This document shows, piece after piece, positions 1-64,000 of a DNA stretch of 64,000 bases. Within the stretch, counting starts at the first letter, position 1. The number at the start of each line of letters is the position of its first letter. Source of the stretch: an uncultured Planctomycetota bacterium (GTDB taxonomy: Bacteria; Planctomycetota; UBA1135; GCA-002686595); the NCBI GenBank assembly GCA_903928115.1, contig CAIYPP010000132.1, positions 1 through 64,000 on the forward strand, given 5' to 3'. A program made the translations under genes and the position numbers. The notes below the pieces were generated by a model. That model made no database searches. It was given only the letters and a program-made list of their open reading frames with translations, and was not told the origin of the DNA.

Positions 1-60
1 AGCCTCCTGCTGGGCGACGGCGGTCAGTGCGAGGAGCGGGAAAGCGAAGAGAGCCTTCAT
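1..60 (-). CDS. N-terminal fragment of an exported protein, cut by the window edge
   Basis: Only the first 20 codons are present, reading leftwards off the window. They encode a Lys after the initiator Met, then a hydrophobic stretch ending Ala-Val-Ala-Gln-Gln, which looks like a Sec signal peptide with a cleavage site. A GGAGGA ribosome-binding site lies 8 nt before the ATG, which supports a real start. The AtuA-like gene lies upstream on the same strand, 169 bp away, so they could be co-transcribed. The mature protein is outside the window, so no function can be given. Confidence 0.6.
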   Translation of the reverse strand, partial: MKALFAFPLLALTAVAQQEA

Positions 61-229
61 GGCGAGAGTCCTCCGAAGCGTTGGGCGGGGCTTGCGGCGC
101 ACCGCACCTGAAGCAGGTGCCGTCGCGCGCCTCGGAGGACATGGGCGCAGCCGCCGCGTGCTCCTCACGCGGATTCCGGAAAGAAATCCGCGCGGAGACG
201 CCAGGGCGCTGCGCCAGCGCTCGCGCGCG

Positions 230-1603
230 TCAGGACTCGAACACGCTGACCTTGGTGCTCACCTTGGACTTGGCCAGCAGGGCGGGCCAGAAGCCGATGA
301 TCTCGGTGGCGTGGGGGCGGCCGCCGGCGAAGCCGGTGACGCCCGGGGGGCCGCTCGTCACGAGCGGGACGAGCTCGTAGCCGAAGCGATCGATCTTGGC
401 CTTGTCCGGGCCCTTCACGCCGAGGCGCAGCACGACCTCGGAGGGCTCGGCGGCGTGGGGGACGTCGATGCCGGCGTGGCAAGTGTTGGCGCCGACGAAC
501 TCGATCGTCTTCTCCTCGTCGCTGAAGGTGCAGCCGTCGTAGGCGAGGCGGCGCCAGACGATGTCCGAGCACAGCTTGGCCTTGGCGAGCGCATCAGGGC
601 CGCTGATCGTGAGCTGGCCGAGCGCCTTCCAGCCGTTCTCGTAGCTGATCGAGACCTTGTAGGTCGGAGTCGGCGCACAACCCTTCGCGCCGCTCACGCG
701 CACGCGGTTGGGTCCGACCTCTTCCATGCGGATCGAGGTGAAGTCCGCGCCGCAGTCGGGGCCGATGTAGTTGCGCGGATCGCCCATCTCGTAGACGAGC
801 TGGTGGAGGATCGTGCGCGGCGTGACCATGCCGCCCGTGCCGTCGTGCTTGGTGACGACGAAGCTGCCGTCCTTGGAGGCCTCGATGATCGGGTAGCCGA
901 CCATGGCCATGTCGGGCACGGCGCGCCAGTCGGTGTAGTTGCCGCCGGTGCACTGCGCGCCGCACTCGACGATGTGGCCGGCGATCGTGCCCGCCGCGAG
1001 CAGGTCGTACTGGTCGCGCTTCCAGCCGAACTCGTGGATCAGCGGTCCGAGCACGAGGCCCGGGTCGGTGCCGCGGCCGGTGATCACGATCTGCGCACCT
1101 TGATCGAGCGCCTCGGCGGTCGGGAACGCGCCGAGGTAGACGTTGGCGCTCGACACACGCGCACGCACGCTGGAGAGCGGAGCGCCGCTGTCCATGTTGG
1201 CGAGTTGCTCGCCCTGCGCGAGCAGACTGTCGAGCGAGCCGTAGATGTCGTCGCCCTCGACGACCGCGACCTTGACGCCCTTGAAGCCGTGCTTGCGCAG
1301 CACCGCGAGCGTCGCGTCCTTGCAGGCCATCGGGTTTACGCCGCCCGCATTGGCGATGACCTTGATGCCCTTCGCGACGAGTTCGGGCGCCGTGCGCTCG
1401 ATCATCTTCACGAAGTCGGTGGCGAAGCCCTTCGACGGATCCCGCAGACGCTGCTTCTGCAGGATGCTCATCGTCACCTCGGCCAAGTAGTCGAGGGTCA
1501 GGTAGTCGAGCGGACCCTCGCGGCACAGCCGGATCGGCCCGAGCAGCGAGTCGCCCCAGAAACCTTGACCGTTGGCGACGAGCACCTTGTCCTTGCGCGG
1601 CAT
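230..1603 (-). CDS. AtuA-like (DUF1446) acyclic terpene utilization family protein
   Basis: A 457-residue protein matching the DUF1446/AtuA family along its length. The N terminus has the family pattern around VANGQGFWGD and LDYLTLDYLAEVTMSIL, the middle contains VIANAGGVNPMACKDA and ITGRGTDPGLVLGPL, and the C-terminal part has a Gly-Pro-Pro-Gly-Val-Thr-Gly-Phe stretch. In Pseudomonas AtuA belongs to the citronellol/geraniol catabolic cluster, but its reaction is not well defined and DUF1446 proteins occur in many other contexts. No other atu genes are seen here, so the terpene role should not be assumed. AAAGGA lies before the ATG. The protein has no signal peptide and is probably cytoplasmic. 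Confidence 0.85.
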   Translation of the reverse strand: MPRKDKVLVANGQGFWGDSLLGPIRLCREGPLDYLTLDYLAEVTMSILQKQRLRDPSKGFATDFVKMIERTAPELVAKGIKVIANAGGVNPMACKDATLAVLRKHGFKGVKVAVVEGDDIYGSLDSLLAQGEQLANMDSGAPLSSVRARVSSANVYLGAFPTAEALDQGAQIVITGRGTDPGLVLGPLIHEFGWKRDQYDLLAAGTIAGHIVECGAQCTGGNYTDWRAVPDMAMVGYPIIEASKDGSFVVTKHDGTGGMVTPRTILHQLVYEMGDPRNYIGPDCGADFTSIRMEEVGPNRVRVSGAKGCAPTPTYKVSISYENGWKALGQLTISGPDALAKAKLCSDIVWRRLAYDGCTFSDEEKTIEFVGANTCHAGIDVPHAAEPSEVVLRLGVKGPDKAKIDRFGYELVPLVTSGPPGVTGFAGGRPHATEIIGFWPALLAKSKVSTKVSVFES

Positions 1604-1689
1604 CTCAGCGTCCTTTCGAGCGCGAGGATTCTAGCTTTGGCAGGCCCGAGTCGTTCCGCGCGAGGTCGGATCCCGCGTAGATTGGGGCT

Positions 1690-2370
1690 GTGCCGCTCCC
1701 GCTCGTCCTCGTCACAGGCTTCGGTCCCTTCGAGGACCGTCGCAACAATCCCAGCCGCACGATCGCGCGCGCGCTCGAGCGCCGTCCGCCCGCGGGGCTG
1801 CGCGTGCGCTCCTGCGAGCTGCCAGTGAGCTTCCACGGCGCGCCGCGCGAGGTGGAGCGCTTCGTCGCGCGGCACGCCCGCTCGCGTCCGCTCCTCGTGC
1901 TCGGCCTCGGGGTGCAGCGGGAGGGCTACTTCCGGCCCGAGCGCCGCGCGCGCGGCACCTACACGACGCAGCGCATCGACAACGACGGAACCGTCGGCGC
2001 GTCGCTCGGCTCCAGCGTCGGCCCGACGCTCGAGACCTCGCTCGACCTGCGCCGCGTCGCACGCCTTCTGCGCGAGTCCGGCGCCCCTCGCGTGCGCGTG
2101 TCGAGCAACGCCGGCGGCTACGTCTGCGAGCGCACGTACCACGCGCTGCTCACGAGCGCCGGTTCCCGCGGTATTCCCGCGCTCTTCCTCCACGTCCCAC
2201 CCGCGGAATCCATGCCCGCCGCGCAGCAGGCCCGCATCGTCCGCGCGCTGCTCGCCGCGCTGCTCGGTCAGCCGAGCGCGATGCGCGGGCGCTCGTCGGG
2301 GTCGGCGGGGCGCGACGCGGCGAAGGCGCGGAAGCGGGCGGTGAAGTCGCGCAGGTCGAGGCCCATGTAG
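1690..2370 (+). CDS. pcp: Pyroglutamyl-peptidase I family cysteine peptidase
   Basis: Cytoplasmic peptidase of family C15, which removes N-terminal pyroglutamate from peptides. The GFGPF motif is at residues 10-14 and Asn-Pro-Ser at 20-22. The catalytic triad is visible as Glu84 (in R-P-E-R), Cys146 (in S-N-A-G-G-Y-V-C) and His168 (in L-F-L-H). The Asn that commonly follows the catalytic Cys is replaced by Glu. The start is GTG. The last ~34 residues are basic and low in complexity and are encoded antisense to the facing DUF309 gene, so they probably arose by loss of an earlier stop codon. Without them the protein would be close to the usual length of ~200 residues. Confidence 0.88.
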   Translation: MPLPLVLVTGFGPFEDRRNNPSRTIARALERRPPAGLRVRSCELPVSFHGAPREVERFVARHARSRPLLVLGLGVQREGYFRPERRARGTYTTQRIDNDGTVGASLGSSVGPTLETSLDLRRVARLLRESGAPRVRVSSNAGGYVCERTYHALLTSAGSRGIPALFLHVPPAESMPAAQQARIVRALLAALLGQPSAMRGRSSGSAGRDAAKARKRAVKSRRSRPM

Positions 2371-2768
2371 TCGCCGCGCGACTCGCGGGAGACGCGCTCG
2401 AGGCGCGCGAGCGCGTTCGTCGAGAGCTTCTCGAGTCCAGCGGGTTGCTTCATCGGGATCTTGAGGCACGCCGCGGAGCATTGGATCAGGCCTTGGAGGA
2501 AGTCGGCTTGCAGCGCGTCGTGCTTGGCCGAGTGCCAGAGTCCTTCCCAGACCTCGTGCGCCTCCCAGAAGAAGCCCGCGTTGTAGAGGTCGACGCCGAA
2601 GCGGTAGTCCTCGTTCGACTCCCAGTCCGAGGGCGCGAAGTACGGCGCGGGCGGCTCGCGCTCGCCGGTATAGCTGTGGCCGCGCGGGTCGCCGGTCGGG
2701 TGAGGATCGCGGCCCGGCAAGTAGGCATAGGGCGGGAACTTGCGCTCCGGCGCGTAGCGCTCGCTCAA
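2268..2768 (-). CDS. DUF309 domain-containing protein
   Basis: A 166-residue protein with the DUF309 signature in its middle: D-L-Y-N-A-G-F-F-W-E-A-H-E-V-W-E-G-L-W, then a helical stretch with Q-A-D-F-L-Q-G-L-I-Q. The family is small and all-helical; its biochemical function is unknown. The proposed start is TTG, whose TGA overlaps the stop of the HExxH gene upstream (TTGA), which suggests translational coupling; no ATG lies near the domain. The N-terminal ~50 residues are Pro- and Tyr-rich. Its 3' end overlaps the convergent pyroglutamyl-peptidase gene by 103 bp. Confidence 0.75.
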   Translation of the reverse strand: MSERYAPERKFPPYAYLPGRDPHPTGDPRGHSYTGEREPPAPYFAPSDWESNEDYRFGVDLYNAGFFWEAHEVWEGLWHSAKHDALQADFLQGLIQCSAACLKIPMKQPAGLEKLSTNALARLERVSRESRGDYMGLDLRDFTARFRAFAASRPADPDERPRIALG

Positions 2769-5233
2769 GGGAAGACCTCGACGACCGGGTTGTCGAGGGC
2801 GATCGAGCCGTACTTCACGTAGATGCCCGCGTGCGTGCGCTCGGTGCGCACGATCGGCAGGCGCAGCGGGAACGGGCCCTGCTCTCCGACCATGACCTCG
2901 ATCGAGTTGTCGGGGAAGACGCGCGCGCAGAAGTCGAAGGGCTCGCCGATCTTCGGCGGGGTCGGCAGCTTGACGGTCGCGGTCGTGGTGTCGGTGACGC
3001 CACCGCCGCTGCCGAAGACGAGGCGCTTCAAGTTGAGACGGCCTTCGTGGTCGAGCGTCACGACCGCCCAGTCGCCCTTGGGCATCCCAGCGATCACGAG
3101 TCCGTGGTGAGCGCCCATGCGTGGCTCGCCCTGCTGCGTCACGCGCGCGCGCACCTCGTACTCGCCGCGCAGCTCGACGGCCGTGCAGATGCGGCCGACG
3201 GGGCGAACACCCTGCAGCGTCACGTGCTCCGGCTGAGCATCGAAGCTCGTCTCCAAGTTCGTGAAGATGGTCTGCCACGTGCCGAGCCCACCGTGGAGCT
3301 TCTGCACACTGCCGCGCAGGAGTCCACGCTCGCGCGCCAGCGTCCGCAGCTCGCCCGCGAGCTGACCGAGCGTGCCGCTCGCGTCATCGAACGACACCGA
3401 CGCCTGCCGTGCGAGGTTGTAGGCGCGCAGCGTCAAGTCGGCCTTTCCCTTGCGGTAGTCCTGCACGAGGATCTTCGCGATGTTCGCGAGCTGCCGCGTG
3501 CGCGCACGGGCCGTGACCAGCGCGGAGTTCTTCTTGTCGAGCTTGGCGAGACGCTTGGTCAGCGACTCGAACTCTTCGTCGCTCGTCTCCCACTTGCCCT
3601 CGGCGTAGAGTTCGAGCAGTGCTTCGAGGAGCGGCGCGGCGGCCGCGGGCTCGCCGATGCGCTCCAGAATGTCGGCCTGCGCGAGCAAGAGCTCCGGCGC
3701 GGGCGAGGTGGGATCGTCGATCTGCTTGCGGATGTGCTCCAGATGTCCGAGCGCGCGCCGCAGGAGCTCCTTCTCGCCGATCTTCGCGGTCTTCGAGCCC
3801 GCGACGGCCTTCGCGGCGGCGAGGTAGCGCTCGACCTCCTGCATGCGCAGCGCACGGCGGTTCGTCGCGAAGTGCAGCGGATGAACTTGGTCGAGGATCC
3901 AGCGCTTCCACTCGGTCTCGAAGTGCTCCAGCGTGCGGTGGCCGCGCGGAGAGAGCGGGCCCAAGAACACTTCGTCGAACACCGCGCGCGAGCCCTTGTC
4001 GCTCGTGAGCACCTTGTCGCGATAGGCCTCGTAGAGCGGGCGGAACGAGTGCTCCAGCGTGACGGGATCCTCGTACTGCTGGAGGAAGTAGACGATGCCC
4101 CAGCCCCACGGGTAGTACTCGCCCGCGTAGGAGCCGGGCGAGTCGTAGTTCACGACGTCCGCGAAGCTCGGCCCGCCGCCGGAGGTCAGCATGCGATAGA
4201 GGTGGGCGAGGCGCTCCGTGGCGGCATCGGGCCACAGGACCGTGCCATCGGCCATCGCCGTCGCACCCTCGAAGAAGCACGCGGTGCCCTCGTTGAGCCA
4301 CGCGGGCGCGGCGCCGCCACGCGAGAGGATCGTCATGAACTGGTGGCTCGCCTCGTGGAAGAGCGTCTCCAGCATCTGGTCGAGCGAGCCGCGGTCGCTG
4401 CGCGTGTCGTAGGCGTGCACGCTCCACTCGCCCGGCGACCACCATCCGCCTGGGCGCGAGCCGCCGGTCCAGCCTGCGAGCATCGCGTCCTGCGAGGGAT
4501 GGATGTGGATCGTCGCCTTGCGCGTCGGGACCTGCGCGCCGTCGCCGTCGAAGTAGATCTGCACGTAGGACGCGAAGATGCGATCCATCGTGCGGCCGAG
4601 GAGCTCGGCGACGGCGGGTTCGAGGTGCACTGCGAGGATGTAGCGCTCGCTCTCGATCTGGAGCAGCGGCCAGCCCGTCGGCGGACGCTGCGAGCCTCCG
4701 GCCTCGAGGTCGACCTCTTCTTCGTGCGAGCGCAGCTTCGCGATCAGCTCGGCGATCGGCGCAGCCGCAGCGCCACGCGCGAGCGGCAGTGCGCGCTCGC
4801 AGGCCTCGAGCGCGCGGGCGTGCTGTCCATCGGCGTCGAGCGCGAGCGCGCCGTCGAAGAGCTCCTTCGCGCCGCGCTTCCAGAGTGCTTCGCGACGGGC
4901 GAACAAGGGATCGAGTTCGATGAGCCGCTTGCGCAGCTTCGCCGCCTCCTTGTCGCCGTCGGGCAGCGCGTTGTAGGCGCGCTCTAAGTAGTGTGCGGCC
5001 TCGTCGCGTCGGCCGAGCTTGGAGAGCGCCTGCGCGAGCAGATCGTCGAGGGCCGGCGTCGGCGTGTCGAAGCGCAGATGGGCCTCGATGGCTGCGACGA
5101 CCTCGCTCCACTTCTGCGCGGCCGCGAGCTCGCGGGCCGTGCCCAAAGCGTCACCGGCGGCACTCGCCCAAGGGGCGAGCACCGCCAGTGTGAGGGCGCC
5201 GAGACCTCGACGGAGGTGGACGGCGGACCACAT
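2765..5233 (-). CDS. Exported DUF1570-like putative metallopeptidase with helical repeats
   Basis: An 822-residue protein starting with a signal peptide (Met-Trp-Ser to Ala-Ser-Ala-Ala at ~26). Residues ~28-175 are TPR-like. The central part carries an HEASH zinc-binding motif (His293, Glu294, His297) and W-L-N-E-G with Glu315, the spacing expected of a gluzincin-like third ligand. This matches planctomycete DUF1570-type proteins. After more helical repeats, the last ~190 residues look like a beta-rich domain of the kind that binds carbohydrate or measures a ligand (LamG/DUF1080-like), but that part is inferred. It is translationally coupled to the DUF309 gene. The peptidase function has not been shown; the call rests on the motif. 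Confidence 0.75.
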   Translation of the reverse strand: MWSAVHLRRGLGALTLAVLAPWASAAGDALGTARELAAAQKWSEVVAAIEAHLRFDTPTPALDDLLAQALSKLGRRDEAAHYLERAYNALPDGDKEAAKLRKRLIELDPLFARREALWKRGAKELFDGALALDADGQHARALEACERALPLARGAAAAPIAELIAKLRSHEEEVDLEAGGSQRPPTGWPLLQIESERYILAVHLEPAVAELLGRTMDRIFASYVQIYFDGDGAQVPTRKATIHIHPSQDAMLAGWTGGSRPGGWWSPGEWSVHAYDTRSDRGSLDQMLETLFHEASHQFMTILSRGGAAPAWLNEGTACFFEGATAMADGTVLWPDAATERLAHLYRMLTSGGGPSFADVVNYDSPGSYAGEYYPWGWGIVYFLQQYEDPVTLEHSFRPLYEAYRDKVLTSDKGSRAVFDEVFLGPLSPRGHRTLEHFETEWKRWILDQVHPLHFATNRRALRMQEVERYLAAAKAVAGSKTAKIGEKELLRRALGHLEHIRKQIDDPTSPAPELLLAQADILERIGEPAAAAPLLEALLELYAEGKWETSDEEFESLTKRLAKLDKKNSALVTARARTRQLANIAKILVQDYRKGKADLTLRAYNLARQASVSFDDASGTLGQLAGELRTLARERGLLRGSVQKLHGGLGTWQTIFTNLETSFDAQPEHVTLQGVRPVGRICTAVELRGEYEVRARVTQQGEPRMGAHHGLVIAGMPKGDWAVVTLDHEGRLNLKRLVFGSGGGVTDTTTATVKLPTPPKIGEPFDFCARVFPDNSIEVMVGEQGPFPLRLPIVRTERTHAGIYVKYGSIALDNPVVEVFP

Positions 5234-5247
5234 CGAGCGTGGGCCTC

Positions 5248-6321
5248 TCAGTTGCGGCTCACGTCGAGCTTGATGTCCATCGTGCCCGACATCGCCATTT
5301 GGTTCTCGATGGTCATGTTCTGGCCCTGCGCCGAGACCGCCATGCCCATGTCGATGCCGACCTTGGACTTGCCCGAGAGGGTCAGCATGCGGATGTGGCC
5401 GTTCGCGACGTCCCACAGGACCTGACCTTCGGCTTCGAGCGCGAACTCCATGTCCATGTGCTCGACCTTCATCTCGCCCATGCCTTCCGGCATCTCTTGG
5501 GCCATCTCGGCGAGCTTGTCGGCCATGTCGTTGCTGCTCTCGATGTTGATCTTGAGCTTGATCACGCCGTACTTGCCGCCCTCGATCTCCTGCATGCCGG
5601 CGTACTCGGCCGTCGCGGTGCCTTCGAGCAGGTCGCCGACCAAGTCGTTGAGGTCGCCCATCGAGTCCATGCCCGGCATCATCCCGCCGCCCGCAGCGTT
5701 GGGATCTTCGGGGCGGATGCCGACGTCGCCGCCGGGCATCAGGAGCGGCTTGAGCGCCTTGACGTCGATCTCCCACGTGTCGCCCGCGGCCGCTTCCTTG
5801 CCGGGGACGAGGGCCGCGAGGTCCATGTCGATGTCGAGGTTGGCGATGAGGTCCGCCTCACCCTCGCTCTCGTGATAGCTCGTCTCGTAGGCGCTCTTCT
5901 CCGCGTCCCACTTGAAGGCCACAGTCTTGCCTTGGAGGGCGCTCGCGCCGGTGGTCGACTGCTCCATGCCGCCCTCGGGCATCTGGGCCATCTCCATGGC
6001 GAAGCTCGACGCGCTGCCGAGCTTGTCGAAGGTGCGGCGCAGCTCGGTGATCTTGCCGTCGGCGGCCGCGATGATCTCGTCGCTGACCTCGATCGTGTTC
6101 TCGGTCGTCATGTCCATGTCCATCTGCAGGTCCATGGGGAACGGCTGGCCGTTCATCGACATGTTCATCTCGTCGAGGGTCTGCTCCTGCTTGATCGACC
6201 ACGCGCGCGAGACCTTGGTGCCGGCCTTCGGGCGGAAGGCGAGCGAGTCGCCGGGCGCGAGGTGCGAGCAGAGGATCGAGGCGGCGAGGGAGGCAAGGAG
6301 CAGGCTGCGGGTGCGGTTCAT
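5248..6321 (-). CDS. Exported Met-rich hypothetical protein
   Basis: A 357-residue protein. The start Met-Asn-Arg-Thr-Arg-Ser is followed by a hydrophobic segment to about residue 20, a signal peptide. The mature part is acidic and unusually rich in Met (for example M-N-M-S-M-N, M-D-L-Q-M-D-M-D-M and G-G-G-M-M-P-G-M-D-S-M), often alternating with Asp. It resembles exported proteins of unknown function common in planctomycetes. The longer reading frame upstream lacks a leader and is rejected as a start. It lies 14 bp before the HExxH gene on the same strand, so they likely form an operon. Met-rich segments can bind copper, but no metal role is demonstrated here. Confidence 0.75.
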   Translation of the reverse strand: MNRTRSLLLASLAASILCSHLAPGDSLAFRPKAGTKVSRAWSIKQEQTLDEMNMSMNGQPFPMDLQMDMDMTTENTIEVSDEIIAAADGKITELRRTFDKLGSASSFAMEMAQMPEGGMEQSTTGASALQGKTVAFKWDAEKSAYETSYHESEGEADLIANLDIDMDLAALVPGKEAAAGDTWEIDVKALKPLLMPGGDVGIRPEDPNAAGGGMMPGMDSMGDLNDLVGDLLEGTATAEYAGMQEIEGGKYGVIKLKINIESSNDMADKLAEMAQEMPEGMGEMKVEHMDMEFALEAEGQVLWDVANGHIRMLTLSGKSKVGIDMGMAVSAQGQNMTIENQMAMSGTMDIKLDVSRN

Positions 6322-6548
6322 GGGCGGGTCGGACGCGGGGTGCGCGCGCGAGGGTGGTGTCTTGGGGGTCGCCTGCTCGGATCCGAGGAACCGGTTCGGC
6401 CCGGCGAGTGCCGAGAGGCTAACAACTTCCGGGCCAGCCTTGCGCACAGGTGCCAGGACCCCGCTGGGGCGCCGTCGCGAGGGGCGGGGAGGGCACATCG
6501 GTGCCGAGTTGTGCCCCGTGGGCGAAATTGGCACGCCCGGCCGATCGC

Positions 6549-6653
6549 TCAGGCCGCGATCAGCGCGAGGAGCGTCGCGACGACCAAGACGAGAACGATC
6601 GTGGCCGCGGACGAGCCGCTGTGGGGGCGTCGAAGGGAGCTCTCGCTGCGCAT
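6549..6653 (-). CDS. Possible small single-pass membrane protein
   Basis: A 34-residue frame beginning Met-Arg-Ser-Glu-Ser-Ser and ending in an uninterrupted hydrophobic helix of about 17 residues that terminates Leu-Ile-Ala-Ala, the look of a tail-anchored micropeptide. No ribosome-binding site precedes this ATG. A longer TTG start at 6731 has AAAGGA upstream, but only 2 nt from the start. No family recognised. It could equally be a chance open frame in GC-rich DNA. Confidence 0.3.
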   Translation of the reverse strand: MRSESSLRRPHSGSSAATIVLVLVVATLLALIAA

Positions 6654-7012
6654 GGGAGGGGAGGCGGGCGTCGAGGGCCTCGAGAGTAGCGCTCGGAGCG
6701 CACTTTGGGGGCTGAAATGCTCGGATTGCAACTTCCTTTGATCGCTAATTTTCTTGGGCTGGACGATTCCTTGATCTCGTACCGCGGAACCTTGTCCCCG
6801 CGGCCCTCGTCTAGGGAGCGACGGCCGCTTCTTGCTGCCGCTTCCTGCGCTGTGCGAGTCAGCGGAGGGCGCACTGGGCGCGGAAGGGGCTGCGAGGGCG
6901 GCCGGACGGGACTCAGGACCCGTCCGGCCGCCTGCTTTTTCCTGGCCCTTGCCTCGGTTGCCGCCGTCCGACGGTAGGAAACGGCCTCCAAGGACCTATT
7001 CTCTCGCCGCCC
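6654..7012. other. Gene-free leader region upstream of pyk
   Basis: About 360 bp with no convincing gene. It has an AT-rich island at ~6725-6760, unusual for this window, including TAATTT at 6746-6751 that could be part of a promoter, though no consensus -35 stands at the right distance. The second half carries a strong plus-strand intrinsic terminator 73 nt before the pyruvate kinase start. An untranslated leader with attenuation, or a small RNA ending at that terminator, would both fit. Confidence 0.5.
6897..6940 (+). terminator. Perfect 14-bp intrinsic terminator in the pyk leader
   Basis: GGCGGCCGGACGGG (6897-6910) pairs perfectly with CCCGTCCGGCCGCC (6919-6932) across an 8-nt loop, and TGCTTTTT follows directly. 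The T-run makes it functional on the plus strand only. The nearest upstream plus-strand gene (pcp) ends 4.5 kb away, so it does not end a known transcript. Confidence 0.8.
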
Positions 7013-8476
7013 ATGCAAAGCCCAGAGTCTTCCGCGCCGTATCCCACCCCCGCACTCGCACGCCCGAGCACCAAGATCGTCGCCACGATCGGACCGGCCT
7101 CCGAGGACCGGCTGGTGCAGTTGATCGAGGCCGGCATGGCCGTCGCCCGCATCAACTTCAGCCACGGCGTCGAGGAGGACCATCGCCGCCGCGTCGAGAA
7201 GGTGCGCACGGCCGCCCGGCTCACCGGGATCCCCATCGGCATCCTCGCCGACATCCAAGGGCCCAAGATGCGCCTCGGGAAGCTCGCGGGCGGCGAGCGG
7301 AAGCTCGAGCGCGGCGTCGAGGTGCGGCTCTTCGAGGGCGACAGCTCCACCGACCCGGACCTGCTGCCCTTCAACTTTGCGGGCTTCCGCGGCTCGCTCA
7401 AGCCAGGCGATCGCGTGCTGCTCGCCGACGGCGTGGTCGAGCTCGTGACCCAGTCCGTCGAGGGCGATGTCGTGCTCGCGCGCGTGCGCCGGCCGGGGCC
7501 GGTCTCGGACCGCAAGGGCGTCCACCTTCCGGATTCGTACCTGTCGCAGGAGCTCCCGACCCCGCAGGACCGTCGGCACATCGCTCTGGCCCAGGAGCTC
7601 GGCATCGACTTCCTCGGCATCTCGTTCGTCTCGCGCGCGGAGGACTTGGAGCGCATCCGCGACCTCGCGCCGCAGATGATGCTTGTGGCGAAGATCGAGC
7701 GTCGCACCGCGCTCGACAACCTGAAGGGCATCTTGGAGGCGACCGACGGCATCATGGTCGCCCGCGGGGACCTCGGGGTGGAGACGGCGCTCGAGTCGCT
7801 GCCGCTCGTGCAGAAGAGCCTGATCGGCGAGGCCCTCAAGGCGGGCAAGTTCGTGATCACCGCGACCGAGATGCTCGAGTCGATGGTCCACAACTCGCGC
7901 CCGACACGCGCCGAGGTCACCGACGTCGCCAACGCGGTGCTCGACGGCTCGGACGCGGTGATGCTCTCCGCGGAGACGGCGGTGGGCGAGTACCCCGTCG
8001 AGGCGGTCGAGGCCATGGGGCGCATCGCGCGCTCGGTCGAGACCAGCCAGCGCTACCACGAGCTGCCGCGGGCCGGCTTCCGCCAGAACGAACCGACCTT
8101 CTCGAACGCGACGGCGCTCGCGGCGGCGCAGGCGGCCGAGGCGCTCTCGATCCACAAGATCGTCTGCTTCACCGAGACCGGCAACACCGTGCGCCTGCTC
8201 TCGCGCTACCGAGTCAACGCCGAGATCATCGCCATGACGCCCAACGAGCGGACCCTGCAGGCGATGACGATCCTGAGCCACGTGCGGCCGATCCTGTGCG
8301 ATCGTGAAACGAGCTTGGAGGACATGCTGCACGAGGCGCAGAACCTGCTCGTCGAGCGCCGCATCTGTCTGCACGGCGAAGAGGTGATCTTCGTCGCGGG
8401 CGTGCCGCCCGGCGTGTCGCGCTCGACCAACGTGATGAAGCTGCATCGCATCGGCGAACCGGCGCGCATGCACTGA
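7013..8476 (+). CDS. pyk: Pyruvate kinase
   Basis: A 487-residue cytoplasmic glycolytic enzyme that transfers phosphate from phosphoenolpyruvate to ADP. Family motifs run in order: T-K-I-V-A-T-I-G-P-A-S, the R-I-N-F-S-H-G active-site segment, A-D-I-Q-G-P-K, the catalytic-Lys segment L-V-A-K-I-E-R, metal and substrate segment M-V-A-R-G-D-L-G-V-E, and T-A-T-E-M-L-E-S-M then D-G-S-D-A-V-M-L-S-A-E-T-A-V-G. The C-terminal domain is present, so the protein is full length. The ATG lies 73 nt after the strong terminator, so transcription may be attenuated. Single gene, followed by the MinD-like ATPase gene. Confidence 0.96.
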   Translation: MQSPESSAPYPTPALARPSTKIVATIGPASEDRLVQLIEAGMAVARINFSHGVEEDHRRRVEKVRTAARLTGIPIGILADIQGPKMRLGKLAGGERKLERGVEVRLFEGDSSTDPDLLPFNFAGFRGSLKPGDRVLLADGVVELVTQSVEGDVVLARVRRPGPVSDRKGVHLPDSYLSQELPTPQDRRHIALAQELGIDFLGISFVSRAEDLERIRDLAPQMMLVAKIERRTALDNLKGILEATDGIMVARGDLGVETALESLPLVQKSLIGEALKAGKFVITATEMLESMVHNSRPTRAEVTDVANAVLDGSDAVMLSAETAVGEYPVEAVEAMGRIARSVETSQRYHELPRAGFRQNEPTFSNATALAAAQAAEALSIHKIVCFTETGNTVRLLSRYRVNAEIIAMTPNERTLQAMTILSHVRPILCDRETSLEDMLHEAQNLLVERRICLHGEEVIFVAGVPPGVSRSTNVMKLHRIGEPARMH

Positions 8477-8534
8477 GTGCGCGGGAGCGTCGTTGACGCG
8501 GGGCCGCGGGATTTGCAAAGTCCCAAGCCCCCCG

Positions 8535-9413
8535 ATGCTCGACCTATCTTTCGATCTGTTGCGGAGAAATCCGCTGAAGAAAGTCCTCGAAACCGAGCGG
8601 CGCATGCGCGAAGGCACGCCCCAGACAGCGCGGGTGGTCTCGATCGCCAGCGGAAAGGGTGGCACGGGCAAGAGCGTGCTCTCGACGAACCTCGCGGTGC
8701 TGCGCGCGCAGCGCGGCGAGCGCGTGCTCCTCGTCGACTTCGATGCCGGGCTCGCCAACGACCACCTGCTGCTCGGTCTCGCGCCGCAGTTCGACCTCGG
8801 CCACATCGTCGAGGGGCGCGTCGGCGCGCGCGAAGCGATGGTCGACGGGCCGTGCGGCATGAAGCTGCTCTCGGGCGGCGTCGGTCGGCACGGACTCGCA
8901 AATCCCACGCGCCGCGAGCTCGAACGACTCTTCAAGGCGCTGCGACCACTCGAAGACCAGTTCGATCTGATCTTGATCGATCACGGCGCGGGCATCGGCT
9001 ACGCGACGCTCGCGCACCTCGCGGCGTCGACCTCGCTCCTGCTCGTCACGAGCCACGAGATCACGGGCCTCTCCGACGCGTACGCCGTCTACAAGCGCGG
9101 AAAGATGGTCAACCCCGACCTGCAGGTCGGCATGGTCTTCAACCGCGTGCCCGATCGCGAGTCGGCCGATGCCGCGTGGCAGCGCTTCCGTGACGCGTGC
9201 AAGCGCTTCCTCGGCAGCGAGCCCGAGCACGTCGGTGTCGTGCCCGCGGACGGCGCGGTGAGCGCGAGCGTCGACGCGCGGATTCCGGTCTCGCTCCATG
9301 CTCCGACGTCGCGCGCGGCCCACGCGTTCTCGACGATCGCCCGCTGGAATCGGATCGACACGTCTCGTAGCGTCACGGCGTTCTTCGACCGTGCTGCGCG
9401 CGCGCTCCGCTGA
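8535..9413 (+). CDS. MinD/FlhG-like ParA-family ATPase
   Basis: A 292-residue P-loop ATPase with deviant Walker A K-G-G-T-G-K-S (41-47), then V-L-L-V-D-F-D-A-G-L-A-N and the switch segment L-I-L-I-D-H-G-A-G-I-G. The overall arrangement is closest to MinD/FlhG proteins, which set cell-division or flagellar placement. No flagellar gene (flhF, fliA, fliM) or minC/minE is nearby, so the cargo is unknown. The ATG chosen lacks a ribosome-binding site; a TTG at 8493 preceded by GGGAG would add 14 residues. It is followed by a second ParA-type ATPase on the same strand. Confidence 0.82.
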   Translation: MLDLSFDLLRRNPLKKVLETERRMREGTPQTARVVSIASGKGGTGKSVLSTNLAVLRAQRGERVLLVDFDAGLANDHLLLGLAPQFDLGHIVEGRVGAREAMVDGPCGMKLLSGGVGRHGLANPTRRELERLFKALRPLEDQFDLILIDHGAGIGYATLAHLAASTSLLLVTSHEITGLSDAYAVYKRGKMVNPDLQVGMVFNRVPDRESADAAWQRFRDACKRFLGSEPEHVGVVPADGAVSASVDARIPVSLHAPTSRAAHAFSTIARWNRIDTSRSVTAFFDRAARALR

Positions 9414-9502
9414 GCACCGCGCGCGGCCTCGAATGCCACGAAACCCACGTGAAGACTGCCTCCTTTTCGACGCGCTCCGAGCCTTCGGCCCCCGCGGGCC
9501 GC

Positions 9503-10264
9503 ATGCGCACGTACGCCCTCGCCAACCACAAGGGCGGCTCCGGCAAGACCACGACCGCGATCCACCTCGCGGGCGCGCTCGCGGCGCTCGGCCAGCGCGT
9601 GCTGCTCGTCGACCTCGACCCGCAGGCGCACGCGACGCTCGGACTGTCGTGCGAAGCGGAGGACTCGCCCTGCGCACTCGAGCTGCTCGCGGGCGAAGTG
9701 CGCGCGTTCGATGCGCTTCACGCTGCGCCGGGCGGAATCACGCTCATTCCGAGCCATGCGCGACTTGCCGAGTTCGAAGAGCGCGCGGCGCGCGAGCTCG
9801 GCTCGGAGAGCGCGCTCGCGCGGGCTCTCGCGCCGCTCGCCGAGCGCTTCGACATCTGCTTGCTCGACTGTCCGCCGCGCGCCGATGGCCTGCTGACGGC
9901 AAATGCGATCCGCGCCTGCGACACGGTGCTGCTGACCGTGGAGACCGGCGCGTTCGCGCTGCAAGGCGCGCTGAAGGCGCAGGAGATCGTCGACGAGGCC
10001 CTCGCGGCGCAGCGCCACACGCCTGAGTTGCGCGTCGTGGCAACGATGTTCGACAAGCGGCTCAACATCGCGCGCGAGGTGCTGATCGCCATGCAGGCTC
10101 GCTTCGGTGAGCGCCTGTTCGACACCGCGATCCGCTCGAGCGCGAAGCTGCGCGAGGCCGCGGGCGCGGGCGTCCCGATCCAAGTTCTCGCGCCGCGCTC
10201 GAGCGCCGCGCAGGACTTCGCAGCGCTCGCGCAAGAGCTCACTTCGGCGGCGGTGGGGGCCTAG
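9503..10264 (+). CDS. ParA/Soj-type ATPase
   Basis: A 253-residue ATPase with the classical ParA start M-R-T-Y-A-L-A-N-H-K-G-G-S-G-K-T-T-T (deviant Walker A at 10-16), V-L-L-V-D-L-D-P-Q-A-H-A and the D-C-P-P segment. This family partitions chromosomes, plasmids or protein complexes by cycling on DNA. The start is chosen because it matches the family N terminus; a GTG at 9449 is the alternative. No ParB follows; instead the next gene encodes a helix-hairpin-helix protein 41 bp away, so this is an orphan ParA whose partner is not a canonical ParB. Confidence 0.86.
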   Translation: MRTYALANHKGGSGKTTTAIHLAGALAALGQRVLLVDLDPQAHATLGLSCEAEDSPCALELLAGEVRAFDALHAAPGGITLIPSHARLAEFEERAARELGSESALARALAPLAERFDICLLDCPPRADGLLTANAIRACDTVLLTVETGAFALQGALKAQEIVDEALAAQRHTPELRVVATMFDKRLNIAREVLIAMQARFGERLFDTAIRSSAKLREAAGAGVPIQVLAPRSSAAQDFAALAQELTSAAVGA

Positions 10265-10305
10265 GGCCGCGATCCAAGCGCCGCGTACGCACAAGGAACG
10301 ACTCG

Positions 10306-11127
10306 ATGGACTCGCTGGCACTGCTCTGCAATCTCTACGGACAAGGTCCGGTGACGCTGCGTCGCCTGCGCGAGGCGGGCGCGCGCACGTGTGACGATGT
10401 TCTCTGCATGGAGCCCGTGAAGCTCGCGCGGGTGCTGCGCACGCGCCGCCCTGCCGCGGAGCGCTTCCAGCGTGAAGCGCGCGAGCTTGCGGCGCGAGTC
10501 GGGACCCTCGGAGGTCCCGCACCTGCGATCGAGTCGAACGAGACTTCACCGAATCCCGCGACGCCGCTCGCGCCGCCGCGCGCTTTCGAGCGCGCACCGG
10601 AGGAACACGAGGCGCAGCAACCGACGCCGCTCGAGGTCGCCGCGGGCCACACCCCGCTGCGCGCCGAGCTGTTCGATGGCCTCGATGCCACGCTGTGCAT
10701 TCGACTTCGCGCGCACGGCATCGAGCGCGTCGAGGACCTCGCGCGGGCCGATGCTCTCGAGCTCGCGCGCTCGCTCGAAGTCCCGGTGACGCGCGTGGTG
10801 CGCCTGCAGTTCCTCGCCCGCCGCGTGGCCGAGCCGCGCCCCGAGCGCGACGAGGGTCTGCGCACGATCACGCTCATGCCGCGCCGCTCGCAGCTCTCGG
10901 CCGCGCGCTTCTCGCCTGCCGAGTCGGAGTCCGCGCGAGTCCCCGCCGCCGAGGAGGAGCTGCTCGAGGCATGGGCCCGCGAGCAGGAAGCGCTGGGAAC
11001 GGTGCTCGCCGAGCCGGCGGCCGCGGTCGACGCGGACGCGACGCCGCAAGAGCTCGAAGCCTCGCCCGCGGGGCCCTTCGGGGACCCCGTCGGATCGTCC
11101 GAGCCGTCGAGCGGCCCGTTCGCGTGA
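10306..11127 (+). CDS. Protein with two helix-hairpin-helix regions
   Basis: A 273-residue protein. Residues ~15-45 (T-L-R-R-L-R-E-A-G-A-R-T-C-D-D-V-L) and ~128-165 (L-R-A-H-G-I-E-R-V-E-D-L-A-R-A-D) each look like the DNA-binding HhH fold found in DUF4332 and HHH_5 domains. A Pro/Glu-rich linker separates them and the last ~70 residues are acidic and probably disordered. No enzymatic motif was seen. AAGGAA lies 7 nt before the ATG. It follows two ParA-type ATPases, so a role as DNA-binding partner is possible but unproven. Confidence 0.65.
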   Translation: MDSLALLCNLYGQGPVTLRRLREAGARTCDDVLCMEPVKLARVLRTRRPAAERFQREARELAARVGTLGGPAPAIESNETSPNPATPLAPPRAFERAPEEHEAQQPTPLEVAAGHTPLRAELFDGLDATLCIRLRAHGIERVEDLARADALELARSLEVPVTRVVRLQFLARRVAEPRPERDEGLRTITLMPRRSQLSAARFSPAESESARVPAAEEELLEAWAREQEALGTVLAEPAAAVDADATPQELEASPAGPFGDPVGSSEPSSGPFA

Positions 11128-11212
11128 GCGGTAGGGCTCCCGCCGCGGGCGTGAGTGTGCGATCGTGACCGCAGCTTTGGGGCGAGCTAGGCCCCAGAGC
11201 TTCGGTTTTGCC

Positions 11213-12397
11213 GTGAAGTCCCTGTCCTTCTTCGCACTCGCCTGCTGCCTCGCTGCGGTCGCCCATGGTTCGCAGGCTGCCCCGTCCGCTCCGGATGGAC
11301 GGCGCGGGTTCGGCTCGAAGGCGGCGCTCGCGGATGTGCTCGCGACCGTGCGCTCGACGAAGGATGCGGAGCGTGCGTTCCTCGCCGAGCTCGACTCGCT
11401 GCCGAGCGAGCTGGCGGTGTTGGAGGCCGGCGCGCTCGAGCGGTATCGCGAGCGCGGCTATCTCGCGCTCTTCGACCGCGCGACCGAGCCGAGCCTCGCC
11501 CTCCTCCATGCGCAGCTCGACGCGGCGCTCGCGGATCCGCTCGCGACGCTGTCGCCCGCGGGGGCGCGTGCAGAGGTCCTCGCGCGCATCGTCTGCGACC
11601 TGCGCCTGCGGGTGCGTGCGCGCGCGTGCAACGACGTAAAACTCGACGTGCGCGAGTTGCGGCGCGCGCTCGCGGTCCTGCGCGGCGCGACGGAAGGCTT
11701 CGTGCTGCTGTCGCAGCCCGAGGTGGACAACATCGTGGCGCGCGTCGATCTCTCTGCGAGCTTCCTGCGCGCGGCTCGCAACGACCTGCGCGCGCTGCGG
11801 CAGGTGGGTGACGAGGCCGAGATCGAGCGTCGCGCGCAGTCGCTTCTGGCGATTGCCCGCTCCTCGGAGGGTGTCAACGTCAAGCGTGCGGCGCTCGAGC
11901 GCGAACTTGCGTCGCTCGCTGCGCTCGAAAAAGCGATGTCGAGTGCGCTCTTCACCGTGCGTCTGCGCTCGGAGACGCACGAGCTGCTCGACTGGCGACA
12001 GCGCGTGTTCGACGAGTCCGTGCCGCTGCGCGATGAGGCCTTGAAGTGGATGCCCGATTCGGAGTCGGCCAAGCTCGCTCCGCCGGAAGTGCAGAAGCTC
12101 TCGCGCGGCGACCGCATGCGCGGCGCGCGTCAGCGTGCGCTGGACTCCGTCGGGATCGATCCGCTCGACGCGGAGGCCCTGTGGGTCGTGGCGCACTCGA
12201 CGGACTTTTTCTCCGGTTTGGTCGAGTCACGGCCGTGGTACGACCGCTTCCTCGCCTTGCGCGGCATCCGCTCGCACGACCACCGCACGTACGCTGAGCG
12301 CAAGCTCGACGCGCGTGAGCGCGAGGCGCTCGACGCGCTTCAGCGCGGCCTCTACGGCGACGCCGGAGCGTCGCAGCCCCCGAGCGGCGGTCGCTAG
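11213..12397 (+). CDS. Exported hypothetical protein rich in helices
   Basis: A 394-residue protein starting with GTG (Val-Lys-Ser-Leu-Ser-Phe-Phe) and a clear signal peptide ending Ala-Val-Ala-His-Gly-Ser. An upstream GTG at 11165 would put 16 polar residues before it. The mature part is Ala/Arg/Glu-rich and predicted helical, with a final segment rich in aromatic residues (T-D-F-F-S-G-L-V-E-S-R-P-W-Y-D-R-F). No family recognised and no catalytic motif seen. It probably acts in the periplasm. It is separated from the helix-hairpin-helix gene by less than 90 bp on the same strand. Confidence 0.7.
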   Translation: MKSLSFFALACCLAAVAHGSQAAPSAPDGRRGFGSKAALADVLATVRSTKDAERAFLAELDSLPSELAVLEAGALERYRERGYLALFDRATEPSLALLHAQLDAALADPLATLSPAGARAEVLARIVCDLRLRVRARACNDVKLDVRELRRALAVLRGATEGFVLLSQPEVDNIVARVDLSASFLRAARNDLRALRQVGDEAEIERRAQSLLAIARSSEGVNVKRAALERELASLAALEKAMSSALFTVRLRSETHELLDWRQRVFDESVPLRDEALKWMPDSESAKLAPPEVQKLSRGDRMRGARQRALDSVGIDPLDAEALWVVAHSTDFFSGLVESRPWYDRFLALRGIRSHDHRTYAERKLDAREREALDALQRGLYGDAGASQPPSGGR

Positions 12398-12537
12398 CGG
12401 GGACGCGGCCGCGCGGTGCACGCGCACCGCACCTCCGCGGGGGCGCCGACGCCGCGGATCGGCTATCCTGACTCCTGCGTCACTCGGTCCGACGTGCACT
12501 CCGTGCGCGACCGTGGCGCTCCTCCAAGGCTCCGTCG

Positions 12538-13785
12538 ATGTCCTCTGCTCAGACCTTCAGCCCCCTCGAGTTCCTCGTCGCCGCCTCGCGCCAGCGACCC
12601 GCGGACGACCCGATCTTCGCGCTCAACGCCGAAGCGCAGCGGCGCGCGAAGGCCGGGGAGTCGGTCGTCAACGCCACGCTCGGCGCGCTGATGGAGGATG
12701 ACGGCAAGCTCGCGGTGATGCCGTCGGTGACCGAGGCGCTGCGAGCGGTCGATCCGCGGCGCGCGGCAGCCTACGCGCCGATCGCAGGCGAGAGCGGTTT
12801 CCTCGCGGCGGTCATCGCCGACTTGTTCGGCACGGGGGCTCTGGCGCGCGCAGCGACGGCTGTCGCGACTCCGGGCGGCACGGGCGCGCTGCACCATGCC
12901 ATCGTGAACACGCTCGAGCCGGGGCAGGCGCTGCTGACGAGCGAGTACTACTGGAGTCCCTACCACACGCTCGCCGAGCACACGCGGCGTCGTGTCGAGA
13001 CGTTCCGCATGTTCGGTGCCGACGGGCGCTTCGACTCGGCGGACTTCGAGCGCGCGCTCCGCGCGCAGGTCGCAACGCAGGGGCGCGCGCTCATTCTCCT
13101 GAACTCTCCGTGCCACAATCCGACGGGATACTCGCTCGACGATCGCGAGTGGGGCGAGGTCGTGCGCATCGTGCGCGCCGCGGCGGAGCGCGCGCCGGTT
13201 GCGCTGCTCATCGACCACGCGTACGCGAAGTTCGGTGGTGCCGGCTCGGAACGCTGGATCGAACACGTCGCTCAGCTCGCGGGCGAAGCGCTGCTCTTCG
13301 TCGCGTGGACGGCGTCGAAGTCGTTCGCTCAATACGGCGCACGCGTCGGCGCGCTCGTCGCGATTCATCCCGATGACGAAGCTCGTCGGCGCATCGGCAA
13401 CGCACTCTCGTACTCGTGCCGCGGCACGTGGTCGAACTGCAACCACGCAGGGATGCTCGCGGTGGGCACGATCCTCTCGGACGCGACATTTCGCGCCAAG
13501 GTCGACGGCGAGCGCGCAAAGCTCGTCGAGCTGCTCGCAGAGCGCGTGCGGGCGTTCAATGCCGCGGCTGGCGCGGCAGGGCTGCGCTATCCGCGCTACG
13601 AAGGCGGCTTCTTCGTGTCGGTCTTCAGCGCGGCTCCGGAGAAGACGGCGGCGCGGATGCGCGAGCTCGGCGTGTTCGTCGTGCCGATTCACGGCGCGGT
13701 TCGCATCGCGCTGTGCTCGACGCCTGCGCGCGACGTGCCGCGGCTCGTCGCGGCGCTCGCCGAAGGGGTGCGCGCAGCGCAGTAG
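12538..13785 (+). CDS. PLP-dependent class I aminotransferase (aspartate/aromatic type)
   Basis: A 415-residue fold-type I aminotransferase. Visible residues are N-P-T-G at 194-197, Asp226 (the pyridine-nitrogen ligand) and Lys261 in T-A-S-K-S-F-A-Q-Y-G-A-R-V-G, the Schiff-base lysine. The segment after the Lys resembles the aspartate/tyrosine aminotransferase group (Y-N-E-R-V-G in the family). Substrate cannot be set from the sequence. It begins a tight plus-strand run: the next gene starts 11 bp after its stop, followed by the amidohydrolase, which suggests a shared amino-acid or peptide salvage role. Confidence 0.85.
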   Translation: MSSAQTFSPLEFLVAASRQRPADDPIFALNAEAQRRAKAGESVVNATLGALMEDDGKLAVMPSVTEALRAVDPRRAAAYAPIAGESGFLAAVIADLFGTGALARAATAVATPGGTGALHHAIVNTLEPGQALLTSEYYWSPYHTLAEHTRRRVETFRMFGADGRFDSADFERALRAQVATQGRALILLNSPCHNPTGYSLDDREWGEVVRIVRAAAERAPVALLIDHAYAKFGGAGSERWIEHVAQLAGEALLFVAWTASKSFAQYGARVGALVAIHPDDEARRRIGNALSYSCRGTWSNCNHAGMLAVGTILSDATFRAKVDGERAKLVELLAERVRAFNAAAGAAGLRYPRYEGGFFVSVFSAAPEKTAARMRELGVFVVPIHGAVRIALCSTPARDVPRLVAALAEGVRAAQ

Positions 13786-13796
13786 GAGACGGGACC

Positions 13797-14630
13797 ATGA
13801 CGAACGGAGGGACGACCATGGCGGCGATTCGCAAGCACGCACAAGAGGGTGGCTGGGAACTCGCGCACGGGTACGGCCCGAAGGTCCACGTGCTCGACAA
13901 CCTGTACTTGCTGACCGCGCTCGCCAAGCTGTCGGGCAAGCGCATTCGTCATCCCGAGATGACGGCCACGCTGCGCCGCATCTACCAGATCATGATGGCG
14001 AACGTCGCGGGCCACGATCTGCCCCGCGCGCGCACGGAAGAGCCGACGCGCATGCAGGACTTGCACCCCGCGGAGGGTGTGTACCGCGGCGACGTCCTCG
14101 ACCCTGCGACGCGCATCGTGATCGTCGACATCATCCGCGCCGGCATCGTTCCGAGTCAGGTGTGCTTCGAGATGCTGACCGCGGTGCTGCCGGACGAGAA
14201 CGTGCGCCTCGACCACCTGAACATGGCGCGCAAGTCCGACGCGGCGGGGCACGTCGTCGGTGTCGACTTGTCGGGGTCGAAGATCGGTGGCTCGGTCGAT
14301 GGCTCGATCCTGCTCCTCCCCGATCCGATGGGCGCGACGGGCTCGACCACGATTCGCGCGATCGACCACTATCGCCGTCACCACGGCAAGCCCGCGCGTG
14401 TGATCGCGATGCCGATGATCGCGACGCCGGAGTACCTGCGCGCGGTGCTCGGCGCAGTCGAGGATGTCGTGATCTACACCGCGCGGCTCGATCGCGGGCT
14501 GTCGCCTTCGGACGTGCTCGCGGCGCTGCCCGGCGAGCGCTGGAGCGAGGAGCGTGGGCTCAACGAGCACGGGTACATCGTCCCCGGTGCCGGCGGTATG
14601 GGCGAGGTGCTCAACAACTCCTGGTGCTGA
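13797..14630 (+). CDS. Uracil phosphoribosyltransferase-like protein
   Basis: A 277-residue type I phosphoribosyltransferase. The PRPP-binding loop is D-P-M-G-A-T-G-S-T (176-184) and the C-terminal segment G-L-N-E-H-G-Y-I-V-P-G-A-G resembles the uracil-binding end of Upp. It is about 65 residues longer than ordinary Upp (~208), mostly at the N terminus, so it may be a divergent paralogue with another base specificity. A second ATG at 13818 has GGAGG 7 nt before it and is a credible alternative start. It sits between an aminotransferase and an amidohydrolase in a tight plus-strand run. Confidence 0.8.
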   Translation: MTNGGTTMAAIRKHAQEGGWELAHGYGPKVHVLDNLYLLTALAKLSGKRIRHPEMTATLRRIYQIMMANVAGHDLPRARTEEPTRMQDLHPAEGVYRGDVLDPATRIVIVDIIRAGIVPSQVCFEMLTAVLPDENVRLDHLNMARKSDAAGHVVGVDLSGSKIGGSVDGSILLLPDPMGATGSTTIRAIDHYRRHHGKPARVIAMPMIATPEYLRAVLGAVEDVVIYTARLDRGLSPSDVLAALPGERWSEERGLNEHGYIVPGAGGMGEVLNNSWC

Positions 14631-14635
14631 GCGCG

Positions 14636-15796
14636 ATGTTCGACTGGCTCCTCGACGCGGACGTCTACGCCCCCAAGCCCCTCGGTCGACGCAATGTGCT
14701 CGTCGGCGGCGGCAAGGTGCTGTGGATCGGCGAGGAGGAGCTCGAACTTCCCGACGCGCTCGAGGTCCGCGTCGCGAACCTCGAAGGGATGCGGCTCATC
14801 CCCGGCCTCGTCGACTCGCACGCGCACGTGATCGGCGGCGGAGGCGAGGCGGGGTACGCGAGCCGCGTTCCGGCCGTCGGCGTGTCGCGCTTCACGCTCG
14901 CGGGCATCACCAGCGTCGTCGGTTTGCTCGGCACGGACGACTGCGTGCGCACGACGGGGCAGCTCGTCGCGGGTGTGCGCGCGCTGTGCGAGGAGGGGCT
15001 GTCGGCGTGGTGTTGGACCGGCGGCTACCACCTCCCGCCGACCACGCTCACGGGCACTGTGCGCGGGGACATCGTGCACATCGATCGCATCCTCGGCTTC
15101 GGCGAGCTTGCGATCAGCGATCACCGCTCCAGTCAGCCGACGCTCGACGAGCTCCTGCGCATCGCGTCGGAGTGTCATGTGGGCGGACTCATGACGGGCA
15201 AAGCCGGTGTGCTCCACATGCACATGGGCGACGGTGCGCGCGGACTCTCGCTCCTGCGCGAGGCTCTCGAAGTCTCGGAGCTGCCGCCGCGCGTCTTCCA
15301 TCCGACGCACGTCAATCGCCGGCGGGCGCTGTTCGAGGAGGCGCTCGAGCTCGTCGAAGACGGCGTGACGATCGACATCACGGCGTTCCCGGTCGAGGAC
15401 GGCGAGGATGCCTGGAGCGCGCCGGACGCGCTGACCCGCTTCCTCGAAGATGAATTGGAGCCGACGCGTGTGACGGTGAGCTCCGATGCCGGCGGCTGCC
15501 TGCCGCACTTCGACGCGCACGGACGTATTGACCGCTGGGGCGTGGGCGAGCCCACGTCGATGTCCGATGCGCTGCGCGAGATGCTCGTGCGCGGCTGGCC
15601 CGCCGAGGCGGTGCTCCCGGCCTTCACGTCGAATGTCGCGAGCGCACTGAGGCTCCCTGGCAAGGGTCGGATCGAAGTCGGAGGCGACGCGGACCTCGTC
15701 GTGCTCGACGGGGAGCATCGCGTGCGCGACGTCATGGCCCGCGGGGTCTGGCACGTGCGGCGTGGACAAGCGCTCGTGAAGGGGCGCTTCGAGTAG
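14636..15796 (+). CDS. iadA: Isoaspartyl dipeptidase-like amidohydrolase (IadA family)
   Basis: A 386-residue member of the amidohydrolase superfamily whose characterised relatives hydrolyse beta-aspartyl dipeptides. Metal ligands are His62 and His64 (S-H-A-H), His196, His225 (P-T-H-V-N) and Asp284 (S-S-D-A-G); Glu71, Tyr131 (G-Y-H-L-P-P-T-T) and A-I-S-D-H-R-S also match the Escherichia coli enzyme. The bridging carboxylated Lys (Lys162 there) has no Lys counterpart here: aligning on A-I-S-D-H-R-S puts Glu157 at that place. Glu can fill this role in some amidohydrolases. It starts 5 bp after the phosphoribosyltransferase stop, in the same run. Confidence 0.85.
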   Translation: MFDWLLDADVYAPKPLGRRNVLVGGGKVLWIGEEELELPDALEVRVANLEGMRLIPGLVDSHAHVIGGGGEAGYASRVPAVGVSRFTLAGITSVVGLLGTDDCVRTTGQLVAGVRALCEEGLSAWCWTGGYHLPPTTLTGTVRGDIVHIDRILGFGELAISDHRSSQPTLDELLRIASECHVGGLMTGKAGVLHMHMGDGARGLSLLREALEVSELPPRVFHPTHVNRRRALFEEALELVEDGVTIDITAFPVEDGEDAWSAPDALTRFLEDELEPTRVTVSSDAGGCLPHFDAHGRIDRWGVGEPTSMSDALREMLVRGWPAEAVLPAFTSNVASALRLPGKGRIEVGGDADLVVLDGEHRVRDVMARGVWHVRRGQALVKGRFE

Positions 15797-15814
15797 CGCA
15801 CGAGGTCTGCCTCG

Positions 15815-17953
15815 ATGTGGTTTGCGCTCTTCCACGCGCTGGCGTTGGCGTCGACAGCGTTCGACGGCTCGGTGTCGAGCGCGCGCGTTCATCGAATCGC
15901 AGCAGGGGAGAGTGCGCCGAAGGTCGATGGCGATCTCTCGGATGCGATCTGGCAGAGCGCGGCCGAGCTCGGTCCACTCACGCAAGTGGAGCCGGTGCGC
16001 GGCGCTCCGCCGAGCGAAGTCACGGTCGTCAAGCTGTGCTACGACGCGAACAGTCTCTACCTCGCGCTTTGGTGCGATGACTCGGAGCCTGCGGGCATTC
16101 GCGCGACGCAGATGCAGCGCGACGCGAACCTCGACCCGGACGACCGCGTCGAGATCTTGGTCGACCCGTTTCTCGACCGCCGCAACGCCTTCTGGTTCCA
16201 GATTGGCGCGGCCGGCTCGCTCGGCGACGCGCTCGTCACGCGCAACGGCGCGACCTTCAACAAGCCTTGGGACGGCATCTTCCACGGCCACGCACGCATC
16301 ACGGAGCGTGGCTGGCAGGCGGAGCTCGCGATTCCTTTCGCGACGATCAACTTCGATCCGAAGCAGACCGAGTGGGGCTTCAACCTGCGGCGGTTCATCC
16401 GGCGACGCACCGAGGAGGCGCGCTGGGCGAGCGCGGATCCGAGAATCGCGTTCTTCTGGGTCGCGAATGCGGGCACGCTGACGGGACTCGAAGGTCTTGA
16501 GCAGGGACTTGGCATCGACGTCACGCCCTTCGCCGTCGGTCGGCGCACGCGGGATCACGCGACGGACGATGATGGAGAGGATCTGCAGCTCGGCGCGGAT
16601 GTGTTCTGGAAGATCACTCCGCAGACGAAGCTCGCGCTGTCGCTCAACACCGACTTCGCAGAGACCGAGGTCGACGAGCGCCGCGTCAACTTGACGCGCT
16701 TTCCGCTCTTCTTTCCGGAGCGGCGCGACTTCTTCCTCGAAGACTCCGGCATCTTCCAGTTCGGTGGGAGCACCGAAGTGATTCCGTTCTTCTCGCGCCG
16801 AGTCGGACTCGACCAGAACAGCGAGAAAGTGCCGATCGACGCAGCGGCGAAGCTGACAGGGCAGACCGATGGCTGGTCGTTCGGCGTGCTCGACGCGAAG
16901 ACGGGTGACAGCGATACGCAGTTCGGCCAGAACCTCTTCACGACGCGTGTTTCACGCAACATCTTGGAGCAGTCGGACGTTGGCGTGATCCTCACCAGCG
17001 GCGATCCGAGCTCCGACCAGTCGGCGCAGACCTATGGCGCGGACCTGAACCTGCGCACCAACGAGTTTCTTGGCGACTCGACCCTGCGCTGGAACTCGTA
17101 CATCCTGAAAAGCGACAACGAGGGCGACGGCGGCAAGGACCTCGCGTGGGCGGGGCGGCTCTCTTATCCCAATGACCAGTTCAATTGGTCCATCGGCACG
17201 GCGACCATCGAGGAGGACTTCGACCCCAAGCTCGGCTTCGTCGCGCGCACGGGCATTCGCCGCCACGACGGCACCTACACGTGGCGACCGCGACTTTTCC
17301 ACGACGTTGTGCGCCAGTACGAGGCGCAGGTGGACGCCAACTGGGTCACCGGAATCGACGGCGAGACGCAGACCTTCGAGGTCGAGGTGCAGCCCTTCGG
17401 CCTTTACTTCGAGAGCAACGATTCGGTGCGGCTCGAATGCAGCGCGACGCGCGAGGTCCTGCTGGCACCGTTCGAGATCCAAGACGGTCTGGAGATCCCT
17501 ACCGGCGACTATCGCTTCGACCGCGCGCGGCTCGAGGCCGAGACATCGGACCGTCGCGAGCTCGCGGTCGAAGGCTCGTTCTCGACCGGGCAATACTGGG
17601 ACGGCGTCGCCGACGAGTGGTTCGCCGCGCTCGCGTGGAGGCCCTCGGGGCACTTTCAGACCTCCGCGGAGTGGGAGCGCACGGACGCGTCGCTCGAAGC
17701 GGGCGACTTCACGGTCGACATCGCGCGCCTGCGCTTCGCGATCTACGCGAACAACGACGTCTCGTGGACCAACTACGTCCAGTGGGACACCGTGAGCGAG
17801 CAGGTCGGCTGGAACAGTCGCCTGTGGTGGATCTTCTGGCCCGGAACGCAGGCCTACCTCGTGCTCAACCAAGGTTGGTCGAGCGCGGGACCGACCTTCG
17901 CGGCGACCACCACGGAGGTGGCGCTGAAGTTCGGCACGACGCTGCGCTTTTGA
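15815..17953 (+). CDS. DUF5916 outer-membrane protein with N-terminal CBM9-like domain
   Basis: A 712-residue protein. After a short leader, residues ~30-200 form a carbohydrate-binding family 9-like domain (V-D-G-D-L-S-D-A-I-W-Q, the family's opening pattern). The rest is DUF5916, a predicted beta-barrel; F-P-L-F-F-P-E-R-R-D-F-F-L-E is the most diagnostic segment. The chain ends in Phe, as outer-membrane barrels do. The ligand is unknown. It closes the plus-strand run, 18 bp after the amidohydrolase, so the run may couple substrate binding at the surface to cytoplasmic processing (inference). Confidence 0.85.
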   Translation: MWFALFHALALASTAFDGSVSSARVHRIAAGESAPKVDGDLSDAIWQSAAELGPLTQVEPVRGAPPSEVTVVKLCYDANSLYLALWCDDSEPAGIRATQMQRDANLDPDDRVEILVDPFLDRRNAFWFQIGAAGSLGDALVTRNGATFNKPWDGIFHGHARITERGWQAELAIPFATINFDPKQTEWGFNLRRFIRRRTEEARWASADPRIAFFWVANAGTLTGLEGLEQGLGIDVTPFAVGRRTRDHATDDDGEDLQLGADVFWKITPQTKLALSLNTDFAETEVDERRVNLTRFPLFFPERRDFFLEDSGIFQFGGSTEVIPFFSRRVGLDQNSEKVPIDAAAKLTGQTDGWSFGVLDAKTGDSDTQFGQNLFTTRVSRNILEQSDVGVILTSGDPSSDQSAQTYGADLNLRTNEFLGDSTLRWNSYILKSDNEGDGGKDLAWAGRLSYPNDQFNWSIGTATIEEDFDPKLGFVARTGIRRHDGTYTWRPRLFHDVVRQYEAQVDANWVTGIDGETQTFEVEVQPFGLYFESNDSVRLECSATREVLLAPFEIQDGLEIPTGDYRFDRARLEAETSDRRELAVEGSFSTGQYWDGVADEWFAALAWRPSGHFQTSAEWERTDASLEAGDFTVDIARLRFAIYANNDVSWTNYVQWDTVSEQVGWNSRLWWIFWPGTQAYLVLNQGWSSAGPTFAATTTEVALKFGTTLRF

Positions 17954-17962
17954 TGCGCGACG

Positions 17963-18448
17963 TCAGCGGCGCGCGAGCAGCTCGTCTGCCTGCGCGCCGG
18001 GACTCTTCGTGTCGATCGCGGCCACGATCCGGCCGTCGGGGCCGATCACGTACGTGTAGCGCGCGGGGAAGCGGTCGCGACGCGAGCGCGCGGCGCCGTA
18101 GGCCAGCGCCACGTCGCGCTTCGTGTCGGATAGGAGCCGGAACGGAAAGCTGTGCTTCTCTGCGAAGGCTCGATTGCGCGCGGGATCGTCGAAGGAGATC
18201 CCGAGCACTTCGATGCCTCGCTCGGCGTAGTCGCGGGCTCGATCACGGAACCCGCAGCCCTGCAGCGTTCAGCCGGGCGTGTCGGCCTTGGGATAGAACC
18301 ACAAGACGACGGTGCGCCCCGCGAAGTCCGCGAGGCGCACGGTCGCACCGTGGTGGTCGAGCACGCTGAACTCGGGCGCCTTCGAGCCGACGGGGAGAAG
18401 CTCCCCGTGGCCTTGCAGGTGCAGCAACGCAAGCAGCTTGCGCAGCAT
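17963..18448 (-). CDS. Putative selenocysteine-containing peroxiredoxin (Bcp/PrxQ type)
   Basis: A 161-residue thioredoxin-fold peroxidase that reduces peroxides. Family motifs are A-P-E-F, V-V-L-W-F-Y-P-K-A-D-T-P-G, then G-C-G-F-R-D, L-L-S-D and Y-V-I-G-P-D-G. Codon 60 (18269-18271) is TGA exactly where the peroxidatic Cys of T-P-G-C-T belongs. The frame continues without another stop to a normal C terminus, and Cys65 occupies the PrxQ resolving position five residues on. A hairpin 13 nt past the TGA could be a SECIS. If UGA is read as selenocysteine this is an intact selenoprotein; otherwise it is a nonsense mutant, and a gene finder would report only the last 81 codons. The ATG lies 7 nt after the gcvP stop, so both are co-transcribed. 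selA/selB/selC are not in the window. Confidence 0.8.
18233..18255 (-). promoter_or_regulatory. Candidate bacterial SECIS hairpin after the in-frame TGA
   Basis: On the minus strand GCGGGTTC pairs with GAGCCCGC (7 Watson-Crick pairs and one G·U) across a 7-nt loop. It lies inside the coding sequence, beginning 13 nt after the TGA, with the loop 21 nt after it. This fits the size and distance of bacterial SECIS elements that recruit SelB. The loop-sequence match to known SECIS elements is not checked, and GC-rich DNA forms hairpins readily. Confidence 0.5.
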
Positions 18449-18455
18449 GGTGCGC

Positions 18456-21371
18456 TCAGGCTCCCGTGCTCGCGAGCACGCCGGAGTCGCTCGCCGCGTC
18501 GGCGTAGGCCTCGATCGGGAGGCACGTGCAGACGAGGTTGCGGTCGCCGTAGCCGTTGTCGACGCGGCCGACGAAGGGCCAGAACTTGCGTTCGCGCGTC
18601 CACGGGGCGGGGAACGCGGCCTGCTCGCGCGAATAGGCTCGATTCCAGCTGTCGGAGATCACCACGTCGGCCGTGTGCGGCGCGCCCTTCAGCGCGTTGT
18701 CGACGCGGTCGGCACGGCCTTCTTCGATGGCGCGAATCTCCTCGCGGATCGAGATCAAGGCGTCGCACAGCCGATCGAGCTCGGCGCGCGCCTCGGACTC
18801 CGTCGGCTCGATCATCAGCGTCCCCGCGACCGGGAACGACATGGTCGGCGAGTGGAAGCCGTAGTCCATCAGGCGCTTGGCGACGTCCTCGGCCACGACG
18901 CCCGCGCTCTTCTCGAAGGGGCGCAGGTCGATGATGAACTCGTGCGCGACGCGCCCGCTCTTGCCGGTGTAGAGCACCGGGTAGTGCGCGCGCAGGCGCT
19001 CGGCCATGTAGTTCGCGTTGAGGATCGCGACCTCGGTCGCGCGGCGCAGGCCCGCGGCGCCCATGAGCTGGATGTAGACCCACGGGATCACGAGGATGCT
19101 CGCGCTGCCCCACGGAGCGGCCGAGACCGCGCCGCTGCCGCGCTCGCCGCCGGTCTTGACGAGCGGGTGGGTCGGCAGGAACGGAGCGAGGTGCGCGCGC
19201 ACGCCGATCGGGCCCATGCCGGGGCCGCCGCCGCCGTGCGGGATGCAGAACGTCTTGTGCAGGTTGAGGTGGCACACGTCGGCGCCGAAGTCGCCGGGGC
19301 GGCAGAGGCCGACCTGCGCGTTCATGTTCGCGCCGTCCATGTACACCTGTCCGCCGTGCTCGTGCACGATCGCGCAGATCTCGCGGATCGACTCCTCGAA
19401 CACGCCGTGGGTCGAGGGGTACGTGACCATCAGCGCCGCGAGATTCGCCGAGTGAGCGGCGGCCTTCGCGCGCAGGTCCGCGACATCGACGTTGCCGTGC
19501 TCGTCGCAGGCGACCACGACCACCTGCATGCCCGCCATCACCGCGCTCGCCGGGTTCGTGCCGTGCGCGCTGGTCGGGATGAGGCATACCGTGCGGTGCG
19601 GCTCGCCGCGGTGGCGGTGCCATGCGCGGATCACGAGCAGGCCCGCATATTCGCCCTGCGAGCCCGCGTTGGGCTGGAGCGAGATCGCGTCGAATCCGGT
19701 GACCTCGCGCAGAGCGTGTTCGAGCGTCTCGAAGAGGCGCGTGTAGCCCGCGGCTTGTCCGACGGGCGCGAACGGATGCAGGTTGCCGAACTCCGACCAC
19801 GTGACGGGCAGCATCTCGCTCGTGGCGTTGAGCTTCATCGTGCACGAGCCGAGCGGGATCATCGCCGCGGTGAGCGACAGGTCGCGCCCTTCGAGCTTGC
19901 GGATGTAGCGCAGCATCTCGTGCTCCGCGTGGTAGCGGTGGAACACGGGGTGCGTGAGGTACGACGAGGTGCGCGGGAGTGCGTGCGAAGTGTTGAGCCC
20001 GGCCGCGAGCGCGCCGAGGTCGAGCTTGGCGCCCGCCTCGCCGCCGAAGATCTCGAGCAGCGTGCGGAGGTCCGAGGTCGTGACGGTCTCGTCGAGCGAG
20101 ATACCGACCGAGTGCTCGTCGATCCAGCGCAGGTTCACCTGACGCGCGCGCGCGGTCGCGACGATCGTCTCGGCGCGCTTGTCGCCGAGCTGAACGCGCA
20201 GCGTGTCGAAGTAACGCGCGTGGGCGAGCTTGTAGCCGAGCGCGCCGAGTCCGCGGGCGAGCAGCGCCGTGCAAGAGTGGACGCGCTCGGCGATCGCGCG
20301 CAGGCCGTCCGGTCCGTGGTACACGGCGTACATGCCGGCCATCACGGCGAGGAGCACCTGCGCGGTGCAGATGTTGCTCGTGGCCGTTTCGCGGCGGATG
20401 TGCTGCTCGCGCGTCTGGAGCGCCATGCGCAGCGCAGGCTTGCCCCGCGAGTCCTTGCTCACGCCGATCAGGCGACCGGGCATGTCGCGCTTGAAGGTGT
20501 CCTTCGTCGCGAGGAACGCGGCGTGCGGGCCGCCGTAGCCCATCGGCACTCCAAAGCGCTGCGCCGAGCCGACCGCGATGTCCGCGCCGAACTCACCGGG
20601 CGCGCGCAGCACGGTCAGGGCGAGCAAGTCCGTCGCCACGACCACGAGCGCAGCGTTGTCATGCGCTTTCTGGACGAGGGGCGCGTAGTCGAGCACCTCG
20701 CCATCGGCGGTGGGGTACTGCACGAGCGCACCGAACACCGGGCGCTTCGCGAAGTCGAACGTGGTGTGGTCGCCGACGATCACGTCCCACCCGAGCGCCT
20801 CGGCGCGCGTCTGCACGACCGAGATGGTCTGCGGCAGGCAGCGCTCGCTCACGAAGAACGTCGTGCGCTTGCCCTTGGTCGCCGAGTGGCACATCGCCAT
20901 CGCCTCGGCCGCGGCGGTGCCTTCGTCGAGCAGCGACGCGTTGGACAGCGGCAGTGCGGTGAGGTCGGTCACCATCGTCTGCCAGTTGAGCAGCGCCTCG
21001 AGTCGGCCTTGGCTGATTTCGGCCTGATAGGGCGTGTACTGCGTGTACCAGCCGGGGTTCTCGAGGATGTTGCGCAGGATCACCGGCGGGGTGATCGTGC
21101 CGTAGTAGCCGAGGCCGATGAAGCTGCGGAATACTTGGTTGCCGCTGGCGATCTGCTTGAGCTCCGCGAGCAGCTCGTGCTCTCCGCGCTCGCCGCCGAG
21201 CGCGAACGGTCGGCGCATGCGGATCGCGCCGGGCACGGTCTCTTCCATCAGCTGCTCGAGGCTCTTCGCGCGCACCGCAGCGAGCATCTCGCTCACGTCG
21301 GCGTCGCTCGGCCCGATGTGGCGGCGGACGAAGGTGTCGGTCGGGGACAGGAACGAGGGGATCGACGCCAC
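18456..21371 (-). CDS. gcvP: Glycine dehydrogenase (decarboxylating), glycine cleavage P protein
   Basis: A 971-residue PLP enzyme, the full fused P1-P2 form, which decarboxylates glycine and passes the aminomethyl group to the H protein. The N terminus reads [14 protein letters not shown], the family pattern, followed by [14 protein letters not shown]. The PLP lysine is in [16 protein letters not shown]. The GTG start is chosen because AGGAG lies 8 nt before it; an upstream GTG (21380) overlaps that site. gcvT and gcvH are not adjacent. The peroxiredoxin gene follows at once. No glycine riboswitch was recognised in the 157-bp leader. Confidence 0.95.
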
Positions 21372-21466
21372 GGCATGCACTCCTGGGCCACCCGGCCCTC
21401 GGGGTTTCGCGCGGGGTCCCTCCCAGCCCTACCGACGGGCGTGCGGACGGCCCCCGCGAGCCGCGG

Positions 21467-21472
21467 ATTGTA
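21467..21472 (-). promoter_or_regulatory. Possible -10 element of the gcvP promoter
   Basis: TACAAT on the minus strand, close to the TATAAT consensus, lies in the otherwise very GC-rich gap between the ClC gene and gcvP, about 95 nt before the gcvP start. No good -35 hexamer stands 16-18 bp upstream, so the call is weak. Confidence 0.3.
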
Positions 21473-21537
21473 GCGACGGTGGGGGCGCGGCGTGCCCCGT
21501 CCGAGCGCGGCGAATCGAGGCCTCCACCCGCCTCGCC

Positions 21538-23331
21538 CTAGGCTGCGGTGCCGCCCTCGCCTGCGGGCTCGTCCGTTCCGCCGCCTTCGCCCCGCCGCGC
21601 GAGCGTTCGGCGGTAGGCCGCGAGGATGTGCTGGCGCTCGAGCATGCCGACCACGCGGCGCGGCTCCGCGCGTGAGACGACCGGCAGCTGGCGGAAGCCG
21701 TGCTGGTCGAGCCGCGCGAGGGCGAGCGACAGCGGCTCGTCCTCGAAGATGGTGACGACGCGCCGCTCGCAGAGGTCCGAGGCGATCGTGAGCGCCCCGA
21801 GCTGCGCCGCCGTGCTCTCGTCGATCTGGCGGAGGTCCTGCAGCGACAGGATGCCGACCATGAGGTCGCGCTCGTCGACCACGACGAAGGCGTTCGCCCG
21901 CGAGCGCGAGACGAGGGCTTGGAGCTGTGGTGCCGTCGCGGACGCCGGGACGCCCTCGAAGCCAGGGTGCATCGCATCCTGAGCGAAGACGCCCCCGAGG
22001 GCGGTGACATCGCGATCCTCGCGCAAGTGCACGCCGCGCGACGCGAGCTCGGCGTCATCGATGCCGTGGCGCTCGAACTTGCGCGCGACGTAGAGCGCGG
22101 CCGCGACCGCCAAGATCGTGGGGAGCACCGCCGTCGAGGAGGAGCCCGTCATCTCGAACACGAGGAAGATCGACGTCAGCGGAGCGCGCACGGTCGCAGC
22201 GAGCAGGGCGCCCATGCCGATCATCGCGTAGTGGCCGGAGATCGAGATGCTCTCGGGCCACAGCCGATCCGCCGTGCCGCCGACGAGCGCGCCGAGCGCG
22301 GCGCCGAGCACCAGCGACGGACCGAAGATGCCGCCAGCGCCTCCCGAGCCGATCGTCAGGCTCGTGGCGAGCGCCTTGGCGAGCACGAGCGCGCCGAGCG
22401 CGGCGAGCAGCATCCCGCTCGCGGACTTTTCGAGCCCAAGCAGGACCTCGATGACCTCGTGCCCCGCGCCGAGGACGCCGGGCGTGAACAGTGCGAGCAT
22501 CCCGACCAGCGCTCCCCCGAGCGCCGGCCGCGCGAGTGCGGGGATCGAGCTCTTGGCGAAGCCGCGTCGCGTCGCGAAGAAGAGCCGCGAGAAGAGCGCG
22601 CCGACGAGCCCGCAGGCGAGTCCGAGCGCGAGGTAGACGAGGAGCTCTGCGGGGCCGACGAGCTCGAAGGGCTGGACGTCGAAGATCGGCGCGTCGCCGC
22701 GCATGGCGCGCGCGACGACCGTCGCCGAGCCCGCGGCCACCACGACGCGCACGAAGTTCTGCAGGTCGTAGTTCCCCGCGAGCACGATCTCCTGCGTGAA
22801 GAAGACCGCCGCGATGGGGGCGCCGTAGGCCGCCGCGACCGCCGCGCTCGCCCCGCACGCCACCATGACGCGCAGCCGCTCGCCCGCGAGCTGTCGCACT
22901 CGCCCGAACCATGCCGCGATGCCGCCGCCGAGCGAGGCGATCGGCCCCTCGACCCCAGCCGAGCCTCCCGAGCCGAGCGTGATGGCCGCCGCCACCGCGC
23001 GCAGCACGATCAGCTTGGGCTGGAGCTCGCCCACGCGCAGGTTCACCTTCTCCAGGAAGGAGGGCAGGGAATAGCCGCCGACGTCGGACTGGCTGAAGTG
23101 CCCGAGGAGGCCCACGGCGAGCCCGCCGAGCGCGGGCGCCAGCACGAAGAGCAGCGGCTTCCAGCCCAGTCCGAGCGGAGTGAACAAGCCCTCGGTGCCG
23201 GAGACGAAGACCTGCTGCGAGAGCGAGATCAGGGCGCGCAGGGCCGAGTCCAGCAGCGCCCCCGCGGCGCCGACGGCGGCCGCGAGGATCAGGAACTGGG
23301 TCTCCGGCTCGAGGCGCAGCTTCTTCAGCAC
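21538..23331 (-). CDS. ClC-family chloride channel/transporter with CBS domain pair
   Basis: A 597-residue integral membrane protein. The membrane part (~1-430) has the ClC motifs G-S-G-G-S-A-G-V-E-G-P (120-130), with the gating glutamate at Glu128, and G-S-G-G-A-G-G-I-F-G-P, plus Glu in F-F-T-Q-E-I-V at the place of the internal proton-pathway glutamate. The Arg usual before the gating Glu is Val. Residues ~450-575 form two CBS domains, which sense nucleotides in other ClC proteins. A proton/anion exchanger is more likely than a pure channel, but the ion is not settled. GTG start with AGGA 7 nt before it. Confidence 0.9.
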   Translation of the reverse strand: MLKKLRLEPETQFLILAAAVGAAGALLDSALRALISLSQQVFVSGTEGLFTPLGLGWKPLLFVLAPALGGLAVGLLGHFSQSDVGGYSLPSFLEKVNLRVGELQPKLIVLRAVAAAITLGSGGSAGVEGPIASLGGGIAAWFGRVRQLAGERLRVMVACGASAAVAAAYGAPIAAVFFTQEIVLAGNYDLQNFVRVVVAAGSATVVARAMRGDAPIFDVQPFELVGPAELLVYLALGLACGLVGALFSRLFFATRRGFAKSSIPALARPALGGALVGMLALFTPGVLGAGHEVIEVLLGLEKSASGMLLAALGALVLAKALATSLTIGSGGAGGIFGPSLVLGAALGALVGGTADRLWPESISISGHYAMIGMGALLAATVRAPLTSIFLVFEMTGSSSTAVLPTILAVAAALYVARKFERHGIDDAELASRGVHLREDRDVTALGGVFAQDAMHPGFEGVPASATAPQLQALVSRSRANAFVVVDERDLMVGILSLQDLRQIDESTAAQLGALTIASDLCERRVVTIFEDEPLSLALARLDQHGFRQLPVVSRAEPRRVVGMLERQHILAAYRRTLARRGEGGGTDEPAGEGGTAA

Positions 23332-23375
23332 GCAGGCATCCTAGCCTTGGACCGTCGAGCGCGGCGGAAACGTGC

Positions 23376-23413
23376 GCGGCGCGCCTCGCTGCCGAAGCAA
23401 CGAGGCGCGCCGC
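23376..23413 (-). terminator. Perfect 13-bp hairpin between the DUF3332 and ClC genes
   Basis: GCGGCGCGCCTCG (23376-23388) pairs perfectly with CGAGGCGCGCCGC (23401-23413) around a 12-nt loop. It stands 42 bp after the stop of the minus-strand DUF3332 gene and before the ClC gene. Minus-strand sequence after the stem has only a short TTT, so it is a weak intrinsic terminator or an RNA-stabilising hairpin. Confidence 0.45.
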
Positions 23414-23455
23414 GGGTCACAGCGTCCCTTGCGGGGAGCTGCGGCGAGCATCAGC

Positions 23456-23698
23456 TCACTTGGCCGACTCGTCGCCCGACCACCACTCGATCGAGTTGAA
23501 CACGACGTAGTCGGCGAACAGGCACAGGCTGTAAACCTGGCAAATGGTGAGTCCGAGGAACACGGCTTCGTTGCCCCAGCGGTTGCTGGTGACCGTCATG
23601 TTCCAGTCGTGGACCTTGTTGAACGTCTTGTTCGGGCCGAGGCAGCTCGCGCCGAACAGGCCGAGGGCCAGCGACGCGGCGATGAGGCTCTTCTTCAT
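23456..23698 (-). CDS. DUF3332 small lipoprotein
   Basis: An 80-residue protein. A short Lys-Lys-led hydrophobic signal ends in the lipobox F-G-A-S-C, so the mature protein should be lipid-anchored. The rest matches DUF3332: W-G-N-E-A-V-F-L-G-L-T-I, a hydrophobic helix, and the ending V-V-F-N-S-I-E-W-W-S-G, which is typical. The function of the family is unknown. It stands alone between the aldehyde dehydrogenase gene and the ClC gene on the same strand. Confidence 0.85.
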   Translation of the reverse strand: MKKSLIAASLALGLFGASCLGPNKTFNKVHDWNMTVTSNRWGNEAVFLGLTICQVYSLCLFADYVVFNSIEWWSGDESAK

Positions 23699-23831
23699 TG
23701 ATCGTGAATCCAGAGAGTGTTGGGGGTTGCCAAAAAGGCCCCTGTGCAGACCTTGCGGTACGCCGAGGCTTCCGAAAGGCTAAGAATTGGCAGCCCCCGA
23801 TTCCACCCCCCTCCCGCCAGCTGCCTGTCGG

Positions 23832-25250
23832 CTACCGCTGCAGCGCCTGCAGTTCGGTGTACTCCTCCAAGCCCGCTCGCCCGAGCTCCCGCCCGCGGCC
23901 CGAGCGCTTGAAGCCGCCGAACGGTGCGAGAACGTTCCACTTGCCGCCGTTCAAGTCGACCTGACCCGTCCTCAGACGCCGCGCCACCCGCTCGGCGCGC
24001 GCGCGGTCCCCCGACCAGACAGCCCCGCCGAGGCCGTAGGAGGAGTCATTGGCGAGCTCGATCGCGTGCTCGTCGCCGTCGTGGGGGATCAGGCACAGCA
24101 CCGGCCCGAAGACCTCCTCGCGCGCGACTTCGCAGCGCGGATCGACGTGGGTGAACACCGTCGGCGCCACGAAGTGGCCCCGCGAGAGGCCCGCAGGGGG
24201 CTCGACACCCCCGCAGGCAAGTTCCACCCCCGCTTCCAGCGCGCGTCGCACGAATCCGAGCACGCGCTCGCGCTGGGCGGCGCTGACCAGCGGTCCGAGG
24301 CGCGTAGCGGGGTCGAGCGGATCGCCGACGCGGTAGGTCGCCGCGGTCGCCACGGCGAGCCGCGTGGCCTCGGCCATGCGTGCACGCGGCACGAGCATGC
24401 GGGTCAGCGCGCTGCACGTCTGGCCCGAGTTGAGGAACGCCCCGCCGACGCCCGCGGGCACGGCACGCGCGAAGTCCGCGTCGTCGAGGATCACGCACGG
24501 AGACTTGCCGCCGAGCTCGAGCGCACAGCGGGCGAAGTTCCCGGCCGCGAGCTCCGCCACGCGCCGTCCCGCGCGCGTCGAGCCGGTGAAGGACACCATG
24601 TCGAGGTCGGGATGCGCGGCGAGCGCTTCTCCGACCGTGCCGCCGGGTCCCAAGACGAGGTTGAACACTCCGGCGGGTAGTCCGCAGGACTCGACCACCT
24701 CCGCGAAGAGCAGCGCCGAGAGCGGGCACACCTCGCTCGGCTTCACCACGACCGTGCAGCCCGCCGCGAGCGCGGGCGCGACTTTCGCGACGACTTGGTG
24801 CAGCGGGTAGTTCCAGGGCGTGATCGCGCCGACGACACCCACGCTCTGACGGATCACGAGCGAGTTCCCGACCTCTTCCTCGAAGCGGTAGTCGCGCAGG
24901 AGCTGGGCGTAGGACGCCAGCACGGCGACCGGAAGCCCGGCTTGCACGCGGCGCGAGAGTTCGAGAGGCATGCCCAACTCGGACGTGATCAAGCTGCCCA
25001 GCTCGTCGCGTCGCGCCGCGAGCGCCTTGGAGAGCCGCTCCAGCATCGCCGCGCGCTCGGAGGGCGCCGTGCGAGACCATGCGGGCCACGCCGCCCGCGC
25101 CGACTTCACGGCGGCGTCGACATCGGCTGCGGACGACGACCGGACGCGCGCGAGCGGTGCCTCGGTCGCGGGGTTGGAGACCACGCATTCGCCCTCGCCC
25201 TGGTTCTCGACCCACGCCCCGCCCCAGTACGCACGGTGTTCGACTCGCAT
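23832..25250 (-). CDS. Aldehyde dehydrogenase family protein
   Basis: A 472-residue NAD(P)-dependent dehydrogenase that oxidises aldehydes to acids. The substrate-binding Asn147 (P-W-N-Y-P), catalytic Glu245 (L-E-L-G-G-K-S) and nucleophile Cys279 (S-G-Q-T-C) are all present, as are V-V-K-P-S-E, F-T-G-S-T and the terminal P-F-G-G-F-K-R-S-G. Overall it resembles the broad-substrate group that includes betaine- and semialdehyde-type enzymes; the substrate is not determined. No cofactor-related or pathway gene is adjacent. ATG start; no signal peptide, so cytoplasmic. Confidence 0.93.
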   Translation of the reverse strand: MRVEHRAYWGGAWVENQGEGECVVSNPATEAPLARVRSSSAADVDAAVKSARAAWPAWSRTAPSERAAMLERLSKALAARRDELGSLITSELGMPLELSRRVQAGLPVAVLASYAQLLRDYRFEEEVGNSLVIRQSVGVVGAITPWNYPLHQVVAKVAPALAAGCTVVVKPSEVCPLSALLFAEVVESCGLPAGVFNLVLGPGGTVGEALAAHPDLDMVSFTGSTRAGRRVAELAAGNFARCALELGGKSPCVILDDADFARAVPAGVGGAFLNSGQTCSALTRMLVPRARMAEATRLAVATAATYRVGDPLDPATRLGPLVSAAQRERVLGFVRRALEAGVELACGGVEPPAGLSRGHFVAPTVFTHVDPRCEVAREEVFGPVLCLIPHDGDEHAIELANDSSYGLGGAVWSGDRARAERVARRLRTGQVDLNGGKWNVLAPFGGFKRSGRGRELGRAGLEEYTELQALQR

Positions 25251-25367
25251 CGCGGCAAGCTAGCGCAGCGAGCGCGCTCGGGCCGGGGTCTGCACGCCTG
25301 AAATCCGGCCCGGGTCAAGCTGGAGCCCCAGGTCTCCCGATGTAGGTCGGCGGAGGTTCTCGAGAAC

Positions 25368-26129
25368 GTGTTCTTCTGGCGCAAGCAGCCTGCCGAAACT
25401 CCGCCTGCGACGGCGCCCGAAAACCAGCGCGGTGCGTACCGCCGCGGCAACTCGCGCGCTCAGCCGCTGGAGCTCACTTTGCGCGTCCCAGGCATCGCGC
25501 CGTTCCGGGTCGAGCTCGCCGACCTCTCTGCGACTGGGGCGGGGCTGCGTCTGCCGCGTTTCGACCGCCTGCTGACGTTCGGCGAGCGCGTCGAGCTCGC
25601 CATCTCGAGCGGGATGCGCCAAGAAGTGCTCCTCGGTGCGCGCGTGGTCAGCATGCGCCGCGACGGGCCGGGCCATGTGCGCTACGGGGTCGAGTTCCTC
25701 GCGCCCGAGGCGGTTCTGCGCGGTCTCGATCCCAGCTATTTCCGGCACTTCAACCGCCGTCGCGAGCGGCGTGTGCCGCCCTCGCTCGATCGGCGCCCTG
25801 CCGTGAACGTCGAGCTCCGAGGCACCTCGATCGCGGGCGTGATGTGTGACATCTCGGAGGGCGGCGTCGCGGTCAGCGTCCCGGCGGAGGCCGCACGCGG
25901 ACTCAAGGAGCTCACTTCGGTCGTCCTGCGTTTCCACCTCCCGGGACTGCGCGACGAGTTCTGCCTGCGGGCGACTCTGCGGCACTGCTCCCGCGGGAGG
26001 GTCCAAGCGCAGCTCGGGTTCGAGTTCGACGGCGCGGACCGGGGATACGAGGAGCAGGGAGGGGCGCTCGCCGAGTTCGTCCGCGAGCGCACCCGCGAAG
26101 CCGAGGCTTGGGAGCGGAACGTCGGCTGA
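25368..26129 (+). CDS. Tandem PilZ-domain protein
   Basis: A 253-residue cytoplasmic protein with two PilZ-like domains. The first has Y-R-R-G-N-S-R then D-L-S-A-T-G-A-G; the second has R-R-R-E-R-R then D-I-S-E-G-G-V-A-V-S-V-P, close to the R-x3-R and D/N-x-S-x2-G signatures that bind cyclic di-GMP. The arrangement resembles YcgR-like PilZ tandems, but the first domain is degenerate in spacing. It may relay c-di-GMP to motility or surface functions. The GTG start has GGAGG 11 nt upstream. The GAF gene follows on the same strand. Confidence 0.8.
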   Translation: MFFWRKQPAETPPATAPENQRGAYRRGNSRAQPLELTLRVPGIAPFRVELADLSATGAGLRLPRFDRLLTFGERVELAISSGMRQEVLLGARVVSMRRDGPGHVRYGVEFLAPEAVLRGLDPSYFRHFNRRRERRVPPSLDRRPAVNVELRGTSIAGVMCDISEGGVAVSVPAEAARGLKELTSVVLRFHLPGLRDEFCLRATLRHCSRGRVQAQLGFEFDGADRGYEEQGGALAEFVRERTREAEAWERNVG

Positions 26130-26249
26130 GCCGTTGCCCTTCCGCGAACGCGCCTCCGCGTCGGTCCGTTACGAGAGTTTTTCACGGCTGAAACGCGAGA
26201 GGGGCGTTATCGTACGCCGGCTTCGAGCTCCTCCGGCTCGATCCCCACG

Positions 26250-27005
26250 ATGAAGCCCCCGATCCCCGTCGACGAGGAAGAGCGTCTCGCGCGCCTCCGA
26301 AGCTACGCGATCCTCGACACCGCGCCGGAAGCTGGCTTCGACGACCTTGTCGCGCTCGCGGCCCACCTCTTCGGCGTCCCGATGGCGTTCGTGAGCCTCG
26401 TCGACTCCGAGCGGCAGTGGTTCAAGGCGAAGGTCGGTCTCGATGTTTGCGAGACCTCACGCGACGTCGCGTTTTGCGCGCACGCGATCGTTCAAGATGC
26501 GCCGCTGGTCGTCCCCGACACGCTGCGCGACCCGCGCTTCGCGGACAATGCTCTCGTGACCGGAGCGCCGCACCTGCGCTTCTACGTGGGTGCGCCGCTG
26601 CACACCGGCTCGGGGAGCGCACTCGGAACGCTGTGCGTCTTGGACACCGCTCCGCATCAGGTCGCGCCCCAGTCCGTGGCGATGCTTCAAAAGCTCGCGG
26701 CGATGGTCGTCGACCGGCTCGAGCTGCGGCGCAAGCTCGAAGAGCTGAAGGACGCGCTCGAAGCCCGCGCACGCGCCGACGAGGCTCGCGAGCGCACCGT
26801 GGTGGAGCTGCGCGACGCGCTCGACCGAGTGCGCAAGCTCGAAGGGCTGCTTCCGATCTGTTCGGGATGCCGCCAGATCCGCGACGAGAGCGGCGCTTGG
26901 CGCCAGCTCGATCATTTCCTCGCCGCGACCGGCAAGGCGCGCTTCACGCACAGTATCTGCCCTGTCTGCGTGAAGGCCCTGTACCCCGATTTCTCGGGCG
27001 CCTAG
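26250..27005 (+). CDS. GAF-domain signalling protein with C-terminal Cys-rich motif
   Basis: A 251-residue cytoplasmic protein. Residues ~10-155 are a GAF domain of the type found in light- or redox-related sensors (D-S-E-R-Q-W-F-K-A and F-C-A-H-A-I). A coiled coil follows (~155-205), and the end has L-P-I-C-S-G-C-R-Q-I-R-D followed ~28 residues later by I-C-P-V-C, a two-C-x2-C pattern shared by many GAF/PAS signalling proteins and probably a zinc site. There is no kinase or GGDEF domain, so it must act through a partner. Its stop codon overlaps that of the convergent HDAC-like gene. Confidence 0.8.
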   Translation: MKPPIPVDEEERLARLRSYAILDTAPEAGFDDLVALAAHLFGVPMAFVSLVDSERQWFKAKVGLDVCETSRDVAFCAHAIVQDAPLVVPDTLRDPRFADNALVTGAPHLRFYVGAPLHTGSGSALGTLCVLDTAPHQVAPQSVAMLQKLAAMVVDRLELRRKLEELKDALEARARADEARERTVVELRDALDRVRKLEGLLPICSGCRQIRDESGAWRQLDHFLAATGKARFTHSICPVCVKALYPDFSGA

Positions 27006-27907
27006 CGCGGCTCGAACACCTCGCGGGCGACGCGATAGGTGTTGGCGTGCGCTTCCAGCGTCGGCTCGATCGGATCGCTGTAGCCGCCGCCCAGCGTCGC
27101 GACCGTGGGCAAGCCCCGCGCACGCGCTGCGAGGAACACGCGCCGATCGCGCTCCGCGAGCCCTGCGTGCGTGAGCGCGAGGCGACCGAGCTTGTCGTGC
27201 ACCAGCGGGTCGACGCCGCCTTGGTAGAAGACGGCGTCGGGCCGGGCGCGCTCGTAGGCCTGCGCCATGTGCAAGTCGAGCAAGGCGAGGAACTCGTCGT
27301 CGCCCGTCTGGTCGCGCAGGGGCACGTCGAGGTCGCTCGTCTGCTTGCGCGCGGGGAAGTTGCGCTCGCCGTGCATCGAGAACGTGAAGACGCGCTCGTC
27401 GCCTTGGAAAATCGAAGCCGTGCCGTCGCCTTGGTGGACGTCGAGGTCGACCACGAGCACGCGCGACGCCGCGCCGCGCGCGAGCAGCGCCACGGCGGCG
27501 ATCGCGATGTCGTTGAACACGCAAAAGCCTGAGCCTTCCGCGCGATAGGCATGGTGCGTTCCACCTGCGAGCACACCGGAGAAGCCGCGCTCCAGCGCGG
27601 CGTCTGCAGCGAGCAGCGTCCCACCGGCGCTGCCGAGGGTCCGCGCGACCATCGCGGGAGACCAAGGAAAGCCGATGCGCGCGAGCGCCTTCGGGTCGAG
27701 CGAGCCGTCGAGGTAGCCGCGCACATAGCTCGCGTCGTGGACCGCGAGCACGGCCTCAAGCGGCGCCGCCTGCGCGGGCACGAGCTCGTCTTCGTCGAGC
27801 ACCCGCTCGTCGACGAGCTTGCGCCGCAGCGCCGCGTACTTGTGCATCGGAAAGCGATGCCCCGGCGGCAGCGGGACCGTGAAGTGGTCCGTGTAGAAGA
27901 CGCGCAT
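27002..27907 (-). CDS. Histone deacetylase-family zinc hydrolase
   Basis: A 301-residue member of the arginase/deacetylase superfamily. The catalytic tandem His pair is at 118-119 (G-G-T-H-H-A), zinc ligands at Asp156 and His158 (D-L-D-V-H-Q-G-D-G-T), and a later Gly-Val-Asp-Pro-Leu supplies the third metal Asp. The active-site Tyr is in L-G-G-G-Y-S. Bacterial relatives deacetylate acetoin-related proteins, polyamines or acetyl-lysine; which applies is not known. The start Met-Arg-Val-Phe-Tyr-Thr-Asp is the family N terminus. It is convergent with the GAF gene; the two stop codons share CTAG. Confidence 0.88.
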   Translation of the reverse strand: MRVFYTDHFTVPLPPGHRFPMHKYAALRRKLVDERVLDEDELVPAQAAPLEAVLAVHDASYVRGYLDGSLDPKALARIGFPWSPAMVARTLGSAGGTLLAADAALERGFSGVLAGGTHHAYRAEGSGFCVFNDIAIAAVALLARGAASRVLVVDLDVHQGDGTASIFQGDERVFTFSMHGERNFPARKQTSDLDVPLRDQTGDDEFLALLDLHMAQAYERARPDAVFYQGGVDPLVHDKLGRLALTHAGLAERDRRVFLAARARGLPTVATLGGGYSDPIEPTLEAHANTYRVAREVFEPR

Positions 27908-28002
27908 CGCCGGGCAGCGTAGCAGCCTGCCGCGCTGCAGAAATCGCCTCTCGGTCGCGCGGCGCGCTTTCCACGACGTCCCGCGCCTGTTACGAACGGG
28001 CC

Positions 28003-28584
28003 ATGAAGCGTATCTGCGTGTTTTGTGGCGCGAATGCGGGCAATTCGCCCCGCTACGCCGAGGTGGCGCACGAGCTCGGGCGCGAGCTCGCGCGACGCGA
28101 GATCGAGCTCGTGTACGGCGGTGGGAATGTCGGCCTGATGGGCGCCGTCGCCGACGGGACACTCGCGGCGGGCGGGCGTGTCATCGGGGTCATCCCGCGT
28201 GCGCTGCTCGAGCGCGAGCTCGCGCACAAGGGCGCTCAGGAGATGCACGTCGTCGACACGATGCACGAGCGCAAGGCGCTGATGGCGAAACTCTCCGACG
28301 CATTCGTCGCGCTGCCCGGCGGCTACGGAACGCTCGACGAGCTGTGCGAGGTCCTCACGTGGTCTCAGCTCGGCTTCCACCGCAAGCCGGTCGCGCTGTT
28401 CGACATCGACGACTATTGGGCGCCGCTTGTGGCGCTGTTCGACCACGCCGTGTCGCGTGGGTTCGTGAGCGCGGAAAACCGCCGTCTCGTGCTCGAGGAG
28501 CGCTCGATCCCGCGACTCATGGATCGACTCGCGAGCTGGCGCGCTTTCGGTGGCGAAACGTGGCTCGAGGAGCGCGATCTCTAG
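28003..28584 (+). CDS. LOG-family (TIGR00730) Rossmann-fold nucleotide hydrolase
   Basis: A 193-residue cytoplasmic protein. The signature P-G-G-Y-G-T-L-D-E-L and the N-terminal V-F-C-G-A-N-A-G with Y-G-G-G-N-V-G-L-M-G identify the LOG family, whose members cleave nucleoside 5'-monophosphates, often cytokinin riboside monophosphates, to free base and ribose phosphate. It was formerly annotated as lysine decarboxylase. The N terminus Met-Lys-Arg-Ile-Cys-Val-Phe agrees with the family, so the ATG is well supported. It is full length. The cytochrome/DUF1549 gene begins 62 bp downstream. Confidence 0.92.
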   Translation: MKRICVFCGANAGNSPRYAEVAHELGRELARREIELVYGGGNVGLMGAVADGTLAAGGRVIGVIPRALLERELAHKGAQEMHVVDTMHERKALMAKLSDAFVALPGGYGTLDELCEVLTWSQLGFHRKPVALFDIDDYWAPLVALFDHAVSRGFVSAENRRLVLEERSIPRLMDRLASWRAFGGETWLEERDL

Positions 28585-28646
28585 CCGACCGAGGCCACCA
28601 CGGAAGGGGCGGAGATGGCTACGATGCGGGCTACGAGGTCCGGCCC

Positions 28647-31600
28647 ATGACGAACACTCTCCGCGTGCTCTCCCAGCCCCTCTCCGCGCTGTTCTGCATG
28701 ACGCTCGGCGTCGTACTGTCGGCCGACGCGAGTGCCAGTTCCCCGCGGGGCGAGCGCGCGCCCGCGCGCGTCAGCTACGACCGCGACGTGCGTCCGATCC
28801 TCACGGATCGCTGCTTCTCCTGCCACGGCCCGGACGAGGGCAAGCGGCAGGCTGGGCTGCGGCTCGACACGTTCGAGGGTGCGACGCGCGAGCGCGAAGG
28901 GCGTGTCGCGCTCAAAGTGGGGGACGCCGAGCAGAGCGAGCTTTGGCGGCGCATCACCAGCCACGACGACGCGGTGCGCATGCCGCCGCCGTCGAGCAAG
29001 AAGAAGGCGCTCGACGAGGCCGAGCTTGCGCTCGTGCGGCGCTGGATCGACGACGGCGCGGAGTACGAACCTCACTGGTCGTTCGTCCCGCCGAGTCGCC
29101 CCGAGGTTCCCAAGGTCGACAGCGCGCGTTGGTCGCGCAACCCCGTCGACCGCTTTCTGTACGCTCGCTGGGCGAGCGAGGGGCTCGCGCCGAGCGAGCG
29201 CGCGGACGACGCGACGGTGCTGCGGCGCGTGTTCCTCGACCTGACCGGCCTTCCGCCGACTCCGGAGGAGCTCGACGCGTTCGCCGCCGACACGCGCGCG
29301 ACCAAGCTCGAGCACTGGATCGAGCGCCTGTTTTCCGAAGAGCCCTATCGCACGCGCTACGCGGAGCGCATGGCGACACCGTGGCTCGATGCGGCGCGCT
29401 ACGCCGACACGAGTGGCATCCACATGGATGCCGGACGCCAAATCTGGCCGTGGCGCGACTGGGTGCTGCGCGCGTACCGCGACAACATGCGCTTCGACCA
29501 GTTCGTGCTCGAGCAGCTCGCCGGCGACTTGCTCCCGAACGCCACGCTCGACCAGCGAGTCGCCACGGGCTTTCACCGCAACCACGTGACGACCGACGAG
29601 GGTGGCGCGATCGACGAGGAATACAAGGTCGAGTACGCGGTCGACCGGACGGCGACCACGGGCTCGGTGTTCCTCGGTCTGACGATGGGCTGCGCGCGCT
29701 GCCACGACCACAAGTTCGATCCCGTCTCGCAGGCGGACTTCTACTCGCTCTATTCGTACTTCAACTCCAACGAAGAGCCGGGTCTCTACTCGCAGGTGCC
29801 GGACGCCAACCGCGCGTTCGAGCCGTTTCTGGAAGTGCCGAGCGAAGCCGACGTGGCCGAGCGAGCGCGCCTCCAAGGCGAGCTCGATGCGGAGCGCGGC
29901 CGACTCTCCGAGCGCGGACCCACGGAGGCGGCGGAGCTGGCGAAGTTCCACGCGGAGATCGCCGCGGCGGGTCTCGCGTGGAGCGCCCCCGAGGTCGTCG
30001 AAGCGACGTCGAGCGGCGGTGCGACGCTCGAGAGGCTCGCGGATGGCTCGGTGCTCGCGAGCGGCGAGAATCCGGACAAGGACCTGCACACGCTGCGCTT
30101 GCGCACCCAAGCGACCTCGCAGCGGCTGCTGCTCGTCGAAGCCCTTGCGCACGCAGACTTGCCGCACGGGCGTGTCGGTCGCGCGGAGAATGGCAACGCG
30201 GTCCTGAGTGCCGTCCGCGCGGAGGTCGTGTCGCTCGCCGATCCTTCGCAGCGCAAGCCGCTGCGCTTCGAGTGGGCGTGGGCCGACCACGAGCAGCCCA
30301 ACGGCGACTTCCGCGCGGTCAACGTGCTCTCGAGCACGGACAACCTCGGCTGGGCGGTCAACGGGCACAACCTCGGTGGATCGCGTGCGCTGGTCTTGCT
30401 CGCCGACGAAGCCTTCGGCTTCGAGGGCGGCAGCGAGCTCGTGATCGAGCTCGATTACTCGTCGATCTACGCGCGACACACCCTCGGCTGCGTGCGCATT
30501 CGCACTTCGTCGATCGGCGACGCGCTGGTGGCCCGACTGCCGGTCGCTTCGAGCGGCTGGTACATGTGCGGCCCTTTCAACGGCGAGCGCAGCGAGCTGT
30601 TCGAGCGCGTCGAGGGCCCCGAGTCCGCGCCGACGCTCGACCTCGCGCAGCGCTTCTCGGGCAAGGGCTGGTCGTTCGACGACGCGCGCCTCGACGGACG
30701 CGTCAACCCGCTGCCGGAAGGCGCGAACAACACGTACGTCGCGAAGCGGCTGTTCGTGCCGAGTGCGCGCGACGTCGAGCTCTCGCTCGGCAGCGACGAC
30801 GGCATGCGCGTGTTCGTCGACGGTGCCGAGCTCTACAAGAACCAGATCGACCGCGCTGCGGGCGCCGATCAGGATCAAGCCAAGGCCATGCTCGCGCGCG
30901 GCACGCGCAGCGTGGTGTTCAAGGTCGTGAACACCGGCGGCCAAGGCGGTTTCTACTGGCGCGAGAAGCGGCGCGAAGGGGAGCTCGCGGGCGAGCTCGT
31001 GGCAGCGATCTTGCCGCGTGAAGCGCGCTGGCCTGAACTCGAGGCGCGGCTGGAGAGTCGCTGGATGACGGACTTCTCTCCGACGTATCGCGAGCGCTCG
31101 GAGCGCATCGCGAAGCTCGACGGCGAGCTCAACGCGCTCGCCGCGCGCATTCCGCGCACGATGGTGATGCGCGACGCCGCGATGCCGCGCGAGACCTACG
31201 TGTTGTCTCGTGGTGCGTACGACAAGCCCGACAAGGCCCGCCCCGTCGGACGCGCCGTGCCTTCGGCGCTCGGCTCGCTGCCCCCGGGCTCACCCGCCAA
31301 TCGCATCGGCCTCGCGCAGTGGCTGCTCGCGCCTGAGAACCCGCTCGTCTCACGCGTCGCGGTGAACCGACTGTGGGAGCTTCTGTTCGGCGTCGGCATC
31401 GTGGCCAGCACCGAGGACTTCGGACTTCAGGGCGCGTTCCCGACGCACCCCGAGCTCCTCGACTGGCTCGCGGTCGAGTTCCGCGAGAGCGGCTGGGATG
31501 TGCAGCACGTGCTGCGCATCCTCCTCACCAGCGAAGCGTACGCACAGGCTTCGCAGCGCCGTTCCGACCTCGCCGAGGTCGACCCCGACAATGCGCTCGT

Positions 31601-32246
31601 CGCTCGCTTGTCGCGACGCCGTCTGCACGCGGAGGCGATCCGTGACATGGCTCTGTACGTGTCGGGCCTGATGGTCGAGCGCTTCGGTGGGCCGTCGGTC
31701 AAGCCCTACCAGCCTGACGGCCTGTGGCAGGAGGTCGCGATGCTGCAATCCAACACGCGTATCTACGAGCGCGGCAGTGGCGACGCACTCTGGCGTCGAA
31801 GCCTCTACACCTACTGGAAGCGCGCGTGTCCGCCGCCCGCGATGCTCACGTTCGACGCGCCGACCCGCGAGTTCTGCAACATCCGGCGCATCAACACGAA
31901 CACGCCGCTGCAGGCGCTGGTGCTGTGGAACGACGAGCAGTTCGTCGAAGCCTCGCGCGCGTTCGCCGCTCGCACGCTCGCTGAGCGCGACGGGGACGAT
32001 GCGCGGCTCACCCTCGCGTATCGGCGTGTGACGGCGCAAGTGCCCGATGCCGAGGCGCTCGCGCTGTTGCGTGCGGCGCTTGGGGACTTCCGTTCGCGGT
32101 ACGCAGCGGCGCCCGAGGACGCGCGCGCGCTCGTCGAGGTCGGCGAGTCGATGGTGCCCGAGGGTGTCGATGTCGCGGAACTTGCGGCGTGGACGCTCGT
32201 GTGCTCGAGCCTGCTCAACTTGGACTCGGTGATCTGCAGGAACTAG
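28647..32246 (+). CDS. PSCyt1/DUF1549/DUF1553 protein with a central insertion
   Basis: A 1,199-residue exported protein with the planctomycete cytochrome architecture. After a signal peptide (~30), C-F-S-C-H near residue 56 is a haem-binding c-type motif (PSCyt1). DUF1549 (~150-360) ends with C-A-R-C-H-D-H-K-F-D-P, and DUF1553 (~840-1180) has N-R-L-W and F-P-T-H-P-E-L-L-D-W-L. Residues ~375-790 are an insertion; near 690-730, F-V-P-S-A-R-D-V-E-L-S-L-G-S-D-D-G resembles PA14/lectin-type modules. Such proteins stand next to DUF1501 genes in planctomycetes, as here; their exact role is unknown, possibly in electron transfer or degradation of complex carbohydrates. Confidence 0.92.
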   Translation: MTNTLRVLSQPLSALFCMTLGVVLSADASASSPRGERAPARVSYDRDVRPILTDRCFSCHGPDEGKRQAGLRLDTFEGATREREGRVALKVGDAEQSELWRRITSHDDAVRMPPPSSKKKALDEAELALVRRWIDDGAEYEPHWSFVPPSRPEVPKVDSARWSRNPVDRFLYARWASEGLAPSERADDATVLRRVFLDLTGLPPTPEELDAFAADTRATKLEHWIERLFSEEPYRTRYAERMATPWLDAARYADTSGIHMDAGRQIWPWRDWVLRAYRDNMRFDQFVLEQLAGDLLPNATLDQRVATGFHRNHVTTDEGGAIDEEYKVEYAVDRTATTGSVFLGLTMGCARCHDHKFDPVSQADFYSLYSYFNSNEEPGLYSQVPDANRAFEPFLEVPSEADVAERARLQGELDAERGRLSERGPTEAAELAKFHAEIAAAGLAWSAPEVVEATSSGGATLERLADGSVLASGENPDKDLHTLRLRTQATSQRLLLVEALAHADLPHGRVGRAENGNAVLSAVRAEVVSLADPSQRKPLRFEWAWADHEQPNGDFRAVNVLSSTDNLGWAVNGHNLGGSRALVLLADEAFGFEGGSELVIELDYSSIYARHTLGCVRIRTSSIGDALVARLPVASSGWYMCGPFNGERSELFERVEGPESAPTLDLAQRFSGKGWSFDDARLDGRVNPLPEGANNTYVAKRLFVPSARDVELSLGSDDGMRVFVDGAELYKNQIDRAAGADQDQAKAMLARGTRSVVFKVVNTGGQGGFYWREKRREGELAGELVAAILPREARWPELEARLESRWMTDFSPTYRERSERIAKLDGELNALAARIPRTMVMRDAAMPRETYVLSRGAYDKPDKARPVGRAVPSALGSLPPGSPANRIGLAQWLLAPENPLVSRVAVNRLWELLFGVGIVASTEDFGLQGAFPTHPELLDWLAVEFRESGWDVQHVLRILLTSEAYAQASQRRSDLAEVDPDNALVARLSRRRLHAEAIRDMALYVSGLMVERFGGPSVKPYQPDGLWQEVAMLQSNTRIYERGSGDALWRRSLYTYWKRACPPPAMLTFDAPTREFCNIRRINTNTPLQALVLWNDEQFVEASRAFAARTLAERDGDDARLTLAYRRVTAQVPDAEALALLRAALGDFRSRYAAAPEDARALVEVGESMVPEGVDVAELAAWTLVCSSLLNLDSVICRN

Positions 32247-32248
32247 CG

Positions 32249-33709
32249 ATGAACCCGATCGAAGAACACTACCTCTCGCTCACGCGCCGTCGCTTCTTTG
32301 GCAAGGCGGCGACTTCGATCGGCGCGGGACTCGGCGCGCTGTCGCTCGGCTCGCTCCTCGGCGGGTCGCTCGCCCACGGGCAGGACAACATGCTGCCGCA
32401 GCAAGGCCCGCACTTCGCGCCGAAGGCGAAGCGTGTGATCTACCTGCACATGGAGGGCGGGCCGAGCCATCTCGACCTGTACGACTACAAGCCCGAGCTG
32501 CGACGCCGCTTCAATCAGGATCTCCCCGACTCGATCCGCAAGGGTCAGCGGCTCACGACGATGACGAGCGGTCAGGCGCGCTTTCCGATCGCGCCCTCGA
32601 TGTTCCGCTTCCAGCGCTGCGAGAACCGCACGGGCGGCGTGTGGCTCTCGGAAATCCTCCCGCACACGGCGACGGTGGCGAACGAGATCGCGTTCATCCA
32701 CTCGATGGAGACCGAGGCGATCAACCACGAGCCCGGCATCACCTTCTTCCAGACGGGCAACCAGCAGCCCGGCCGTCCGAGCTTCGGCTCGTGGATGAGC
32801 TACGGCCTCGGCTCTGCGAACGCGAACCTGCCGACCTTCGCGGTGATGATCACGCAGGGGCAGGGCAACATGCAGGCGCTCGCCGCGCGCTTTTGGGGCT
32901 CGGGCTTTCTCCCGAGCGAGCACCAAGGTTGCAAGCTGCGCTCGAGCGGCGATCCGGTGCTCTACCTCAAGGACCCGCCGGGCATGACGCGCGTCGATCG
33001 GCGCCGCATGCTCGACTTGGTCGGCGCACTCAACGAGAAGGAAGCGCGCGAGAGCCTCGACCCCGAGATCGACGCACGCGTCGCGCAGGCGGAGATGGCC
33101 TACCGCATGCAGATGTCCGTGCCCGAGCTGACGGACTTCTCCGATGAGGACGAGGCGACCCTCGCGCTGTACGGCGACGACGTGCGCAAGCCCGGCACGT
33201 TCGCCGCGAACTGCCTGCTCGCGCGTCGACTTGCGGAGCGCGGCGTGCGCTTCATCCAGCTCTACATGCGCGGCTGGGATCAGCACGGCGGCTTGCCCGC
33301 GGAGATCCAGCTTCAGACGCGCGCGGTCGATCGAGCGCAGGCCGCGCTGATCAAGGACCTGCGACGCCGTGGCCTTCTCGACGAGACCCTGATCCTGTGG
33401 GCGGGCGAGTTCGGACGCACCGTGTACAGTCAAGGCACGCTGACGGAGACGAACTACGGGCGCGACCATCACCCGCGCGCGTTCACCGTGTGGGCTGCGG
33501 GCGGCGGCATCGCGCCGGGCATCAGCTACGGCAAGACGGACGACTACGGCTACAACATCGTCGAAAACCCCGTCAGCGTTCACGACCTGCACGCGACGCT
33601 CCTGCACACGCTCGGCTTCGACCACGAGCGCCTCGTCTATCGCCATCAAGGGCGCGACTACCGGCTCACCGACGTCTCGGGCCGCGTGATCCCGGAGCTG
33701 CTCGCATGA
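32249..33709 (+). CDS. DUF1501 Tat-exported protein
   Basis: A 486-residue protein. A twin-arginine signal (T-R-R-R-F-F-G-K-A) near residue 12 is followed by a hydrophobic Gly-rich segment. DUF1501 motifs are R-V-I-Y-L-H-M-E-G-G-P-S-H-L-D-L-Y-D, W-A-G-E-F-G-R-T and G-R-D-H-H-P-R-A-F-T-V-W-A-A-G-G-G. It resembles sulfatase/phosphatase-fold proteins, but no enzyme activity is known. It starts 2 bp after the stop of the PSCyt1/DUF1553 gene and is translationally coupled to the next gene, so the three form an operon. Tat export suggests folding with a cofactor in the cytoplasm. Confidence 0.93.
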   Translation: MNPIEEHYLSLTRRRFFGKAATSIGAGLGALSLGSLLGGSLAHGQDNMLPQQGPHFAPKAKRVIYLHMEGGPSHLDLYDYKPELRRRFNQDLPDSIRKGQRLTTMTSGQARFPIAPSMFRFQRCENRTGGVWLSEILPHTATVANEIAFIHSMETEAINHEPGITFFQTGNQQPGRPSFGSWMSYGLGSANANLPTFAVMITQGQGNMQALAARFWGSGFLPSEHQGCKLRSSGDPVLYLKDPPGMTRVDRRRMLDLVGALNEKEARESLDPEIDARVAQAEMAYRMQMSVPELTDFSDEDEATLALYGDDVRKPGTFAANCLLARRLAERGVRFIQLYMRGWDQHGGLPAEIQLQTRAVDRAQAALIKDLRRRGLLDETLILWAGEFGRTVYSQGTLTETNYGRDHHPRAFTVWAAGGGIAPGISYGKTDDYGYNIVENPVSVHDLHATLLHTLGFDHERLVYRHQGRDYRLTDVSGRVIPELLA

Positions 33710-34857
33710 GTGCGCGCTGGACCGTGCTCGCGCTGAGCTTGGCGGCTGCGTGCCAGAGCGGCGAGGTGCGGGATTCGCTCGCACCTACGCGCGAGTCCGC
33801 CTACGAAGTCGTGATCGCGCCGATCCTGCGCGAGCGCTGCGTCGGCTGCCACGGCTCGGAGCGCGCCAAGGGCGGCCTGCGGCTCCACACGCCGGAAGCG
33901 ATTCGCGCGGGTGGTTCCATGGGTGCGGTCGTCGTGCCTGGCAATGTCGGCGCGAGCGAGCTCGTGCGCAGGCTGCACCTCGCGCTCGACGACGACGAGC
34001 ACATGCCGCCGGACGACAAGCCGCAGCTCGACGCCGCGCAGATCGCGACGCTGGAGCGCTGGATTGCGGCGGGAGCGCCCTACGAAGGCCCCGTCGACGG
34101 GCTCGTTGCGCCGCAGAAGGCGCCGGCTCCGACGAAGATGGCCGCCGCCGATCCCGCGGCGCTCTCCGCGCTGCGGAACGAGCTCGTGCACGTGCAAGCG
34201 GTGTCGCAGGGCTCGCACGCGCTCTGGATCGACTTCGCGGCGATCGCGCCGCGCACCGACGACGCGCTGGTGGAGCGGCTGCTCACTCCGCTGAAGTCGC
34301 AGACGAGCGAGCTGGCGCTCGCGCGCAGCAAGGTCGGCGGCGCGACGCTCGCGTTCTGCGGACGGCTGCCCGCGCTGCGCAAGCTGGACCTGCGCGATAC
34401 CAAGGTGGGGGATGCGGAGCTCGCGGGCTTGGGCGCGCAGCCCGCGCTAGAGGAGCTCGTCCTCGCGCGAACGGCGATCACCGATGCGTCGGTCGAGACC
34501 CTGCTGGCGCTGCCCGCGCTGCGCAGCGTGCACCTCTGGGGCTGCCAGCTCTCGCCCGACGCGCTCGCGCGGCTGCGCGCGAAGCCGACGCTGCGCGTCG
34601 ACTTCGGGGACACGCCGGACACGGTGATCGCCGAGGTCGAAGACAAGCCCAAGTTCACGAGCGAGCTGCCGAGCCCAGATCTGCCGCCCGCGGGCGATCC
34701 GAGTGCGCCCGTCAACGCGAAGTGCCCCGTCACGGGCTCGCCCATCAACCCCAAGTACACGCGCACCTTCGAAGGCAAGGTGATCGCGTTCTGCTGCCCC
34801 AACTGTCCCGGCGAGTTCGACACGGACCCGGCCAAGTACGCCGCCAAACTGCCGTGA
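33706..34857 (+). CDS. Lipoprotein with c-type haem motif, LRR-like repeats and YHS-like end
   Basis: A 383-residue protein whose ATG overlaps the DUF1501 stop (ATGA). The signal ends in the lipobox L-A-A-A-C. Residues ~35-125 are a PSCyt1-type cytochrome domain with C-V-G-C-H-G. Residues ~190-310 are leucine-rich-repeat-like (L-P-A-L-R-K-L-D-L-R-D-T-K-V), a combination common in planctomycetes. The last ~45 residues (C-P-V-T-G-S-P-I-N-P and F-C-C-P-N-C-P-G-E-F) resemble YHS/metal-binding domains. It is probably periplasmic or outer-membrane anchored and may hand electrons on to its operon partners (inference). Confidence 0.85.
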   Translation: MSARWTVLALSLAAACQSGEVRDSLAPTRESAYEVVIAPILRERCVGCHGSERAKGGLRLHTPEAIRAGGSMGAVVVPGNVGASELVRRLHLALDDDEHMPPDDKPQLDAAQIATLERWIAAGAPYEGPVDGLVAPQKAPAPTKMAAADPAALSALRNELVHVQAVSQGSHALWIDFAAIAPRTDDALVERLLTPLKSQTSELALARSKVGGATLAFCGRLPALRKLDLRDTKVGDAELAGLGAQPALEELVLARTAITDASVETLLALPALRSVHLWGCQLSPDALARLRAKPTLRVDFGDTPDTVIAEVEDKPKFTSELPSPDLPPAGDPSAPVNAKCPVTGSPINPKYTRTFEGKVIAFCCPNCPGEFDTDPAKYAAKLP

Positions 34858-34866
34858 GACGCTGCC

Positions 34867-36276
34867 CTAGCGGGCGTAGGCGCGGCGCGCGAAGAGCAGC
34901 GCGAGGAACGGCAACATGTTGGTCTTGTTGGGGATCAGGCTGAAGATCCGCCACAGGCGCTTGGGGTTGAAGTAGAAGCGGCGGTAGGCGGACTTGCGCA
35001 GCGTCGTGATCGTCGACTCAGGGACGGTCGAGAGGTTGATCTGCGTCTGGTAAGGCTCGTACGCCGACCAGTCGTGGGGGAGCTGGAAGCCCGCGTTTTC
35101 GACTTGGCGATAGAGCTCGGTGCCCTTGAACGGGATCACGCGGAAGAAGGCCGCGGTGTGGAAGGACGAACGGCTCGCCCAGTCGATCGTCGAGCGCATC
35201 TCGTCTTCGGTTTCGGACGGGAAACCGAGCATGAACGCGCCGTGCACCATGACTCCCTGCTTGGCGATGAAGTCGACGATGCGCTCGACCTTCTCGATCT
35301 TCAGGTTCTTCTTCATCACCTTCTGGATTCGCGGGCTGGCGGACTCGACCGCCACCATGCAGCGGTACATGCCCGCCTGCTTCAGGAGCACGACCAGCTC
35401 CTCGTCGAGAATGTCCCCGCGGAATCCATTGGGGAAGGTCAGGGCCAGCTTGTAGCCGCGCTCGAGGATGCCGCGCGCAATCGCTTTCGCGCGCTCCGGC
35501 TTGAAGTTGAAGATGTCGTCCATGAAGACGAGCTCCTTCACGCCGTACTTCGTGACCAGCAGGTCGATCTCCGCGAGCACGTGCTCGGCCGAGCGGTCGC
35601 GGAAGGTCTTTCCGTAGCTGTTGTGGCAGTAAGTGCAGCGCCAAGGACACGCGCGCGAGCTGAACATCGTCGCGAACTCCTTGTGCGCGTAGATCACGCC
35701 GCCGCGCGGCACCTTGTGGTACTTCGCGTGGTCGATCAGGTCCCAAGCGGGGAACGGCAGAGCGTCGAGATCCTTGGGCGCGGCGCGGTCGGGCTCGTGC
35801 ACGACCTCGGCCCCGCGACGCCACGACAGTCCGAGGCAGCCCGCCCAGTCCGTGCGACGCGCGGCGACGCCGTCGAGCAGCTCCGCGAACGTGAACTCGC
35901 CCTCGCCGCGGACGACGAAGTCGACGCTCGCATCGGCGAGCACGTCCGCTGCGGCGACGCTCGGGTGCGGGCCGCCGCAGACGATCACGGCCTTGGGAAG
36001 CCGTTCGCGGACCAGCTTCGCCACGGCGTGCATGCAGCCCGCCTCGTAGGTCATCGCGGAGAGGCCGACGACGTCTGGGGAGAGCCGCACGAGCTCCGCG
36101 ACGCACTGCTCGGGGTCCCAGTCCTCGACCTTCATGTCGAGGATGTGCACGTCGGGGTGCCCCGCCGCACGCGCCTGCGCCGCGATCATCATGATCCCGA
36201 GCGGGTGGACGTGCGTGAACTGCGTGTAGCGGTGGTAGGTCTGGACGAGGGCGACGCGCACCATGGACACGAGCAT
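34867..36276 (-). CDS. Radical SAM protein with N-terminal B12-binding-like domain
   Basis: A 469-residue protein. Residues ~10-150 resemble the cobalamin-binding Rossmann domain (I-V-C-G-G-P-H-P-S at its end) although no D-x-H-x2-G motif was seen. The radical SAM cluster motif is Cys210, Cys214 and Cys217 (S-R-A-C-P-W-R-C-T-Y-C). Later segments F-M-L-G-F-P and P-F-K-G-T-E-L-Y are typical. These proteins modify lipids, peptides or other small molecules; the substrate is unknown. Two ATGs lie 12 nt apart; both lack a clear ribosome-binding site. It is divergent from the OPRT-like gene. Confidence 0.88.
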   Translation of the reverse strand: MLVSMVRVALVQTYHRYTQFTHVHPLGIMMIAAQARAAGHPDVHILDMKVEDWDPEQCVAELVRLSPDVVGLSAMTYEAGCMHAVAKLVRERLPKAVIVCGGPHPSVAAADVLADASVDFVVRGEGEFTFAELLDGVAARRTDWAGCLGLSWRRGAEVVHEPDRAAPKDLDALPFPAWDLIDHAKYHKVPRGGVIYAHKEFATMFSSRACPWRCTYCHNSYGKTFRDRSAEHVLAEIDLLVTKYGVKELVFMDDIFNFKPERAKAIARGILERGYKLALTFPNGFRGDILDEELVVLLKQAGMYRCMVAVESASPRIQKVMKKNLKIEKVERIVDFIAKQGVMVHGAFMLGFPSETEDEMRSTIDWASRSSFHTAAFFRVIPFKGTELYRQVENAGFQLPHDWSAYEPYQTQINLSTVPESTITTLRKSAYRRFYFNPKRLWRIFSLIPNKTNMLPFLALLFARRAYAR

Positions 36277-36353
36277 GGTAGCGCGGATTTTTCACCACCG
36301 CGCGGCGGGTTGGAGGCTCGACGCGCCGCGTCCACCACGCGAACATACGAGCC

Positions 36354-36947
36354 ATGCGTCCGCTCCCCGACGCCCGCGAACAGCTCGAACATGCGCTGCG
36401 CACCGCCAACGGCCACTTCGTCTACGAGTCGGGCCACCACGGCGACCTGTGGATCGACCTGCAGCGGCTCTTGGCCCACACGCCGCACATGCGTGCGTGG
36501 GCGAGCGAGCTCGCGCGCCTGACGTATCCGGAGCGACCTGAGGTCGTTTGCGGTCCACTCGTCGGCGGAGCCTTCGTGGCGCAGTTCGTGGCTTCCGAGC
36601 TAGGGCTGCCATGCGTGTTCTCGGAGCGCATCTCCGATGAGGACTCACGCTTCCGTGTGCCCCCCTCACTGCGTGCGCTCGTCCAGGGTGCGCGTGTCTT
36701 GCTGCTCGATGATGCCATCAACGCGGGGGCGGCATGTCGCTCGACGGCTCGAGACCTGCGCGAGGCGGGCGCGAGCGTCGTGGCGCTCGCGGCGCTGGTG
36801 GAACTCGGCGATGACGGGAGCAAGCTCGGCGGCGAGCTCGGCGTGCCGTTTCATGTGCTCGCACGCCGCGACCGACAGCTCTGGCGTCCGGACTCCTGCC
36901 CGCTGTGCAAGCGGGGGACGCCGCTCTCGTTCGAGCTGATGCGCTAG
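36354..36947 (+). CDS. Orotate phosphoribosyltransferase-like protein
   Basis: A 197-residue type I phosphoribosyltransferase. The PRPP loop is V-L-L-L-D-D-A-I-N-A-G-A-A, and the N-terminal G-H-F-V-Y-E-S-G-H-H-G-D-L-W-I-D matches PyrE-like proteins. The C-terminal S-C-P-L-C-K-R-G is a C-x2-C motif found in OPRT-like paralogues and may bind metal. It stands alone without other pyr genes, so the substrate could be orotate or another base. Its stop codon shares CTAG with that of the convergent kinase gene. Confidence 0.85.
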   Translation: MRPLPDAREQLEHALRTANGHFVYESGHHGDLWIDLQRLLAHTPHMRAWASELARLTYPERPEVVCGPLVGGAFVAQFVASELGLPCVFSERISDEDSRFRVPPSLRALVQGARVLLLDDAINAGAACRSTARDLREAGASVVALAALVELGDDGSKLGGELGVPFHVLARRDRQLWRPDSCPLCKRGTPLSFELMR

Positions 36948-39754
36948 TCGGACGGAATGCGCGCGAGGATTGCCGCGAAGCGTTGATCCGCGCGGAAGCT
37001 CTCGAGGGCTGGAGTGGATTCGAGTTCGACGCGGACGTGGTAGCCGCGCTCGACGGCCTCGCCGAGCAGACCGAACATGCGCTCCACGGCCTGCTCGTTC
37101 GCTTCGCCCGCGCGCTGCTGAGCTAGCGCTAGCTCGTTCCACAGATCCGCGGCGTAGCGCAGCCGCTCGGGGTCCGTGCCCACCGTAGCGGCGTGGCGTT
37201 CGATCGCACTCCGCGCGGGCTCGAGTCGTCCCGCATGCAGCAGTGCGAGTGCATGTCCATAGCGACCGTTCGAGATCAAGTTCCCGACGTCGTCGCTCGC
37301 GAGCAAGCCTGTTCTGCACGGCTCGAGCAGGCTCTCGACGCGCTCGTAGCACGCGAGAGCCGTATCCGTGTCTTCACCGAGGCCGGTGAGGCTCGCGGCA
37401 AGATTCGTCAGAGCGAGGCAGGCTCGCATGCGCAGGTCGCAGCGGTCCGGACTCGCAGCCAGCTGTCGCTCCCGCTCGCGGACCAGCTCGCGCTGGAGCT
37501 CCAGCGCACCGCGGATGTCCCCACGGCGCGCGGAATGCACGCCGAGCTTCTCGAGCGCGTTGCTTCGCAGGTTGCGATAGCGCACGGAGTCGGGGAAGTC
37601 GCGCAGCAGCACGTCGACACGTTCGATCGCGCTGCGTAGAAACTTCTCGGCGACCTCGAATTCGTCGAGCTCGAAGTGAGGGTCGGCGGCATCGACCTCT
37701 GCTTCCGCAACGTCGAAGGCATAGAAGCGCGAGGCCGAATCGAGCTCTGCGGCACGCCGAAACGCCGCCAGCGCCGCTAGGGCCTGATCGCGCGCTTCAT
37801 CGCGAGCTCCTGCGCGCTCCTCGATGGCCGTCAGCCAACCCAAGCCGCGTCCGCGCGCCCAATGGGGCAACGGATCGGCGGGTGCGCGCAGCGACGCCGT
37901 CTCAGCTCGCTCCACGGCTTCGCTCGCGGGGCCGCGCGCGTCCTCGTTGCGACCGAGGATCACCAACGCTTCGGCTTGGGCCAACAGCGCCTGCGTGAAA
38001 CCCGGCGCGGATTCGAAGTCCGAGAGCGTGCGCCACAGCGCGATGCCCTCTTCGATGCTCGGCAGTCCTTCTGCGGTCCGGCCCAGCGCGCTGAAGCTCT
38101 TGCCGTAGGCCACCAGAGCGGCCGAGAGCTGCGAGGAACGCTCGGTGGAAGGGCTGACGGCCACGGCCCTCCGCGCGTACTCCACTGCGCGTGCGAACTC
38201 GATGTTCGCCTCGCTCGCCCGTCCCAGATCCCCGAGCACGCGAGCGCGTGAGCCGTGGAGCTCGTGGCCTTCGTCGAGCACGCTCGCGTCTTCTTGGCGC
38301 GCGGACGAAAGCTCCTCGAACAGCGTGAGCGCGCGGTCGAGGGCCACGAGCCTCGCCTGCTGCATGCGCGGAACGTCTTCGAGCTCTTCCGTCGCCGTGT
38401 CTCGCAGGACGTGGCCGATCGCCGAGAGCGCGGAGCGGAAGTCGCGCTCCGAGCGCTCGTAGGCATCGCGTACCTCGGCCATCGAGCGCATGCGGGAGAG
38501 CTCCCAGCCCACGGGCCCCGCGAGCACGAGTAGCGCGCCGAGAGCGCTGCCCACAGCGGCAGCAGGATGGCGCTGCGTCCACTTCAGCGCGCGCCGTGCC
38601 AGCGTCGGCGGTCGCGCCTCGATCGGGCGCAGGGCCAGCACATGCCCGAGGTCGCGTGCGAAGTCTGCCGCGCTCACGTAGCGCCGCGCAGGATCGCGCT
38701 CGAGTGCCTTTGCGCAGATCACTTCTACATCCGCTGGCACGCTGCGGTTGCAGCTTCGCAGCAGGGGCGCGTCCGCATCCAGGACCGCCATGCGCACGGC
38801 GTTCTCGCCCGGCTTGACGAAGGGATGCCGCAGTCCGAGCAGCTCGTGCAGCGTGATGCCGAGTGCGTAGACGTCCGTGGCGGGAGTGACGCGCGCGCTC
38901 TCGCCGCGGAACTGCTCGGGCGCCATGTAGGCGAGCGTTCCGAGCTGAGCCCCCGAGCCTGTGAGTCGCGCCGAGTCTTCGAGCGCAGCGAGTCCAAAGT
39001 CACACAGCCGGACACGCCCGTCCGGCGAGAGCAGCACGTTGGACGGCTTGATGTCACGGTGCAGAACGCCGCGCTGGTGCGCATGGTGCAGCGCTTCGGC
39101 CAGCGACTGCACCATCCGCACGCAGGTCTCCGTCCAGCCGCGCGCGAAGAAGTCCTCGTTCCATGCAACGTGGGCATGCGTGCCGTGGAGCTTGGAGGCG
39201 AGCACGGCGCGGACATCGACGCCGGAGAGTTGGGAAGGGTCGCGCCCCGCGAGCGCCGTGATCAACACATCGAGCGAGCACCCCTCGATGTACTCCATCG
39301 CGAGGTACGGAACGCCGCCGTGCTCGCCGGCGGTGAGCACGCGCACGATGCCGGGATGGTCGAGCCGCGCGACAGCCTGCGCTTCGCGCAGGAAGCGTGC
39401 GCGCACGTTGCCGAGCACGAGCTGCTCCGCGCGCACGATCTTGAGTGCCACGCGCCGCGCGACGCTCTTCTGCTCGGCGAGGAACACGACCCCCATGCCG
39501 CCCTGTCCGAGGCGGTCCAAGATGCGAAAGTCGCCGAGTTCCTTCGGTGCGTCCGCAGCGCTCGACGGTCGCCAAAGTCCGCCGCCGACGAGCGCCGCCA
39601 CGCGCCTGCGCAGCTCGCTCGCGTGGTTCGGTGCGCTCGCGCACAGCTCCTCGAGCACGCTCTCAGACGACGCCGGGTCGCTCTCCGTGCGATCGAGGTA
39701 GGCGAAGACGAGCTCCTCGACCGGATCCTCTTTGCCTTGGTGCTGTTCGCTCAT
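36944..39754 (-). CDS. Membrane-anchored Ser/Thr protein kinase with TPR-like sensor domain
   Basis: A 936-residue protein. The kinase domain (~75-375) has G-Q-G-G-M-G (83-88), Lys105 (V-A-L-K), H-R-D-I-K-P-S-N (232-239), D-F-G (252-254) and A-P-E (278-280), so it should be active. The N-terminal ~65 residues are the helical segment common before planctomycete kinases. A single transmembrane helix spans ~398-417, placing the long C-terminal TPR-like part (~420-936) outside the cytoplasm as the likely sensor. No cognate phosphatase is adjacent. Target unknown. The start is chosen at Met-Ser-Glu; an upstream ATG-like frame is out of context. Confidence 0.92.
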   Translation of the reverse strand: MSEQHQGKEDPVEELVFAYLDRTESDPASSESVLEELCASAPNHASELRRRVAALVGGGLWRPSSAADAPKELGDFRILDRLGQGGMGVVFLAEQKSVARRVALKIVRAEQLVLGNVRARFLREAQAVARLDHPGIVRVLTAGEHGGVPYLAMEYIEGCSLDVLITALAGRDPSQLSGVDVRAVLASKLHGTHAHVAWNEDFFARGWTETCVRMVQSLAEALHHAHQRGVLHRDIKPSNVLLSPDGRVRLCDFGLAALEDSARLTGSGAQLGTLAYMAPEQFRGESARVTPATDVYALGITLHELLGLRHPFVKPGENAVRMAVLDADAPLLRSCNRSVPADVEVICAKALERDPARRYVSAADFARDLGHVLALRPIEARPPTLARRALKWTQRHPAAAVGSALGALLVLAGPVGWELSRMRSMAEVRDAYERSERDFRSALSAIGHVLRDTATEELEDVPRMQQARLVALDRALTLFEELSSARQEDASVLDEGHELHGSRARVLGDLGRASEANIEFARAVEYARRAVAVSPSTERSSQLSAALVAYGKSFSALGRTAEGLPSIEEGIALWRTLSDFESAPGFTQALLAQAEALVILGRNEDARGPASEAVERAETASLRAPADPLPHWARGRGLGWLTAIEERAGARDEARDQALAALAAFRRAAELDSASRFYAFDVAEAEVDAADPHFELDEFEVAEKFLRSAIERVDVLLRDFPDSVRYRNLRSNALEKLGVHSARRGDIRGALELQRELVRERERQLAASPDRCDLRMRACLALTNLAASLTGLGEDTDTALACYERVESLLEPCRTGLLASDDVGNLISNGRYGHALALLHAGRLEPARSAIERHAATVGTDPERLRYAADLWNELALAQQRAGEANEQAVERMFGLLGEAVERGYHVRVELESTPALESFRADQRFAAILARIPSD

Positions 39755-39893
39755 GGGTGCGGCTCGATGGTGAGCAAGCCGTCGTGGCTTGCACAACGCG
39801 AGGACCTGCCTTGATCAGAACTTCACAATGCTAGCGCGCGGGATCGTCCTCTGGCCCGTTGCTCGCGGCCCACGCGCGACGTACGACGGGGAA

Positions 39894-40439
39894 ATGAAAG
39901 CACACCACCTGCTCCTATTCTGCGCAACCGCCGCGATCGCAGCCTGCAACGAAGTCGCTCCGCCGGGCGCGGTCGAGGAGCGTCCTACTGCGGAGTCGGA
40001 AGTTCCGGAAGCCGTGCAGCTTGCCGCCGCGAAGCTCTGCGCGCGCATGGGCAAGACGAGCGTTCGCGACTGGGTGTGGGACACCGAAGATCAGAACTGG
40101 GAGGTCGCCGTTGTCGGGCTGCCGCGCGAGGCGGAGTTGGACGTCCTGCCCGATGGCACTTTCTCCGAGCTGGAGCTCGTCTACACGCTCGCAGAACTCG
40201 ACGCAGCCCTTCCCGAGGTCGCGCAGCAGGTGCGGTCCCGTGTCGGTGAGCGCCATGTGAAAATCGAGTTGTCGCTGCGGCGCGTCGAGCACCTCGACTC
40301 ACTTCCGGAGCTATCGACGGCGTGGAAGCTCGACGGCGTCGTGCTGGAGTTTCAAGGTGAGGGGCGTGGCGACCACGAGCTCGACGCGCGCGGGATGCTG
40401 CTGACGCATCCTGTCGACGATCACGACGCTGCGAAGTAG
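39894..40439 (+). CDS. Hypothetical lipoprotein
   Basis: A 181-residue protein. Met-Lys-Ala-His-His leads a hydrophobic segment ending in the lipobox A-I-A-A-C-N, so the mature protein is predicted to be lipidated at about residue 18. The rest is acidic; K-T-S-V-R-D-W-V-W-D-T-E-D and V-L-P-D-G-T-F-S-E-L-E-L recall PepSY-like small domains, but the match is not convincing. No enzyme motif seen. It lies head-to-head with the kinase gene and tail-to-tail with the acetyl-CoA synthetase gene. Confidence 0.65.
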   Translation: MKAHHLLLFCATAAIAACNEVAPPGAVEERPTAESEVPEAVQLAAAKLCARMGKTSVRDWVWDTEDQNWEVAVVGLPREAELDVLPDGTFSELELVYTLAELDAALPEVAQQVRSRVGERHVKIELSLRRVEHLDSLPELSTAWKLDGVVLEFQGEGRGDHELDARGMLLTHPVDDHDAAK

Positions 40440-40448
40440 CCGAGCTCG

Positions 40449-42398
40449 CTACTTGCGCGCGCTGTGCTGGGCGACGAGCTTGTCGACGACCTCGGGCTCC
40501 GCGAGCGTCGAGGTGTCGCCGAGGCCCGTGTACTCGCCTGCCGCGATCTTGCGCAGGATGCGGCGCATGATCTTGCCCGAGCGGGTCTTCGGCAGTCCGG
40601 GCGCGACGTGGATCACGTCGGGTGCCGCGAAGGCGCCGATCTTTTGGCGCACCTGCTCCTTCAGGGCACCCTCCAGCTCGCGCGGGTTCGACGGTGCGTA
40701 ACCAGCGTTGAGCAGCACGTAGGCGTAGATGCCTTGACCCTTGATGTCGTGCGGATAGCCGACGACCGCGGCCTCGGCGACCGCCTCGTGCGCGACCAGT
40801 GCGCTCTCCACCTCCGCGGTGCCGAGTCGGTGCCCCGACACATTGAGCACGTCGTCGATGCGGCCCGTGATCCAGTAGTAGCCGTCTTCATCGCGCGTGC
40901 AGCCGTCGCCCGTGAAGTAGTAGCCCTTGTACTGCGTGAAGTACGTCTCCTTGAAGCGCTGGTGGTCGCCCCAAACGGTGCGCGCCTGACCCGGCCACGG
41001 CGACGCGAGGCACAGCGCGCCCGAGACGCCGTTGCCTTCGAGGAGCTTGCCGCTCTCCGGCTCGAGCACCACGGGCTTCACACCGAAGAAGGGCAGCGTC
41101 GCGCTGCCGGGCTTCGTCGGAGTCACTCCCGGCAGCGGAGTGATCAGGATGCCGCCCGTCTCCGTCTGCCACCATGTATCGACGATCGTGCAGCGGCCGT
41201 CGCCGACGACATCGTGGTACCAGCGCCAGACCTCGGGGTTGATCGGCTCCCCGACCGAGCCGAGCACGCGCAGCGACTTGCGCGAGTGCTTCTTCACCGG
41301 CGCGTCGCCGTGCTGTGCGATCGCGCGCAGCGCCGTCGGGGCGGTGTAGAAGATGTTCACTCCGAGGTCGTCGACGACCTGCCAGTAGCGACTCGCATCC
41401 GGATAGAGCGGCGTCGACTCGAACATCACGGTCGTCGCGCCGTTGGCGAGCGGTCCGTAGACGATGTAGCTGTGTCCCGTGATCCAGCCGACGTCGGCGG
41501 CGCAGCAATAGATATCACCGTCGTGGTAGTCGAAGACGAGGCGGTGCGTCATCGACGCATACACCATGTAGCCGCCGGTGGTGTGCATCAGGCCCTTGGG
41601 TTTCCCCGTCGAGCCGGAGGTGTAGAGGATGAAGAGCGGATCCTCGGCACCCATCCACTCGACCGTGCAGGTCGAGCGCTGCTTCTTCATCTCGACGTCG
41701 AGCCAGTGGTCGCGTCCTGCGTGCATCGGCGTCTCGACTTCCGTGCGGCGCGCGACGAGCACGGTCTCGACCATGTCGAGCCCGTCGATCGCTCGGTCGG
41801 TGATCGCCTTGAGCGGGATCTTGCGTCCGCCGCGCAGTCCCTCGTTCGCGGTGACGACGACCTTGCAGCGCGCATCGACGATGCGATCGCGCAGGGATTC
41901 CGCGGAGAAGCCGCCGAACACCACCGAGTGCACGGCGCCGATGCGCGCGCAGGCGAGCATCGTGTAGACCGTCTCGGGAATCATCGGCATGTAGATGCAG
42001 ACGCGGTCGCCCTTCTTCACGCCGTGGGCGAGCAGCACGTTCGCAACGCGGCACACCTCGTGCTTCAGCTCGCGGTAGCTGATGTGGCGGTAGACACCCG
42101 GCTCGTCCGCGGCCCAGATGATCGCCGTCTGCGCGCCGCGCTTCTCCAAGTGGCGGTCGACGCAGTTGTAGCAGGCGTTGATGCGCCCGCCGGAGAACCA
42201 GGCGAAGTCGACCTCCTCGTAGTCGGCGTCGAACACCGTCGTCCACGGGTGGAACCAGTCGAGCGCCATCGCCTGCTCGCCCCAGAAGGCCTCGGGGTTC
42301 TCGAGCGAGCGCTTGTACAGCGCCTCGTACTGCTCGCTTGACGCGACGTGCGCGTTCGACTGGATGTGCGGCTTGACCGGGTACAGGTCCTGCGACAT
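40449..42398 (-). CDS. acs: Acetyl-CoA synthetase (AMP-forming)
   Basis: A 649-residue adenylating enzyme, normal length for Acs, which makes acetyl-CoA from acetate, ATP and CoA. Motifs are the P-loop [11 protein letters not shown], the A-loop [27 protein letters not shown] and the C-terminal [11 protein letters not shown], whose Lys is reversibly acetylated in other bacteria. The chosen start is Met-Ser-Gln-Asp-Leu-Tyr-Pro, the family N terminus. Upstream on the same strand are the rpmB-rpmG genes, 107 bp away. It could consume acetate that the ADP-forming enzyme elsewhere in the window also uses. Confidence 0.96.
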
Positions 42399-42505
42399 GG
42401 GGCGGCTCTTTCTGGGGTCCCGCGCGCCCGGCATCTCGCGCCGAACGCGCAAGTCCGCACGCTAGCCGCTCCGTCGCGCGTGCGCCACTCCCGCGCCGCT
42501 CGCGT

Positions 42506-42673
42506 TCAGAGCTTCTTCTCGACGTGGATCGCGTGCTTGCGGCAGAAGCGGCAGTACTTGCTCTTCGAGAGCTTGTAGCTCGCCTTCGCGCGCTTGTGCG
42601 TCGTGTAGCGGCTGCGTCCGGGGGTCGGGCAGCCGGAACAGACGAGGAAGCAGTAGCGTTCCTTGGTCTTCAC
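42506..42673 (-). CDS. rpmG: 50S ribosomal protein L33 (zinc-ribbon form)
   Basis: A 55-residue ribosomal protein too short for many gene finders. After Met-Lys-Thr-Lys-Glu-Arg-Tyr-Cys it has L-V-C-S-G-C and, near the end, Y-C-R-F-C-R-K-H: two C-x2-C pairs, the zinc-binding form of L33. The GTG start overlaps the rpmB stop (GTGA), which shows translational coupling. With rpmB and cobW it forms a tight operon. In this lineage the zinc-binding L33 is retained next to a CobW-family metallochaperone. Confidence 0.9.
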   Translation of the reverse strand: MKTKERYCFLVCSGCPTPGRSRYTTHKRAKASYKLSKSKYCRFCRKHAIHVEKKL

Positions 42674-42951
42674 CGCTCAGCCTTCCGCGGGAGCAGCCCC
42701 GCCTCGCGCAGCACGACGAACGCTCCACGCCGGTCGATCTGCTTCAGGCCCCGCGTCGAGACGCGCACGCGCACCCAGCGGCCGAGCTCGGGCACCCAGA
42801 CGCGCTTGGACTGGATGTTGACCTTGAACTTGCGCTTGGTGTGGCCGGTGGTCTTGAGGCCGATGCCGCCGCTCTTCTTGGGGAGACCGCGGCGCGCGAT
42901 CTGCTGGCCGCTCGAGGTGCCGCGACCGGTGATGGGACAACGACGGGCCAT
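42670..42951 (-). CDS. rpmB: 50S ribosomal protein L28
   Basis: A 93-residue ribosomal protein. The opening M-A-R-R-C-P-I-T-G-R-G, T-K-R-K-F-K-V-N-I-Q and R-V-W-V-P-E-L-G-R-W-V-R-V-R-V-S are characteristic of L28. Only one Cys is in the N-terminal motif, so it lacks the C-x2-C zinc site of some L28 paralogues. It starts 3 bp after the cobW stop and its end overlaps rpmG. Confidence 0.93.
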   Translation of the reverse strand: MARRCPITGRGTSSGQQIARRGLPKKSGGIGLKTTGHTKRKFKVNIQSKRVWVPELGRWVRVRVSTRGLKQIDRRGAFVVLREAGLLPRKAER

Positions 42952-42954
42952 GGT

Positions 42955-44187
42955 TCAGGACTCCGGGTGGAATTCGGGGTGGTCGGGCGCGCTCAGCACC
43001 CAGGAATCGAAGGGGTCACCGAGCTCCCGCCAGCCGTCCCAGCCCAACGCGAGCTCGGACTCGGTCAGCAGGCACAGGTCGAGGGCGCGCGTGATGCCCT
43101 CGCGGTCGAGGTCGACGCCGATGAAGACGAGCTCCTGGATGCGGTCGCCCCACTGGGGGTGCCAACGGGCGTCGATCTCCGCGCGCGCGTCGGCGTCGTC
43201 CGGCCAGTCGTCCTTGGGCGTCGCGACGTACCACTTGCCGATCGGCTCGATCGAGGCCATCGGACCCGCCTGCGACCAGCACCCGATCATGTCGGGACGA
43301 GTGGCGAGCCAGAAGAAGCCCTTCGCGCGCAGCACGTCGCCGAACCCGCGCGAGAAGCACAGGTGCAGGCGCTCGGGGTGGAACGGAAGGCGCGAGCGGT
43401 AGACGAAGCTCGAGATGCCGTACTCCTCGGTCTCGGGCACGTGCTCGCCCGAGAGCTCGCGCATCCATCCGGCGCCCTGACTGGCGGCCTCCATGTCGAA
43501 GCGACCCGTGTCGAGCACGCTGTCGAGCGGCACCTCGCCCCTGTGCGCGCGCACGATGCGCGCCTTGGGGTTGAGCGCGCGCAGAGCGACCTCCAGCGTG
43601 AGGAGCTCGTCTGCGGCCACGAGGTCGGTCTTGTTGAGCACGAGCACGTCGGCGAACTCGATCTGTTCGACGATCAGGTCCGCGACGCCGCGCTGGTCGT
43701 CCTCACCGGCGGCGAGGCCACGCTCCTCGAGCGTCTCGACCGTGCGCGCGTCCTCGAGGAAGCGCCGGGCATCGACGACCGTGACGAGCGTGTCGAGTCG
43801 CGCGATGTCGTTGAGCGTCCGACCGTTCTCGTCGGTGAACGTGAACGTCTGCGCCACCGGAATCGGCTCGGAAATCCCGGTCGATTCGATCAGGATCGCG
43901 TCGAAGCGCCCCTCGCTCGCCAGTCGGGAGACCTCCTTGAGCAGGTCGTCGCGCAGCGTGCAGCAGATGCAGCCGTTGTGCATCTCCACCATGCGCTCCT
44001 CCGTGCGCGAGAGCGCCGCGTCGCCGCTGCCGACGACACGGGCGTCGACATTGACCTCGCTCATGTCGTTGACGATCACCGCCACGCGCCGCCCTTCGCG
44101 GTTGCGCAGCACGTGGTTGAGGAGCGTGGTCTTCCCGGCTCCGAGGAAGCCGGACAGGACGGTGACGGGGACGGCGCGCTGGTTCAT
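42955..44187 (-). CDS. CobW/COG0523 family GTPase (putative metallochaperone)
   Basis: A 410-residue G3E-family GTPase. The Walker A motif G-F-L-G-A-G-K-T-T is at 13-21, the metal-binding G-C-I-C-C motif has Cys73, Cys75 and Cys76, and N-K-T-D gives base specificity. The C-terminal CobW domain is present. COG0523 proteins deliver zinc or other metals. It starts a likely operon with rpmB and rpmG, a layout known from zinc-starvation operons of other bacteria, which supports a zinc role. No AT-rich Zur-box palindrome was seen upstream; a 6-bp GCGGGC hairpin lies 8 nt before the ATG. Confidence 0.9.
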
Positions 44188-44315
44188 GGTGGCTCGCGGG
44201 CGCGGAATGGCCCGCAACGCTTGCTCGCCGCTCGCTTCGCTCCGGTTCCCCGGAAACGCGCGCCTCCCGGGAGTCCGCGTTCCAGCGCGAGAGACGGAGC
44301 TACTCTCGTCGCACC

Positions 44316-44939
44316 ATGAGCTCCCTTGTCCTCGACGATCGCCGCGACGGTCTCGCGGGTTTTCCCGACGACTTCCGACCCGTGGCGCGCGACGGGCAGG
44401 GCGACGTGCTGGCCGTCGACGCGCGTGGCAAGGTGTGGCTCTTCGAGCACGGCCGCGGGGCCTGGTCCGACCCGACGCCGGCTTTCGCCTCGCTCGAGCA
44501 GCTCCACGAGTTCCACGCCATCCAAGCCGAACTCGAAGCTGCCGAGGACGAGCCCCTCGACGCCCTCGTCGCGCGCGAGCGCCGCCTGCGCGACTTCGCC
44601 CGCAAGCTGCGGGGTGCTCCCTTCGCGAAGCTCGCGCTCTCGACCGCGCTCGACACGCTCCGCGAGTGCATCAAGGACCGCCGTTTCTGGTCCTCGCCCC
44701 GCGGCGCCGGTCTCGCCGCTCGTCATCAGGAGCTCGGCCGACGCTGCGAACAGGCCCTGCGCGACGCCGGAGCCCCCGGTGACTGGCTCGTGCGCGCCCA
44801 CGCCGACGACCCGCGCGCCCTCGTCGTCGTCGGCCCCTTCACCGAGCCTTGGACCTCCGCGCGCATCACCGAGACGCTCCAACCGCTTCTCGCCGGCCGC
44901 CTGCACCTGCTCTGCCGTCCGTTCCCTCCGCGCTCGTGA
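44316..44939 (+). CDS. Hypothetical protein, possibly SMI1/KNR4-like
   Basis: A 207-residue cytoplasmic protein with no signal peptide. The first ~75 residues ([15 protein letters not shown], then a hydrophobic pattern with F-E-H) resemble the SMI1/KNR4 (SUKH) fold. The rest is helical and Arg/Leu-rich without known motif. SUKH domains often occur as immunity proteins to toxins, but no toxin gene is next to it. The frame is picked from several overlapping ones because its ATG lies directly at the end of the cobW leader and its composition is protein-like. Low certainty on family. Confidence 0.5.
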
Positions 44940-44954
44940 CCCGAGCGGCGACGA

Positions 44955-46642
44955 TCAACGCACGAGTTGAGCCTGCAATTCGACGGGCCCTCCGCCAGCG
45001 CCGATCTCGAACACGAACCCCGACTCGCCGTCGGGTCCCACGATCTTGGGGAGCTCGATGCTGATTGGATACCGGCCCGGCTCGAGGCCGCTGATGCGAT
45101 AGGGCGGGACCATCGACGTGGTGAGGAGCGAGTCGTAGGCCGTCGCGTTGCGGTCGCTGAGTCGGCCAAGCACGAAGCGCACACGGCCAGCGAAGGCGGT
45201 GCCGGCGAGACCTTCGAGTTTCAGGCGCACTTCACCCACAGGGGCGAGCGTCAGCTCGAATTCGTTCCCACTGGCCTGGACATCGACCTCGGGAGCCTGT
45301 TGTGGATCCGCCGGGTGCCAAGTGCGCGTGGGGAACACGAGCACACGAGCTCGGTACCGACCGACCGGAACTCCATCGAGTCGCGAGGCTCCGTCCTCCG
45401 TTGCCGCGAGCGCGAACTTGTGGGTCGTTCCGTCGGCAGCCTGCAGGTGCAGTTGTGCGCGAGGGAACGCCATCGGAGCCTCGATGGACGCGGCGTGACG
45501 CAGGTGAACGGCGAGCGACGCGAAACCCGTCGCGGTCCGCTGCATGGGCACAGCCACGACGCTCGGCGATCCGAGAAGGCGCGGCAACGCAAACGAGCCG
45601 CGCGAGGGTGCATATCCAGGGGCTTTCACCTCGTACGTCAGCGGTTCGATCGATTGGGCTTCGATCGCCGCAGCGACCAGCGCGAGCTTCGACCCCGCCT
45701 GCGGCGTCGCCAGCTCGACGTTTCCCGTGGCGAGCAGCGCCGGAAGTCCGCAGCCGTCATCTCTCCGGCCGCGCCGTCGCTGAACCAACGCAAGTCGAAG
45801 TCCCCGAACTCGTCCGCCGGAAGCTCTCGTCCTTCCGGGCCGGTGAGCGCCAGCCTCGCGCCGTAGAGCTGGGCCACCCGCAATTCCAACTCCCGCCCGT
45901 CGCCGTTCGCTGGAATCCACGCGGCCTGCTGGAGGAAGCCCTCGCCTCCGACGTTCAGGAGCACCGCTTCGTTCGGTCGCAGGCCCACGATGCAGAATCG
46001 ACCGTTCGCGTCGACGCTTGCGCTGCGCAAGCTCGGATCCCGGCGAGCGAGCTTGCGAAACACGAGTTCCGGCGGGTCCGGTTGGGTCAAGCCGAGCGCG
46101 ACGACACGCACCTTGGGCACGTCGGGAATTCCGTCGGCCCGCATGACTCGTCCACATAGCGTCGCGCCAGCTTCGAGCCGAATCTCGACCGGCCAGGACT
46201 CGTCATCGCGCAGCTCCCGAACCTCGCGCAGGTAGCCGCTCGCGATCACTCCGACGCCCTTGACGATTTCCTCGCCGTCGAGCGCGAGTGTTCCCCGTTC
46301 GTCCGTCGTGCCCGCGTCGCGCCAGGAGTCGAGGTCGTCGCTCACTCGGACCTCGGCACCGGCGACAGGTCCCCGATCGATGGCTCTCAGGACGACGATG
46401 GAGCGCGACGGCGTCGAAGGTCGTTCGCTCGGTTCGACCGGGGTGGCGTCGACGGCCACGCGACCGCCGCCCGCTCCGAATTCCGCTGAGGGTTGCGTGT
46501 CGGAAGTTCGCTCGTCTGCGCCCGCGACCGGCGCCGCGGAATCCGCTCGATCTGGCTGCCCGAGCCAGAGCGCCACGACGGCCCACACCCCGAGCAGCAG
46601 GAGCGAGACGAATCCGATCAGCCGTCGGCGAGGCTCAGTCAT
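44955..46642 (-). pseudogene. Frameshifted membrane-anchored beta-domain protein (carboxypeptidase-regulatory-like)
   Basis: Read in two frames it gives one protein of ~560 residues. It begins Met-Thr-Glu-Pro-Arg-Arg-Arg with a transmembrane helix (G-F-V-S-L-L-L-L-G-V-W-A-V-V-A-L-W-L), then repeated beta-sandwich segments such as G-P-V-A-G-A-E-V-R-V-S and A-G-A-T-L-C-G-R-V, typical of carboxypeptidase-regulatory-like folds. Around 45742 (T-A-A-D-F) the good frame ends, and sense resumes one frame over (A-L-L-A-T-G-N-V-E-L-A-T-P) to a stop at 44955. A single C deleted from a CCC run would explain it. Either a real mutation or a sequencing error. Confidence 0.7.
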
Positions 46643-46771
46643 GCTTGGAACTCCGGGAAACCACGGAACCCCGCCGCGCACGGGTGAATTCGTGCGAGAG
46701 CTGAAGTCCCGTGGACGGCCTTGCGAGACGCTCGGTACCCCGCGTTCTTACCGCGATTTGCCCCGCGCGCC

Positions 46772-48865
46772 TCAGGCCTCGACGCGGACGCGCATGTCGA
46801 CGGCGCACAGGTTGTCGGGGAAGGCGAGGGCGGGGTTGATCTCGAGTTCGGCAATCTCGGGGTGGTCGATGGCGAGCTGCGAGAGGCGCTGGATGAGCTC
46901 GACGAGGGCGTCCTCGTCGATGCCTTCCTGTCCGCGCACTCCGGCGAGGATCGGCCAGCCCTTGATCTCGCGCAGGAGCTCGCGCGCGCGCACGTCGCTC
47001 ACCGGACACAGGGCAAACGAGACGTCCTTCAGGACCTCGACGTAGATGCCGCCGAGGCCGAACATCAGGACCGGGCCGTAGCTCGGGTCCTGCGTGAAGC
47101 CGATCACGACCTCGCGGCCGCCTTTCAGCATCTTCTGGATGTTGACGCCCTCGGCCTCGGGGTGGCGCAGCTTGTCGAAGGCGGCGCGCACGGCGGCCTC
47201 GTCGGCTAGGTTGAGGAGGACGCCGCCGACGTCGGACTTGTGGGGGATCGAGGGCACCGAGAGCTTGGCGACGACGGGGTAGCCGACCTTGGCGGCGATC
47301 GCGACGGCTTCCTTCGGGCTCTGCGCGAGGCCACCGGGCACGACGGGCAGGCCGTAGGCGCGTGCGAGCTCGCGGCGGGCCTTCACGCCGAGCCAACCGG
47401 GCTTGAGCGCGCTCTTCGCGGCCTTGGCGTCGACGCGGAACTGCCGCACCTTGCCGATCGGGCGCGCGAGGATGCGACGGCGCTCGTCGAGGGCGGCGAG
47501 CGCTCGCACGGCGGACTCCGGGTACAGGTACACGGGCACCCAGCCCTGCTGGGCCTCGCTCGAGATCGAGCGCAACACCTCGTCGCGCGCCATGAAGCAG
47601 CCGACGACGGGCTTCTTCGAGTCGCGTGCTGCCTCGAAGACGGCTCGGGCGACGACGACCGGATCGTGCGTGATCGGCGGCACGAAGATCACGATCACCT
47701 GATCGACGTTCGCGTCGCGCAGGAGCACACCGAGGGCCTTGCGGTAGTGCTCGGCGGTCGCGCCCGCGACCATGTCGACGGGATTCTGCACGCTCGCCTC
47801 GGGCACGAGGATCGTGCGCAGCTCGGCGCGCGTCGCCTCCGAGAGCTGCGGCATCTCGAGGCCGGAGCCGACGATCGCGTCCGTCGCGAGGATCGCGGGG
47901 CCACCGGCGTTGGTGAGCACGACGGTGCGATTTCCGGCCGGAATCGGCAGTTTCGAGAGCGCGAGGCCGACGTCGAAGAGCTCCTCGACCGAGTCGACGC
48001 GCTGCACGCCGCACTCCTTGAGCAGCGCGTCGGCGGCGACATCGGCGCCCGCGAGCGAGCCGGTGTGGCTCGACGCCGCGCGCGCACCTGCGCTCGAGCG
48101 CCCGGCCTTCACCGTGACGAGCGCTTTTTCGCGGCTCACGCGGCGCGCCGTCGGCACGAACTTGCGCGGATTGCCGAAGCTCTCCAAGTAGAGGAGCACG
48201 CAGCGGATCGACGGATCGGCACCCCAGTATTCGAGCAGGTCGTTGGCGCTCACATCCGCGCGGTTGCCCATCGAGACGAACATTGCGACACCGAGCGAGA
48301 GATGGTCGGAGTGTGCGAGGATGGCCTCGCCCATCGCGCCCGACTGCGAGACGAACGCGACCGGTCCGGAGCGCGGAAAGCTCCGTGAGAACGACGCGTT
48401 GAGCCGCACGTCGCTCTGTGCGTTTTGGATGCCCATGCAGTTGGGGCCGACCACGCGCATGCCGTGCTTGCGCGCGAGGCGCACGAGCCGTTCCTCGACC
48501 GCTGCGCCCTCGGGCCCCGTCTCCTTGAAGCCCGCCGTGATGATCACCACGGCGCCGACGCCCTTGCGGGCACAGTCCGCGAGCGCGCGCGGCACGAGAG
48601 CCTTCGGCACGGTGAGGATCGCGAGGTCGACCGCGTCGGGGATCGCCGCCACGCTGCGATGGCACTTGATCGAGTGCAGCACGTCCGCGTGCGGGTTGAC
48701 GGGGAAGACCTTCCCTTCGAATCCACCCGTGATGAGGTTGTGAAGAACTTGCCAGCCGATCGAGCCCGGGCGACGCGATGCGCCGATGACTGCGACGGCG
48801 CGCGGGCGGAAGAGGCGGTCGAGGGAGTGGCGAGCGCGCCGGGCGGAGGTGGAGCTCAGGGTCAT
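46772..48865 (-). CDS. ADP-forming acyl-CoA synthetase (fused alpha-beta)
   Basis: A 697-residue fused acetate-CoA ligase (ADP-forming type). Domain order is CoA-binding (A-V-A-V-I-G-A-S-R-R-P-G-S-I-G), two succinyl-CoA-ligase-like domains with the phospho-His segment S-S-H-T-G-S-L-A-G, and a C-terminal ATP-grasp domain (V-G-Y-P-V-V-A-K-L and I-P-H-K-S-D-V-G-G-V). It makes an acyl-CoA from acid, ATP and CoA, or ATP in reverse. The acyl group is not known; acetate or a branched acid are usual. Divergent from the second radical-SAM gene. Confidence 0.92.
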   Translation of the reverse strand: MTLSSTSARRARHSLDRLFRPRAVAVIGASRRPGSIGWQVLHNLITGGFEGKVFPVNPHADVLHSIKCHRSVAAIPDAVDLAILTVPKALVPRALADCARKGVGAVVIITAGFKETGPEGAAVEERLVRLARKHGMRVVGPNCMGIQNAQSDVRLNASFSRSFPRSGPVAFVSQSGAMGEAILAHSDHLSLGVAMFVSMGNRADVSANDLLEYWGADPSIRCVLLYLESFGNPRKFVPTARRVSREKALVTVKAGRSSAGARAASSHTGSLAGADVAADALLKECGVQRVDSVEELFDVGLALSKLPIPAGNRTVVLTNAGGPAILATDAIVGSGLEMPQLSEATRAELRTILVPEASVQNPVDMVAGATAEHYRKALGVLLRDANVDQVIVIFVPPITHDPVVVARAVFEAARDSKKPVVGCFMARDEVLRSISSEAQQGWVPVYLYPESAVRALAALDERRRILARPIGKVRQFRVDAKAAKSALKPGWLGVKARRELARAYGLPVVPGGLAQSPKEAVAIAAKVGYPVVAKLSVPSIPHKSDVGGVLLNLADEAAVRAAFDKLRHPEAEGVNIQKMLKGGREVVIGFTQDPSYGPVLMFGLGGIYVEVLKDVSFALCPVSDVRARELLREIKGWPILAGVRGQEGIDEDALVELIQRLSQLAIDHPEIAELEINPALAFPDNLCAVDMRVRVEA

Positions 48866-48900
48866 GCGTGGCTCATTTTGAGACGATCGCGCCTACGCGG

Positions 48901-48927
48901 CGCACCGCACAAAGACGTAGCGGTGCG
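48901..48927. promoter_or_regulatory. Inverted repeat between divergent genes, possible operator
   Basis: CGCACCGC (48901-48908) and GCGGTGCG (48920-48927) form a perfect 8-bp inverted repeat with an 11-nt spacer, about 19 bp centre to centre, the spacing of a dimeric repressor site. It stands between the divergent acyl-CoA synthetase and radical-SAM genes. TATGCT, a -10-like hexamer, begins at 48929. No repressor gene is adjacent. Confidence 0.35.
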
Positions 48928-48972
48928 GTATGCTGCTCGAAGAGCGTCGCGGAAGTGCGGGCTCGCAACGCC

Positions 48973-50469
48973 ATGTCGCGCATCGCCTTTGTCCTGACGA
49001 CCTGCCACGAGTTCGAGGGCGTCAAGGTGCTCTCCTCGGTCCTGAAAAAGCACGGGCATCAGACGGACGCGTTCATCACGAGCGAGGAGAGCGACTACTA
49101 CCGAGCGATCGCCGACTTCCGCCCCGACGTGGTCGCGATCTACGCGACCACCGGCCAGCACGAGTGGCCCTACCCGTACATTCGGCGCTGGAAGCGCGAC
49201 AACCCCAAGCTGAAGGTCGTGATGGGGGGGCCGCACCCCAGCCACGACCTCGAGCCGCTCGAGCACGTCGATGTGATCGACGCGACGATCAAGGGTGAGG
49301 CCGAGTACGCGATGCTCGAGCTCGTCGAGGCGTGGGCCAAGAACGAGTCGATCGAGCTGATTCCCAACGTCGCGTTCCGCGGCCCCGGCGGCGTGCCGAT
49401 CCAAAACCCGATCCGCCCGGTCATCCAAGACCTCGACACGCTGCCCTTCCCGGACGTCGACATCTTCTACAAGTACCCGTTCCTGCGCTCGAAGCGCGTG
49501 CTGCAGGTGCACGCGAGCCGCGGCTGCCAGAACTCGTGCACGTACTGCTCGGTCGGCACGATGAAGAAGGACTGGGTCAGCGGGAAGAAGGGCGAGAAGT
49601 TCAACCGCACCAAGTCCGTCGACTACCTGTGCGACGAGATCAACGACGTGCTCGCGCGCTATCCGGGCTTCCGGATGATCAACTTCGGCGACGCGGCCCT
49701 GAACATGTACTCGGGCTGGCTCGCGGAGTTCGCGGAGAAGTGGCCGGCGCGCGTCGGCTTGCCGTTCGCCTGCAACATCAACATCAACTACCTCGACGAA
49801 GACGACATCATCGCGCTGAAGCGCGCGGGCTGCGTGTCGGTGCAGTTTGGTCTCGAGTCCGGCAGCGAGGACGTGCGGCTCAAGATCTACAAGAAGGGCT
49901 ACACCGACGACGTCGTGTTCGGAATCCCACCGCTCCTGCGCAAGCACAAGCTGACGTTCCGCACGAACAACATCATGGGCTCGCCCGCGGAGACGCTCGA
50001 CGACATGTTCGAGACCGTGCGCGTGAACAAGAAGATTCAGCCCAATGGCTGCACGGTGCTGATCTATCGCTCGTTCCGCTCGACCGTCCTCGGCAAGGAG
50101 GACTTCGAGCTTGGGCGCCTCGACGAGGGCAAGGACATCGGGCCGTCGATCCAGCACGACTCGAACATGATTCGCGAGGACGTGCGCGAGGTCGTGAACC
50201 TCCAAAAGCTCTTCAACGTCGCGGTCTACGTGCCCTTCGGCCTGCCGCTCGTGCGCGCGCTGATCCGGCTGCCGCGCAACCGCCTGTTCGAAGTCACGCA
50301 GCTCTCGTTCCTTTGGTACCAGCACGCCGTCGTGTCGGGCTACGGGATGCTCGACGACTTCCTCTTGGGTTTGAAGAACCTGCGAAACATCTTCCAGCCG
50401 ACCCGGCGCCGCCCGGCTGGAAAGGGCCTGAAAGAGCGCATGGAGACTGGGGTCGAGACCACGGTCTAG
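48973..50469 (+). CDS. Radical SAM protein with N-terminal B12-binding-like domain
   Basis: A 498-residue protein. The N-terminal ~110 residues (V-V-M-G-G-P-H-P-S-H-D) have the B12-binding-like Rossmann pattern. The radical SAM cluster Cys185, Cys189 and Cys192 is in S-R-G-C-Q-N-S-C-T-Y-C-S-V-G. A further domain follows (to residue ~340), and the end is basic. It is a paralogue of the protein at 34867-36276 in architecture but not closely similar in sequence. Substrate unknown. The start Met-Ser-Arg-Ile-Ala-Phe-Val-Leu is chosen because upstream residues do not look like the family. Divergent from the acyl-CoA synthetase gene. Confidence 0.88.
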   Translation: MSRIAFVLTTCHEFEGVKVLSSVLKKHGHQTDAFITSEESDYYRAIADFRPDVVAIYATTGQHEWPYPYIRRWKRDNPKLKVVMGGPHPSHDLEPLEHVDVIDATIKGEAEYAMLELVEAWAKNESIELIPNVAFRGPGGVPIQNPIRPVIQDLDTLPFPDVDIFYKYPFLRSKRVLQVHASRGCQNSCTYCSVGTMKKDWVSGKKGEKFNRTKSVDYLCDEINDVLARYPGFRMINFGDAALNMYSGWLAEFAEKWPARVGLPFACNININYLDEDDIIALKRAGCVSVQFGLESGSEDVRLKIYKKGYTDDVVFGIPPLLRKHKLTFRTNNIMGSPAETLDDMFETVRVNKKIQPNGCTVLIYRSFRSTVLGKEDFELGRLDEGKDIGPSIQHDSNMIREDVREVVNLQKLFNVAVYVPFGLPLVRALIRLPRNRLFEVTQLSFLWYQHAVVSGYGMLDDFLLGLKNLRNIFQPTRRRPAGKGLKERMETGVETTV

Positions 50470-50538
50470 CCCCTCGGTCGGCCTCCGCGTGCCGCGCTCC
50501 ACCGCTGCGCGAGGCCCGTGGTACCCTTGATCCGTCCC

Positions 50539-52176
50539 ATGGGTGTGTCTTCGATTCTAGCTGGAGCGCTGCTCTTGCCCTTGGCGTCACAGGGGGCCCA
50601 GCCGTCTCTCCGGCCGTCGTCGGCGGGGAGTGCACCTCTCGCGACACCGGGAAACGTCTTGGTGATCACCCTCGATGACGTGGGGGTGGACCTGATCGGC
50701 GCGTACGAGGACTGGTACGTGGCGCAGGGACGCGACCGTGGCACGCCCGCCAACACGCCCGCGATCGACAACCTGCTCGCGAGCCGCGGGATCACGTTCA
50801 CCGAGTGCTGGACCGCTCCGATGTGCACGCCCAGCCGCGCGCGCCTCTTGACCGGCAAGTTCGGCATGCGCAACGGGATCGGCGCGGTTCTCAAGGAGAA
50901 CGAGACTTCGGGCTATCTCAATCCAGGCCTGCAGGTCACGGAGCCATTGTTGCCGCAGTTCTTGCATGGCGCCCCGATGCCCTACACATCGGTCGCCGTC
51001 GGCAAGTGGCACCTCGTCGATACGCCGCTGCGCGCCATCTATCCCGACCACCCGCTCGGCTCACCTGCGGGAACGTGGTTCGACCGCTACGCGGGGGCCA
51101 TGTTCAACCTGCAGCAGGCGGCCCCGGGCAACGGCGTCAACGTTTACTCGAGCTGGATCAAGACCTACTGCTCGTTCCTGAGCCCGAACGTCGCACCCTG
51201 CGCGAGCGGCAACCCGCCGTGCGACGTGCTCAAGTTCTCGCCGCCGGTCTCGAACTACGCCACGGTCGACACGACGGACGATGCCCTCGCGATGGTCGCG
51301 AGCCTGCCCGAGCCCTGGTTTCTGTATGTCGCGTACAACTCCGCGCACGCGCCCGTCCACGACATCCCGACCGGCTTGCCGTCGCAGTACTGCCAGAGCT
51401 ACTTGCCGAACTTCTCACCGTGCTACGCCGGTGCGAGCCCGACGTTCGCGACGCGCCTGCGCTGCATGATGGAGGAGTTGGACAACCAGATCGGGCGCCT
51501 CCTGTGCGCGATCGACGACACCGATACGACGGTGATCCTCATCAGCGACAATGGCACCGATCCCAACGGCCTGCTCCCGCCCCACGATCGCTCGACGGCC
51601 AAGGGCACGATCAAGGAGGGCGGCGTGCGCGTGCCGTTCATCGTGCGCTCGCCGCTGCAGGCGCCGGGGACGGTGGGGCGCGTTTCCCGCGCGCTCGTGA
51701 GCTCGACCGATGTGTTCGCGACGGTCGCGAGCATCGCGGGGCGCGCGGTGCCGGCCGGCATGGCGACGGACTCCGTCTCGATGATGCCGTACATCACGGG
51801 CTACCAAGGGAGCATCCGAAAGTTCGTCTACACGGAGAACTTCTTCCCGAACTTCGAGCCCGACCCGCTCACGGGCGGACCGCCGGCGAGCTACGTCACC
51901 AACCGCCACGTGCAGGCCATCCGCGAGGCGCGTTTCAAGCTCGTGCGGCGCACGGATCGCATTCAGAACACGGGCAACACCTTCACTGTCGTCGAAGAGT
52001 TCTACGACCTCCAGCAGGGTGGCCCGCCCGATCCGATCACCGGTGCGCCGACCCCGGACTGGTTCGAAGAGAACGACCTGCTCGCCTCCGGGCAGCCGCT
52101 CGCACCGCGCGCGCAGCGGGCGCTGACCGTGCTGCAGCAGCGCCTGACCACGCTGTATCCGACGATCTGCCGCTGA
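50539..52176 (+). CDS. Exported type I sulfatase
   Basis: A 545-residue protein with an N-terminal signal peptide (~25). The sulfatase signature C-T-P-S-R-A at Cys96 is the sequence converted to formylglycine, the catalytic residue. Metal ligands are expected in I-T-L-D-D and I-S-D-N-G-T-D, both present, and the substrate-side G-K-W-H segment is there. It hydrolyses sulfate esters, probably of algal or glycan polymers as usual in planctomycetes, but the substrate is not known. The protein is Cys-rich for an exported one, so disulfides are likely. A GTG at 50518 would lengthen the leader; the ATG is preferred. A sulfatase-maturing enzyme was not seen in the window. Confidence 0.93.
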   Translation: MGVSSILAGALLLPLASQGAQPSLRPSSAGSAPLATPGNVLVITLDDVGVDLIGAYEDWYVAQGRDRGTPANTPAIDNLLASRGITFTECWTAPMCTPSRARLLTGKFGMRNGIGAVLKENETSGYLNPGLQVTEPLLPQFLHGAPMPYTSVAVGKWHLVDTPLRAIYPDHPLGSPAGTWFDRYAGAMFNLQQAAPGNGVNVYSSWIKTYCSFLSPNVAPCASGNPPCDVLKFSPPVSNYATVDTTDDALAMVASLPEPWFLYVAYNSAHAPVHDIPTGLPSQYCQSYLPNFSPCYAGASPTFATRLRCMMEELDNQIGRLLCAIDDTDTTVILISDNGTDPNGLLPPHDRSTAKGTIKEGGVRVPFIVRSPLQAPGTVGRVSRALVSSTDVFATVASIAGRAVPAGMATDSVSMMPYITGYQGSIRKFVYTENFFPNFEPDPLTGGPPASYVTNRHVQAIREARFKLVRRTDRIQNTGNTFTVVEEFYDLQQGGPPDPITGAPTPDWFEENDLLASGQPLAPRAQRALTVLQQRLTTLYPTICR

Positions 52177-52265
52177 TTCGCGCGGACTGCGGCGCCGCGT
52201 TCTGCGCACTAGCGCCACGCTGTGCATGCGCTCCGCGGGTGCGAGACGTCTTGGGTCTACGTTCC

Positions 52266-52273
52266 AAGGAGGT
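52266..52273 (+). promoter_or_regulatory. Near-perfect ribosome-binding site
   Basis: AAGGAGGT, fully complementary to the end of 16S rRNA, stands 5 nt before the ATG at 52279. It decides the start against longer upstream in-frame codons and contrasts with the weak or absent sites of most genes in this window. Confidence 0.8.
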
Positions 52274-52278
52274 TTCGC

Positions 52279-52881
52279 ATGCGCCCCGCAGCTCTTCGTC
52301 TCGTCTTCGCCGCACTCGCGGCCGCACCGCTCGTCTCCGCTTGCGCCTTTGGAGACCGCCATGTCCGGCTCGAGTATCCGCCTTCCGGTACGGAGAGCGT
52401 CGAGGCCGTCCCGGCGAGTGCGCGCATCGGAGCGCGCCGTCTGCATCTCGCGCTATTCACGGACCAGCGCGCCGAGCGGATGCGCATCGGCGAGGTCCGC
52501 AACGGCTGGGGTATGCACACTGCGGACGTCGTCGCGTCGAACGACGTGTGCGAGTGGGTTCGCAAGGGCGTGCGCACGGAGCTCGAACGCGCCGGTTTCG
52601 AGGTGGTGGAGGACTGCCCCGCGGCCGGTGGCGTCGAGCTGCGCGGCGAGGTGCTCCGCGTTCACTGCGACGCGCTCTTCAGCTACGAAGCCGAGGTGCA
52701 GCTCTCCGCGGAGCTCACGCGCGACGGTGTCGTGCTCGCCCGCTACCCCGCTGGGGGCAAGGGCAGCGCCGGCACGAACTGGGGCGCTACGGAGGCGGGC
52801 TATGGCGAGTCGCTGGCCCGCGCGCTGCAGGTCGCGGCGCGGGACCTCGCGGCGAGTCTGAGGACGATGCCCCAGCCCTGA
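52279..52881 (+). CDS. Lipoprotein resembling the YajG family
   Basis: A 200-residue protein. A signal peptide ends in the lipobox L-V-S-A-C-A, so the mature part should be lipid-anchored. R-L-H-L-A-L-F-T-D-Q-R and V-R-T-E-L-E-R-A-G-F-E-V resemble YajG-like lipoproteins of unknown function found in many Gram-negative bacteria; the rest is a mixed alpha-beta pattern. The ribosome-binding site before the ATG is nearly perfect, which suggests strong translation. It stands between the sulfatase and FG-GAP genes on the same strand. Confidence 0.75.
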   Translation: MRPAALRLVFAALAAAPLVSACAFGDRHVRLEYPPSGTESVEAVPASARIGARRLHLALFTDQRAERMRIGEVRNGWGMHTADVVASNDVCEWVRKGVRTELERAGFEVVEDCPAAGGVELRGEVLRVHCDALFSYEAEVQLSAELTRDGVVLARYPAGGKGSAGTNWGATEAGYGESLARALQVAARDLAASLRTMPQP

Positions 52882-52950
52882 GCGCCTCGAGGGCGGCGAT
52901 TCTCTGTAACGCCCCCGACTTCTCGCGGATCGACTAGTCTCGGAGGCCCC

Positions 52951-54741
52951 ATGTCGATCCGCACCCCCCTGAACGTCGTCGCGCTCGCCACACTGGCGCC
53001 GCTCTCCCCGCTCCTCGCCCAATCTGCGCTCGTGACCTACGGCGGGACGACCGCCAGCGCGGAGCTCGGACGGGCGGTGTGCTACGCGGGGGACGTCGAT
53101 GACGATGGCTGGCCGGACTTCGCCGTGGGTGAGCCCGGCTACAACGGCGGCGCGGGACGCGTGGTGCTGCGTCGCGGCGGCTACGTCGCCACCGGACAGG
53201 GGGCCGCGTATCTGTATGTCTTCGACGCGCCTGCGGGAGTGTCCGGGATGGGGCATGCGTTGCTCGGCGGCGTCGACTGCAACGCGGATGGCATCGAGGA
53301 CCTGTGGGTCGGCGCACCGGGCTGGAACGCCACCGACCGCGGCCACGTGCTCTTCATCCCGGGCACTCAGACGGCGAACTTCAAGTCGCAGATCGGGCCG
53401 GTCGGCGGGCGCTGGGGCTGGAGCTTCGCGCACCTCGGCAACGTCGACGGCGACATCTACCGCGACGTCGCCATGGGGCTGCCCTACGACGATACGAACG
53501 GGACGGACGCCGGCGCGGTGATCGCGATGAGGGGCGGCTTTTTCGCGGTGCCGGGCTACCCCTTTTCGGTGTACACGCTGCTCGGCAACCAAGCGGGGTC
53601 GCTGTTCGGTCACGCGGTCTCGACGAGCGACCTCAACTTCGACGGCCGTGATGACGTGCTCGTCGGCGCGCCGTCGCAGGACAACCTCTTCGCGGCCAAC
53701 TCGGGGCGCGTCGTCGCCTTCGACGGTCTCTCGCGCGCGCAGGTGTGGAGCGTGAGCGGAACCTTCGGGGAAGAGCTCGGCTACGCGGTCGCCGGCGGGT
53801 TCGACTTCGACGGCGACAATCGCTCCGACATTTTCGTCGGCAGCCCCGCGTCGGACGTGGCCGCGACGGACGCGGGGCGCGCGACGATGTACTCCGGGGG
53901 TGCTGCGGCCTCGGGGCAGGTCTCGGTGGTCTTTCAGGTGAACGGGGTGGGCGCGACGGCGGGCTTCGGAACCTCTCTCTCGTTCATCGGCGACGTCAAC
54001 GTCGACGGCCGCGTGGATGTCGCCGTCGGCGCACCGGGGCTCGACCCTACGCCGCTCACCCCCAACGCGGGCGCGGTGTACGTCTACTCGGGCGAGACGC
54101 GCGAGCGACTCGGGTTTCGACTCGGCGGCATCGGCGACCGTTACGGCGAGCGAGTGGCGAGCCTGACGATCTTCCCGTTCCAGCTCGGCAACCTGCTGAA
54201 CGGGGATCTCGACGGAGTCGCGGGACCGGAGTTTCTCGTCGGCTGTCCGCGCTCGAACGACTTCGCCAGTGACGGTGGCAAGCTCGACGTGCTGCGCCTC
54301 TATCCGGTGACTCCCGTCGTGTACTGCACGGGCAAGGTGAACAGCGCCGGCTGCGTTCCGAGCCTGCAGGTGCAGTTCGGGACGCCGGATGTCACGCCCG
54401 GCCCGGTGCAGCCGTTCCAAGTCCGCGTCGTGAACCTGCTCAACCAGAAGAACGGGCTCTTCTTCTACGGGCTCCGCGCGAGCGCGACGGCATTCCAAGG
54501 CGGCACGCTGTGCGTCGGTTCGCCGACGAAGCGCACGATCACGCAGGGCTCGGGCGGGAGCGCGAGCGGCAACGACTGCACGGGGACGATGCTCTACGAC
54601 TTCAACGCGCTCGCGGCGGCTGGCATCGACCCGACGCTCGTCGGCGGTCAGGAGGTCTTCACGCAGGCGTGGTCGCGCGATCCGGCAAGCCCGAGCACGA
54701 CGAGCCTGTCGAACGCGATGCGCTTCGTGTTCGCACCCTGA
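52951..54741 (+). CDS. Exported FG-GAP seven-repeat protein with C-terminal Cys module
   Basis: A 596-residue protein with a signal peptide (~24). Seven FG-GAP/Ca-binding repeats are visible between ~40 and 450: D-V-D-D-D-G-W-P-D-F-A-V-G, C-N-A-D-G-I-E-D-L-W-V-G, N-V-D-G-D-I-Y-R-D-V-A-M-G, D-L-N-F-D-G-R-D-D-V-L-V-G, D-F-D-G-D-N-R-S-D-I-F-V-G, D-V-N-V-D-G-R-V-D-V-A-V-G and D-L-D-G-V-A-G-P-E-F-L-V-G. Seven such repeats are expected to form a closed beta-propeller. Residues 458-596 are a module with four conserved Cys, beginning Y-C-T-G-K-V-N-S-A-G-C and ending L-S-N-A-M-R-F-V-F-A-P, also found in the two DNRLRE proteins nearby. The module could help in export, folding or surface attachment (inference). 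Confidence 0.88.
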   Translation: MSIRTPLNVVALATLAPLSPLLAQSALVTYGGTTASAELGRAVCYAGDVDDDGWPDFAVGEPGYNGGAGRVVLRRGGYVATGQGAAYLYVFDAPAGVSGMGHALLGGVDCNADGIEDLWVGAPGWNATDRGHVLFIPGTQTANFKSQIGPVGGRWGWSFAHLGNVDGDIYRDVAMGLPYDDTNGTDAGAVIAMRGGFFAVPGYPFSVYTLLGNQAGSLFGHAVSTSDLNFDGRDDVLVGAPSQDNLFAANSGRVVAFDGLSRAQVWSVSGTFGEELGYAVAGGFDFDGDNRSDIFVGSPASDVAATDAGRATMYSGGAAASGQVSVVFQVNGVGATAGFGTSLSFIGDVNVDGRVDVAVGAPGLDPTPLTPNAGAVYVYSGETRERLGFRLGGIGDRYGERVASLTIFPFQLGNLLNGDLDGVAGPEFLVGCPRSNDFASDGGKLDVLRLYPVTPVVYCTGKVNSAGCVPSLQVQFGTPDVTPGPVQPFQVRVVNLLNQKNGLFFYGLRASATAFQGGTLCVGSPTKRTITQGSGGSASGNDCTGTMLYDFNALAAAGIDPTLVGGQEVFTQAWSRDPASPSTTSLSNAMRFVFAP

Positions 54742-54747
54742 GCGTGC

Positions 54748-56049
54748 TCAGCGGACGGCGCGCACCTTCGCGCCGTTCTTGTTTGCGTTGGTGGACTTTG
54801 CCACCTCCGTGAGCGCCGCCTTGAGGTCCGCGATGATGTCGCTCGGACTCTCGAGGCCGATCGAGAGCCGCACCGCGCCGCCCTGCTTGCCGTAGGAGCT
54901 GTGCGTCATGCTCGACGGCAGCTCGATCAAGGTCTTCGTGTGGCCGAGCGAGACCGCGAGCGTCACCGAGTACGCCGAGCGCGCGAGCGAGTCGATGAAC
55001 GCCTCGGGCTCGACCTGCGCGGGATCGAGCTCGAAGTAGATCATGTTGCCCGGCGCGAAGTCGCCGTCGAAGTCGAGCAGCTGGCGCTCGGCAAGCTCGC
55101 GCTGCGGGAAGCTCGGGAGACCGGGGTAGCTCACGCGCGCGACGCACGGCTGCTTCTCGAGCCACGTAGCGACCTTGCGTGCCGTGAATTGCTGGCGCTT
55201 GAGGCGCAGCGCGAGGGTCGGCAGGCCGTAGACGAGGATCGCCCATGCGGCCTTCGACGACAGGATGCCGCCGAAGTCCTTGCGGTAGAGCAGGAGCCGC
55301 GCGTGCATCGACTTGGGGCAGATCACCGCGCCGCCGAGCTCGGTGCCGAAGCCGCCGAGGTTCTTGGTGAGCGAGTGCAGCACCACGTCCGCGCCCAGCG
55401 CGAGCGGACGCTGGCCGAAGGGCGTCGCAAAGGTGTTGTCGATGAAGATCAGCAACTTGCGGTCCTCGCTGCGGCCTGCGTTGAGCTCGTCGATGAGCTT
55501 GCGCAGCGCGCGAACGTCGATCAGCTCCAGCGTCGGGTTGACGGGGGACTCGAAGTACAGCACACGCGTGCGTTCGGTCACCGCCGCGCGCACGGACGCG
55601 AGTGCGTTCATGTCGACCCGCTTCACCGTGATGCCTTGGCGCGGATACCAGTTCTGGAAGAGCGAGTGCGTGCAGCCGTAGAGAACGGGGTGCGCGATCA
55701 CTTCGTCGCCGCTCACGAGTGTGCAGCCGAGTGCCGCGGAGATGGCGGCCATACCGGACGCGAAACTCACGCAGCTCTCACCCTGTTCGATCTCCGCGAG
55801 CTCGCCTTCGAGGATCGAGCGCGTCGGTTCGTCGAGGCGATCGTAGATGTAGACCGGCGTCTCGCCGACGTCGGTGACGAGCTGGCCGAACTCCTGAAAG
55901 CCGCGCGCACCGCGCTTGGCGGAGTCGAGCCGATAGGTGGTGGAACTCGAGAGCGGCGGCGTGACGTGGTGCGAGAAATCCCACTTCGCCGAGTGCTCGG
56001 GGCCGTGGACGAGGCGGGTCGTGACCTTGTACTGCTGCTTCTTCGTCAT
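54748..56049 (-). CDS. Cys/Met metabolism PLP-dependent enzyme (cystathionine gamma-synthase family)
   Basis: A 433-residue fold-type I PLP enzyme. The Schiff-base lysine is in [12 protein letters not shown], and S-F-A-S-G-M-A-A-I and D-N-T-F-A-T-P are family segments. Such enzymes act on O-acyl-homoserine, cystathionine or related sulfur amino acids; which reaction applies cannot be set. GGAGA lies 6 nt before the ATG. It is convergent with the FG-GAP gene, with 6 bp between the stops. No other methionine genes are nearby. The protein is somewhat longer at its N terminus than usual. Confidence 0.9.
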
Positions 56050-56146
56050 GGCTTCTCCGGCTCGGGACGCATGGCCCCAAGCTAGAGAATGTAGACCATC
56101 CCGAAGGTGCGCCGCTCCTACGAACAGCTGCGCACGCGGGCCGACG

Positions 56147-57247
56147 TCACGGTTGCAGCGTGAAGCGCACCGCGTCGCTCGTGAGGAACGAGCCGAGCGG
56201 GTTGCTGGGGTCGCGCAGGTGCCACTGCGCGTGCACGACCGCGCCGGGCGTGAGGCGCGGATCGATTCCGCTGCCGACGCGTGCATGAACGTCGAAGCTC
56301 GCGGCGCCGGAGCAAGGTAGGAACCCGCCGCCGCTCGTCGTCGTCACGGCGCAGCGCGTCAGCGGCGGCGCGATGCAGAGCGTCCCGCCGAGGAACGGCG
56401 TCGATGCGGGGCCGGAGAGCGAGTACACGAGCGACGCGGCGCGCTGCTGCGGAGCCTGCGAGACGCTCACCACGAATGCCGCTGCGGGACTCGAGCTCGG
56501 ATAGCCGCTCCATCCGATCGCAGGTGCGCAGCCGCTGCTCGACACGCGAGCGACGCAGTAGGTTCCGACGACGGGCGGTGTGAAATCGACGATCAGCGTC
56601 GGCCACTCCGCGGGATCGAGCGACTCGCGCGTGCCGAACACCTTGGTCGTCTGCGAGACGTTCTCTGCATCGAGCTTGAGCAGCCAGCCGAAGTTCGTGG
56701 CGGGCGCGTCGAGCCAGCTCTGCACGTCGGACACGGCCTGCGGCGTCGAGGGCCACGTGTGCAGTCCGAGCTGGTCGACGGCGAGTACGGTGCTCACCGT
56801 AGAAGAGAAGTCACCGCCCGCGGTGCTCCACGGGCTCCCCGGATAGAAGCGCTGTAGCCACGTCGCATCGCCCGGTTGCGCGGGGGCGCCCTGCCCGCTC
56901 GCCGTGTTGGACGCGCCCTCGCCCCAGTCCGCCAACACGCGGTGCACGCGCACGTTGCGCGGTCCGACGTTGCCGGAAGGGTTTGCCAGCACGAGCTGTG
57001 CCGAGTGGATCACCGATCCGGCGGGGAGCGCCGCTGCGAGGTCGAAACGCACCAGTCCGCGGCGAATCGGCGCGGTCGACGTGCCGCCCGAGCGTCCGAC
57101 GATCATCACCGGCCCGGAGCCGTTGGAGATCGCTCCCGCCGCGTCGTTCCAAAGGGTGTTGTCACGCACCGCCGTGAGGTGGAGGACGTCGGCGCTCGCG
57201 GCTGTGCACAGCAGAACGAGCGCCCCGAGGACGGCGGGGCGGAACAT
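56147..57247 (-). CDS. Exported DNRLRE-domain protein with C-terminal Cys module
   Basis: A 366-residue protein, a tandem paralogue of the one upstream. A signal peptide ends near Ala-Ser-Ala (19). Residues ~21-225 are a DNRLRE-type beta-sandwich (R-D-N-T-L-W-N-D at the start, R-R-G-L-V-R-F-D-L and L-A-D-W-G-E-G later). Residues 230-366 are the C-terminal module, starting Y-C-V-A-R-V-S-S-S-G-C and ending D-A-V-R-F-T-L-Q-P. It diverges more from the common module than the paralogue does, having an extra Cys near its end. It starts 18 bp after the paralogue's stop. Function unknown, likely cell-surface or secreted. Confidence 0.85.
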   Translation of the reverse strand: MFRPAVLGALVLLCTAASADVLHLTAVRDNTLWNDAAGAISNGSGPVMIVGRSGGTSTAPIRRGLVRFDLAAALPAGSVIHSAQLVLANPSGNVGPRNVRVHRVLADWGEGASNTASGQGAPAQPGDATWLQRFYPGSPWSTAGGDFSSTVSTVLAVDQLGLHTWPSTPQAVSDVQSWLDAPATNFGWLLKLDAENVSQTTKVFGTRESLDPAEWPTLIVDFTPPVVGTYCVARVSSSGCAPAIGWSGYPSSSPAAAFVVSVSQAPQQRAASLVYSLSGPASTPFLGGTLCIAPPLTRCAVTTTSGGGFLPCSGAASFDVHARVGSGIDPRLTPGAVVHAQWHLRDPSNPLGSFLTSDAVRFTLQP

Positions 57248-57265
57248 GGCGGCAGGAGGGGTGGG

Positions 57266-58372
57266 CTAGGGGTAGATGTAGAAGCGCAGCGCGTTCGAGA
57301 GGTTCGTGGTGAACGTGGAGGCGGGATCGCGGCTCCAGTACTGCGCGCAGACGAGGCGGCCGATCGAGAGCTGTGGGTTCACGCCCGACGCGATCAGGAC
57401 ATTGAAGTCGAAGCTGAAGCTGCCGGTGCAGTCGTTGGCGGGGCTCGCGCTGCCGCCGGAGTTCTGCGCGACGGTGCGCTGGATCGGCGCCTGCACGCAC
57501 ATCGTGCCGCCTTGGAAGGGGGCGGCCGCCGGGCCGACCGTGCCGTAGAAGAGCAGTCCCGCCTTCTGGTTCAGCGTGTTCGAGAGCGTGATCGGAAAGC
57601 CCGAGCCCGCGTTGAAGTCGGCGCTGCCGGTCGAGCCGATCGCGGGCAGGCAGCCGAGGCTGTTGATCTTGGAGGTGCAGTACGCCGTCGGAGCGGGCGG
57701 CGTGTAGGTCACGATGAGCTGCGGCCGGTACTGGGCGAGGCTCTCTCGGGTCTCGAACTGCTTCGCGGACTTCGCGCCGCCCTCGGGACCGCGCAGGATC
57801 CAACCGAAGTTCGTGCTCGGGCTGTTCACCCACGACTGCACGTCCGCGACGAGCTGCGCGGTCGACCCCCACGTGTAGTACTGGTAGGTCGATCCGATGC
57901 TCAGCGAGGCACTGGCCGTGGCGTCGAAGTCGCCGCCCGGCGTCGTCCAGAACTGGTTGTTGTAGAAGGTGTGCAGCCAGGTCGGGTCCCCGGTCTGCGC
58001 GCTGTTGCCGTTGCCCGAGAAACCGACGGTCGGCCCTTCGTTCCAGCCGCGCGTGAGCTTGTGCAGCGTGAAGGTCTTCGCGCCGACGACCGTCTTCGTC
58101 ATGTAGAGCTTGACCTGCACGCTCGTCACCGTGGAGCCCGCGGGGACGGCCGAGACGTCGAAGGCCACCATGGCGCGGCGCATGGGCCACGTCGTGTTGG
58201 CGCCGGCCTGGCCTGCGTACATGGTGAAGCCCTTGCTGTCGCAGCGGTTGCCGACGGTGTCGTTGTAGATCGTCGCGTCCTTGCTCGAGGTGAGCGTGAC
58301 GACGTCGGCGCGCGCGGGGAGCGCGAGCAGGGCGAGGAACGGGAGGAGAAGGGCGGAGATGCGGGGGCTCAT
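57266..58372 (-). CDS. Exported DNRLRE-domain protein with C-terminal Cys module
   Basis: A 368-residue protein, first of a tandem pair. A signal peptide ends near Ala-Arg-Ala (22). Residues ~24-225 are a DNRLRE-type beta-sandwich (S-K-D-A-T-I-Y-N-D, then M-R-R-A-M-V-A-F-D-V and L-T-R-G-W-N-E-G), as in proteins of surface and cellulosome-like systems. Residues 231-368 are the module also on the FG-GAP protein, starting Y-C-T-S-K-I-N-S-L-G-C, with S-R-D-P-A-S and L-S-N-A-L-R-F near the end. It is read before its paralogue, 18 bp away, so they are co-transcribed. Function unknown. Confidence 0.86.
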   Translation of the reverse strand: MSPRISALLLPFLALLALPARADVVTLTSSKDATIYNDTVGNRCDSKGFTMYAGQAGANTTWPMRRAMVAFDVSAVPAGSTVTSVQVKLYMTKTVVGAKTFTLHKLTRGWNEGPTVGFSGNGNSAQTGDPTWLHTFYNNQFWTTPGGDFDATASASLSIGSTYQYYTWGSTAQLVADVQSWVNSPSTNFGWILRGPEGGAKSAKQFETRESLAQYRPQLIVTYTPPAPTAYCTSKINSLGCLPAIGSTGSADFNAGSGFPITLSNTLNQKAGLLFYGTVGPAAAPFQGGTMCVQAPIQRTVAQNSGGSASPANDCTGSFSFDFNVLIASGVNPQLSIGRLVCAQYWSRDPASTFTTNLSNALRFYIYP

Positions 58373-58431
58373 GGGGGACTTGTAGCTCCGAGGACTCTCC
58401 TCTGAAGCCTACCCCATGCTGGAAAAAACGG

Positions 58432-59256
58432 TCACTCCAGGCCCAAGTCGGCCACTCCGTCCTCGTCGAAGCCCAGATAGTGCCCTAGCTCGTGGTACAG
58501 GGTCACCTCGATCTGCTCCGCGAGCTCGCGCCGGTGCGAGCAGGCGCGCTCCAGATTGCGCTGGAACAGGTGGATCGTCGGCGGGAGCTCGGGGAGTGCG
58601 TCGGGGCTGCTCTCCAAGCAGGAAGCGCCCGTGAAAAGCCCGAGCAGGTCCGGCGGAGTCTCGCGCGGATCCTCGCCGCACAGGGCGCGCGAGGGCATGG
58701 GTTCGACGATCACGGGAACGCGCTCGAGCGCCGCGCGGAACTCCTCGGGCAGGCGCGCGATCGCCTGCTTCAGCACGCGGTCGAACTCGCCCTCGGAGAA
58801 GCGCGGCGGCAGCGGAAACGCCTGAGGCTCGAGGCGCTGGGCGTCGCGCAGGAGCCGCTCCGCGCGGCCGAAGTCGCCGTCGAGGTCCGCGAGCAGCGCG
58901 AGCTTCGCGAGTACGACGGGACTCTCGCCGAGCGTCTCCGCCCGCGCGAGCTCCTCGCGCGCCGCGTCGAGATCCCAGCGTCGCAGCGCGATCTCTGCGC
59001 GCACCAGCGCGAGTTCCGCGTCCTCCGATGCGTCCTCGCGCGCCGCGGCTTGTTCGCAGGCATGCTGCGCTGCGTCGAGGTCGTCGAGCGCGAGCTGCGC
59101 GGTCGCGCGCAGGACCCACGTCTCCGCGAGTTCCTCGCTCGCTTCCAGCGCGATATCGAGGGCGGCTTGAGCGTCTCCCTCATCGAGGGACTTCCACGCG
59201 CGGTCGAGTGCCGCGTAGTCGCGCTCGCGCTCGTTGCTCGGCTCTTCGTGGCTCAT
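58432..59256 (-). CDS. TPR protein with C-terminal zincin-like metallopeptidase domain
   Basis: A 274-residue protein with no signal peptide. Residues ~10-150 are TPR-like helical repeats (W-V-L-R-A-T-A-Q-L-A-L and A-L-V-R-A-E-I-A-L-R-R). The C-terminal ~100 residues have the motif T-L-Y-H-E-L-G-H-Y-L-G-F-D-E-D-G, the H-E-x2-H site of a small minimal-metallopeptidase family (PF06262-like). The ATG overlaps the previous gene's stop (ATGA), so it is part of the operon that begins with two lipoproteins. Its substrates are unknown. Confidence 0.85.
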   Translation of the reverse strand: MSHEEPSNERERDYAALDRAWKSLDEGDAQAALDIALEASEELAETWVLRATAQLALDDLDAAQHACEQAAAREDASEDAELALVRAEIALRRWDLDAAREELARAETLGESPVVLAKLALLADLDGDFGRAERLLRDAQRLEPQAFPLPPRFSEGEFDRVLKQAIARLPEEFRAALERVPVIVEPMPSRALCGEDPRETPPDLLGLFTGASCLESSPDALPELPPTIHLFQRNLERACSHRRELAEQIEVTLYHELGHYLGFDEDGVADLGLE

Positions 59257-59687
59257 TCGACGGACTGCGGCGGCGTGCGCTCGAACTCGGCGGAGAGGTC
59301 GCGCAAGAGCCCCTCGTTGACGCCCTCGAGGCGCCAGTTCGCATCGAACAAGAGCACGTAGCCGCGCGTGAGCGCTTCGAGCTCGCCGTAGTCGAACGAG
59401 GCGCTCATGCCGCGGCCGACGTTGACGCTCGCGCCGAGCTGCCAGCCTTGGTGTCGATAGGCGCCGTAGGCGATCGCGATCGCGTCACCCCGGCGTTCCC
59501 ACACAAAGTTGGGTGCGCCGAGAACTTCGAGGCAATGCGCGAGATCGGTCTCGCCCGGGACGAGGTGCTCGAGCTCGCTCGTGTCCGCGGGCTGCAGCAC
59601 GATGTGGCGCTCGTACTGCGCTTTCACGCAAGACACGCCGCCGAGCGCAACCGCGAGTGCGCCGCTCACTCGTGCGAGTCGACCCAC
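59253..59687 (-). CDS. Small BamE-like lipoprotein
   Basis: A 144-residue protein. From the GTG at 59687 the leader Gly-Arg-Leu-Ala-Arg, then a hydrophobic segment, ends in L-G-G-V-S-C, a credible lipobox. A later GTG (59669) overlaps the upstream stop as GTGA but gives an unusually short leader. The rest (L-V-P-G-E-T-D-L-A-H-C-L-E-V-L-G-A-P and L-L-F-D-A-N-W-R-L-E-G) follows the SmpA/BamE fold: helix with V-L-G-x-P and beta-strands. It is preceded by another BamE-like lipoprotein and overlaps the metallopeptidase gene. Confidence 0.7.
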   Translation of the reverse strand: MGRLARVSGALAVALGGVSCVKAQYERHIVLQPADTSELEHLVPGETDLAHCLEVLGAPNFVWERRGDAIAIAYGAYRHQGWQLGASVNVGRGMSASFDYGELEALTRGYVLLFDANWRLEGVNEGLLRDLSAEFERTPPQSVE

Positions 59688-60049
59688 GGCAGCACCCACT
59701 CCGAGCTCGAGGCCTGCAGGGTCGAACCGAACGCGCTCAAGTGGTCCGTCTCGTCGAAGAAGAGCCAGAGACGGTCCTCTTGCGTGTCCGTGTTGAGCGC
59801 CGTCACGACGAACAAGGTCAGACCCGTGCGCTTGGTGCGCTGGTGGTCGTAGCGCCACGCCGAGCGGCGTCCGAGCTGCACGACCTCCATGGGGCCGCCG
59901 AGCAGCACGAGGACCTCCGCGGAGGACATTCCCTGCTTCAGCTGCACGACACGCTCCTGCGCGATCGGCTGGTTGACCGTATCTCGGGTGAGGAAGCAGC
60001 CCGGCAGCAGGGCCAACGACGCGAACAGGAGGAGCTTCTTGGGCGACAT
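59666..60049 (-). CDS. BamE/SmpA-like lipoprotein
   Basis: A 127-residue protein. Met-Ser-Pro-Lys-Lys and a hydrophobic segment end in the lipobox L-L-P-G-C, so the mature protein is lipid-anchored. L-K-Q-G-M-S-S-A-E-V-L-V-L-L-G-G-P and later L-W-L-F-F-D-E-T-D-H-L match the BamE fold, a component of the outer-membrane barrel-assembly machinery in Proteobacteria. Whether it serves that machinery here is unknown. It overlaps the next gene and heads a three-gene operon of two lipoproteins and a zincin. Confidence 0.78.
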   Translation of the reverse strand: MSPKKLLLFASLALLPGCFLTRDTVNQPIAQERVVQLKQGMSSAEVLVLLGGPMEVVQLGRRSAWRYDHQRTKRTGLTLFVVTALNTDTQEDRLWLFFDETDHLSAFGSTLQASSSEWVLPWVDSHE

Positions 60050-60128
60050 GGCCGAGTAGGTTAGCAGAGTCGCTCGACGACGCGGCGCGCGGTGCAATTC
60101 CGAGCGCTCCGGCGTAGGCTCGTCGCCC

Positions 60129-61721
60129 GTGAAGAACACGCTGGAACGTTGGGAATTGGGCCGACGGGGGATGCTTGCGTGGCTGGTGGCGTCGCTGCTC
60201 GCGGCGTGTGCCGCGCCGACGCAACGGCAAGCGCACGAGCGGCCCGAGGGTGTCGTCCGGCTCGTCGTGCTGCACACCAACGACATCCATGGGCAGGTGC
60301 TGCCCCGCAAAGCCACGTGGATCGACCGTCAGGCGCCGCCGCTCATCGGCGGGCTGCCGCGCGTCGCGGGCTACGTGAACCAAGTGCGCCGCGAGCTCGA
60401 AGGCAGCGACAGCGAGCTGCTCGTGCTCGAGGGCGGCGACTGGTACCAGGGAACCCCCGAGGGCGGACTGGAACGCGGGCTGCCGTTCGTGCAGGCGCTC
60501 GCCGCTGTCGACTTCGATGCGCTCGCGATCGGCAACCACGAGTTCGATCACTCGCAGGAGAATCTGCTGCGGCTACTCGACGCGACGGACGAACGCGCTG
60601 TGTGCGCGAACCTGCGCGATCCTGCGACCGGGGAGCGCGTCCCTTGGATCGAGCCGTGGCGCATCGTCGAGCGCGGTGGGCTGCGCATCGCAGTCGTGGG
60701 CTTGATCACGCCCGAGACGCCCTCGATCTCGCACTCCGACACGCACAAGCTCCTGTTCGTCGAGCCCGCGGCGGAGCTCGCGACGGTGAAGAAGGAACTC
60801 GAGGGACGCTGCGATCTGATCTTGCCGCTCGCGCACATGGGCGTCGAGGAAGCGCTCGCGACAGCGAAGGCGCACCCGGATCTGCCGCTCATCGTGACGG
60901 GGCATTCGCATACGTACTTGAAGGAAGGTCGCCGCGACGGCGCGGGCCTTGTCGTGCAGACTGGCGCGAAGGCCTCGGCGGTCGGGCGCGTCGAGCTGGA
61001 GATCGACGGTCCGACGGCAACGGTCACTTCGATTCGCGCGCAGCTCATCGACTTGTTGTCGGAGCCGGACGCGCGCGATCGCAACCAATTGGTCGAGGCG
61101 AAGTGCGCCGAGCTCGTCGCGCGCGCGGAGACCGACATGAAGCGCGTCGTGGGGGAGCTCGCGGCGCCGCTCAAGGCCGGTCGTGGGCCGCTCTCCACAG
61201 TGGCCGGGAACTGGGTCGCGGATCTCGTCCGCGCGCGCGTTGGCGCGGAGGTCGGGATTCACAACCGCGGCGGTACGCGGGCGGAGATCGACGCAGGGCC
61301 TGTGACCGTGCGCGAAATCTTCGAGATGCTGCCGTTCGACAACGATGTCGTGCTGCTCGAAGTGCGCGGAAGCGACCTCGAATCCGTCGTGCGAGGCGCG
61401 ATCGAGGGAACCGTGCACTCCGGCCTCGACTACAGCGGTCTGAGCGTCCTCGTTCGCTCGCGCGTCGAAGACGGCGTGACGCGGCTCTCGTATGTGCGCA
61501 CGGAGATCGCGGGGCAGCCTCTGGACGCCGAGCGGCTGTACCGCGTCGCCGTGAACTCGTTCCTCGCGGGTGGCGGCGACGGATTCAAAGAACTCGCGGG
61601 TTCAAGGCGGATTTCGCAGGATCCCGTGCTGCTCCGCGACTTGGCGGAGGTGGCCTTTGCGTCCGCGGAGCGCATCACTCCCCCGACCGACGCGCGCATC
61701 CTCGAGGAGCCCAAGCCGTGA
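60129..61721 (+). CDS. 5'-nucleotidase / metallophosphatase lipoprotein (UshA-like)
   Basis: A 530-residue protein. The signal ends in the lipobox L-L-A-A-C. The metallophosphatase domain has H-T-N-D-I-H-G (~50-56), G-G-D-W-Y-Q-G-T-P, G-N-H-E-F-D and G-H-S-H-T, the dinuclear-metal ligands. The C-terminal 5'-nucleotidase domain has N-R-G-G-T-R and L-P-F-D-N-D-V. UshA-like enzymes release nucleosides or sugars from nucleotides outside the cytoplasm. The start is GTG, and the next gene overlaps its stop (GTGA), so the two are translationally coupled. Confidence 0.92.
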   Translation: MKNTLERWELGRRGMLAWLVASLLAACAAPTQRQAHERPEGVVRLVVLHTNDIHGQVLPRKATWIDRQAPPLIGGLPRVAGYVNQVRRELEGSDSELLVLEGGDWYQGTPEGGLERGLPFVQALAAVDFDALAIGNHEFDHSQENLLRLLDATDERAVCANLRDPATGERVPWIEPWRIVERGGLRIAVVGLITPETPSISHSDTHKLLFVEPAAELATVKKELEGRCDLILPLAHMGVEEALATAKAHPDLPLIVTGHSHTYLKEGRRDGAGLVVQTGAKASAVGRVELEIDGPTATVTSIRAQLIDLLSEPDARDRNQLVEAKCAELVARAETDMKRVVGELAAPLKAGRGPLSTVAGNWVADLVRARVGAEVGIHNRGGTRAEIDAGPVTVREIFEMLPFDNDVVLLEVRGSDLESVVRGAIEGTVHSGLDYSGLSVLVRSRVEDGVTRLSYVRTEIAGQPLDAERLYRVAVNSFLAGGGDGFKELAGSRRISQDPVLLRDLAEVAFASAERITPPTDARILEEPKP

Positions 61722-63169
61722 TCGCTGCGTTGTTCCTCGCGAGCGTTGCGTCGCTCGCTCAAGGCTTCGATGAGTGGAGCGCGAAGTTCGTCGACAAGGA
61801 TGCGCGCGTGCGGCGCGACGCGGTGATCGGCTTGGCGAAGCTCGACGAGCTGCGCGCGTGGGAAAAGGTTCTCGCGGCGCTGCGCGATCCCAAGCCGGAA
61901 GTCGCGGACGAGGCGCAGCTGCAGCTTGGATCGCTCGCAGGCGCGACGGAGCTTGCGCTCCTGTATGGCAAGGACGCGCTCGGCGGGAAGGACGAGTTCG
62001 TGCGGCTTCGGGCAGCCGAGGCGCTCGGGCGCATCGTAGAGGCGCCGGATGCCGCGCTCGTGACGAAGGCCCTTGCGGACAAGGACGCAGCGGTGCGTCG
62101 CACGCTGTGCTGGACGATCGAGCGCCTCGATCGCGCGGGCAAGTGGAACGGTGGGGCCGGGAGCGAGCTCGCCGACCTCGCGCGCAAGGACAAGGACGTC
62201 GGTGTGCGTGCGGCGGCGCTCGTTGCGCTCGCGGAGGTCGACCCGACGGCCTTGACCGGGCTCGCGTCGCTCGCGGCGGATCCCGACGCGCAGGTGCGCG
62301 CTGCGTACGTGCTCGCGTCACGCGCTCTCGACGCGGACGCGGCGCACGCGCGCGCTGCGGCGGCGATCAAGGACGCGGCCCTCGGCGTGCGCTTGGTCGG
62401 TGGCGAGTCGCTCGCGCTTGCGCGGGACGCTCGCGGTGCTCGCCTCATGGTGGAGTGGTTGGAGAGCGAGCGGGAGTTGCGCGGGCGCTGGCGCGCCGTC
62501 GAGCTCCTGCGCGAGCTCTCGGGACTCGGCCATCGCCTCGATCCGCGGCCGTGGAAGGCGTGGGCTGCGTCGCTCGTCGATGGACCGGTCCCCGAGCCGC
62601 GCAAGAGCGAGCGCGCGGACGACGAGCGCAGCGTTTCGTTTGCAGGCCTGCCGATTCGCTCCGAGCGCGTGACGTTCTTGATCGACCTCTCGGGCTCGAT
62701 CTGGCAGAAGCGCGCCGACGGTCGCACGCGCAAGGAGGTCGTCGACGAGGAGCTGCGCAAGGCGCTCGAGTCGCTTCCGGCGACGACTCGCTTCAATGTG
62801 ATCCCGTACACGTCGGCGCCGGTGCCGTGGCAGAAGTCGCTCGTCGGGGCGGACAAGAAGAACGTCGCCAAGGCCTTGGAGTGGTTCGTTGCGCGCAAGG
62901 ACACGGGGACGGGCGACGTCTGGAGCGCGCTGATGCTCGCCCTCGCGGATCCCGAGGTGGACACGCTCGTCGTGCTCTCCGACGGCGCTCCATCGGGCGG
63001 TCGGCGCTGGAACCTCGGGCTCATGCGCGAGCTGTTCGCCGAGCACAACCGCTTTCGACGAGTGGAGCTCGACGCGGTGCTCGCGGACGCCAGCGGAAGG
63101 CTCGCACGCGAATGGGAGCAGATGTGCGCGGGGAGTGGCGGTCGAACGATCGCGATCGAGCTCCGCTGA
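61718..63169 (+). CDS. HEAT-repeat protein with C-terminal VWA domain
   Basis: A 483-residue protein with a short leader. Residues ~20-270 are HEAT-like helical repeats (D-A-R-V-R-R-D-A-V, K-D-A-A-V-R-R-T-L and D-A-Q-V-R-A-A-Y). From ~315 the VWA domain begins with the metal-ion-dependent adhesion site D-L-S-G-S (~325), followed by a Thr segment (T-G-T-G-D-V) and L-S-D-G-A-P-S-G-G, all three MIDAS elements present. It likely binds protein partners or a metal. It shares the last bases of the 5'-nucleotidase gene, so they are co-expressed; a surface or periplasmic role is inferred. Confidence 0.85.
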   Translation: MIAALFLASVASLAQGFDEWSAKFVDKDARVRRDAVIGLAKLDELRAWEKVLAALRDPKPEVADEAQLQLGSLAGATELALLYGKDALGGKDEFVRLRAAEALGRIVEAPDAALVTKALADKDAAVRRTLCWTIERLDRAGKWNGGAGSELADLARKDKDVGVRAAALVALAEVDPTALTGLASLAADPDAQVRAAYVLASRALDADAAHARAAAAIKDAALGVRLVGGESLALARDARGARLMVEWLESERELRGRWRAVELLRELSGLGHRLDPRPWKAWAASLVDGPVPEPRKSERADDERSVSFAGLPIRSERVTFLIDLSGSIWQKRADGRTRKEVVDEELRKALESLPATTRFNVIPYTSAPVPWQKSLVGADKKNVAKALEWFVARKDTGTGDVWSALMLALADPEVDTLVVLSDGAPSGGRRWNLGLMRELFAEHNRFRRVELDAVLADASGRLAREWEQMCAGSGGRTIAIELR

Positions 63170-63202
63170 GCAGGTTCGGCAGCGCTATCCTTGAGCACCG
63201 TC

Positions 63203-64000
63203 ATGCGGACTCCCGTCGGTTGGCTCGCGTTGCTGTTGCTCGCCGCTTGCGGTGACGAGCCCGCGTCCAAGCCGAGCGAGGTCCGGACGGCGCCCGAGGT
63301 TCCCCAGCGCGGCGCGTTGGCGCCTTCGACGCGTCAGGCGAAGCCTGCCCCGGCGCTCGTCGCGGAGCCCAAGTTGCTGTTCCCTGAGCCCGAGCTGCCC
63401 AAGGACGCTTGGAACGCGGAGAACCATGCGCGCATGGACCCGCTGGTCGACGGCTGGCCGCTCGAAGCGCTGCACGATCGCATTCAGCCGCGCATGCAGA
63501 AGCTCGTGGAGCGAATCTGGGGCGCGGACTCCGGGCCCGTCGCCGAGCTCTTGGCGACCACGTTCGCCGGCTCCACGTCGCTGCGAGGGGAGCTCGCTCT
63601 CTTGCGCGACGATGGAACTCTCCGCGTGGAGGCGCTCACGCAGCCCACGGCGGAGCTGCGCGCCGTCGCGGACTGGACGGCGGCGACCAAGGAGTTGCGT
63701 GCGGTCTTCGGCGCGGTTGCACCGACGCTGCGCGTCTGGATCGAGCATGTTCAGACCGAAGGCCAAGCGGTGGTGATCGACGCTCGCATCTGCGCGTCGG
63801 CCGACATGCGTCCCGGCGCAGCGCAGCACAATGCGCGTTGGAGCGTGCGCTGGGTCGCCGGTCCGGACTCGGAATCTCCGCTGGTGGAGTCCGTGCGGGT
63901 GCTCGAACTGGAAGAGCTCCGCATCGGGCGACGCGCGCTCGGCGACCACACCGCGCGCTGGATCGGAACTCCGCCGTGGCTCGAGCGCGAGGTTCTCCAC
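63203..64000 (+). CDS. N-terminal part of an exported lipoprotein, cut by the window edge
   Basis: The frame is open for 266 codons to the window edge, so the protein is incomplete. Met-Arg-Thr-Pro-Val-Gly-Trp leads a hydrophobic segment ending in the lipobox L-L-A-A-C-G. The mature part has a Pro/Ala-rich linker, then an acidic region with repeated W-containing segments (W-P-L-E-A-L and W-S-V-R-W-V-A-G). It may be the start of a larger exported repeat protein; nothing was recognised in the visible part. It stands 33 bp after the HEAT/VWA gene on the same strand and could be in its operon. Confidence 0.65.
   Translation, partial: MRTPVGWLALLLLAACGDEPASKPSEVRTAPEVPQRGALAPSTRQAKPAPALVAEPKLLFPEPELPKDAWNAENHARMDPLVDGWPLEALHDRIQPRMQKLVERIWGADSGPVAELLATTFAGSTSLRGELALLRDDGTLRVEALTQPTAELRAVADWTAATKELRAVFGAVAPTLRVWIEHVQTEGQAVVIDARICASADMRPGAAQHNARWSVRWVAGPDSESPLVESVRVLELEELRIGRRALGDHTARWIGTPPWLEREVLH

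Follow-up and report, generated by a model that had tools for sequence, protein, structure and literature searches.

A four-cysteine C-terminal module on unrelated exported proteins of uncultured Planctomycetota, a candidate surface-targeting or retention domain

Several described bacterial systems place one C-terminal element on exported proteins of varied kinds. In Bacteroidota, the T9SS CTD is a beta-sandwich whose last 22 residues are sufficient for export (PMC4804311, PMC5445135) and contain the motifs PxGxYVV and KxxxK (PMC5445135). The PEP-CTERM/exosortase, GlyGly-CTERM/rhombosortase and LPXTG/sortase systems also use a single C-terminal element per protein on varied exported cargo, in their case a short tail with a membrane helix and a basic end. 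Families whose members carry alternative C-terminal anchors are named 'choice-of-anchor'. To our knowledge, the surface placement of enzymes and adhesins in planctomycetes is poorly understood. Here we describe a folded C-terminal module from an uncultured planctomycete and compare it with these systems.

The window, that is the whole stretch of 64,000 nucleotides analysed here (positions 1 to 64,000 of contig CAIYPP010000132.1), belongs to a 4.3 Mb planctomycete draft genome of 160 contigs that is 88% complete. A preliminary description of the window had reported three neighbouring exported proteins sharing a C-terminal four-Cys module behind unrelated N-terminal folds. Re-derivation from the DNA returned the module in all three proteins with the same residue ranges (Table 1), and domain searches likewise bore out the unrelated fronts, FG-GAP (PF01839) in one protein and DNRLRE (NF033679) in the other two. 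In translation, the stop codon directly follows the module in all three, and all three have signal-peptide-like N termini by a heuristic rule. The two DNRLRE genes, a pair of paralogues, lie side by side on the minus strand. Because the FG-GAP gene lies on the opposite strand and is separated from this pair by an unrelated PLP-enzyme-like ORF, the three are neighbouring genes but no tandem triplet.

Table 1. Coordinates of the module proteins in the window and of the loci carrying the 3' element (L numbers are our locus handles).
Feature	Coordinates	Strand	Evidence
FG-GAP protein, 596 aa	52951..54741	+	translation; PF01839 E=2.9e-28
Predicted Sec signal peptide of FG-GAP protein, MSIRTPLNVVALATLAPLSPLLAQ	52951..53022	+	sequence and heuristic; cleavage site inferred
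Four-Cys module of FG-GAP protein, residues 458-596	54322..54738	+	alignment; profile E=9.0e-48
DNRLRE protein 2, 366 aa	56147..57247	-	NF033679 E=7.9e-16, residues 29-220
Predicted Sec signal peptide of DNRLRE protein 2, MFRPAVLGALVLLCTAASA	57191..57247	-	heuristic; cleavage site inferred
Four-Cys module of DNRLRE protein 2, residues 230-366	56150..56560	-	alignment; profile E=3.9e-41
DNRLRE protein 1, 368 aa	57266..58372	-	NF033679 E=3.1e-18, residues 32-222
Predicted Sec signal peptide of DNRLRE protein 1, MSPRISALLLPFLALLALPARA	58307..58372	-	heuristic; cleavage site inferred
Four-Cys module of DNRLRE protein 1, residues 231-368	57269..57685	-	alignment; AlphaFold2 pLDDT 91.4, pTM 0.85
3' element loci, own genome	L228:6907-7560, L224:1-700, L074:7193-7485		
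Other 3' element loci	L107, L117, L120, L121, L148, L150, L151, L161, L179, L182, L239-L241, L257		

The module is about 140 residues long, starts with Y-C-x(2,3)-[KR]-x-[NS]-S-x-G-C and ends with L-x-[ST]-[ND]-A-x-R-F-x3-P or similar before the stop codon, the consensus of its C-terminal end being WxRDPxAPxxTxLSNALxFTxxP. Over the 146 aligned columns of the three window modules, the other two are 54% and 39% identical to the first copy, and 39 columns are invariant, all four Cys among them. Residues R73, Q118, W120 and R122 are near-invariant, as is Y50, and Q118, W120 and R122 alternate on one strand. The module is a family absent from the databases tested: Pfam held no family for it among the matches listed for 67 module proteins (25 of 50 families), and the NCBIfam sorting-domain models matched neither the three window proteins (E<=1) nor 50 further module proteins (single scans, 1e-8; 25 of the 43 NCBIfam families matched by module proteins are listed). 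No published description was found in the open-licence literature.

Restriction to the three window copies, which would have spoken against a general role, is contradicted by 89 places in the source genome that match a single module sequence (best match after self, E=2.7e-44). These are 89 distinct frames, none of which holds two modules. A profile built from 79 copies gave 108 matches in the same genome (E<=0.01), seven of them covering only the last ~22 codons (tail fragments). The module forms the C-terminal end in 82 of the 88 own-genome frames with a known stop, comprising 79 whose stop lies no more than 5 residues from the match and three that end in a full-length profile match. The same holds for every gene with a visible stop (79/79) at 80 loci in named Planctomycetota MAGs, and for 11 of 12 weaker matches that were inspected. 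The twelfth appears degenerate. A degenerate, pseudogene-like module remnant, with 74 unrelated codons behind it, lies at L237:2407-2589. An open frame of 24,335 residues ending in a module (G001:C2:7930-80935; L269-L272) was set aside as an artefact containing 72 kb of masked N.

The remaining 6 of 88 copies are placed elsewhere, all in proteins with signal-peptide-like starts, so that the other adverse outcome, internal copies without an export signal, was not encountered either. Five of the six are paralogues (two were scanned) in which the signal peptide leads into the four-Cys module, with HYR domains and an FGE-sulfatase domain behind it; they are the only group with the module on the N-terminal side. 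Four of these paralogues cluster on one contig, and members of the group lie at L059:675-9765 and L063:1036-2769 in the source genome. In the sixth protein, a metallo-beta-lactamase, the module is internal and precedes a lamin-tail (LTD) domain. Since the FGE-sulfatase paralogues carry the module right behind the signal peptide, it is not always a C-terminal tag.

Export signals were assessed with home-made rules in place of a trained predictor, several misses being frames whose start could not be placed. Under one rule, applied to predicted genes in the regions examined, 55 of 86 module genes have a signal-peptide-like start, compared to 52 of 220 other genes; a separate strict rule, applied to all possible starts, gave 61 of 79 module genes. 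The fronts of 67 module proteins belong to 50 Pfam families, of which the 25 listed include thrombospondin type 3, subtilase, proprotein convertase P-domain, FG-GAP, DUF5122, M28, M10 and M20 peptidases, lectins, GHL10, Rax2, WD40 and PD40. A CocE-type hydrolase also ends in the module. One protein ending in the module has a choice-of-anchor B front (299.6 bits, cut-off 100, residues 59-406 of 845), and another has a choice-of-anchor NxxGxxAF front (136 bits, cut-off 50). These NCBIfam choice-of-anchor families (TIGR04312, TIGR05002) describe front domains, distinct from the module, and their members here bear the module where those of other bacteria bear a known sorting signal.

AlphaFold2 modelling of the DNRLRE protein 1 module with 64 relatives gave a nearly all-beta structure (confidence scores in Table 1), a confident prediction of a beta-sandwich. 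Foldseek retrieved no PDB structure at E<=1e-3 for the modelled module. Its best matches were Ig-like and adhesin domains with a query TM below 0.5, and no T9SS CTD entry was among the 50 best; a sequence search of PDB returned chance-level matches only, mostly antibodies. In the own-genome alignment, with positions numbered after the first row of alignment A2, eight sequences lack both C15 and C89 and one lacks both C6 and C66, single losses being rare or at truncated starts. This covariation makes disulfides C6-C66 and C15-C89 likely.

We consider the T9SS CTD the closest working analogue of the module, by analogy rather than by membership. Both combine a Sec peptide with a C-terminal beta-sandwich, predicted in the case of the module, on unrelated cargo in which peptidases are prominent, and both have conserved last residues. 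However, the CTD has ~75 residues, about half the length of the four-Cys module, whose last 22 residues lack both PxGxYVV and KxxxK and whose six copies outside the C terminus set it further apart. Because these motifs are absent and no C25 peptidase (PF01364) was found in the source genome (88% complete), membership in the T9SS CTD was rejected, the sorting-domain models giving no match for the proteins scanned either. C25 peptidases are present in 8 of the 21 genomes searched. SprA_N (PF14349) was unmatched in 37 genomes, and the control genomes gave no match either. Compared with the short PEP-CTERM, GlyGly-CTERM and LPXTG tails, the module is a folded domain, without a membrane helix, that ends in -FxxxP. 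Exosortase (PF09721) was found neither in the source genome nor in six congeners and exceeded the cut-off in 7 of 21 genomes; PEP-CTERM/exosortase was rejected, as the genus as sampled has no exosortase and the module has no motif, helix or basic tail of this kind. No LPXTG-type tail was seen in the aligned module ends.

Secretins occur in every genome searched, with eight in the window's genome and 4-10 in its relatives. Outside the order, the 2-8 secretins of module-negative planctomycetes compare with 5-12 in module-positive ones. Two secretins of ~900-1000 aa recur as a pair separated by a few kb, in module-negative planctomycetes as well. Since secretins are present regardless of the module, they argue neither for nor against a type II route. 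Among SprA, C25, exosortase and secretin, no co-occurring protease or secretion system was identified: C25, exosortase and secretins do not track the module, the SprA search gave no match in the controls either, and no known sorting system tested accounts for the module.

The distribution agrees with the proposal of a lineage-specific module and extends it. As a broad module alignment yielded no conserved stretch for a search of relatives, a narrower one was used. The Cys form belongs mainly to a single family of uncultured Planctomycetota. Of 61 genomes, comprising the source genome and its near relatives, 38 are matched by the Cys-type profile (1e-5), with 40 to at least 67 matches in most genomes of the family, 0-3 in about a dozen and hardly any in other families of the order. 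Weak matches elsewhere in the order led to a Cys-less version (profile A7) that is homologous to the Cys type (hhalign 98.8%, E=6.8e-17). Like the Cys type, this form is C-terminal (in nearly all of 30 loci read), and many genomes contain from tens of copies to over 100; unlike the Cys type, it lacks the Cys pairs and the W-x-R-D-P signature and is wider in the phylum. In a first sample, profile A7, which also matches Cys-type copies, had hits in each of the 21 genomes, with copy numbers from 5 to at least 150. Across the phylum it matches 78 of 392 genomes, namely all 41 members of the order seen and 37 from other families, the other 314 being negative (the first twenty negatives are listed). 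Pfam has no family match for three Cys-less examples, and the plasmids and viral contigs searched held no module relatives. Cys-less loci (L188-L214) come from the order and from several other planctomycete families.

A structured 3' element together with a duplicated gene tail is present at 18 of the 178 distinct module genes examined, about 10% (Table 1). The element spans ~150 nt with up to four hairpins. More specifically, the W-[FY]-R-D-P codons (TGGTTCCGCGACC) form an inverted repeat with sequence just past the stop, followed by up to three more hairpins, GGCTTACC and a second gene tail. The latter repeats the gene's own last ~66 nt, mostly at 93-100% identity, 191-229 nt downstream. Pairing in the inverted repeat is kept via two-sided changes at three positions, and likewise in hairpin H2; single-strand folding lies far below that of shuffles (z about -7). 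Within 1.39 Mb of regions centred on module genes, 16 of 18 occurrences of the H3 loop fall within 400 nt downstream of a module tail. Among 81 genomes of the family the exact loop is essentially confined to the genus of the window, where a backward-read control found none. Elements without a second tail occur too, and many elements are near contig ends. Rfam gave no match for six loci. Integron attC sites were dropped as an explanation of the duplicated tails, since the arms, judged by eye, misfit the attC core consensus. An unusual duplication process is suspected, or else a mobile element, which may target the conserved codons of the module.

A folded domain that occurs once per protein and exactly at its end, on exported cargo of unrelated kinds and in place of known anchors, is what a sorting or retention domain would be expected to show. 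We therefore favour, with a probability of roughly one in two, the reading that the module is a C-terminal domain for surface targeting or retention, probably a label that addresses proteins to the cell surface. According to this model, the Sec signal peptide would bring the protein to the periplasm, where the module would fold into the predicted beta-sandwich, closed by two putative disulfides, with the ending ...WxRDPxxxxTxLSNAxxFxxxP-stop completing the last strands. A candidate dedicated envelope component would recognise this folded end and move the protein to, across or onto the outer membrane or a surface matrix. The module would then function as the T9SS CTD does, yet as a separate family, apparently without the T9SS parts tested. 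The preliminary suggestion of a sorting, anchoring or export signal is in this way partly supported by the genome-wide occurrence, exact C-terminal position, single copy per protein and choice-of-anchor fronts. The five N-terminal FGE-sulfatase copies and the internal one speak against a strictly C-terminal signal. Counting further against targeting, none of the systems tested emerged as machinery that would read the module, the conserved polar and aromatic set Q, W, R, R, Y also suits a binding site, and secretins are about equally frequent with and without the module.

These six placements are the reason for keeping open a second explanation, which we consider rather unlikely: the module may be a domain that binds a ligand, such as a polysaccharide at the surface or outside the cell, and so retains secreted proteins near the cell non-covalently with no dedicated translocon. 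N-terminal and internal positions in exported proteins are easily accommodated by such a domain, and the predicted beta-sandwich with its near-invariant residues, three of them alternating along a strand, is what it could look like. Binding domains, however, are often repeated and freely placed, whereas the module is single and nearly always at the exact end, and it has no similarity to a known carbohydrate-binding family in Pfam. A good deal less probable is a structural role, with no part in targeting, in which the module would cap repetitive extracellular proteins (propellers, beta-helices) or help them fold and would have spread through duplication and domain shuffling. Many partners are indeed repeat proteins (FG-GAP, DUF5122, Rax2, WD40, PD40), but the module also ends compact enzymes, among them subtilases, peptidases of the M28 and M20 types and the CocE-type hydrolase, and a cap does not require a fixed terminal residue.

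The duplicate tails ~200 nt downstream, with conserved hairpins between, would also fit a family that is mainly the by-product of a mobile or recombinogenic 3' cassette whose hairpin element spreads or duplicates module ends. We regard this as very improbable: ~90% of module genes, the three window genes among them, lack the element, whose H3 loop is essentially limited to one genus, whereas the modules are ancient and divergent. Moreover, the distribution of the Cys type over 61 genomes already points to similar fusions in genera without the element.

Returning to the targeting or retention reading, we tentatively hypothesize that a large part of the Planctomycetota may possess an as yet undescribed system for outer-membrane export or for anchoring at the surface, one that recognises a folded beta-sandwich at the C terminus of its substrates. 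It is equally tentative that such a system would have at least 100 substrates per genome and be functionally parallel to T9SS with unrelated parts. Shared by the ends of about a hundred proteins per genome, the module defines a candidate secretome, and its profile and its occurrence in part of the phylum offer a handle for phylogenetic profiling in search of the missing machinery. Many hypothetical proteins with no other recognisable feature also gain context from it.
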